In this document: piece after piece, positions 1 to 33,922 of the stretch | Numbering within the stretch: position 1 is the first letter of the stretch | How the letters are laid out: every line of letters begins with the position of its first letter | NCBI GenBank assembly: GCA_021777835.1 | Contig: JAJYDC010000026.1 | Span: forward strand, 1 to 33,922 | Direction: 5' to 3' | DNA: 33,922 nt | Source: Bacteroidota bacterium | GTDB lineage: Bacteria > Bacteroidota > Ignavibacteria > Ignavibacteriales > Ignavibacteriaceae | The notes under the pieces: model-generated | Seen by the model: only the letters and a program-made list of their open reading frames with translations | Database searches by the model: none | Told to the model about the DNA's origin: nothing | Translations under genes and position numbers: made by a program

Positions 1-21
1 GAGGTTAACTTAGGTTAAATT

Positions 22-100
22 GGTTAAACTGTCAATTTAACCGATATGAAAATTTGTAAATGCAAATGACTTATTGACTAACGACCAATGACAGTTTTTT
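22..100 (+). terminator. Nested dyads ending in a T run at the left edge
   Basis: Two inverted repeats are visible. GGTTAAA (22-28) pairs with TTTAACC (36-42) around a 7-base loop. AAACTGTCA (26-34) pairs with TGACAGTTT (89-97), followed by further T residues to 100. The outer arm followed by T residues resembles a rho-independent terminator for a gene lying left of the window, but the 54-base spacing is long. GGTTAA also occurs as direct copies at 3-8, 13-18 and 22-27, so a protein-binding site is an alternative. No gene left of the window is visible to decide. Confidence 0.3.
64..92. repeat. Degenerate heptamer tandem repeat (NAATGAC-like, 4 copies)
   Basis: Four near-copies follow each other: AAATGAC (64-70), TATTGAC (72-78, after one extra T), TAACGAC (79-85) and CAATGAC (86-92). 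The period is seven bases. Another heptamer array lies at 5815-5870. Such short tandem heptamers are known in several bacterial phyla and have no proven function. Divergence between copies makes this call moderate. Confidence 0.45.
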
Positions 101-450
101 CATACGAAATAGCGTAGGTTTTTGCCTGTTTTTTCTTCTCTGAGCGACGTTTTTTTATCTGCCATACATTTACCCTTACCCATATATAAATATCCCCTTA
201 GAATCGATTTATGCATTTTTCTTGGTAATTGATTTTGACGACTTCTTTGAAATATCCTGGCAGATAGGTTGATAAGAGAAAAGCCCAAATTGTGGGCGGT
301 AAAATATACAGATTTAAAAATACTTCTTCGGTTACCCTATTTTTGATCCAATGCGAGGTTATTAGAAGTCAATTCTTTTCTTGAATTCACAAGAAATATT
401 ACATAAGTTTCATTTGAAAAATTAATTATTCATTATTGAGGGGACTCATT
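101..450. other. Leader region of the citrate cluster, no convincing gene
   Basis: No credible coding region lies here. A short hairpin with stem GCCCA/TGGGC at 283-297 is followed by a T-rich run only when read on the minus strand. TATTTTTG at 338-345 matches the Bacteroidota -7 promoter consensus TAnnTTTG and would give a leader of about 100 bases before the first gene, but no clear -33 TTG partner is seen at the expected distance. The ribosome binding site GAGGGG at 438-443 sits 7 bases before the ATG at 451. Confidence 0.4.
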
Positions 451-1626
451 ATGAAAACGATAGTAACAATGCCGGGAGACGGCATTGGAAAAACTGTACT
501 ACCCGAAGCAATTAAGGTATTAACAGCGGCGGGATTTGCCGCTGAGTATATCCATGCAGATATTGGCTGGGATTTTTGGTGCAAAGAGGGAAATGCTTTA
601 CCGCAAAGAACAATTGACTTACTCGAGGCACATAAGATAGGATTATTCGGAGCTATAACAAGCAAACCGAAAGATGCAGCCGCAAAAGAACTTGATCCTT
701 CACTTCAGAATAAAGGTTACGTTTATTTTAGTCCTATTGTTGGTTTGCGTCAGCATTTCAATCTTGATGTTTGCATTAGACCCTGCAAGTCATTCAAAGG
801 AAATCCTCTAAACTTTATAAGAAGAAATAAAGAAGGATTCGATGAGCCATTAATAAATACTGTAATATTCCGTCAGAATACTGAAGGTCTATATTCAGGA
901 GTTGAGTGGACAAATCCGCCAAAAGCTGTACGTAACGCATTCGAGACACATCCAAAGATGAAAGCTTTCAAAAATGTACCGGGCGAAGACCTTGCAATAT
1001 CTACAAGAATAGTTACTCGCAAAGCCTGCCAAAGAATCATTCGCGAAGCATTTGAATATGCAAAAAAATTCGGATATACGAATGTAACTATTTGCGAGAA
1101 ACCAAATGTACTTAGGGAAACTTCAGGAATGATGTTTAACGAAGGTAAGAAGATTGCAAAAGAATATCCCGGTATTCAACTTTGGGATACAAATATAGAT
1201 GCACAAATGATGTGGCTTACTAAAAATCCTGAGATTTATGGCGTAATTGTAGCAGAGAATATGTTCGGAGATATAGTTAGTGACGGGTTTGCTGGGCTTG
1301 TAGGCGGACTAGGGTTTGCATGCAGCGCAAATATCGGACAAGACGTAGCTATATTTGAGCCTACGCACGGCTCAGCGCCAAAGTATCAGGAATTAAATCC
1401 GCCGATAGTTAATCCTATTGCGATGATTTTAAGCGCTTGCATGATGCTTGATCATATCGGAGAAAATAAAATTGCAGAAAACATCAGAGCCGCAATAGCT
1501 AAAGTTATTGAAGAAGGTAAGGTTAAGACTTACGATATGATGAAATTAAAAGGCAGCGCCGATGTATTTAAACAAGGTGCTTGTACAACATACGAGTTAA
1601 CCAACGAGATTATAAAGAATCTGTAA
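451..1626 (+). CDS. icd: NADP-type isocitrate dehydrogenase family enzyme
   Basis: This is a 391-residue beta-decarboxylating dehydrogenase, expected to interconvert isocitrate and 2-oxoglutarate with CO2 in the cytosol. Visible landmarks are PGDGIG at 8-13, R100, R110 and R141 (spaced like the isocitrate-binding arginines 119, 129 and 153 of E. coli Icd), the FRQNTEG motif, and EPTHGSAPKY around 303-312. K311, Y312 and V320 match the NADP determinants of E. coli Icd; NAD-dependent isopropylmalate and homoisocitrate enzymes usually have Asp-Ile there. The substrate-loop signature Ser-x-Asn is Ser94-Pro-Ile96, so the usual Asn is missing and substrate choice is less certain. An in-frame TTG at 436 would add five residues, but ATG 451 has GAGGGG 7 bases upstream and is preferred. 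It is the first gene of the citrate cluster. A homoisocitrate-type activity remains possible given the LYS4-like neighbour. Confidence 0.85.
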   Translation: MKTIVTMPGDGIGKTVLPEAIKVLTAAGFAAEYIHADIGWDFWCKEGNALPQRTIDLLEAHKIGLFGAITSKPKDAAAKELDPSLQNKGYVYFSPIVGLRQHFNLDVCIRPCKSFKGNPLNFIRRNKEGFDEPLINTVIFRQNTEGLYSGVEWTNPPKAVRNAFETHPKMKAFKNVPGEDLAISTRIVTRKACQRIIREAFEYAKKFGYTNVTICEKPNVLRETSGMMFNEGKKIAKEYPGIQLWDTNIDAQMMWLTKNPEIYGVIVAENMFGDIVSDGFAGLVGGLGFACSANIGQDVAIFEPTHGSAPKYQELNPPIVNPIAMILSACMMLDHIGENKIAENIRAAIAKVIEEGKVKTYDMMKLKGSADVFKQGACTTYELTNEIIKNL

Positions 1627-1719
1627 GTAAAATATAAATCAAACGAGAGAAGAAATAATAACAAAATAATTATCTTCATCTCTTTTCTTTCGTCTATTTA
1701 TAAACTTCAAGAAAGTGAA

Positions 1720-2253
1720 ATGATGAAAGCCGAAGTAATTGAAATCTGGCCGGAAATAAATTGGATTGAGAATAACGAACTAAAAGAAAAAGTTCTTGAT
1801 TGCTGGGTATATGCAATTGAAAATAGCGTATTATCCATTGAAGACCTAAAAACTATTCCCTTCTCATTGCTTCTTAAAGAATGTAAAATTCCTTTCATTA
1901 TACATAAAAGAACAGCGGTACAATTGTCAGTTGAGATGGCAAAAATTATGAAGAATAATTTCGGCGACGAGATTAAAATCAATATGGACTTCCTAATTGC
2001 CGGTGCTATTTTAATTGATGTGGGTAAACTTTTAGAATACGAGATAAAGGATGGGAAACTAACTACAAGCGCAGCGGGTAAGTTAGTCCGGCATCCGTTT
2101 AGCGGACTAGCCATTGCCGATAGGTTTAATTTACCTGCGGAAGTTCAGCATATTATTGCAACTCATTCCAAGGAAGGAGATTTCGGTCAACGAACAATTG
2201 AATCCATAATTGTTCATCATGCTGACTTTGTAAGCTTTGACCCTTTTAAATAA
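1720..2253 (+). CDS. HD-domain protein with altered HD dipeptide
   Basis: This 177-residue protein has the all-helical HD fold seen in metal-dependent phosphohydrolases. Recognisable elements are H62 in an early helix, a segment around 95-103 that aligns with the canonical LLHDxGK motif, R124-H125-P126, H144 and H149, and H167-H168-A-D170 near the end. At the core motif the usual His-Asp is Ile99-Asp100 (codons ATT GAT), so the metal site may be damaged or altered. It starts 93 bases after the isocitrate dehydrogenase and ends 14 bases before the homoaconitase, so it is almost certainly co-transcribed. Two adjacent ATGs (1720, 1723) are possible starts. No substrate can be named. A regulatory or metabolite-repair role in the citrate cluster is inference only. 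Confidence 0.65.
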   Translation: MMKAEVIEIWPEINWIENNELKEKVLDCWVYAIENSVLSIEDLKTIPFSLLLKECKIPFIIHKRTAVQLSVEMAKIMKNNFGDEIKINMDFLIAGAILIDVGKLLEYEIKDGKLTTSAAGKLVRHPFSGLAIADRFNLPAEVQHIIATHSKEGDFGQRTIESIIVHHADFVSFDPFK

Positions 2254-2267
2254 AGCGGAGTAAAAAA

Positions 2268-4259
2268 ATGTCACAAACATTAATAGAAAAAATTGCACAA
2301 AGATATGCTGTCGGATTGAAAAGGAATCAAATGGTTCACAGCGGAGATTATATAGCAATCAAACCAGCCTACGTAATGACTCATGATAACACCGGAGCAG
2401 TCATACCTAAATTTCTTAGCATCCATTCCAGCAAGAAAAGCAAACAGGATCTAAGAATATTTAATCCCAAGCAAGTTGTTTTTACGCTGGATCATAATGT
2501 ACAGGATAAAAGTGAAAAAAATTTAGCGAAGTACAAGAAGATAGAAGAGTTCGCAAAAAAAATGGGAGTCGATTTTTATCCTGCAGGCAGAGGGATCGGA
2601 CACCAGATTATGTGTGAAGAAGGCTATGCTTACCCAGGTAAGATGGTAGTTGCTTCAGATAGTCATTCAAATATGTACGGCGGACTTGGCTGCCTTGGAA
2701 CACCCATAGTAAGAACCGACGCGGCATCAATATGGGCAACAGGAAAAACATGGTGGCAGGTACCCCCTATTGCAAAAGTAATCCTAAAAGGGAATTTAAG
2801 ACCGGGTGTAACGGGGAAAGATTTAATAATTGCACTTTGCGGATATTTTAATAATGACGAAGTATTAAATCATGCGATAGAATTTTCAGGAGACGGCATT
2901 CATAATCTAACCATTGATGAAAGACTTACAATCGCAAACATGTCAACAGAATGGGGTGCTTTAGCCGGAGTATTTCAAACTGACCAGGTAACTATAAACT
3001 GGCTTAAGAATAGAGCCAAGCAAATATCTTTAAGAGGTTTAGCCGGTGTACCGTCAGACAGCGAAGGAAATGGACTGCATCCCAGATTGAATATAAACAG
3101 AATTCATAAACTTGAAAGTAATATTTGCAAAGCGGATGACGGAGCGTTTTATTCACAAGAGTTAACAATTGACCTTAACTCAATTCAACCGGTAGTATCT
3201 GGACCAAATACTGTTAAAATAATGACTACCCTTTCAGAGATTAAGTCAAAAGAAATTAAAATTAATAAAGCATATTTAGTTTCATGCGTTAACAGCCGGG
3301 TAAGTGATCTCGCGGAAGCAGCAGCAGTTGTAAGAGGAAAGAAGGTCGCAGAAGGGGTGAAGTTTTATATTGCCGCTGCATCAAAGGAAACGCAGTCGGA
3401 AAGCGAAAAACGCGGAGACTGGCAAGCGCTTGTCGAAGCCGGTGCAATTGCATTACCTTCTGGCTGCGGTCCATGCATTGGATTAGGAGAAGGATTGTTG
3501 GAGGACGGAGAGGTAGGAATTTCAGCAACGAACAGAAACTTTAAAGGCAGGATGGGTTCGCCTAAAGCTGAAACTTATTTAGCCTCGCCTGCAGTAGTAG
3601 CCGCTTCGGCTATTGCAGGAAAGATAGATTATTCATGGGAATATTGCCCGTGCAAGGTTACCGGTGATATAAAATTAAATAAAAGAACTAACGACAAAAT
3701 TTCTAAGGTTGAAATTATTAAAGGCTTTCCTAAAAAAATTGAAGGTGAATTAATATTCTGCCATCAAGATAACTTAAATACTGACGGCATCTACCCAGGC
3801 AAGTATACTTACGTTGATGATTATACGCCTGTTCAGCAGGCTAACGTAGTCATGGAAAATTATGACCAGAATTTTAAAACACTTGTGAAAGAAGGCGATA
3901 TACTTGCCGCCGGATTCAATTTTGGCACAGGCAGTTCGCGAGAGCAAGCAGCAACAGCAATTAAATATAAAGGGATTAGTTTAGTAATTGCTGGATCGCT
4001 GAATGAAACGTATAAAAGAAACGCTTTAAATAACGGACTTCTGTTAATCGAATGCCCGGATCTAATAAAAGATTTAAAGAAGAAATTTGGCGCTGAAAAG
4101 CTGACGGTAAAGACAGGCAATCCAATTACAGTAGATTTCATTCATTCCGAATTACTTTATATGCATAAAAAATACACTTTCGATCCTGTAGGTGAAGTAG
4201 CTCAAGAATTAATTGTTTGCGGCGGATTGGAAGGCTGGGTTGTAAGGGCAATGGAGTAG
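2268..4259 (+). CDS. Single-chain homoaconitase/aconitase of the fungal LYS4 type
   Basis: This 663-residue protein belongs to the aconitase superfamily, [4Fe-4S] hydro-lyases that move the hydroxyl of citrate-like acids. C340 (VSCVNSR), C400 and C403 (SGCGPCIG) are the expected cluster ligands. The swivelling C-terminal domain carries GTGSSREQAATA around 553-564. From memory the whole chain follows yeast homoaconitase LYS4 almost motif for motif: RGIGHQIM, ASDSHSNMYGG, TKTWW-like ATGKTWWQ, NNDEVLNHAIEF, ISATNRNFKGRMGS, NTDGIYPGKYTY and the C-terminal GGLEGWV. The loop that reads SFARI in aconitase is SLNET here, as in LYS4-type enzymes. GGAG at 2257-2260 precedes the ATG. The neighbours are Icd, PrpD and citrate lyase. 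Either a homoaconitate/homoisocitrate or a cis-aconitate/isocitrate step is possible. The family call is firm; the substrate is not. Confidence 0.88.
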   Translation: MSQTLIEKIAQRYAVGLKRNQMVHSGDYIAIKPAYVMTHDNTGAVIPKFLSIHSSKKSKQDLRIFNPKQVVFTLDHNVQDKSEKNLAKYKKIEEFAKKMGVDFYPAGRGIGHQIMCEEGYAYPGKMVVASDSHSNMYGGLGCLGTPIVRTDAASIWATGKTWWQVPPIAKVILKGNLRPGVTGKDLIIALCGYFNNDEVLNHAIEFSGDGIHNLTIDERLTIANMSTEWGALAGVFQTDQVTINWLKNRAKQISLRGLAGVPSDSEGNGLHPRLNINRIHKLESNICKADDGAFYSQELTIDLNSIQPVVSGPNTVKIMTTLSEIKSKEIKINKAYLVSCVNSRVSDLAEAAAVVRGKKVAEGVKFYIAAASKETQSESEKRGDWQALVEAGAIALPSGCGPCIGLGEGLLEDGEVGISATNRNFKGRMGSPKAETYLASPAVVAASAIAGKIDYSWEYCPCKVTGDIKLNKRTNDKISKVEIIKGFPKKIEGELIFCHQDNLNTDGIYPGKYTYVDDYTPVQQANVVMENYDQNFKTLVKEGDILAAGFNFGTGSSREQAATAIKYKGISLVIAGSLNETYKRNALNNGLLLIECPDLIKDLKKKFGAEKLTVKTGNPITVDFIHSELLYMHKKYTFDPVGEVAQELIVCGGLEGWVVRAME

Positions 4260-4342
4260 CGGGGGAATCGGAACGATGGGATTATTAAGTATCACCGGAT
4301 AAAACAAAAAAATACTTTATGAAGGCAAATTTATTATATACG

Positions 4343-4358
4343 AACCGTTTAAAAGGTT
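4343..4358. promoter_or_regulatory. Dyad upstream of the PrpD-type gene
   Basis: In the 124-base gap before the PrpD-type gene, AACC (4343-4346) and GGTT (4355-4358) flank a central TTTAAA, giving a 16-base near-palindrome with one mismatched pair. It ends 25 bases before the ATG at 4384, with the ribosome binding site GAGGAAAA in between. It could be an operator or just a chance palindrome in AT-rich DNA. Confidence 0.2.
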
Positions 4359-4383
4359 GAAAGAAAATTGAGGAAAAACTAAT

Positions 4384-5832
4384 ATGGGTAAATCTATCTC
4401 CCGCCAAATTTCAGAATTTGCTGTTAAGCTTAAGTTCGAAGACCTGCCGAAAGAAGTTATACAAGAGGTAAAAAGATTTTTGTACGATTCAATTGGATGC
4501 GCTTACGGCGGTTACCGGACTAAGGACGTTAATATTCTCCGTGATTTATATAAAAATATGGGCGGCGCTGCTGAGTCGACCTTAATAGGTTTTGGAGATA
4601 AATTACCTGCTGTTAATTCATCTTTAATAAATTCATTAATGATAAGGGCGCTCGACTTTAACGATATTTATTGGAAAGAAGATCCATCTCATCCATCTGA
4701 TTTAATTCCTGCCGCACTCGCTGCCGGTGAGGTTATGAATGCCTCTATGAAAGACGTAATTACCGCAATTGTTCTAGCGTATGAATTTGAGCAGAGACTT
4801 TGTGAATTTGCTATTCCCGGTATTCGTGAACGTAAGTGGCATCATGCAACTTTAACACAATTTGTTTCTCCAATTGTAGCAGGAAAGCTTTTAGGGCTGG
4901 ATGTTGATCAGATGGTAAACGCTATCGGAATAAGCGGTAGTCACAATCATACAATAGGGTGCCCCACTGCAGGCAAGTTGACGATGATGAAAAATACTGT
5001 TGATCCGTTTGCAGTTCAATCAGGAGTGCTTGCAGCTATGATGGCTAAAAATGGCTACACAGGCACTGAAGCTGTGTTTGAGGGTAAAGAAGGTTTTATG
5101 GATTGCTTCTTCGGCTGGGATGCAAAGGATCAAAAGTTAAACCAGGTAAAAATGAAAGGCAGAGAAAGTCTTGATGAATGGAAATGGGATATAGAAAAAT
5201 TAACAGGCAATCTCGGGAATGGGTTTAAGATACTCGAATGCGGGATGAAAGCATTTCCTACCGAGGCATTGACTCACACGCATATCACCGCAACATTAAA
5301 TGCCGTTATTAAAAACAATATTACTTATGATAAAATTGAATCCGTAACCGTAACAACAATTGCAAGGGCCTGCGATATATTGTTTGATCCGCATAAATAT
5401 CACCCAGATTCAAGAGAAACTGCAGATCATTCTCTCCCCTATTGTATTGCCGCCGCATTAGTAGACCATAAGGTAACCACACAATCCTTCTCAGATGAAA
5501 AAATGAAAGATCCGAGAATATGGCAGGTAATAACTAAAATAAAAGGGAAAGAGTCTTTAGAGTTCGAGAAAATGTTCCCTGAAAAGCAGCCTTCAAGAGT
5601 TGTAATAAGAACAATTGACGGGAAAGAATTTTCTGAATATCTAGAATATCCAAAGGGCGATCCGAGAGAGCCAATGACATTGGAAGATCTTGAAAATAAA
5701 TTTAATGCATTATCAGCGGGAGTACTTTCTTCTAGTGAGCAAAATGAAGTGAAAAATATGATATTCTCTTGCGATGAAATGTCTGTAAGAGATTTTATGA
5801 ACAAACTAACAATTTTGAATTTTGAATGTTGA
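4384..5832 (+). CDS. MmgE/PrpD family dehydratase (2-methylcitrate/citrate dehydratase-like)
   Basis: At 482 residues this is the normal size for the MmgE/PrpD family (E. coli PrpD has 483). These cofactor-free enzymes dehydrate 2-methylcitrate to 2-methyl-cis-aconitate, and PrpD can also dehydrate citrate. The family hallmark RALDFNDIY around 88-96 and the following HPSD (103-106) are present; the long N-terminal helical domain and the C-terminal lid domain are both complete. The ATG follows GAGGAAAA. The last residues (from Leu478) are encoded by the tandem heptamer array at 5815-5870, and the stop codon lies inside it. No methylcitrate synthase or methylisocitrate lyase is nearby, which argues against a plain propionate pathway and for a role on citrate or a homologue together with the LYS4-like protein. 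cis-Aconitate decarboxylase is a related family member and cannot be excluded. Confidence 0.82.
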   Translation: MGKSISRQISEFAVKLKFEDLPKEVIQEVKRFLYDSIGCAYGGYRTKDVNILRDLYKNMGGAAESTLIGFGDKLPAVNSSLINSLMIRALDFNDIYWKEDPSHPSDLIPAALAAGEVMNASMKDVITAIVLAYEFEQRLCEFAIPGIRERKWHHATLTQFVSPIVAGKLLGLDVDQMVNAIGISGSHNHTIGCPTAGKLTMMKNTVDPFAVQSGVLAAMMAKNGYTGTEAVFEGKEGFMDCFFGWDAKDQKLNQVKMKGRESLDEWKWDIEKLTGNLGNGFKILECGMKAFPTEALTHTHITATLNAVIKNNITYDKIESVTVTTIARACDILFDPHKYHPDSRETADHSLPYCIAAALVDHKVTTQSFSDEKMKDPRIWQVITKIKGKESLEFEKMFPEKQPSRVVIRTIDGKEFSEYLEYPKGDPREPMTLEDLENKFNALSAGVLSSSEQNEVKNMIFSCDEMSVRDFMNKLTILNFEC

Positions 5833-5870
5833 ATGTTGAATGTTGAATGTTGAATTTTGAATTTTGAATG
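5815..5870. repeat. Tandem heptamer array TTGAAT(T/G), 8 copies
   Basis: Eight perfect-length units of seven bases follow without gaps: TTGAATT, four TTGAATG, two TTGAATT and a final TTGAATG. The array begins inside the 3' end of the PrpD-type gene, supplies its last codons and its stop (TGA at 5830-5832), and runs into the spacer before the citrate lyase genes. Because the unit is not a multiple of three, copy changes near its start could alter the C-terminal tail, though a TGA soon occurs in each frame. Confidence 0.9.
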
Positions 5871-5986
5871 TAAGGCAATTAAATTGATAAATTTTAACAT
5901 GGAAAATATTTTGAATAAAAAACAAAAATATTATTTCCAATTCTATAAATGATATTATTCATCTGAGCCCCATTTCAGGATAATTT

Positions 5987-7180
5987 ATGCAAACAAAAAA
6001 CTTAATGTCGTTCGCCGGTAAACGAGGAAACCAAATTCGGTCGGATTGTTATTTTGAAATTGAATTAACCAAATCAGGCGGAATTGATTTGGATATAAAG
6101 AGTAAGGTATTATCGCTTTATGGAGATTCAATAAAAGAGCAAGTGCTTGAGATGTGCAATTATTTTGGCTTAAAAAATGCTAAAATATTGTTGGAAGATA
6201 GCGGAGCATTACCATTTATTCTTGCCGCACGTTTTGAGCTAGCAGTAAGAAGACTTAATAAGAACCTGGATAAAGAATTTCTTCCTGAGTTTAATAAAAA
6301 TAATCTTTATCGTACTTCAAAGGACAAAATTAGAAGAAGCCGGCTTTATTTACCCGGAAATGAGCCGAAATTTTTCCTTAATGCGGGACTGCATCAGCCG
6401 GACGGAATAATTTTGGACTTAGAAGACAGTGTTGCGCATACTGAGAAAGATGCCGCACAATTACTAGTGCGCAATGCTTTAAGAAAAGTTGATTTTTACG
6501 GATCAGAACGAATGGTAAGAATAAATCAATTACCCCGCGGTCTTGAAGATTTGAAATTTATTGTGCCTCATAATGTACATGTAATACTTATTCCCAAGTG
6601 TGAGTCACGTGAACAAGTAATCGAAGTAGAAGCTGAAATCAATAGAATTAAAAAGGAATACAATATTTCAAGCGATATTTTCTTAATGCCGATTATTGAA
6701 AGCGCATTAGGAATTATTAGAGCATACGAAATAGCTACTGCTTCAAATAATGTATGTGCATTAACGATAGGACTTGAAGATTATACTGCTGATATAGGGA
6801 CACAACGGACTCTTGAAGGGAAAGAAAGTTTTTTTGCAAGATCAATGATAGTAAATGCAGCTAAAGCAGCCGGAGTTCAAGCGATTGATACTGTATTCTC
6901 AGACGTAGGCGATATGGAAGGTCTCCGCAACAGTGTTTTAGAAGCTAGGTCACTAGGCTTTGAAGGCAAAGGCTGTATACATCCGCGGCAGATTCCCATA
7001 GTGCACGAAGGATTTGCTCCGACAATTGATGAAGTTGATAAAGCAAAAAGGATTGTTGATGCGTTTAAGGAAGCAGAGGCAAAAGGTTTAGGGGTAGTTT
7101 CAATTGGAAGTAAAATGGTTGACGCACCTGTAGTTAAAAGAGCTATAAGAATCCTGGAATTGTCTGAAGGTAAAAAATGA
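5987..7180 (+). CDS. citDE: Fused citrate lyase gamma (CitD acyl carrier) and beta (CitE) subunits
   Basis: This 397-residue protein joins two parts that are normally separate. Residues 1-95 follow CitD, the small acyl carrier protein of citrate lyase (SFAG start, then a GID-LDI-K segment, a YGD-IKE helix and a DSGALPFILAAR end). Residues 113-395 are a complete CitE lyase: RSRLYLPGN, LDLEDSVA, R178 in MVRIN, E238 in IIESALG, D265 in GLEDYTAD, and GFEGKGCIHPRQ. CitE cleaves citryl-ACP to acetyl-ACP and oxaloacetate. In CitD the prosthetic group sits on the first Ser of the ES-S/G-D motif; here the matching stretch is Arg18-Ser19-Asp20, so the attachment Ser is either shifted by one or replaced. 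CAGGA at 5976-5980 precedes the ATG, and the stop overlaps the CitF start by 4 bases. No CitC, CitX or CitG is in the window. Confidence 0.85.
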   Translation: MQTKNLMSFAGKRGNQIRSDCYFEIELTKSGGIDLDIKSKVLSLYGDSIKEQVLEMCNYFGLKNAKILLEDSGALPFILAARFELAVRRLNKNLDKEFLPEFNKNNLYRTSKDKIRRSRLYLPGNEPKFFLNAGLHQPDGIILDLEDSVAHTEKDAAQLLVRNALRKVDFYGSERMVRINQLPRGLEDLKFIVPHNVHVILIPKCESREQVIEVEAEINRIKKEYNISSDIFLMPIIESALGIIRAYEIATASNNVCALTIGLEDYTADIGTQRTLEGKESFFARSMIVNAAKAAGVQAIDTVFSDVGDMEGLRNSVLEARSLGFEGKGCIHPRQIPIVHEGFAPTIDEVDKAKRIVDAFKEAEAKGLGVVSIGSKMVDAPVVKRAIRILELSEGKK

Positions 7181-8727
7181 AATTAATTGTAAATGAAGCA
7201 GGTCGATTTGTACCTGAAAAAGTAAACGGTGTAAAGCAAGTCCCTTTCAAAGGAGTAAATAAATTTAAGCCTCGAGGGAATAAAGCAAAACCTGCAATAA
7301 GGTCATGCGCTGACTATCCAAGCAACGGAAATAAGTTAGTAAAAAATCTTAGAGAAGCGTTGATGCGATCAGGTTTGAAAGACGGCATGACAATTTCGAC
7401 GCACCATCATTTAAGAAACGGCGATGTAATAACTAATATTCTATTTGATACTATTCATGAAATGGGAGTAAAGAACATCCGCTGGTTTCCAAGTGCTTCC
7501 TTCCCTGTTCATGAATACCTAATTAAATATTTAGAAGACGGAACAATCCATCATATTGAAGGAAGTATGAACGGACCGCTCGGCAAGTATACAACCGAGG
7601 GGAAAATGAAAGGCGTCGGTGTATTAAGGTCGCATGGAGGGCGCTACCAGGCGGTACAAGACGGAGAAGTCCATATTGATATTGCAGTAATAGCTGCTCC
7701 GACTGCTGATAATTTCGGTAATGCAAACGGCGTAAACGGAAAGTCATCTTCGGGTTTAATTGGTTTTTCATTGGTGGATTCGGAGTATGCAGATAATGTA
7801 ATTGTAGTTACGGATAATCTTGTTTCTTTCCCTTGCGTGCCATGGCAAATACAGGGGAATAATGTTGATTATGTTGTAAAGGTCGAGACACTTGGAGACG
7901 CTTCGAAGATAGTTTCCGGAACAACGGAGGTTACCAAGTCACCCGATAGACTTTTAATTGCCGAATACGTCGCCCAGTTTATTGATGAAGCAGGGATAAT
8001 GAAAAATGGGTTCTCTTTTCAGGCTGGCTCAGGAGGTACGAATTTAGCATTTGTCCTTTATTTAAAGGAGAGAATGAAAGCAAAAGGGATTAAAGCAAGA
8101 TTTGTTCGCGGAGGAAGTACAAAATATTTAGTGCAGCTATTAGAAGAAGGATTAACAGATTATATACTTGACGGGCAGACATTCGACCTGGAAGGTGTAA
8201 GAAGTATGCGTGAAAACCCTAATCATGTAAATACAAGTCCTTTTACAAGTTATAACTTTCACGGTAAAGGAAACTTTGCTTCTATAGTTGACGTAGCAGT
8301 TTTAGGAGCGACGGAAGTTGATGTTAATTATAATGCCAACGTAGTAAGTCATTCCGATGGATATTTACTGCACGGTATAGGCGGCTGGCAAAATTGTTTA
8401 TATTCGAAATGTACAATACTTGCAGTACCATCTTTTAGAGACAGGATCCCGGTAATAATTGATGAAGTAACCACGCTATGCGGTCCTGGCGAGTTGATAG
8501 ACGTTATAATTACCGAAAGAGGAATTGCAATTAATCCTCTCAGAAAAGATTTAATAAAGGCTATGAAAAATACACAGCTTCCTATTAAATCAATAAGGAA
8601 AATTAGGGATGAAGTAGAAGAAATATGCGGAGCACCCAATAAGCCAAGATTAAATAAGAATAAAGTAGTTGCAGTTATTAAGTGGGTTGATGGGACGTTG
8701 ATCGATTCAGTATTTCAAATTAAATAA
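7177..8727 (+). CDS. citF: Citrate lyase alpha subunit (citrate:acetyl-ACP transferase)
   Basis: This 516-residue protein is the CoA-transferase-like alpha chain of citrate lyase, which swaps acetyl for citryl on the acyl carrier. Family features are the early STHHHLRNGD block, FPSASFPVHEYL, the FVRGGSTKYLVQLLEEG stretch, the GQTFDLEGVRSM segment and a CoA-transferase C-terminal half ending in ITERGIAINPLR. Its length is normal for CitF. The ATG shares ATGA with the stop of the fused gamma-beta gene, so the two are translationally coupled and should be made in equal amounts. It is the last gene of the cluster; two strong hairpins follow. A citramalate lyase role is an alternative, since that enzyme has the same architecture. 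Confidence 0.88.
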   Translation: MKLIVNEAGRFVPEKVNGVKQVPFKGVNKFKPRGNKAKPAIRSCADYPSNGNKLVKNLREALMRSGLKDGMTISTHHHLRNGDVITNILFDTIHEMGVKNIRWFPSASFPVHEYLIKYLEDGTIHHIEGSMNGPLGKYTTEGKMKGVGVLRSHGGRYQAVQDGEVHIDIAVIAAPTADNFGNANGVNGKSSSGLIGFSLVDSEYADNVIVVTDNLVSFPCVPWQIQGNNVDYVVKVETLGDASKIVSGTTEVTKSPDRLLIAEYVAQFIDEAGIMKNGFSFQAGSGGTNLAFVLYLKERMKAKGIKARFVRGGSTKYLVQLLEEGLTDYILDGQTFDLEGVRSMRENPNHVNTSPFTSYNFHGKGNFASIVDVAVLGATEVDVNYNANVVSHSDGYLLHGIGGWQNCLYSKCTILAVPSFRDRIPVIIDEVTTLCGPGELIDVIITERGIAINPLRKDLIKAMKNTQLPIKSIRKIRDEVEEICGAPNKPRLNKNKVVAVIKWVDGTLIDSVFQIK

Positions 8728-8749
8728 GACTTTTAGTAAGAACAAGAAA

Positions 8750-8777
8750 GCCCATTTCGGATAAATCCGAAACAGGC
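8750..8777 (+). terminator. Hairpin after citF
   Basis: TTTCGGA (8755-8761) pairs with TCCGAAA (8766-8772) around TAAA, and the stem is extended by GCC (8750-8752) with GGC (8775-8777) across a CA/CA mismatch. It lies 22 bases after the citF stop. No long T run follows, so it may be an RNA-stabilising hairpin as much as a terminator. Confidence 0.55.
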
Positions 8778-8819
8778 AATCTTGCTGCTTATTCATTCAT
8801 GCAATTAAGAATCTCAGAA

Positions 8820-8849
8820 GTACTATGCCGGACAAATCCGGCATAGTAC
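8820..8849. terminator. Bidirectional terminator between citF and dnaK
   Basis: A perfect 13-bp stem, GTACTATGCCGGA (8820-8832) with TCCGGCATAGTAC (8837-8849), closes a CAAA loop. It sits in the 137-base gap between two convergent genes and could end transcripts from both sides. Its core CGGA-(C)AAA-TCCG repeats that of the hairpin at 8750-8777. Confidence 0.7.
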
Positions 8850-8864
8850 AAATTTAATTACAGA

Positions 8865-10802
8865 TTATTTCTTCTTTTTAGTTTCATCATCAACGACTTC
8901 ATAAGAAGCATCCTGTACTTCCTTATCTTCCGTCTTTGGTTCACCGCTTGAAGAAGCATTCTCACCGGATTGCTGTGAAGCGTCGCCCGGCTGACCTGCT
9001 CCAGGTTGAGCATAAAGTTCAGAAGCTATTTGGCTCCATACTTTATTCAAGGATTCGGTAGCAGCTTTCATCTGCTCGGTATTATTAGATGCAATAGCAT
9101 CCTCAACCTTCTTTATTTCAGCTTCGAGCTTACCTTTTGAATCTGCAGACATCTTATCTTTCATATCTTCAATTTGCTTCTTTGTCTGAAAGACTAAACT
9201 ATCAGCCTGGTTCTTTACTTCGATACCTTCTTTTTTCATCTTATCTTCTGCAGCATGCTCTTTAGCACTGTTCTTCATTTTTTCAACTTCATCTTTTGAT
9301 AAGCCGCTAGAAGAAGTAATTCTTATGCTCTGCTCTTTACCTGTAGCTTTATCCTTAGCAGCGACATGAAGTATACCGTTAGCGTCAATATCAAAAGTTA
9401 CCTCAATTTGAGGGACTCCTCTAGGTGCAGGAGGGATTCCGTCAAGATGGAATCTACCTAATGACCTATTGTCATTAGCCATAGGGCGCTCGCCCTGCAA
9501 TACATGAATTTCAACAGACGGCTGACTGTCTGAAGCTGTCGAGAATACTTCACTTTTCTTTGTAGGTATTGTAGTATTAGCATCAATCAATTTTGTCATA
9601 ACGCCGCCAAGAGTTTCAATACCAAGAGAAAGCGGAGTAACGTCTAACAAAAGAACATCTTTAACTTCACCAGTAAGAACTCCGCCCTGAATTGCTGCGC
9701 CTATTGCGACTACTTCATCAGGGTTAACTCCTTTATGAGGTTCTCTGTTAAATATTTTCTTTACTAAATCCTGTACCATTGGAATTCTTGAAGAACCGCC
9801 TACAAGTATTACTTCATCAATTTGAGAAGCAGAAACACCTGCATCTTTGATGGCTTGTTCACAAGGGATTCTTGTCTTTTGAACTAGATCGTCTATAAGC
9901 TGTTCAAATTTTGCTCTAGTCATTGTAATATTTAAGTGCTTCGGTCCGTCTTGTGTTGCCGTAACAAACGGTAGATTAACGTCGGTCGAAGAAGAAGATG
10001 AAAGTTCAATCTTTGCCTTCTCCGCAGCTTCCTTTAATCTTTGAAGAGCCATAGGATCTTTTCGGAGATCAATACCTTCTTGCTTCTTAAATTCATCAGC
10101 TAAAAAGTCTATTATTCTTTGATCAAAATCATCTCCGCCGAGATGTGTATCGCCGTTTGTAGATTTAACTTCAAAAACGCCGTCACCTAATGCGAGTACT
10201 GAAACGTCAAAGGTTCCTCCGCCAAGATCGTATACAGCAACAGTATGATCTTTTCCTTTTTTATCAAGACCATAAGCAAGTGCAGCAGCAGTCGGCTCGT
10301 TAATAATTCTTCTTACCTTAAGACCGGCAATTTCCCCTGCATCTTTAGTAGCCTGACGCTGTGAATCATTAAAATATGCAGGAACGGTAATAACAGCTTC
10401 TGTAACTTCCTGACCGAGATATTCTTCTGCTGTCTTTTTCATTTTCTGAAGTATCATAGCGCTTATTTCAGGAGGAGAATAAATGCGGTCGCTAATCTTA
10501 ACGCGAGCTGAATTTCCGTCTCCCGATATAACTTCATACGGTACTTTAGTTTTCTCGTCCTGTACTTCGCTAACTAATCTTCCCATAAATCTTTTAATAG
10601 AAAAGATTGTATTCTTTGGATTAGTTATAGCTTGTCTTTTAGCCGGCTGACCGACTAAACGATCGCCGTTTTTTGTAAAGGCAACTACAGAAGGGGTAGT
10701 TCTTCCGCCTTCTGAATTTGGAATTACAACCGGGTCGTTGCCTTCCATAACGGCAACGCACGAGTTTGTCGTGCCTAAGTCTATTCCTATTATTTTACCC
10801 AT
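8865..10802 (-). CDS. dnaK: Hsp70 chaperone DnaK
   Basis: This 645-residue protein is a full-length DnaK, the ATP-dependent chaperone that binds unfolded segments with DnaJ and GrpE. It opens with [20 protein letters not shown], has the phosphate-binding [11 protein letters not shown], the [12 protein letters not shown] segment, and [10 protein letters not shown] in the ATPase domain (about 1-385). The substrate-binding beta domain holds [14 protein letters not shown], and the helical lid is charged, ending in a Gly/Ser/Gln-rich linker and a KKKK tail. AGGAGT precedes the ATG by a normal distance. It lies 61 bases downstream of hsp20 on the same strand and is probably co-transcribed. dnaJ and grpE are not adjacent. 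Confidence 0.98.
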
Positions 10803-10830
10803 CTTACTTTTACTCCTTAATGAATGAATA

Positions 10831-10849
10831 AGCGGTTTATTCTACCGCT
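10831..10849 (-). promoter_or_regulatory. Hairpin between hsp20 and dnaK
   Basis: AGCGGT (10831-10836) pairs with ACCGCT (10844-10849) around a 7-base loop, followed on the minus strand by TTATTCATT. It could act as a partial terminator or as a processing site setting the Hsp20/DnaK ratio. The stem is short and the T run broken. Confidence 0.35.
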
Positions 10850-10863
10850 GGTTTTTGAATAAG

Positions 10864-11304
10864 TTATTTTACTTCAATTGTTTTTTCTTTAGGTGATTTC
10901 ACTTCAACTTTCGCAACAGTTATTGCAAGAATACCATCTTCAAATTTAGCCTCAATACTATCGGGATTTATACCTTCAGGTAAAGTAAAAATTCTTTTGA
11001 AGGTTCCGAAATATCTTTCATTTCTTAATAATTCTTTTTCTTTTTGATCCTTCAAAGAATTTTTCTTCTCGCCGCTTACCGTAAGTACACTTTCCTGATA
11101 AGAAATTTTAAGATCATCTTTCTTAACTCCAGGCAATTCTAATTCAAAATAAAACTTATTTGAATCTTCCGAAATATCGACACGCGGACTGAAGGTGAAG
11201 CCGGTATTCAAGTTTAGATCTGGATAATCTTTATAAAACTTTCCACAATTACCATAAAAAGATTTATCAAATTCTTTAGCTGGTTGAAATTTTACGAATG
11301 TCAT
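10864..11304 (-). CDS. Small heat-shock protein (Hsp20/alpha-crystallin)
   Basis: This 146-residue ATP-independent chaperone has a central alpha-crystallin domain from about 40 to 130: FSPRVDISED opens it, ELELPGVKKDDLKI and VLTVSGEK follow, and FTLPEGI and FEDGILAITVAK close it. The C-terminal tail ends in KTIEVK. An ATG twelve bases further upstream (11316) has no ribosome binding site; the chosen ATG at 11302-11304 has GGAG six bases before it, so the shorter form is preferred. It leads the hsp20-dnaK pair and is divergent from birA. No CIRCE-type operator was found upstream, so the mode of heat control is unknown. Confidence 0.92.
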   Translation of the reverse strand: MTFVKFQPAKEFDKSFYGNCGKFYKDYPDLNLNTGFTFSPRVDISEDSNKFYFELELPGVKKDDLKISYQESVLTVSGEKKNSLKDQKEKELLRNERYFGTFKRIFTLPEGINPDSIEAKFEDGILAITVAKVEVKSPKEKTIEVK

Positions 11305-11487
11305 TTTAGTCTCCATGTTTTTAATAATTTTGATTCTAAGTAATCATTTTAAGTGCCAAAGTTCAATTATCCAATAAGTAATTAGAATTAAAACACTTAA
11401 GTTCATGTTGGGTAAAAATTAGGTTTTGTCTCTTTTGGCAGATATCCTGTAATAATGTCATAGTAGAACAATATGCTGTCTAAAGCT

Positions 11488-11516
11488 GTGACAATTTTTG
11501 TAATTTTGCTTATCTT
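11488..11516 (+). promoter_or_regulatory. Promoter of birA-coaX
   Basis: GTGACA (11488-11493) and TATCTT (11511-11516) are separated by 17 bases, a good sigma-70-like spacing. The -10 also reads TATCTTTG (11511-11518), which matches the Bacteroidota -7 consensus TAnnTTTG. A start near 11523 would leave a leader of about 20 bases before the birA ribosome binding site GAGG (11534-11537). Confidence 0.5.
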
Positions 11517-11544
11517 TGAAAGGTAAATCAATTGAGGTTAAAAG

Positions 11545-12318
11545 TTGTTCAATTTTGAGAGTTTTGATTCCAAGGTAGATACGGAGATAATTGGCCGGAA
11601 TTTTATTTATTCAGAGGAAGTAGAATCAACAAATTCATTTCTGCTAAATAAGGCAAATAAATTTAACTCAGACGGCACCATTCTATTAGCTGAAAAGCAA
11701 ACCAAGGGAAGGGGTAGAAAAGAACGAGTTTGGTACAGTGCAAAAGGACAAAACCTTACATTCTCGATATTGCTGACCAGTAAAAAATATCTAGGGAAAA
11801 AATTTAATTTATTAAACTTTACAACTTCACTTTCCGTTGCATTTGCACTTGAAAATTTGTACCAGTTAAAAACTGAACTTAAATGGCCTAATGACGTTCT
11901 GGTAAACGGGAAAAAGATATGCGGAATCCTCTTGGAATCAACTTCTCAAGGAAGTAAAATTGAAAGAGTGGTAATTGGGGTGGGATTAAATGTTAATCAA
12001 GGCTTATTTCAAGGGAATTTTAATTTGGAGCCTACTTCTGTAAAACTTGAGTTAGGAGAGAGCGTTGATAGAGAAAAATTGCTTGCAGAGCTGCTAAATA
12101 CGTTTGAAGAATTGATCCAAAAAATTGATACTAACCCTGATGAAATCATGAAAGACTGGAAAGACAGGTGCAATTTAATAGGCGAAAAAATTTCTGTTAC
12201 AGAAGATGGTAATACAAAGTACGGAATATTTGATGATTTAGACGAAGAGGGATTTTTATTGCTGAAGACTAAAAATAAAATTGAGAAAATTCATTTCGGC
12301 GATGTGAGCGCGGCATAA
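11545..12318 (+). CDS. birA: Biotin-[acetyl-CoA carboxylase] ligase
   Basis: This 257-residue cytosolic enzyme activates biotin with ATP and attaches it to the biotin carrier protein of acetyl-CoA carboxylase. The adenylate loop G55-R-G-R-K-E-R61 matches the family GRGRxxR signature, followed by KWPNDV at 113-118, the NGKKICGILLE strand with the likely active-site Lys124, and GVGLNVN. A small SH3-like C-terminal domain covers the last 50 residues. No N-terminal DNA-binding helix-turn-helix is present, so it is a pure ligase and not a repressor. The start is TTG with GAGG seven bases before it. Its stop shares one base with the ATG of coaX. Confidence 0.93.
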   Translation: MFNFESFDSKVDTEIIGRNFIYSEEVESTNSFLLNKANKFNSDGTILLAEKQTKGRGRKERVWYSAKGQNLTFSILLTSKKYLGKKFNLLNFTTSLSVAFALENLYQLKTELKWPNDVLVNGKKICGILLESTSQGSKIERVVIGVGLNVNQGLFQGNFNLEPTSVKLELGESVDREKLLAELLNTFEELIQKIDTNPDEIMKDWKDRCNLIGEKISVTEDGNTKYGIFDDLDEEGFLLLKTKNKIEKIHFGDVSAA

Positions 12319-13085
12319 TGATCTTAGCATGCGATGTTGGGAATACAAATGTTAAAACTGCTGTTTTCCACGGAGACAAAATTGAGGAAATCTTTTCTTT
12401 TGATAATCTGAATACTTTCTTTACTTACTTAGAAAAACTGCATCCTAAAGAAATCGCAATTGCATCGGTTGTTCCTTCCACTACAGAAAAGCTTACTGAT
12501 TTTATTAAAGAAAAAATTGGTTTGAAACCTTTACTCATCAGCAAGGACCTGAATTTTAATTTAACGATTGATTATGATTCAATCGAAACTCTTGGAATAG
12601 ATAGAATTTGCTCCGCAGAAGGGGCATATAAATTATTTAAGAATTCAAATGAATTTAATAATTATGCAGAGGGTACTTATTTAATTACAATTGACTTCGG
12701 AACCGCAACCACTATCAACATTATACGCTACCCGGGTATTTTTACAGGGGGATTAATTGCTCCCGGTATAAATATGATGTTTAACTCTCTTAGTCAAAAT
12801 ACCGCGCAACTTCCTCGTGTGAATGAAAATGATTTTAGGATGCTAATTGGAAGAGACACAAAAACATCGATAGCAAGCGGAGTAATAAATTCAGTTGCAG
12901 GCATGATAGAGAAAACTTTAAAGCATTTAAAAGATAATCATAATGCCGAATATATAAAGATTTTCATTACGGGGGGAAATGCAGAAAAAATAATGCCGCA
13001 TCTAAATAATATTAACTTTGAATATCAAAAGGCGCTGGTACTGATAGGGGTCAAAGCAATTTTTGAAAAGAATAGTCGAAGATAA
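12318..13085 (+). CDS. coaX: Type III pantothenate kinase
   Basis: This 255-residue kinase phosphorylates pantothenate in the first step of CoA synthesis. It has the ASKHA-fold signatures of CoaX: D6-V-G-N-T-N11 for phosphate binding, TLGIDR around 94-99, the IDFGTATT segment near 136, and GGLIAPG. Type III kinases need a monovalent cation and are not inhibited by CoA. The gene overlaps birA by one base (TAATG) and ends only 6 bases from the convergent panC stop, so the two operons run nearly into each other. The nearby panC makes the substrate of this enzyme. Confidence 0.95.
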   Translation: MILACDVGNTNVKTAVFHGDKIEEIFSFDNLNTFFTYLEKLHPKEIAIASVVPSTTEKLTDFIKEKIGLKPLLISKDLNFNLTIDYDSIETLGIDRICSAEGAYKLFKNSNEFNNYAEGTYLITIDFGTATTINIIRYPGIFTGGLIAPGINMMFNSLSQNTAQLPRVNENDFRMLIGRDTKTSIASGVINSVAGMIEKTLKHLKDNHNAEYIKIFITGGNAEKIMPHLNNINFEYQKALVLIGVKAIFEKNSRR

Positions 13086-13091
13086 AAATAT

Positions 13092-13946
13092 CTAAGAAAC
13101 TTTAACAATCACGTTATCTATTAATCTTGTCTTTCCGATTCTACATGCTATTAGAATATAATACTTCCCGCCAAAGATTAGTTTATCAACAATTGAAAAA
13201 TTATCAGCATCTACAATATTTACGTAGTCAATTTTTGATGAAGCTACAAGATTAATTTCACTTGTCATCTTAGAGATAATTACCCTGGTATGCCTCTCTC
13301 CTTCCCCAATTAACTTTTCAGCAAGCTTAAGTGATTTTGATAAAACTAATGCGTCAATTCTTTCTTGATCAGACAAATAAATATTCCGCGAGCTCATAGC
13401 CAGCCCGTCACTCTCACGAATTATAGGGCAGACAATTATATCAGTATCGAATTTCAAATCCCTTGTCATCTGGCGAATAACAGCTACCTGTTGTGCATCC
13501 TTTTGACCAAAGAAGGAATAATCAGGGAGGACACAATTAAATAGAATTGATACTACTGTCGCCACCCCCTTAAAATGAAGCGGGCGAAATTCGCCTTCAA
13601 GAATACCGGTAATTTTTTCTACTTGCACAAATGTTTGATAATTAAGTTTGTATATTTCTGAAACATCCGGCATAAACAAATAATCAACGCCGTTTGAACT
13701 TAAAAGCTTCTTATCGCGCTTTGCATCGCGAGGATATTTTTCAAAATCTTCAGTTGGGGCAAACTGAGTAGGGTTAACAAATATCGATACAATAGTAATA
13801 TCTGCTTTTAGTTTTGATTTTTTAACGAGTGATATATGACCATCATGAAGGAATCCCATGGTAGGGACAAAGCCAATAGTTTTATTCTCAGCTTTCAATT
13901 TCCTTGAAAGCCTTTGCATTTGCCTTACATCGGTAATTGTTTTAAT
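13092..13946 (-). CDS. panC: Pantothenate synthetase, probable ATT start
   Basis: This enzyme joins pantoate and beta-alanine using ATP. The conserved FVPTMGFLHDGH block carries the HxGH-type site, SIFVNPTQF and FFGQKDAQQ follow, and MSSRNIYLS stands for the KMSKS-like loop. The first ATG is at 13919, but in-frame codons upstream encode IKTITDVRQ, which aligns with the usual PanC N terminus (B. subtilis begins MRQITDISQL). A stop lies two codons before that stretch, and no ATG, GTG or TTG gives the full N terminus; GTA and AGG codons do not serve. An ATT at 13944-13946, six bases after GAGG (13953-13956), would give 284 residues, the family norm. The GAGG overlaps the accD stop, so the two are coupled. 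If ATT is not used, the protein starts at 13919 and has 275 residues. Confidence 0.93.
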   Translation of the reverse strand: MKTITDVRQMQRLSRKLKAENKTIGFVPTMGFLHDGHISLVKKSKLKADITIVSIFVNPTQFAPTEDFEKYPRDAKRDKKLLSSNGVDYLFMPDVSEIYKLNYQTFVQVEKITGILEGEFRPLHFKGVATVVSILFNCVLPDYSFFGQKDAQQVAVIRQMTRDLKFDTDIIVCPIIRESDGLAMSSRNIYLSDQERIDALVLSKSLKLAEKLIGEGERHTRVIISKMTSEINLVASSKIDYVNIVDADNFSIVDKLIFGGKYYILIACRIGKTRLIDNVIVKVS

Positions 13947-13954
13947 TGGTTACC

Positions 13955-14794
13955 TCAAGAAATTAAGGAAAGGATATTATATATATTATTCTTTAATTCT
14001 TTTCTAGGTGAGATGATATCGACAAATCCCTGTTCTAACAAAAATTCTGATTTCTGAAATCCTTTAGGAAGGTCTTTACCAATTGTTTGTTTTATAACTC
14101 GAGGTCCGGCAAAACCGATTAATGCCTGAGGTTCAGCAATATGAATATCTCCCAGCATAGCATAACTAGCAGTTGTGCCGCCGGTAGTAGGGTCAGTCAA
14201 AACAGAAATATAAGGGACATGAGCATCGGCAAGTCTTGCAAGACGAGAGCTAGTTTTAGCCATTTGCATTAGTGAAAAAGCTCCTTCCATCATTCTTGCC
14301 CCGCCGCTTGCAGAAATTATAATAAGGGGAATTTTATTCTTGAATGATCTATCGATTAATCTTGAAAGTTTTTCACCAACAACAGAGCCCATGCTTCCGC
14401 CGATAAATTTGAAATCCATGCAGCCGAAAGCTACATCCATACCATTTATTTTACCTGTACCCGTTTTAACTGCGTCATTCAAACCAAGTTTTTTAATAGT
14501 TTCCTGAATTCTGTCTTTGTATTTCTTTGTATCTGCAAATTCGAGAGGGTCACCGGATTTCATTCTTTTATCCATCTCTCTGAAAGTGCCTTTATCAAGG
14601 ACTACCTCAATATACTCCTTACTTCCGATTCTGAAGTGGAAGCCGCATTTTGTGCAAGTCCACAGATTAGCTTCTAATTGCTTTTTATGAATAATTTCAC
14701 CGCAGCTTGTACATTTTTCCCATAACCCGTCAGGTAAATCTTTTTTCTGTGAGTCAGGAGATATATTTTCTTTAGACCTTTTAAACCATGCCAT
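13955..14794 (-). CDS. accD: Acetyl-CoA carboxylase carboxyltransferase beta subunit
   Basis: This 279-residue subunit, with AccA, moves the carboxyl group from biotin to acetyl-CoA to make malonyl-CoA, the first step of fatty-acid synthesis. An N-terminal zinc ribbon has C28-x-x-C31 and C47-x-x-C50. The crotonase-fold domain follows with GCMDFKFIGGSMGSVVGEK, the SASGGARMMEG acyl-CoA loop and DPTTGGTTASYA. Length is typical. accA is not in the window. The gene starts 10 bases after the DUF1573 gene and its TGA overlaps the panC ribosome binding site. Confidence 0.97.
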   Translation of the reverse strand: MAWFKRSKENISPDSQKKDLPDGLWEKCTSCGEIIHKKQLEANLWTCTKCGFHFRIGSKEYIEVVLDKGTFREMDKRMKSGDPLEFADTKKYKDRIQETIKKLGLNDAVKTGTGKINGMDVAFGCMDFKFIGGSMGSVVGEKLSRLIDRSFKNKIPLIIISASGGARMMEGAFSLMQMAKTSSRLARLADAHVPYISVLTDPTTGGTTASYAMLGDIHIAEPQALIGFAGPRVIKQTIGKDLPKGFQKSEFLLEQGFVDIISPRKELKNNIYNILSLIS

Positions 14795-14804
14795 TTATTA
14801 AACT

Positions 14805-15536
14805 CTATTTTGTTATGTCAGCTAAAATTGTTAGTAATTTGCGAGGATGCTGCGGATCATTAGTAGTTACTGAAACTATTCTTGTAACTTTTCCACTTAA
14901 GCCGGATGAATCAAATTGAACGCGAATTTGAGTCCAGTCGCCGGGAAGAAGTTCTTTTTTCTTAACAACAGCGGCAGTACAGCCGCATGAAGTCTTAATA
15001 TCATTTATCGTTAAAGTTGTATTTCCATTATTTCTAATAGGGAAGAAATATTCAACAACTTGTCCTTGTTTAATTGACCCAAAATTATGCTCCGATTCCG
15101 GATAATCAGCAACAGGACGAAATGAAGAGTCAATCGGCATACCTGAAAGAGTTGGTTTATTATCGGGGTAAGCGCGTGTAACGAATAATTTCAAATTAGG
15201 ATTATTAGGGTCATTAGTTTTCACAATAACGTATGTGTCGGAAGGATTGGCTTTGCCCTTGCTAATATAGTCAATGTCAAGATGCGCTGAATCGCCAGGC
15301 GCTAGGCTATTTTTATCTAATGTGGCAGTTATACAACTGCAAGAAGATTTAACACTTGATAAAGTAAGAAGAGCTCCTCCTCCGTTAAATATCACAAAAG
15401 AATGCTCAACGGAAGTTCCGATAGGTGCATTACTAAAGTCATAATCTATTTTTGGCACGGAGACAACCGGTCCAATTGACTGAGCACTGCAAAACGAGAA
15501 AAAGAGAACAACCAAAGTAATAATCTTCTTAATCAT
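14805..15536 (-). CDS. Exported protein with two DUF1573 domains
   Basis: This 243-residue protein begins with a signal peptide, MIKKIITLVVLFFSFCSAQ, with likely cleavage after Ala18. Two Ig-like beta-sandwich repeats of the DUF1573 type follow. Each starts with a FxF-NAPIG or HNFGSIKQG strand and carries a paired-cysteine signature, S-C66-S-C68 in the first and TSCGCTA in the second, then a LxPGD turn. Such proteins are common in Bacteroidota periplasm and envelope; their function is not established. A longer reading from 15581 is possible but would bury the signal peptide; ATG 15536 has AAAGGAAAA just before it. It overlaps tsaB by 8 bases. Confidence 0.85.
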   Translation of the reverse strand: MIKKIITLVVLFFSFCSAQSIGPVVSVPKIDYDFSNAPIGTSVEHSFVIFNGGGALLTLSSVKSSCSCITATLDKNSLAPGDSAHLDIDYISKGKANPSDTYVIVKTNDPNNPNLKLFVTRAYPDNKPTLSGMPIDSSFRPVADYPESEHNFGSIKQGQVVEYFFPIRNNGNTTLTINDIKTSCGCTAAVVKKKELLPGDWTQIRVQFDSSGLSGKVTRIVSVTTNDPQHPRKLLTILADITK

Positions 15537-16191
15537 TTTTCCTTTCTTTAACAACACTGTTTTTAAGATAATTTGGCTCAAGGAAATCGTAATTATATAC
15601 TTTTAACTTTTCTCCGAAGAGACTACACCATTTCCCGACAAAAAATGAACTAGGGGATGATATATTTTTCTTTCCCCCTTCAAGTTGAACAGCATTACCA
15701 AAAGCTAAAGTGCCGTCTATCTTTTTACTAAGTTCATCCCGGCTGATTATACACAGTTTCTCCGCAAATATATAACTATTCCCTTTAATTTGAAACTTAG
15801 CAAAATAAATCTCTTCAACATTTACCTTATTTGCAATAATAAATTCACTTTCAGATTTTAAATAACTTCCAATTTGAAGAGCCATTGCCTCGAATGTAGG
15901 TACGGCAATAATTGGCAATTTGGCTCCAAAAGCTAACCCTTTAGCTGCAGACATTCCGATCCTTAGGCCTGTAAAGGAACCCGGACCAGAAGAAACTGCA
16001 ATACCGTCAAGATCATTTGCATAAACACCGGAAGATTTCAGTACAAAGTCAATTGTTTCAAATAATTTCTCGGCGTGAGTATTTTTCAGATTTATATTCA
16101 TTTCATAAAATATTTCATCTGAGAAATAAACGCATATGCTGCACAGGCTTTGCGAAGTTTCAATTGCTAAAATAGGTTTTGGATTATTCAT
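15529..16191 (-). CDS. tsaB: tRNA t6A modification protein TsaB
   Basis: This 220-residue ASKHA-fold protein is the partner of TsaD in making N6-threonylcarbamoyladenosine at position 37 of ANN-decoding tRNAs. The N terminus ILAIETSQSLCSIC, the conserved HAE at 39-41 and the diagnostic SSGPGSFTGLRIG at 67-79 are all present. The gene overlaps tsaE by 8 bases at its start and the DUF1573 gene by 8 bases at its end, so expression is coupled. tsaD and tsaC are not in the window. Confidence 0.94.
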   Translation of the reverse strand: MNNPKPILAIETSQSLCSICVYFSDEIFYEMNINLKNTHAEKLFETIDFVLKSSGVYANDLDGIAVSSGPGSFTGLRIGMSAAKGLAFGAKLPIIAVPTFEAMALQIGSYLKSESEFIIANKVNVEEIYFAKFQIKGNSYIFAEKLCIISRDELSKKIDGTLAFGNAVQLEGGKKNISSPSSFFVGKWCSLFGEKLKVYNYDFLEPNYLKNSVVKERKND

Positions 16192-16612
16192 GTTTTATAA
16201 TACTAAAGTCTCTTGAAAAATCATCGTTTAAATTAATATCTATTTCAAATCTCCTTTTGGGTAAAATAGCCGGCATTAAATTACCCCACTCAATGAAAGT
16301 TAAAGCGCTGCTATCGTTAAAATAGTCATTGATACCTATATCAAAAAGTTCGGAGACGTTATTCACTCTATAAAAATCGAAGTGGAATACTTTGAACTTT
16401 CCGTAATACTCATTTACAATGGCAAAGGTTGGAGAAGTAACGTTGTTTACTCCAAAAGTTTTTAGAATGCTTTTGATAAAAAAGGTTTTACCTGCGCCAA
16501 GATTGCCGTTAAGGACAATTAAATCCCCCGTCGATATACAATCAACAAATTCACCGGCAAGGTCAACTGTATCGTCTTCTGTAAATATTTTCTTTGTAAA
16601 AGGAAAATCCAC
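16184..16612 (-). CDS. tsaE: tRNA t6A ATPase TsaE
   Basis: This 142-residue P-loop ATPase helps the TsaBD complex turn over in t6A synthesis. The Walker A motif GNLGAGKTFF is near residues 36-45, SPTFAIVNEY forms the switch region, and HFDFYRV and FIEWG complete the family pattern. The start is GTG, two bases after the porX stop; no strong ribosome binding site is visible, so re-initiation after porX is likely. Its neighbour tsaB is its functional partner. Confidence 0.94.
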   Translation of the reverse strand: MDFPFTKKIFTEDDTVDLAGEFVDCISTGDLIVLNGNLGAGKTFFIKSILKTFGVNNVTSPTFAIVNEYYGKFKVFHFDFYRVNNVSELFDIGINDYFNDSSALTFIEWGNLMPAILPKRRFEIDINLNDDFSRDFSIIKHE

Positions 16613-16614
16613 TT

Positions 16615-18189
16615 TTATTTTGGTTCCATTGTTATAATTGGTAGAATCATTTCTTCCATAGAAATTCCGCCGTGTTGGAAAGTATCTTTATAGTATGTTA
16701 AATACTTATGATAATCGGTCGGGTAAACAAAATAATAATCTTCCTTAGCAATGATATAGTTTACCGTAACACCGCGTCGCGGTAATTTAAAATCATCCGG
16801 ATTCTTTACATATACAGCATGTTTCTCATCAACTTTAAGATTTCTGCCGTATTTGAATCTTAAATTTACCGCAGCTTCCTTATCGCCGAGAACTTTAGCA
16901 CCGCGTAAAGAACGAATACTGCCATGGTCTGTAGTAATTACAATTTTGATATTTTTTAGATTGGCAAGAGCCTTGAAAGTTGCAAATAAAGAGGAATGTC
17001 TAAACCAGCTATCCGTCAATGAACGATAAGCTGGTTCATCAGGGGCAATTTCTTTTAATAAGTCAGAATCGGAGCGACCATGGGCTATCATATCAAGGAA
17101 ATTTACAACTACAGCCGTTAGATTTGTATTTTGATATGAAAGAATATTCTGCTCAAAATTTCTGCCCACTTCGGGATCAATTATTTTAATATACTTCAAA
17201 TCATTTCGAAGTTTTATTCTCTTTCTATCCAAAAGAAGTTGAAATAATTCTTTTTCATACTTATTCATACTCTTTTCTTCGTCATCTCCGTTTGACCAGT
17301 ACTGGGGATAATTTTTTTCTATTTCAGAAGGATAAAGTCCGCTAAAAATCGCATTCCTTGCATACGGCGTAGCAGTAGGAAGAATTGCATAGTAATATTC
17401 TTTATCAATTTTGAAATATTCCGTAAGATGTTTTTCCATCAAGAGCCACTGATCAAGCCTTAAACAGTCTATAACGAAATAAAATACAGATATGTTTGGA
17501 TCTTTAAGATGGTTTAGAACATATTTCTGCGAAACTTGAGGAGAAAGTACAGGTGTATTAATATCATCCGGGGACAGAATCCAGTTCTTATAATTCCTTT
17601 CCACAAATCTCGAGAATTCTTTATTACCTTCTTTTTTCTGATCATTAAGTGATTGGCGTAAATTTATTTCCGGATGAGTATCTAGTTCGACATCCCAATT
17701 GACAAGCTTCAAATATATTTCAGTCCATTCGGCAAAATCCATTTGGTTTAAGAAGGCACGTGAAATTTCATTAAAGTCGGAAAGATAGTCCTTAGCCGCG
17801 TATTGACTTGTAATTCTTCGTCCTTCAAGAATTTTCTTGCAGACTAGAAGTACTTGACTTGGGTTAACAGGTTTAGTTAAATAATCAGCTATTTTCCCGC
17901 CAATAGCCTCGTCCATTAAACTTTCTTCTTCACTCTTAGTAATCATAACAACCGGAATATTTGGGTTCAAGTCTTTAATGACACTTAACGTCTCAAGTCC
18001 TCCCATTCCAGCCATCATTTCATCAAGAAAGATTAAGTCATATTCTTTTTCTTTTACAGAAGATATAGCATCCTCGCCATTTGTAGCAGTGTCTACAGCG
18101 TAACCTTTTTCTGACAGGAATATAATGTGCGACCGGAATAATTCTATTTCATCATCAACCCATAATATTTTTTTTTCTTTCATTACCAT
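16615..18189 (-). CDS. porX: PorX-type response regulator with PglZ domain
   Basis: This 524-residue protein has an N-terminal receiver domain (about 5-125) with acidic residues D12-D13, phosphoacceptor D56, T84 and K106. A helical linker leads to a PglZ domain of the alkaline-phosphatase superfamily with likely metal ligands D241 (FVIDCLR), T272/T274, D366 and H370 (LDMIAHGRSD), D421-H422 (TTDHGS) and H506 (QHGG). This is the architecture of PorX, which controls type IX secretion in Porphyromonas and Flavobacterium together with the PorY kinase; PorX has been reported to cleave oligonucleotides. It lies 122 bases downstream of sprA on the same strand, which strengthens the T9SS assignment. 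A second ATG six bases downstream is a possible start. No porY is in the window. Confidence 0.9.
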   Translation of the reverse strand: MVMKEKKILWVDDEIELFRSHIIFLSEKGYAVDTATNGEDAISSVKEKEYDLIFLDEMMAGMGGLETLSVIKDLNPNIPVVMITKSEEESLMDEAIGGKIADYLTKPVNPSQVLLVCKKILEGRRITSQYAAKDYLSDFNEISRAFLNQMDFAEWTEIYLKLVNWDVELDTHPEINLRQSLNDQKKEGNKEFSRFVERNYKNWILSPDDINTPVLSPQVSQKYVLNHLKDPNISVFYFVIDCLRLDQWLLMEKHLTEYFKIDKEYYYAILPTATPYARNAIFSGLYPSEIEKNYPQYWSNGDDEEKSMNKYEKELFQLLLDRKRIKLRNDLKYIKIIDPEVGRNFEQNILSYQNTNLTAVVVNFLDMIAHGRSDSDLLKEIAPDEPAYRSLTDSWFRHSSLFATFKALANLKNIKIVITTDHGSIRSLRGAKVLGDKEAAVNLRFKYGRNLKVDEKHAVYVKNPDDFKLPRRGVTVNYIIAKEDYYFVYPTDYHKYLTYYKDTFQHGGISMEEMILPIITMEPK

Positions 18190-18311
18190 CTTTCGTTTTA
18201 TTAATCATCAGAATATTTAGGAAAATCTTTCTTAAAATTACTTAAAGAAATTTCTGCAAACCAGGACAATAGGATACTCCAAATCAAACCTCTTTATTGC
18301 CATTAGTTACA

Positions 18312-21300
18312 TTATTGAATTGAAATATGGACATCTAAACCAGCTTGGTTAGTCGTCGTCGGAGGAATTATTGAAGAACCGATCGGCTGAACTGAGGATC
18401 GGGTGTAAAAAATTGCAATAGTAACTTTTGAGCTTATAGTATATTTTACTCTTGGTTCAATTGAGATTCTGTTAGTACCGTCTTGAGGAGTTCCTCCGTC
18501 AGTATAGTTATTCATATAAAACAGCACAGTTGATGTTTGAGAACTTGTATATGAAAAACTAAATTCAATATCATTCTTTAATGAAATACCGAATATCGGA
18601 AGTTCAAATCCTGATTTTGTATAACCGGCACTAATTCCAATATCACGGGAGAATGATTCGGTTATATTTGCAGTAGAAACTCCAAGATCAAACGTAGAGT
18701 GAGTTGAGTATTTTAAGCTGCTTGTTAAATTTCCGCCCCATAATGTTCCAAAAGTAAAATTCAATCCTGCCAGTGGTGTAAATCCGTAATCTATTCTTTG
18801 TGACTGTGTAATTCTGGTTCCATCGGGAGAAATATACCATCCTTCCGAATAGGTAGAAGAGTAAGCATGATTAAATGACACACTTTTAGCAAAGGATTTG
18901 AACGGATACAGCTTCTCAAGTCCATCCCAGGTAATTGACCAGTTTGGTCTCGGGATATAATCCGCAATACTTCTTAAGAAACTAAACCTTGAGAAAATCG
19001 GTAATGTTTCAAATCCTTGTGTAAATGCATCAGATAGATTTTGAGTTGGATTAGCAGCATTCGGATTATATAAATCATGAACTCTTGAAATTCCGCTTTT
19101 TAAAGCGCTTAAAAAGAAAACCGGAGGTAGTGAAAAGAAGGAACGAGTAATTGTGCCGCTTGAGCTCATTGACTGAACTGAAATATTTCCGGTTGCAGAG
19201 TCTGACATAAGCGAAGTACTTTTATTCATAGACCAGCCAACCCGCCAATTCAAATCAATCTTAGCACCTTCCCATAGGGGTTTAGATGTACTAAAGGACA
19301 GATCATTTGATTGTGAAAATACATCTTGCAAAGTGAGCCCGGGAACCCGCCTTCCGACTGTGCTGCTTATTCCTAACATAAATGTTCTTGACGGACCGTT
19401 ATTTTCATTGAAAGATAAACCTAAGAAATTGTCGAATCCTGTGCCTTGACCTGCAATTCCGGATTTTGAAAGACTATTACTATTACTAAAATTCATGGAT
19501 ATGGACTCATAATCAAACAGCAATACTCTTATAACTGTCTTAACAGCATTTAATCCGTTCTTAAGTAATTTAGCTTTAGATAATTCTTTTATCTGCAAAG
19601 AATCACGAATAAGAGCGCTGTCCTGTTTAATTATATTAGGATTTGTCTGTACTTGATTGTTGACACCTTCTTTATTTTGATTATTTTGTTGGTTTCTCCG
19701 AAGCTCTTCCTGGATATTTTTTTCACGTTCCAGCTGCAAATTGCGGGCAGTACTTTCCGGAGTATGTGTCGAATTTGTTGAATTTGTTTCTGCAAATAAT
19801 GGGTCCATTATAGATTTTAATCTCACAGTAAGTCCAACTGATGATTTTGAACTGTAGCCTGCGCTCCTACCGGCTTGAGGCTGACTGAAGTTATTACCCC
19901 ATTGATAAGAAACATTATATGATGCGTTTAGTGAAAGATACTGACTAAGATTCCATAAAGCCGGAAGTCTAGGATTAGAATTGATACTCAAATTCTGCTG
20001 ATAAAGGTAATCGTTTCCGAAAAATGAATGAGTAAATATCTGATTCCAGATATAACCTTCGGAGCGTTGATTATTATTATTGTCAGTTTCCAAAAAAGCT
20101 AAAGAGGAGCTTATGTTCATACTATAGTTAGTTGAAAGATTAAGGAAACCTCCGTCAGTAAGCTTCCACGCCATATTAAATCCGCGCGAAGTAATAAAGT
20201 TCCTTGAAACAATCGGTTTTGCAAAAACATTATTTACGGGGCTCGCTACATAATTATTTCTCGATCTGCTTGCCGTAACATTTAATGAAAAATTTTGCGG
20301 TGTATAATAAAATTTTAGATCTCTATAATCTTTAAAGAAGCTTAGAATTGTCCCGACAATAGGAACTTTGACAATTGATAAATAATCATCGGGACTAAAA
20401 TTGAGTCCGTAATTGAAATTTGCATTCCACTGCCAGCTTAAATTTGACAATACAGTTGGGCTTCTGCTAAATGTCTTATTATAATTAATTCCAAAACTCA
20501 TAGCGTTAAAAGTATCTTTAATATACCAAAGTGAAGTTGGAATTTTTATAGCAATTCCGGAAGAAGACCATGAATCTGAAACGTTTACAGTTTGCGCAGA
20601 TGCGATTAATTGCTGCGCGCTTTGAGTTATTCTTTGATGTGTTTTGGACGTGTCGTTAATTGCAAGTTGCCTTTGCAATGCAGCCGAATTTATATTTATA
20701 TCAGTTCCCGGTAAGAACTGCGGCTTCCCAATAGATTCATTATGAGAATAATTTACCGACAAATTACTTCCGGGCAAATGGAACGGTATCAATTTTAATA
20801 GATTAACGTTAGTAGACAGACTCCAATTTCTTGTATCAGTCCTAGAGCCGAACCTGTCGGATAATGCATGGAAATACGGATCGGTATGACTCATATTAAA
20901 GTTTACTGTCATTAGATCAGCCAGTTTAAAAGAAGTAGACATTGTATACGCCGATCCCGGGTGATTATCTGCTCCTATTACTCGTAATTCATCAACCCAA
21001 ACTGTGCCCGATACGAAACGGGGTTTATTGGTCGCATTCGTTCTATTTGTAATTCCAAGTGTTAAATATTTTACGGAAGTAAGCGTAGGTTTCCCTTGAA
21101 CTGCATATGAAGCGCCGCTTTTACCGATGTAATATCTTGCTATTGTTGTCAAGCTATCAAGATTCTGTTTTAATGCAGTTAAATCACTAAATATAATATC
21201 AACGTCGTTCCAGCCGGGTTTGACAGGTTGACGGTATTCATAGTAGTTTGAACTATCAGTTCCAAACTTTAAATAAACTTCTGATGTATAACTGCCGTTA

Positions 21301-24300
21301 GAAGTATCTGAAATATCATCCGAAAATGAATTTGGCTTTTCGTCTCCATGTATGAATAATTTCATTTCCCGGTAATTAAAAACATCAAGCGGCTGATATA
21401 AGTATTTTACCGCCTCACGTGATTGCCCGGCAGCCAAATTATTTAGAGTCAAACTTAAAGATTGCTCGTTAAGATAAACGGTAGTTGTTGTCTGTGTCGG
21501 ATCAATTGGTCTTGTAACACCCGGAGGGCTATAATAATCAAGATTATCTTCTACGTTTACAACTGATACTGATAATGTTGAGTCATTATAAACTGAATTC
21601 TGCCATTGGTTTCCTGAAAGATTAAATTCGGCAAATCTTAAATGGACAATATCACTTACACCGGCAGCAAACAATCGTATAAATTCAACATCTGAAAAAC
21701 TAGGCTGCCCGACGGTAAGCGCAGTATCTTTTAGCGGTATCCTGTATAGATACCAATGATCGTTATCTCCACCTCCGGCAATATAGGGATTATTATTTTT
21801 ATTTGTATCTAAAGGAATAGCATATCTGAAATAACTATTTACCAAATCGAGATTACCGTTTCCGTTCAAGTCTTCGGTGTCGGGTATACGTCCGATATCT
21901 GTTAAAACACCATTTCCTTCCGTACCGTTGACATTATACCATTTCATAATATCGTTATTGGGAAGATTCGAATTTAATGCAAAATCATCTCCGCTTGGGT
22001 CGGCTTTAGTACTATTATAGAATGCCCGTTCTTGTGCATCATTCATACCATCAATTCCGACATCCGCTCCCGCTGCGAGTATTCCGTTATGATTTATATC
22101 TTCGGTATGCAGAGTTCTATCGGGTATTACAGCTTCACTTATTCTTCCAAGATCTATATAGATGCTATCATTTAATGAAGTACCGGGCTCAACTTGCATC
22201 CAAAATTCTATATACTGAATATTTTGAGCTTGAAGATCATTTGCTGTAGAGGAAAGTACTTTCATCATACCTCCCCAATTTTTCTTAGGGTCCTGCAATG
22301 TAGGGGTATAATTATAAGTTCCCGGTGTATCCGGCATAAATACAAAATCCATTACCGGCTCTTGCTGCTGTCCTGCAGCTGCATATTTTCTATTACCCCA
22401 GATAGCTGATATAAGTACGTCGGATGGAGTTATAGAATACCAGAAACTTTTGGCTTTATAATTCATCCTCTGCAGCGGAGTAAGTCCAGCGAGAGCAGGA
22501 ATTGCATCAGGAGCACTTAAATCTTTCCAGCCCGTATATGATACTCCTATAGGTATTAAGACTTTTGCGCCTTCAAAGTCATCAATATATGCTACACTTT
22601 GACCATGGTCATCCGGAATATTACTTGTTTTTGTATTAGGATTAGGTTTCATATAAGCATATTCGCCGGCAAGCGTAAGTGATGACATTTCGTTTGTAGA
22701 TATGACATTATCAAGTGCGTTTGTTAAGAACGGAAGATCAGCACTCGTATTAAAATCAACGCCCATAATAGTGTTGCTTAAAGGCTCTTCTCCTATTCTA
22801 ACTTTATCACTAAGGGTTTGTTGATTTAAATTTAGTATTGAAAAGCCAAGCTTAGTCTTATGGGAAAAGTTTACTAAACCTCTGGCACCGACAAGCGTCT
22901 TAGATGCTAACGAGAAAAGATCATTTTGTTCAAATGTAATACTTAAATTTGCTCCAGGCACTAATGCAGCATCGTTTCTAATAGTCAATTGCCCCACATT
23001 ATAGTCAACAGTATAATCCACTCCCGGTGTAAGCTCTCTTCCATTTAAAGTAACTCTTACTGAATTTTCTACTACGTTAAATCCAAGTTGATAAGTAGAA
23101 CTTGCTTCACCAGAATATTGACCTGTTAATTCCCACTTATCATGAATTTTATCATTTTGCGCGCCATTGGCTATTGTATCGTAAACAGACTGAAATTTTA
23201 ATGAGTCCGGCAGACTTGAGGGAAAATTAGCTCCGAAGGGTTGAAGAGTCGGAAAAATAACCTCTCCTTGCACGGGAAGTATTGTAAGATCCGGACGCCA
23301 GTCAAATGTATTATCCGGATTTGCGTTCCCGCTCGCGTCATAGCTATCCAATCCAAATGCGTTAAGCAAACGGACAGTTGTACCGCTTGGGGTTGAAAGA
23401 TCGGTAACCGGGTCTGCACCCGGTGCTTCATACTTAATGTTAAATACGAAGCCGTTTTGCTTAATATTTACTCCTCCGATAGGATAAATATTTTTAAGAA
23501 GCAATTTCCACGCTTGCGTCATACTCGGTTTCAAGTAAGCCGGTTTGATAAGCTTAAGAACTAATTTTTTTGAAGTATCGTTTGCAGCCGAATTTAAGAA
23601 TTCGCCGTAAAACGTATCATATTGTGAGCCCTTTGGATTACCTACACGGTAAGCAACCGCTATTACATCCTGATCCTGTATTTGAGTATTAAAAGTGATA
23701 TAACCGGTTTCTTTATGCAGAGTGTAATCAACATCAGGCGTCAATAGAACAAATCTTCCTACCTCGCTTTGACCGGGTACAGGATTAACTGTATCGGCGC
23801 GATATGAATCAGGATAAGTGGGACTAGTGCCCGGAGTTAATGCAGGTTGACCGGGTAGATTTATGTACGCAACTGCCTGTCTTTCTTTTGAAGGATCATA
23901 AACTAATCCACTTTGCGATTTCCATACTTGAATGTCTACAATTTGATAATTAGGATTTATTTCGGGAGTTGCTTTTCCATAATAATTATTAAACATATTC
24001 AAGTCAGGATTTGTGCTTGCATATATGGTATCAAGGAAATAATTATTCGTAGCATAATTATAGGCTCTAATAGAAAAATTTTGAGAAGTTGCTCCGCTGT
24101 TTACGTTAACAGTTTTAATTTCCCCCTTCTTTTGACTTGCCAGAGTTGTTAACGATAAAGGACCAAGTTTAAAGTTTGCCTTTATACCGAACAAAGCCTC
24201 GCTTCCGCCAACCAGAGGAGAAGTTTCAAGTGAAACGTTTCCGGCTTCGATACTTTGGATAATCTCATCTTCATAACCGGTGTATTTAATTTTTAACTGA

Positions 24301-25250
24301 TTTTGATATTCGAAAGTACGTTGTGTATTCCAGTCCGCGCTGATATTTAATTTATCACCAATTGTACCGTCAACGTTTATTTGAACTTGCTGCTGAAAAT
24401 CAGGCTGGTTAACTGTATTACCAAGATTGGAGGCGGTGATTCCTTCGGTAGTTGAATTGTTCCAGGCAGCATGAATATCAACTGCACCTCCGATTCTTAA
24501 ACTAATTTTCGGTTTTCCAAAAATGCTTAATACCCCAACGCTAGGAAGAGGTATTTCAAAATTGGTAATGTCCTTAATTACTTGAGAAAGCTCTTTTCTA
24601 GAGCCTTTATATTCATAATTATTATTTAATTGACTCCACATTTGCTGCTGATTATTTGCAAGACTTAACTTCAAATATTCATCTATCGGCATTCTAAGAA
24701 CAACCTTTGATACATTTCCTCCGGTGATCTCTCTAATTTCTACGTACTTACCGGTTGAATCGATAGTTATTGTCCTATTATAAGTACCGGGCGCGGGCTG
24801 AGCAAAGAAGTCAGATTGGCTGCCAAGACTAAATTTGACATATGGTACGTCAGTACGTGAATACTTAAAATACTTTAGTCTTGCTGTCGAGTCTATAGCA
24901 AGGGAATCTACTTTTAGTGTGTCGAGTTTAAGAGAATCTTTGAAAGCAAGAGTAGAATCATTTTTTAGAGGAGACTGATATGCCTCTTTTGCAGATGAAT
25001 TATTTAGCGTATCCGGTGGTATTGATATTGGAATTTTTATTGATTTTAAGTTATCCTCGTTTTTCGATGGTATGCTTTTATTGGGTGCCTGGGTATTTAT
25101 ATCCTGGTTATGCAAATTATAATTAAAAATCGCATCAATCCAAAAGGATTTATTAAATTGTGAATTGGAAGGAGAATCAAAGCCATAATTTATTGCCGCA
25201 TAAAATATTACTGCTCCAAATAAGCAGAACCGGACAATCTCCCAAATCAA
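18312..25250 (-). CDS. sprA: Type IX secretion translocon SprA (Sov)
   Basis: At 2312 residues this is a giant outer-membrane beta-barrel protein, the translocon pore of the type IX secretion system. It has a hydrophobic N-terminal export segment (about 4-20), then long runs of alternating beta-strands rich in aromatic and Asn/Ser residues. SprA-type landmarks include the PSVGVLSIFGKP and LRIGGAVDI stretches, the repeated NISADWNTQ and YEDEIIQSIEAGNVSL blocks, VAYIDDFEGAK, and DTEDLNGNGNLD. A Gln/Asn-rich insertion lies near residue 1830-1870. Flavobacterial and Porphyromonas homologues are about 2400-2500 residues, so it is complete. The start is uncertain: the reading used here begins at TTG 25250 with no clear ribosome binding site, while an open extension of 10 codons lies upstream. 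Confidence 0.93.
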   Translation of the reverse strand: MIWEIVRFCLFGAVIFYAAINYGFDSPSNSQFNKSFWIDAIFNYNLHNQDINTQAPNKSIPSKNEDNLKSIKIPISIPPDTLNNSSAKEAYQSPLKNDSTLAFKDSLKLDTLKVDSLAIDSTARLKYFKYSRTDVPYVKFSLGSQSDFFAQPAPGTYNRTITIDSTGKYVEIREITGGNVSKVVLRMPIDEYLKLSLANNQQQMWSQLNNNYEYKGSRKELSQVIKDITNFEIPLPSVGVLSIFGKPKISLRIGGAVDIHAAWNNSTTEGITASNLGNTVNQPDFQQQVQINVDGTIGDKLNISADWNTQRTFEYQNQLKIKYTGYEDEIIQSIEAGNVSLETSPLVGGSEALFGIKANFKLGPLSLTTLASQKKGEIKTVNVNSGATSQNFSIRAYNYATNNYFLDTIYASTNPDLNMFNNYYGKATPEINPNYQIVDIQVWKSQSGLVYDPSKERQAVAYINLPGQPALTPGTSPTYPDSYRADTVNPVPGQSEVGRFVLLTPDVDYTLHKETGYITFNTQIQDQDVIAVAYRVGNPKGSQYDTFYGEFLNSAANDTSKKLVLKLIKPAYLKPSMTQAWKLLLKNIYPIGGVNIKQNGFVFNIKYEAPGADPVTDLSTPSGTTVRLLNAFGLDSYDASGNANPDNTFDWRPDLTILPVQGEVIFPTLQPFGANFPSSLPDSLKFQSVYDTIANGAQNDKIHDKWELTGQYSGEASSTYQLGFNVVENSVRVTLNGRELTPGVDYTVDYNVGQLTIRNDAALVPGANLSITFEQNDLFSLASKTLVGARGLVNFSHKTKLGFSILNLNQQTLSDKVRIGEEPLSNTIMGVDFNTSADLPFLTNALDNVISTNEMSSLTLAGEYAYMKPNPNTKTSNIPDDHGQSVAYIDDFEGAKVLIPIGVSYTGWKDLSAPDAIPALAGLTPLQRMNYKAKSFWYSITPSDVLISAIWGNRKYAAAGQQQEPVMDFVFMPDTPGTYNYTPTLQDPKKNWGGMMKVLSSTANDLQAQNIQYIEFWMQVEPGTSLNDSIYIDLGRISEAVIPDRTLHTEDINHNGILAAGADVGIDGMNDAQERAFYNSTKADPSGDDFALNSNLPNNDIMKWYNVNGTEGNGVLTDIGRIPDTEDLNGNGNLDLVNSYFRYAIPLDTNKNNNPYIAGGGDNDHWYLYRIPLKDTALTVGQPSFSDVEFIRLFAAGVSDIVHLRFAEFNLSGNQWQNSVYNDSTLSVSVVNVEDNLDYYSPPGVTRPIDPTQTTTTVYLNEQSLSLTLNNLAAGQSREAVKYLYQPLDVFNYREMKLFIHGDEKPNSFSDDISDTSNGSYTSEVYLKFGTDSSNYYEYRQPVKPGWNDVDIIFSDLTALKQNLDSLTTIARYYIGKSGASYAVQGKPTLTSVKYLTLGITNRTNATNKPRFVSGTVWVDELRVIGADNHPGSAYTMSTSFKLADLMTVNFNMSHTDPYFHALSDRFGSRTDTRNWSLSTNVNLLKLIPFHLPGSNLSVNYSHNESIGKPQFLPGTDININSAALQRQLAINDTSKTHQRITQSAQQLIASAQTVNVSDSWSSSGIAIKIPTSLWYIKDTFNAMSFGINYNKTFSRSPTVLSNLSWQWNANFNYGLNFSPDDYLSIVKVPIVGTILSFFKDYRDLKFYYTPQNFSLNVTASRSRNNYVASPVNNVFAKPIVSRNFITSRGFNMAWKLTDGGFLNLSTNYSMNISSSLAFLETDNNNNQRSEGYIWNQIFTHSFFGNDYLYQQNLSINSNPRLPALWNLSQYLSLNASYNVSYQWGNNFSQPQAGRSAGYSSKSSVGLTVRLKSIMDPLFAETNSTNSTHTPESTARNLQLEREKNIQEELRRNQQNNQNKEGVNNQVQTNPNIIKQDSALIRDSLQIKELSKAKLLKNGLNAVKTVIRVLLFDYESISMNFSNSNSLSKSGIAGQGTGFDNFLGLSFNENNGPSRTFMLGISSTVGRRVPGLTLQDVFSQSNDLSFSTSKPLWEGAKIDLNWRVGWSMNKSTSLMSDSATGNISVQSMSSSGTITRSFFSLPPVFFLSALKSGISRVHDLYNPNAANPTQNLSDAFTQGFETLPIFSRFSFLRSIADYIPRPNWSITWDGLEKLYPFKSFAKSVSFNHAYSSTYSEGWYISPDGTRITQSQRIDYGFTPLAGLNFTFGTLWGGNLTSSLKYSTHSTFDLGVSTANITESFSRDIGISAGYTKSGFELPIFGISLKNDIEFSFSYTSSQTSTVLFYMNNYTDGGTPQDGTNRISIEPRVKYTISSKVTIAIFYTRSSVQPIGSSIIPPTTTNQAGLDVHISIQ

Positions 25251-25360
25251 TTTTATGATTCTATCAGTGATAAGAAGCCCTTAATCGAAATTTTTATAAA
25301 ATTAAACTAGTAAATAATAATTATATACACCCTCCAATTTTATTATTTTTGACTAAAAAA

Positions 25361-25387
25361 ATTATACAAATTAAAGTTTAATATCAA
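25361..25387 (-). promoter_or_regulatory. Weak promoter candidate upstream of sprA
   Basis: On the minus strand TTGATA (25387-25382) and TATAAT (25366-25361) are 15 bases apart, a short spacing. It would give a leader of about 100 bases for sprA. It competes with the better-spaced candidate at 25441-25468. Confidence 0.3.
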
Positions 25388-25440
25388 CCTTGATATTTTA
25401 ATATTTGTATCGGAAGAAAACATATATTAAATAAGAGTAT

Positions 25441-25468
25441 ATTATAAGGTAATTTTTTTTTCGCTCAA
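25441..25468 (-). promoter_or_regulatory. Promoter candidate upstream of sprA
   Basis: On the minus strand TTGAGC (25468-25463) and a perfect TATAAT (25446-25441) are 16 bases apart, with an A tract in the spacer. It lies in the 265-base gap between the cupin gene and sprA and would give a leader of about 185 bases. The spacing is normal, but AT-rich DNA gives chance matches. Confidence 0.4.
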
Positions 25469-25515
25469 TTTATTGCGACCATATTTCAGCGTTAAAGTAT
25501 TTATCCCTATTTTAA

Positions 25516-26022
25516 TTATTCATTCGTAAACTGTCTTATTAATTCATCATTTGAGGGGAATCTGTCAATTAAATCTTTCCCATTTGCCAAATTAAAATCC
25601 TTAAAATCAAATCCTGGAGATACTGTACAGCCTATTAGAGAATAAGATGATTTGTCAATGACTTCAGCCGCAAACCAATTACCTCTTTCAATAGTGGTTT
25701 GGAACATTTCGCCTTTATTCAAGTCATTACCGAGGACAATTTCGCTAAGTCCTTTTGACTCCTTAAGGATATAAATTCTTACACTGCTTCCGTCATAAAA
25801 ATGCCAGAGTTCATCTGAATCTAATTTATGAAACTTGGATATTTGTCTGCCTTCAAGCAAAAAATAAATTGAAGTAGAAAAATTTCTATTCCCAGAATAC
25901 CTGCCCGGGAGATGCTCTGCAATATAAATTTCTCCAGCCCTATAAACTTCCTTGTAATATCCACCTTCAGGGTGAGGCTCAAGTTGAAGTTTGGTGATAT
26001 AATATGCTGCTTTTTCATTCAT
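25516..26022 (-). CDS. Cupin family protein (DUF985)
   Basis: This 168-residue protein is a single-domain beta-barrel cupin of the DUF985 type. The family opening LQLEPHPEGGYYKEVYR is clear, followed by STSIYFLL, the paired DELWHFYDGS with the likely metal or ligand histidine, a GNWFAAEV strand, and LIGCTVSPGFDFKDFNLA near the end. Some relatives bind sugar nucleotides, but the substrate is not known. The ATG at 26022 is preferred over one 48 bases upstream because the family homology begins just after it. It is divergent from the small gene at 26157. Its downstream region contains the sprA promoter candidate. Confidence 0.88.
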   Translation of the reverse strand: MNEKAAYYITKLQLEPHPEGGYYKEVYRAGEIYIAEHLPGRYSGNRNFSTSIYFLLEGRQISKFHKLDSDELWHFYDGSSVRIYILKESKGLSEIVLGNDLNKGEMFQTTIERGNWFAAEVIDKSSYSLIGCTVSPGFDFKDFNLANGKDLIDRFPSNDELIRQFTNE

Positions 26023-26156
26023 AATATAATCGTCTGAGTTAAAAATACATACAATCAGCTGCCATATCACAGCCGAAATTTTTCTCTTTCATATTTAATT
26101 CTACTTTAATTAAATTGCGAAAGGAGCGATAAATAATAAATAAAACCTTACTTAAT

Positions 26157-26426
26157 ATGAAAAAAGTATTCCTCGCAATTTTAATTCTCAGTCTTATAGT
26201 ATGGATTTCAATTAAAGTTAATTTACCGGCTTTTTTATACAATAAAGTTAACGCAATTACAGACTCCGGACCTTCCTTTACAACATTCATTAATAAAAAG
26301 CATTATCTCGTTAAGTCGATTGCAATTGATACTACGGCAAAAAAGAATAAACGCATGATCGAACTTGAGAAATTCCTGAATTATCAAAGTACTGCAGGTC
26401 AAACACTCCGCAAGGTTTTAAAATAA
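26157..26426 (+). CDS. Small membrane-anchored or secreted protein, function unknown
   Basis: This 89-residue protein has Lys-Lys at positions 2-3 and a hydrophobic segment from about 4 to 18 that could be a signal anchor. The remainder is basic (KKNKR near 70) and does not resemble a family I know. AAAGGAG lies 33 bases before the ATG, rather far to be its ribosome binding site. Support for a real gene comes from a strong terminator directly after the stop and from the lack of any other reading. It is divergent from the cupin gene and convergent with gltA. Confidence 0.6.
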   Translation: MKKVFLAILILSLIVWISIKVNLPAFLYNKVNAITDSGPSFTTFINKKHYLVKSIAIDTTAKKNKRMIELEKFLNYQSTAGQTLRKVLK

Positions 26427-26428
26427 GA

Positions 26429-26476
26429 AAAGCGCACATTCTTGAAATAAGTTGAATAGTGCGCTTTATTTTTTAT
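26429..26476. terminator. Bidirectional terminator between the small gene and gltA
   Basis: AAAGCGCAC (26429-26437) pairs with GTGCGCTTT (26459-26467), extended by ATTC/GAAT with one bulged A. On the plus strand TTTATTTTTT follows; on the minus strand TTTTCTTATTTT follows. It can therefore end both the small gene and the convergent citrate synthase gene. Confidence 0.88.
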
Positions 26477-26484
26477 ACTATATT

Positions 26485-27783
26485 CTATCTTTTTGCCAAA
26501 GGAACAAAGGAGCGTTTAGTCTCTCCGGTATAGATTTGCCTTGGGCGGTAAATCCTTGCGCCAGGAGTTTCGCGCATCTCTTTCCATTGAGCTATCCATC
26601 CGGGAAGTCTTCCGAGTGCAAACATTACTGTGAACATATTCGTTGGAATTCCCATTGCGCGGTATATTATGCCGCTATAGAAATCAACATTTGGATAGAG
26701 TTTGCGTTCAATAAAGAATTCATCTCTTAATGCTATCTCTTCAAGATTCTTAGCAATATCAAGCAGCGGATCATTTACGCCCATTTCTGCTAAGACCCTA
26801 TCTGCAGAGCCTTTTAGAATTTTAGCTCTTGGATCAAAATTCTTATAGACTCTATGACCAAAGCCCATCAGTTTGAACTTTGATTCTCTGTCCTTAGCGA
26901 GGGCAATGTATTTTTTATAGTCTCCGCCGTCGTTCTTTATTTTTTCAAGCATTTGAATTACCTGCTGGTTAGCGCCTCCGTGAAGCGGTCCCCATAGTGC
27001 GCAAATACCTGCTGATATTGAAGCAAATAAATTGGCTTCACTGCTTCCTACCATTCGTACAGTAGAGGTACTGCAGTTTTGTTCATGGTCTGCATGCAGA
27101 ATTAATAACAAATCCAAAGCTTCTTCGACGACTTTAGGAACTTCGTAGCTTTCGGACGGTACTGCAAACATCATGTGTAGCATATCAGCGCTATAGCTAA
27201 GGTCGTTTCTTGGATAAATATATGGTTGGCCAATTGATTTCTTATATGAAAAAGCGGCAATGGTTTTTAATTTTGCAAGTAGTCTTACTATATTCAGTTC
27301 AATGTCAGCACCATAACCTGCTTCAGGATAAAATGCAGTTAATGAACTAACCATAGCAGAAAGAATTCCCATCGGATGAGCAGTTGGCGGAAAACCTTCA
27401 AAGAATTTCTTCATGTCTTCATGTATCAAACTGTGGTGTGTTAATTGGAATTGAAATCTTTCTAGCTCAGCTTTATTAGGCAGATGTCCAAATATTAAAA
27501 GGAAGCTTACGTCAATAAAGTTAGATTTTTCAGCTAGTTCTTCAATTGGATATCCGCGGTAGCGAAGTATTCCTTTTTCTCCGTCAATAAAGGTAATTGC
27601 GCTTTGGCATGAGCCTGTATTCCCATAGCCGGAATCAAAAGTAATTGCGCCAGTCTTATTCCTTAACTGGGAGATATCGATTCCTACTTCTGATTCGGAA
27701 CCAATTGTAATTGGCAAGTCAAGCTCTTTATCATTTAGAAAAAGCTTGGCTTTATCGGTTAGAGTTAAATGTTCGTTATTCAT
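26485..27783 (-). CDS. gltA: Citrate synthase (type I)
   Basis: This 432-residue enzyme condenses acetyl-CoA and oxaloacetate to citrate in the cytosol. The catalytic residues H268 (GPLHGG), H310 (GFGHRVYK) and D367 (PNVDFYSG) are all present, with H233 in the HADHEQNCSTSTVR block. An N-terminal beta-strand domain (1-60) and length match the hexameric, E. coli-like type. GGGG at the end of the leader lies seven bases before the ATG. It stands alone on its strand, more than 500 bases from the efflux genes, and is 18 kb from the citrate lyase cluster. Type I enzymes are often inhibited by NADH; whether this one is cannot be read directly. Confidence 0.97.
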   Translation of the reverse strand: MNNEHLTLTDKAKLFLNDKELDLPITIGSESEVGIDISQLRNKTGAITFDSGYGNTGSCQSAITFIDGEKGILRYRGYPIEELAEKSNFIDVSFLLIFGHLPNKAELERFQFQLTHHSLIHEDMKKFFEGFPPTAHPMGILSAMVSSLTAFYPEAGYGADIELNIVRLLAKLKTIAAFSYKKSIGQPYIYPRNDLSYSADMLHMMFAVPSESYEVPKVVEEALDLLLILHADHEQNCSTSTVRMVGSSEANLFASISAGICALWGPLHGGANQQVIQMLEKIKNDGGDYKKYIALAKDRESKFKLMGFGHRVYKNFDPRAKILKGSADRVLAEMGVNDPLLDIAKNLEEIALRDEFFIERKLYPNVDFYSGIIYRAMGIPTNMFTVMFALGRLPGWIAQWKEMRETPGARIYRPRQIYTGETKRSFVPLAKR

Positions 27784-28297
27784 TTTAGTCCCCGGAAATT
27801 TGTATTTAATTTATTGTAATTAGAAAGTTCTTACAATCGCTTACTATGATAAAGCAAGAATAATTACTGCTGGTTGATTTACTCGATGGGCTCCTTTCTA
27901 TATTAAACTAATGAAAATATCATATTATATAAATGATTGAAACAACTTTGGGTAAAAATTAATACCAAGAGGAATAATAATCAACACAATTCTTATTATT
28001 CAGGTAGTTGAGGGTGTAGAATGATTATAAATAAGACACTAGGTTGGCTTTATACATCAGTCAGTTAGTAAATCATTTCTCGTATTGATAAGAAATTTTG
28101 AACCTGTATTTCAGTCGACCACCTAGGGAGCTTTCACCTCAATCCTCTCTCATCCGGGGAATGACGAATCAGAACCCAATACATTCTGACTATCCCCTGC
28201 CCTTATAATTCAAACTATTAGATATACTGTTACTACTTCATCATCAATGCAATCCTCAATTAAAAGGTTGATCCAAGATCATACAATAAACTGCAAA
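27784..28297. other. Long non-coding region upstream of gltA
   Basis: This 514-base stretch has no convincing gene. It holds the gltA leader with a weak stem TTGTAA/TTACAA (27814-27836), a TATGAT/TATAAT-rich stretch near 27915-27930 that may be its promoter on the minus strand, and the 3' region of the efflux operon. A 15-codon open stretch at 28021 is too short to support. A less AT-rich island at about 28115-28200 carries an imperfect stem-loop. Confidence 0.5.
28156..28197. terminator. Imperfect stem-loop after the RND pump gene
   Basis: GGGGA (28156-28160) pairs with TCCCC (28193-28197), and TCAGAA (28169-28174) with TTCTGA (28184-28189) inside it. The unpaired bulges are unequal. It lies about 100 bases after the pump gene stop and lacks a T run, so it may be a processed 3' end or another structured element, not a simple terminator. 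Confidence 0.35.
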
Positions 28298-31200
28298 TTA
28301 CATTTCTTCATTAAAATTACTTTTTTGAAAGCTACCGAAACGAAGTGACAAAGCAGGCAGGACAAGAAGATTTAAAAGAGTTGAAGTTGCAAGCCCGCCG
28401 AGAATAACGATTGCCAATGGTCCTTCTATTTCTTTTCCAGCAGAGCCGCTACCGATTGCTAAGGGTAATAATCCCAAACCGGTTACCAAAGCTGTCATTA
28501 ATATTGGTACAAGTCTTTCAGATGCGCCTAATATTGCGGTCTCTAAATTCCATTCTTTGCCTTCAAACCTTACCAAATGTTCATAATGAGAGATCAGCAT
28601 AAGTGAATTACGCATTGTTATCCCGAATAATGTAATGAATCCAACCATAGAGCCAAGGCTCATTTGTCCGCCGGTTAAAAGTATAGCAATCATTCCCCCG
28701 ACAAAGGCAAAAGGTAAATTTGACAAAACGAGAAAAAGGTTTCTCAAATTCTTAAGTGCTATAAAAAGTAGTAAAATAATACCAACCCCGGCAATTACAG
28801 AATAGACAAGTAATTCTCTTCTTGACTTTGCTTGAGCTGCCGCCGTCCCTCCGAATTCAATATAGGTGCCTCCGGGAAATTTGATAGACGACTCTATCTT
28901 TTTCTTTGCGTTTTTGACAAATGAGACAACATCTGTTCCCTTAACATTACAAGTAATAGTCTGTACTCGCCTGGCTCCGTTATGAAGTATAATATATCTT
29001 CCCGAAGCTTCATATACATCTGCAAGCTGGCTTAACTTAACATAAACTCCGCTTGAATTTTTCAAAAGAAGATTTGAAACATTACTAACAGAGTTCCGGT
29101 CTTTAGGATCTAAAATTGTTGATACGGTAAAAACTTGATTTCCATCATAGACTTGCCCAACATCAGTTCCTTGATAAGCCGTTTGCACTGCATCTAGAAC
29201 ATCCTTTGAATCGAATCCCCATCGCTGTAGATCATCCTTTCGCAAATTTATAGTAAGCTGCGGCATTCCCGGAGGAGATTGAATTTGTACATCAACCGCA
29301 CCCCGAACTTTTGAAAGTATACTAGATGTTTCTTGCGCAAGATTATCCAAAGAGTTAAGGTCATTTCCATAAATATTTAAGACGACGGAAGAAGTATAGC
29401 CTGAAAGTGTCTCTTCCATTCTTTCAGTAAGGAAAGTGTTTACACCAATATTAGCTCCGACAAAAGAATCGAGAGTTTTTCTAATCTCTAGCTGAGCCCC
29501 TTCGATCTGCTCGCTGCTTAAAGGCTTTAATTGAATTTCAAACTCGCTATAATTCGTCCCCCATGTATCATCGCCTTTTTCGGCACGACCTATACGCTGG
29601 GCAACTGTTTGAATAAAAGGCAGCTTCATAAGGGCCGCAGAAACTTTTTCACCAAGCTCGGCTGATTCATTTATTGATGTTCCAGGCGCCAAGGAAACAT
29701 GAGCAATAAAATGACCTTCCTTTAGTTCCGGGATAAAGCTTTCTCCAAAGAATGGCAATACTGCAAATCCAACAATTGTAATAATAATTACTGCAATAAT
29801 TACTTTCCCGGAATTCTGTTCTACATTGTTTAGAATATTTTTGTATTTACTCTTTAGCCAAAGTACCACTTGAGATTCTTTGCGACCAACAATTTTCTGA
29901 TTTCCGAGTAAAACCAGACTTAACGCCGGAGTTACAGTTAGAGCTACAAGAAGCGAAGCAAGGACAGAAAATATATAAGCTAATCCAAGCGGAGAAAAAA
30001 GTTTTCCTGCAACGCCGGATAATGTTAATATGGGAATGAAGACTAGTACTACCGCAAAGGTAGCATAGATAACAGCAGTACGTACTTCAAGAGAAGCTTC
30101 AAGCGTTACACGAAAGATAGATTTGTGATTTCCTTGAGCACGGTTTTCCTTCAATCTTCTTAAAATATTTTCAACATCAATTACCGCGTCATCAACAACC
30201 TCTCCGATTGCAATTGCCAGGCCGCCGAGTGTCATTGTGTTTAGTGTTATTCCTAAAGACTGTAATACCACAATTCCCGCTAGCAGTGAAAGTGGGATTG
30301 CGGTACATGATATTGCCGCTGTTCTAAAATTGAAAAGGAATAGCAGTAATACCAGAATTACCAACACAGCGCCTAAGATTAATGAGCCTTCAATATTGCT
30401 GAGGGCTGTATGGATAAAATCTGCAGGACGAAATAGTTTTATTAAATTAATATTCTCGGACTTTAACGCCGGCTGCATATTACTTAATGCTGCTTCAACA
30501 TTTTTAGTAACCTCAAGAGTGTTAGTCCCATACTGCCCGTATATCATCATCATTACGCCGGGTTTGCCCTCAATAGTTGCGCCGCCTATAGGAGGTTCGG
30601 GTGCTATCAGAACATTCGCTACATCGGCAAGTGTAATGTTCTGATTACTTCCGTGAAGTATGACAGTCTTCCCTAAGTCTGCTGCTGTTAAAGATTGCCC
30701 TTCTGTTTGAAGTACAATCCGCTGATTATTATTTTCAATGAAGCCTGAGCCTTCAACAGCAGTAGCGCGTTTGGCTGCAGACAGGACTTCTTCAATTGAT
30801 AGGTTATATTTAATTAATCTATCAGGATGAACTTGAATTTGGAATTGTTTTACATCGCCGCCGAACACAGTAACGTTTGCAACTCCGGATACAGAAAGCA
30901 GTCTTCGCCTTAAAACCCAATCTGAAAAGGTTCTAAGCTGCATCGGAGTTTTGCTGTTAGAAGTTAATCCGATAACAAGAGTAAGTCCAGTTGAAGGAAC
31001 GAGAGGAGTCATCTCCGGCTGCTTAACTCCAACAGGCAATTGACCTGCTAAGGTTGAGAGACGTTCGGTTACAAACTGACGATCAATATATATATTGCTT
31101 CCTTCCTTAAAAGTAGCGGTAACAACAGAAATACCTTGAATTGACTTTGACCGAAGAGAAGAGATACCGACAATACCGTTAACAGCATTTTCAATTGGCT

Positions 31201-31417
31201 GCGTAACAAGAACTTCAACTTGTTCAGGCGAGAGTCCGGGGGCTTCTGTTTGAATGACTGCTTGAGGCGGCGCAAATTCCGGGAATACTCCGAACTTCGC
31301 TTGAGTTAGTGTATAAATTCCATAGCCTGCAAACAAAAGGCTTATTGCAATTATGATTCCCCGAAAACGAAGCGAGAATCGGACGATAGAGTATAATAAA
31401 CCGCGTTCCTCAATCAT
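28298..31417 (-). CDS. RND efflux pump, CzcA/CusA-related
   Basis: At 1039 residues this is a full RND inner-membrane pump: a first membrane helix at about 20-40, a large periplasmic porter loop, helices 2-6 around 345-510, a second porter loop, and helices 8-12 near the C terminus. GxxVDDAVIDVEN near residue 407 carries the paired aspartates of the proton relay, as in AcrB-type pumps; the CzcA signature has VDG there. The repeated FPEFAPPQAVIQTEAPGLS N-terminal pattern is common in metal-type pumps, so the substrate is open. The ATG at 31417 overlaps the adaptor stop by 8 bases; a GTG at 31429 is an alternative. No TolC-type channel is adjacent. Confidence 0.88.
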   Translation of the reverse strand: MIEERGLLYSIVRFSLRFRGIIIAISLLFAGYGIYTLTQAKFGVFPEFAPPQAVIQTEAPGLSPEQVEVLVTQPIENAVNGIVGISSLRSKSIQGISVVTATFKEGSNIYIDRQFVTERLSTLAGQLPVGVKQPEMTPLVPSTGLTLVIGLTSNSKTPMQLRTFSDWVLRRRLLSVSGVANVTVFGGDVKQFQIQVHPDRLIKYNLSIEEVLSAAKRATAVEGSGFIENNNQRIVLQTEGQSLTAADLGKTVILHGSNQNITLADVANVLIAPEPPIGGATIEGKPGVMMMIYGQYGTNTLEVTKNVEAALSNMQPALKSENINLIKLFRPADFIHTALSNIEGSLILGAVLVILVLLLFLFNFRTAAISCTAIPLSLLAGIVVLQSLGITLNTMTLGGLAIAIGEVVDDAVIDVENILRRLKENRAQGNHKSIFRVTLEASLEVRTAVIYATFAVVLVFIPILTLSGVAGKLFSPLGLAYIFSVLASLLVALTVTPALSLVLLGNQKIVGRKESQVVLWLKSKYKNILNNVEQNSGKVIIAVIIITIVGFAVLPFFGESFIPELKEGHFIAHVSLAPGTSINESAELGEKVSAALMKLPFIQTVAQRIGRAEKGDDTWGTNYSEFEIQLKPLSSEQIEGAQLEIRKTLDSFVGANIGVNTFLTERMEETLSGYTSSVVLNIYGNDLNSLDNLAQETSSILSKVRGAVDVQIQSPPGMPQLTINLRKDDLQRWGFDSKDVLDAVQTAYQGTDVGQVYDGNQVFTVSTILDPKDRNSVSNVSNLLLKNSSGVYVKLSQLADVYEASGRYIILHNGARRVQTITCNVKGTDVVSFVKNAKKKIESSIKFPGGTYIEFGGTAAAQAKSRRELLVYSVIAGVGIILLLFIALKNLRNLFLVLSNLPFAFVGGMIAILLTGGQMSLGSMVGFITLFGITMRNSLMLISHYEHLVRFEGKEWNLETAILGASERLVPILMTALVTGLGLLPLAIGSGSAGKEIEGPLAIVILGGLATSTLLNLLVLPALSLRFGSFQKSNFNEEM

Positions 31418-32489
31418 CGTCGCCCGCACTGCTTTGCTTGCTACCGGCTGGAGTTAATTCTTCGGACAGCAAAAGCTGCGCGCCATTTATTACAACAGTT
31501 ACTCCCGGATTTATTACACCATTATTTCCGGGAATAAAGAATCCATCGTTAACGGCATTATCGGTATCAATTTCAATTCGGACAAATTTATTAGGAAACT
31601 GCTCAATGTATACCCATGCTTTACCTTTATACCAAATAATTGATGAAGCCGGAACTATTACTCCTGTTAAATTGTTTCCAATAGGCAGAAATGCCTTTAC
31701 ATTCATACCGCCGCTTAAAGAAGCGTCCGAGGTAATATAATATAAAGTTTTTGTTTGGAACTGTGCATTAGCAAGGTGACCGGCTGAAATAAATCTGCAA
31801 GAAATTCTATTACCGGTACCGGAAGGAGATTGAATAAAAACACGAGCCGGAGTTTTAATATTCATTTCATAAGGCGGCAAAGATATTTGTATAAGTATGT
31901 CCTTAAGCTCCAGCAGGCGCTTTAAAGAAGAAGAACCGCTGAATATCCAATTGGAAAGATTATTACCCCATTGTTCAAGTATTAAACTTTTTTGACTGCT
32001 TAAATTTGACAACGCGGAATTGATATCGGCTTTATCGGATAAAAGGGCAGACTGCGAAGCCTGGAATTCCTGTTCGCTGGCAAGGTTCTTTTCATATAGG
32101 CTTTTTGCTCGATCATAATTTTCCTGAGAAATTAAAAGACTTTCTTTTGACTTCGCTAATTGAGCTTTGTAAGCCTCATAGTTTTGAACGTCCTTTGATA
32201 GATCCTGGATAGAGACTACGGAGCCGTAGGCATCCAATTGAGCTTGATGTAATGTTTGTATTAATTTTGTCGTTGTTATCCCCGAGTTAGCCTGTTCGGA
32301 AGGGCTTAGATTTATAGTTGTAATTCCATTTTCAACTTGAACGCGTGAAGAAACGCTGAGAGAATCCTTTTCACCGGCTTTTTCCGGTTTAGTATTTTGA
32401 CTTTGAAATAAATACCAGGCAGCAGAAGACAATAAGATTAATGTAGCAATTGAAGAGACAGCTATTTTTAATTTTTTAATATTTAACAT
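31410..32489 (-). CDS. RND efflux membrane fusion (adaptor) protein
   Basis: This 359-residue periplasmic adaptor links the pump to an outer-membrane channel. It starts with a membrane anchor (KKLKIAVSSIATLILLSSA), followed by a low-complexity charged linker. An alpha-helical hairpin around 105-165, with the heptad-rich AKSLYEKNLASEQEFQAS part, is the coiled coil, and a beta-barrel and membrane-proximal domain (about 185-335) follows, with the IVPASSIIWYKGKAWVYI strand pair. The C-terminal tail ends in DDD with no His-rich metal site. The gene overlaps the pump gene by 8 bases, so the two are coupled. The first half of the lipoyl domain is short, as in many CzcB-like adaptors. Confidence 0.85.
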   Translation of the reverse strand: MLNIKKLKIAVSSIATLILLSSAAWYLFQSQNTKPEKAGEKDSLSVSSRVQVENGITTINLSPSEQANSGITTTKLIQTLHQAQLDAYGSVVSIQDLSKDVQNYEAYKAQLAKSKESLLISQENYDRAKSLYEKNLASEQEFQASQSALLSDKADINSALSNLSSQKSLILEQWGNNLSNWIFSGSSSLKRLLELKDILIQISLPPYEMNIKTPARVFIQSPSGTGNRISCRFISAGHLANAQFQTKTLYYITSDASLSGGMNVKAFLPIGNNLTGVIVPASSIIWYKGKAWVYIEQFPNKFVRIEIDTDNAVNDGFFIPGNNGVINPGVTVVINGAQLLLSEELTPAGSKQSSAGDDD

Positions 32490-32599
32490 CTGAAAATTCT
32501 TTTCGTTGAAATTATTTAATAAAAACAGTTAGCAAATACCGTATATCAAACCGGGCTGGTTATTTTTTAGTATTTTGAACAAAGCGGGAAAGGTAATTT

Positions 32600-32926
32600 T
32601 CAAATGCGGAGTACGGAGATATCTATATATATTTTTTTGCGAAAGAATTGCGGTAAAAATTTTAGGTGGTAAGTATATAACGAATCAAAACAGATATTCC
32701 AATAATTGTTAGGAGTTAATAGAAATAGATCTGGCAAGAAATTTTTGTTATAATTATTCTCCTGCTTATCGATTAAGGTTTTTATATAAGCATTAGAAGT
32801 CTCAACAAAAGAATGATTTTCTGTGTTATAATTTTGCTCAGATTCTTTTGCATCCAATTCATTTGTAGAAGCAAAAAAGAGAGCTATGAGAACAATTATT
32901 AAATATTTAGTTTTGTTAGATTTCAT
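32600..32926 (-). CDS. Small secreted protein, function unknown
   Basis: This predicted 108-residue protein has a typical signal peptide (KSNKTKYLIIVLIALFFAS, then a likely cleavage before KESEQN). The mature part is Asn/Tyr-rich and ends in an aromatic and basic stretch. I recognise no family. An ATG 51 bases upstream is possible but would spoil the signal peptide. It lies 110 bases upstream of the adaptor gene on the same strand, so it could be the first gene of the efflux unit or an unrelated accessory gene. Confidence 0.5.
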   Translation of the reverse strand: MKSNKTKYLIIVLIALFFASTNELDAKESEQNYNTENHSFVETSNAYIKTLIDKQENNYNKNFLPDLFLLTPNNYWNICFDSLYTYHLKFLPQFFRKKIYIDISVLRI

Positions 32927-33072
32927 ACACAGGTAAATATAGGGAATTCTATAAAATAGTGCTGTTATGTTTATCAACTATCATCCCGGATGCTCGGTTT
33001 ATCTGAGAAATAAACCTGCTGCAATTTAATTTTCATTCCGGTAGTCTCTTATGAAGATTATAATTAAGTTGG

Positions 33073-33303
33073 TTAAATTGCGGCAGACAGTTTGAGTATG
33101 TCTCTTAATTCATCTATATCGACAAAATCTTCTGAATCATTATCAATAACTAGTATGTCCGGATGAAAGGATTTTAGTTTTACAATAAAATCTGATTTCT
33201 TGTTTATCTCTCCTATTACTGAAATGTATTCAATTTCCTTTATAATAGACTTGAAACCTTCCCATTGCAAATAAGACGGTGAAGCTAATACAATTTTTAT
33301 CAT
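33073..33303 (-). pseudogene. Truncated, degenerate response-regulator receiver domain
   Basis: The 76 residues resemble the first half of a NarL/LuxR-type receiver: IKIVLA, a helix with EGFKSII, ISVIGEI, and HPDILVIDND with D54 where the phosphoacceptor would be. The acidic pair after the first strand is replaced by S8-P9, and the reading stops after the third strand. No receiver remainder or HTH output domain can be read in any frame downstream. It is probably a decayed fragment, though a short stand-alone protein cannot be excluded. Confidence 0.55.
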
Positions 33304-33635
33304 TATTGCTTCTAATATCTTCTATTATTATTAAGATTGAATATACATAAGGAATATATCATCAACAAGTTATCTGCAAACCAAAACGGTAATTAGCGGG
33401 CTCTCGTCGTATAATATGGTAAATCATTTCCCAAGTTTTCTTTGGCTAACTTATTTATACGCAATGCGTGTACGTGTTGGGTCATAATAAAAGGTAACCG
33501 AAAGATTATAAAAAAATATGTTAATAAACAGGTTCATAATAAGGTAAAATTATAAAAATAATTTAATAATAATCGTTTCTTTCTTTTTTTGTTACTTTTT
33601 TTCTTTCTTTGTTGATAAGTGGATAACTCAAAAAT
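33304..33635. other. AT-rich non-coding region near the transposase end
   Basis: No gene is seen in these 332 bases. A compact dyad ACGCA-A-TGCGT is centred near 33465, between GGCTAAC and GTTGGGT. The segment 33560-33610 is a long T-rich tract on the plus strand, with TTGATAAGTGGATAA immediately after. The region may contain the end of the transposon whose transposase lies at the right edge, but no terminal inverted repeat could be matched because the other end is outside the window. Confidence 0.45.
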
Positions 33636-33922
33636 CTAATACAACTTTAAGATGTGATTGATTTTATTTTTCACTGTTTTCTCAAGGACAAACGGATCAA
33701 GAGACATAAAGATTTTTGTGAGTTCTTTTTTCTTTGTAGATTTGATCTGATCAGAAGCCAGAAGTCTCTGATAAGGAGTCATAGGAGAAGAGAATTTTTT
33801 TATGATCTTAGAGCCGTCTCTTTTCTTTTCAATCAGCTTGAATGCAGGAAGGAAGAAGTTCAGATAAAATCTCCATTGACTCAGGTAAAGATCATTAAGC
33901 ATGCTTACAGTTTCAATATTAT
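33636..33922 (-). CDS. C-terminal part of an integrase-core transposase (partial)
   Basis: The reading stays open to the right edge, so its 5' end is outside the window and no start can be given. The visible 95 residues match, from memory, the C-terminal tail of a common integrase-catalytic-domain transposase family: NDLYLSQWRFYLNFFLPAFKL, the basic KKRDGSKIIKKF block, MTPYQRLLAS and a final LDPFVL segment. The DDE catalytic core would lie upstream, beyond the window. Together with the decayed receiver gene it marks this end as a mobile, accessory region. Confidence 0.6.
   Translation of the reverse strand, partial: NIETVSMLNDLYLSQWRFYLNFFLPAFKLIEKKRDGSKIIKKFSSPMTPYQRLLASDQIKSTKKKELTKIFMSLDPFVLEKTVKNKINHILKLY

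Follow-up and report, generated by a model that had tools for sequence, protein, structure and literature searches.

Analysis of the window (the whole stretch of DNA under study, 33,922 nucleotides, which constitutes an entire contig of a 3.64 Mb assembly that is 98.4% complete) revealed a cluster of six genes that may be an undescribed way to reverse part of the citric acid cycle. We interpret it as a proposed route linking 2-oxoglutarate and oxaloacetate alongside the ordinary TCA enzymes, with a CoA-dependent cleavage of citrate and most likely in the reductive direction, a reading to which we give an even chance of being right. It builds on gene content, gene order, co-occurrence, residue changes and genes not found, from which we infer the substrates, the CoA carrier and the direction. 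The preliminary description had placed Icd, an HD protein, a LYS4-like protein, MmgE/PrpD, CitD-CitE and CitF on one strand, and both the ORFs and the profile matches confirm this for positions 454-8727 of the + strand:

454..1626, + strand: Icd, member of the isocitrate/homoisocitrate/isopropylmalate dehydrogenase family (390 aa counted from ATG)
1720..2253, + strand: HD-domain protein (177 aa), a frequent neighbour
2268..4259, + strand: LYS4-type aconitase-family protein (663 aa)
4384..5832, + strand: MmgE/PrpD-family dehydratase (482 aa)
5987..7180, + strand: CitD-CitE, one fused ORF (397 aa; CitD-like ~1-95, CitE ~114-394)
6038..6040, + strand: Arg18 codon of the fusion, aligned with the prosthetic-group serine (residue 14 of E. 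coli CitD)
7177..8727, + strand: CitF, citrate lyase alpha / acyl transferase (516 aa)
26485..27783, - strand: GltA-like citrate synthase ORF (432 aa; named by reading the translation), given as context

In the proposed pathway Icd would interconvert isocitrate and 2-oxoglutarate plus CO2, the LYS4-type Fe-S protein would catalyze the isocitrate/cis-aconitate half of the aconitase reaction only, the PrpD-family protein would catalyze the cis-aconitate/citrate half, and CitF together with the CitD-CitE fusion would split citrate into oxaloacetate and an acetyl unit. The predicted acyl carrier is free CoA, with CitF acting as an acetyl-CoA:citrate CoA-transferase, CitE as a citryl-CoA lyase, and the CitD domain possibly left with no more than a role in docking or in holding CoA. 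Net flow would most likely be reductive, from 2-oxoglutarate via citrate to oxaloacetate and acetate, since the opposite direction is already open to the ordinary citrate synthase, aconitase and IDH. The narrower proposal, namely a citrate-cleaving variant of the reductive TCA cycle in which the aconitase step is divided between PrpD and LYS4 and CitDE/CitF use free CoA after loss of the covalent group, is tentative, and we regard it as possible rather than probable.

Conservation and linkage of the cluster

The full set of six genes, in one order and on one strand, was found in 30 of the 80 loci fetched with a LYS4-type protein; the gene order, whose recurrence in relatives had been proposed as a check, thus does recur, and together with the co-occurrence of unlinked genes this rules out a chance arrangement. 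Within the class, the LYS4-type protein is encoded in 33 of 149 genomes, 32 of which also encode PrpD and, likewise, 32 of which encode CitF, unlinked cases included (the co-occurrence falls within three families of a single class, and Fisher values, uncorrected for kinship, therefore overstate independence). The sole exception, G036, has kept the LYS4-type protein and Icd, and both PrpD and CitF are missing. In the single-contig genome G030 the LYS4-PrpD pair lies ~0.4 Mb away from CitDE-CitF, while G012 and G082 carry HD-LYS4-PrpD at one site and Icd-CitDE-CitF at another; linkage is therefore no requirement for co-occurrence. The searches of the genomes behind the loci covered 50 of the 80 for ordinary aconitase and 38 of the 80 for PrpD. 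In MAGs titled Calditrichota, PrpD resides on a separate contig in seven of the eight LYS4 genomes searched, and a PrpD match was absent from 6 of the 38 other LYS4 genomes searched (G158, G174, G175, G183, G185 and G187); this and the gene content of G036 weigh against the proposed reading.

Two of the three genomes sampled from another family (G138 and G108) retain the gene order, with PrpD and LYS4 replaced by two different aconitase-family enzymes. Their clusters comprise 2-oxoacid:ferredoxin oxidoreductase genes, Icd, the HD protein, a 602-aa aconitase-family protein, a HacA/HacB-like pair, CitDE and CitF. G036 contains a run of the 2-oxoacid oxidoreductase alpha and beta genes, Icd and LYS4, so that the oxidoreductase adjoins Icd in two lineages. 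The substitute cluster, with its two enzymes and its oxidoreductase, favours both the two-enzyme logic and 2-oxoglutarate as the end point. No oxidoreductase gene was recognised by eye upstream of Icd among the ORFs listed for the Ignavibacteria loci. A full cluster is also present at locus L047, titled CHB1, which may be the same MAG as the bacterium of that name excepted from KFOR/PFOR expression (PMC5460018), and both observations count against the proposed reading.

Icd and the PrpD/LYS4 pair

Icd matches PF00180 (Iso_dh) with 264 bits. Its best NCBIfam models are AksF2, AksF and LEU3_arch, each under its cut-off, and it likewise stays under the curated IDH cut-offs (best IDH model: 234.3 vs 510 bits). 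A second IDH-family protein, encoded on contig C17 of the window's genome, resembles an ordinary NADP-IDH in both motif and length, and its IRSLNVALRQ corresponds to YFSPIVGLRQ in Icd. The Asn of the S-x-N motif is replaced by Ile in Icd, which counts against isocitrate as the substrate, although the resulting S-P-I-V motif is compatible with isocitrate or homoisocitrate alike. The LYS4-type protein is above the cut-off of the TIGR00139 homoaconitase model (869.7 vs 529.9 bits) and contains the CVNSR, GCGPC, NRNFKGR and GSSRE motifs; the HacB-like subunit in the substitute cluster of G138 and G108 has the same substrate loop, PGKYTY. That the top-scoring models are homoisocitrate dehydrogenase for Icd and homoaconitase for LYS4 was counted against a C6 substrate. 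According to PMC3556520, the yeast and Aspergillus homoaconitases handle homoaconitate <-> homoisocitrate only, not homocitrate, and LysF has 0.99 U/mg on citrate and 1.88 U/mg on isocitrate; given these LysF activities, a lone LYS4-type protein may act on both, a point against the proposed division of the step.

The PrpD-family protein comprises the N- and C-terminal MmgE_PrpD domains (PF03972/PF19305) and stays below the three PrpD equivalog cut-offs (87.4 vs 950, 83.6 vs 575 and 65.3 vs 458 bits). The residues that form the methyl pocket of the E. coli enzyme, W110/G111/I331, are P/S/L in 51 of 51 cluster PrpDs (the window and 50 loci, protein lengths 440-520 aa). PMC9468356 reports that E. 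coli PrpD converts citrate and that the W110V/G111T/I331L substitutions move its preference towards citrate; the P/S/L pocket resembles this published citrate-shifted mutant (V/T/L).

Of the 33 genomes of the class with a LYS4-type protein, 31 also carry an ordinary aconitase, and an aconitase-level match was found in 30 of the 50 genomes searched behind the named loci and in none of the other 20. Thus, the PrpD/LYS4 pair is in general no replacement for aconitase, and a second route between citrate and isocitrate looks redundant, so that another substrate, such as homocitrate, is possible. In the window's assembly (G000) no ordinary aconitase was found, the only PF00330 matches being LYS4 and LeuC. 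However, the near relatives G149, G150, G152 and G153 have their ordinary aconitase no more than ~3 kb from a conserved gene of ~705 aa. In the window's genome contig C1 breaks off 79 bases after this gene, and the enzyme may therefore be missing from the assembly only. For this reason we dropped the argument that the LYS4-type protein is the sole aconitase. Another full aconitase, which the preliminary description, in combination with inactivity of the two proteins on citrate or homologues, counted against a step split between PrpD and LYS4, was accordingly not found in this genome, possibly because of an assembly gap, and is present in most relatives; the split itself gains from the coupling of the two genes, the substitute lineage and the altered pocket, and loses from the ordinary aconitase alongside.

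A putative altered citrate lyase and related pathways

CitF exceeds the TIGR01584 cut-off (510.3 vs 501.45 bits), and its solved relatives 2hj0 and 1xr4 are both named putative citrate lyase alpha. The two domains of the fusion remain below theirs, with 51.3 vs 63.5 bits for TIGR01608 in the CitD domain (domain match: CitD-like ACP) and 299.5 vs 443.4 bits for TIGR01588 in the CitE domain (domain match: HpcH/HpaI). Ser14 of CitD is presumably the attachment site of the prosthetic group. In our alignment this position is occupied by Arg in 40 of 42 fusions, by Lys in one and by a gap in one (L177, in which the upstream frame is broken), and by Ser in all five control CitDs; a sixth control, from Azospirillum B510 (L182), was left out of the alignment. 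The 42 fusions comprise that of the window and 41 collected by a motif rule, outside of which falls G089 (L165), read by eye as RSDC. The RSDC serine, one residue off the canonical position, could be modified by unfamiliar enzymes. PMC5534430 gives Ser25 of MdcC as the analogous prosthetic-group site; in the part of that paper available to us, a check for Ser14 of CitD found only Ser142 of MdcE.

Maturation genes were sought as well. CitG (PF01874) has no match in any of the 149 genomes, that of the window included, with a positive E. coli control, and CitC (PF08218) has none in the window's genome. No full CitC was found in the set: 74 of the 149 genomes match PF08218 with only 20-32.3 bits, mostly on frames of 159-225 aa, which we take to be CoaD-like. 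The CitD domain without its prosthetic-group serine, together with the failure to find these maturation genes, is what points to free CoA as the probable carrier. The best AF2 model of the fusion (pLDDT 89.6; the other four 77-81) is closest to lyases that use free CoA (malyl-CoA lyase, CLYBL) among the 50 matches listed, but we discounted this as evidence for CoA use, as the same 50 matches contain no citrate lyase beta/ACP complex. The earlier proposal that the route ends in citrate lyase thus oversimplifies: the CitD domain has lost the canonical serine, and neither CitG nor a full CitC was found.

In the methylcitrate cycle PrpD dehydrates and an aconitase-type Fe-S enzyme rehydrates, and the order of events proposed here, dehydration by PrpD followed by rehydration by an Fe-S enzyme, is the same. 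However, neither PrpB nor PrpC is among the six genes, Icd stands in place of the lyase, and the cluster PrpD, with its changed methyl pocket, scores below the three PrpD cut-offs matched. Reductive TCA variants cleave citrate by ATP-citrate lyase, by citryl-CoA synthetase plus lyase, or by reversed citrate synthase; the proposed branch would likewise cleave citrate downstream of reductive carboxylation of 2-oxoglutarate, but by a CitDE/CitF pair and after a two-enzyme aconitase step. In the fungal alpha-aminoadipate pathway aconitase and LYS4/LysF jointly take homocitrate to homoisocitrate (PMC3556520); there, as proposed for the cluster, a LYS4-family protein performs the hydration half only and a separate enzyme the dehydration, and a homoisocitrate dehydrogenase follows, whereas the partner in the cluster is a PrpD-family or the 602-aa aconitase-family protein, CitDE-CitF are attached, and the substrate is probably C6. 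With the citrate lyase operon CitCDEFXG of E. coli, Klebsiella and lactic acid bacteria (PMC10798043) the cluster shares the D-E-F order of homologues; it differs in that CitD and CitE are fused, Ser14 is replaced by Arg, and the searches yielded neither CitG nor a full CitC. We found no description of this gene set in the open-licence PMC literature searched, as far as its text was accessible. If the narrower proposal is correct, it would close the gap that the lack of ATP-citrate lyase leaves in Ignavibacteria, for example in Melioribacter roseus, where the enzyme is reported missing (PMC3534657), and would show bacterial "homoaconitases" to be half-aconitases. It would also mean that aconitase, among the most familiar of enzyme steps, is run by two dedicated proteins in widespread, largely uncultured bacteria, and that there is a form of citrate lyase independent of the prosthetic group, CitG and CitC.

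Alternative readings and the HD-domain protein

The same C6 enzymes could instead take in citrate or cis-aconitate, whether as a source of carbon or as overflow, yielding oxaloacetate and acetate plus, by way of PrpD, LYS4 and Icd, a feed into 2-oxoglutarate and glutamate. We consider this rather unlikely, although citrate lyase is a citrate-catabolism enzyme in lactic acid bacteria (PMC10798043), three loci that lack cit genes have an MFS-like gene separating LYS4 from PrpD, and eight loci carry a CstA-like gene (both named by eye); the window's cluster has no recognised transporter, and in two lineages the oxidoreductase adjoins Icd instead. A C7 pathway, in which CitDE-CitF would act on homocitrate (acetyl unit plus 2-oxoglutarate), PrpD/LYS4 would isomerise it and Icd would lead to 2-oxoadipate in lysine/aminoadipate metabolism, appears somewhat less credible still. 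It would account for the homoaconitase-level score of LYS4, the proximity of Icd to the AksF models, and the presence of a second IDH-family protein and, in most relatives, of an ordinary aconitase. However, homocitrate synthase, which the preliminary description had named as a gene to look for, has no candidate in the window's genome: both PF00682 matches, LeuA and a CimA-like protein (named by eye), lie in the leucine/isoleucine region, with LeuC/LeuD/LeuB on contig C86 (LeuA-LeuD named by reading translations). The oxidoreductase beside Icd fits 2-oxoglutarate better, inspection of the neighbouring ORFs by eye revealed no recognisable aminoadipate-pathway gene, and a DapF-like ORF ~6 kb upstream of Icd at locus L016 points to the diaminopimelate route.

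That the LYS4-type protein is the sole and complete aconitase of the window's genome, with PrpD as an accessory, would agree with the two PF00330 matches in the assembly; we regard it as very unlikely, given the relatives that carry both kinds (31 of 33), the co-occurrence with PrpD and the contig end close to the relatives' aconitase position. Hardly any weight falls on an itaconate/citramalate route, in which PrpD would be a cis-aconitate decarboxylase and CitE-CitF would supply the citramalyl-CoA lyase and the CoA-transferase. IRG1 belongs to the PrpD fold family, the PDB sequence nearest to the PrpD-family protein is a cis-aconitate decarboxylase, and CitE also matches RipC (163.5 bits); yet this match is below its cut-off of 375, whereas CitF clears that of citF, the six genes include no itaconyl-CoA hydratase, and the route would leave Icd unexplained.

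The HD-domain protein, an ORF for which is present at 55 of the 80 loci, scores 33 bits against TIGR00277 (cut-off 27.6), and its AF2 model (pLDDT 90.8) has YhaM (9h3f) as the top PDB match, with a TMq of 0.68.

Composition and conservation of the cluster

The contig is entire in the window and belongs to an assembly of 3.64 Mb (98.4% complete; contig G000:C25 of genome G000). Open reading frames and family profiles bore out the preliminary description of a six-gene set on one strand, with the sole correction that CitD and CitE form a single ORF:

454-1626, +, Icd
1720-2253, +, HD protein
2268-4259, +, LYS4-type aconitase-family protein (Acn)
4384-5832, +, MmgE/PrpD protein (PrpD)
5987-7180, +, CitD-CitE fusion (CitDE)
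7177-8727, +, CitF

The LYS4-type protein, used as a query, yielded 276 relatives, by sequence from MAGs titled Ignavibacteria, Melioribacter, Zixibacteria, Calditrichota, Bacteroidetes and a few others, and 80 loci were retained for neighborhood counts. The gene order recurs in these relatives: all six genes are present in 31/80 loci, 30 of which keep the window order on one strand (L072 is rearranged). HD-Acn-PrpD occurs in 11 further loci and Acn-PrpD in 8 (Zixibacteria or Zixiibacteriota titles account for 13 of the 19), while Acn stands alone in 14; since 13 of the 14 extend >1 kb 3' of Acn, PrpD is mostly non-adjacent there. Among the loci listed, the insertions between cluster members differ by locus, and therefore it is the set and its order that are conserved, not a compact operon. 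The HD protein is exactly as frequent as PrpD (each in 55/80 loci). It has no PDB sequence match at E 0.1; its structure model identified YhaM as the top PDB match (TMq 0.68, E 4e-5), and we can only guess at a role in regulation or nucleotide hydrolysis.

A CstA-like membrane protein (~544 aa, named by reading the translation) is encoded in 8 loci. In L010, L013, L025, L029, L034, L036 and L061 its gene separates Icd from HD; the eighth locus, L067, has a family member. An MFS-transporter-like gene, named in the same way, separates PrpD from the LYS4-type gene in L045, L049 and L050, which have no cit genes there. Small ORFs of ~120 aa, which we take to resemble four-helix-bundle / 23S rRNA insertion proteins, are repeatedly inserted between cluster genes in many loci (e.g. 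L005:9490-9849, L011:9507-9962, L014:8538-8912).

Proposed division of the aconitase step

Profiles PF00330, TIGR00139, PF03972, PF04223, PF01874 and PF08218 were run on 149 genomes of the class Ignavibacteria. The LYS4 type exceeded the cut-off of the homoaconitase model TIGR00139 in 33 of them (families f1, 8/8; f2, 16/16; f3, 9/10), and PrpD and CitF were each found in 32 of these 33, G036 matching neither. PrpD without the LYS4 type passed its cut-off in G069 and G128 (plus a fragment in G010), and CitF in G069, G089, G108 and G138 (plus a fragment in G142). The coupling to the LYS4 type gives Fisher p ~6e-28 for PrpD and ~4e-26 for CitF, with kinship ignored. In the f3 genomes with both places inspected (G012, G082, G030), HD-Acn-PrpD is at one site and CitDE-CitF at the other; Icd adjoins the latter in G012 (L167/L168) and G082 (L169/L157) and is unmatched in both stretches of G030 (L164/L155). 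A separate search of genomes behind further loci found PrpD in 32/38 LYS4 genomes (unmatched in G158, G174, G175, G183, G185 and G187); in Calditrichota-titled MAGs it is on a separate contig in 7/8 LYS4 genomes searched.

Family f22 has neither the LYS4 type over cut-off nor PrpD in the profile searches. Of the three genomes sampled from it, G138 (L156) and G108 (L166) carry 2-oxoacid:ferredoxin oxidoreductase genes followed by Icd, HD, a 602-aa aconitase-family protein, HacA-like (421 aa) and HacB-like (162 aa) proteins, CitDE and CitF; in the third, G126, the CitF profile was unmatched. The cysteine motifs are retained in the 602-aa protein, in which Lys replaces the second Arg of the NRNFxGR motif (Arg in the others). 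The loop PGKYTY is common to f22 HacB and the LYS4 type; the small subunit of M. jannaschii homoaconitase has PYLRT in its place. In our reading HacAB corresponds to LYS4, and the 602-aa protein to PrpD, so that two enzymes per isomerisation would be retained although one was swapped for an unrelated fold; the 602-aa enzyme beside HacAB is a candidate for a half-enzyme dedicated to citrate or isocitrate.

The fungal homoaconitases Lys4p and LysF are reported to catalyse only the homoaconitate-homoisocitrate interconversion, the other half being left to an aconitase; since LysF acts on citrate (0.99 U/mg) and isocitrate (1.88 U/mg) as well as homoisocitrate (7.5 U/mg), LYS4-type enzymes do not strictly exclude C6 substrates (PMC3556520, available text). 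Citrate is a substrate of E. coli PrpD, and the W110V/G111T/I331L mutant of the enzyme's methyl pocket (W110, G111, I331) and the corresponding double mutants shift towards citrate, according to the available text of PMC9468356. Cluster PrpDs have P, S and L at these positions in 51/51 sequences, and the region L-D-F-N-D ... H-P-S-D is conserved in 51/51, save one Phe to Tyr. Because the alignment to E. coli PrpD is distant, the P/S/L pocket is suggestive, not proof.

The coupling, the substituted cluster and the pocket residues thus support, at the level of sequence, the earlier proposal that PrpD and the LYS4 type divide the aconitase step. A simple replacement of aconitase is disfavored, as 31/33 LYS4 genomes of the class additionally possess an ordinary aconitase (best E < 1e-130, open frame 754-928 aa; exceptions G000 and G082). 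In most genomes the pair therefore runs parallel to aconitase, suggesting that it differs in direction, condition or substrate. Of the 50 genomes searched behind named loci, 30 gave an ordinary-aconitase-level match and 20 gave none, some of the latter (e.g. G162, G165, G172) with an extra aconitase-family protein of 610-650 aa. None was found in G000, which may reflect an assembly gap: the aconitase gene of G149, G150, G152 and G153 has a conserved ~705-aa gene as a neighbor, within ~3 kb, and the G000 copy of this neighbor stops 79 bases short of the contig C1 terminus.

One Calditrichota MAG encodes, ~7 kb away from its LYS4-type gene, another aconitase-family protein, which is divergent (28% identical; L030:11563-13506, minus strand). 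In family f21, L171 (G075:C75) has HD and a LYS4-type gene, 56% identical, cut by the contig end.

Direction and substrate series

A reductive role for the cluster is no more than plausible; the main alternative is that it cleaves supplied citrate. The f22 oxidoreductase subunits match 2-oxoacid families (VorB/OAFO, KorB), matches that do not fix the specific 2-oxoacid (the L166 stretch fits only two such ORFs, named by likeness to L156), and in G036 alpha and beta subunits lie immediately 5' of Icd-LYS4. The whole cluster is present in L018, titled Melioribacter roseus, a species in which ATP-citrate lyase is reported missing (PMC3534657), and in L047, titled Melioribacteraceae CHB1. The available text of a study of anammox granules reports heterotrophs expressing KFOR/PFOR without ATP-citrate lyase, CHB1 excepted, and judges CO2 fixation unlikely in them (PMC5460018); if L047 is the same organism, this counts against a reductive cycle there. 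That the substrates belong to the homocitrate (C7) series is improbable: Icd and LYS4 are closest to homo-enzyme models, but a search of G000 gave no homocitrate synthase candidate beyond the leucine/isoleucine region, so the name homoaconitase is probably misleading in this genome. These bacterial proteins may be connected with how fungal LYS4 originated.

A putative variant of citrate lyase

Judged by its sequence, the lyase of the cluster is a variant form, a point missed in the preliminary description. CitF exceeds its model cut-off, while CitE and CitD fall below theirs. CitD position 14, presumably the prosthetic-group attachment site, is Ser within L-E-S-x-D in five controls (E. coli, E. 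faecium, M. plutonius, K. pneumoniae, A. thermophilum). In 42 fused CitDs it is Arg (40), Lys (1) or a gap (1), S-D-C coming next in the others; S19, D20 and C21 of the fusion are invariant and R18 almost so (35-sequence alignment). The prosthetic group is made by CitG and CitX (PMC10798043, in part). CitG (PF01874) was matched in the E. coli control and in 0/149 genomes; CitC (PF08218) matched in 74/149, always at 20-32 bits and mostly in frames of 159-225 aa, which we take for CoaD-like nucleotidyltransferases. The related carrier MdcC uses Ser25, and MdcD-MdcE can take malonyl-CoA instead of the carrier-bound form, a precedent for free CoA replacing the prosthetic group (PMC5534430, available text). 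Given this precedent, the missing Ser and the failure to find CitG or a full CitC, we propose that CitF would act as a CoA-transferase and CitE as a citryl-CoA lyase with free CoA in place of the carrier-bound group; the main alternative is that the conserved S19 or C21 carries another kind of modification.

In G089, which has no LYS4 type, locus L165 (G089:C78:38000-56000) carries CitDE and CitF as a pair, with the RSDC motif. In L010 (titled Ignavibacterium; genome G158) only low-identity CitF pieces (44-50%) with shifting frames were found 3' of the LYS4-type gene, perhaps owing to poor assembly or a different CitF. In the single-contig genome G137 (C1, L177), the N-terminal frame of CitDE is broken by stops (~8215-8365), and the remaining five genes match at full length or nearly so.
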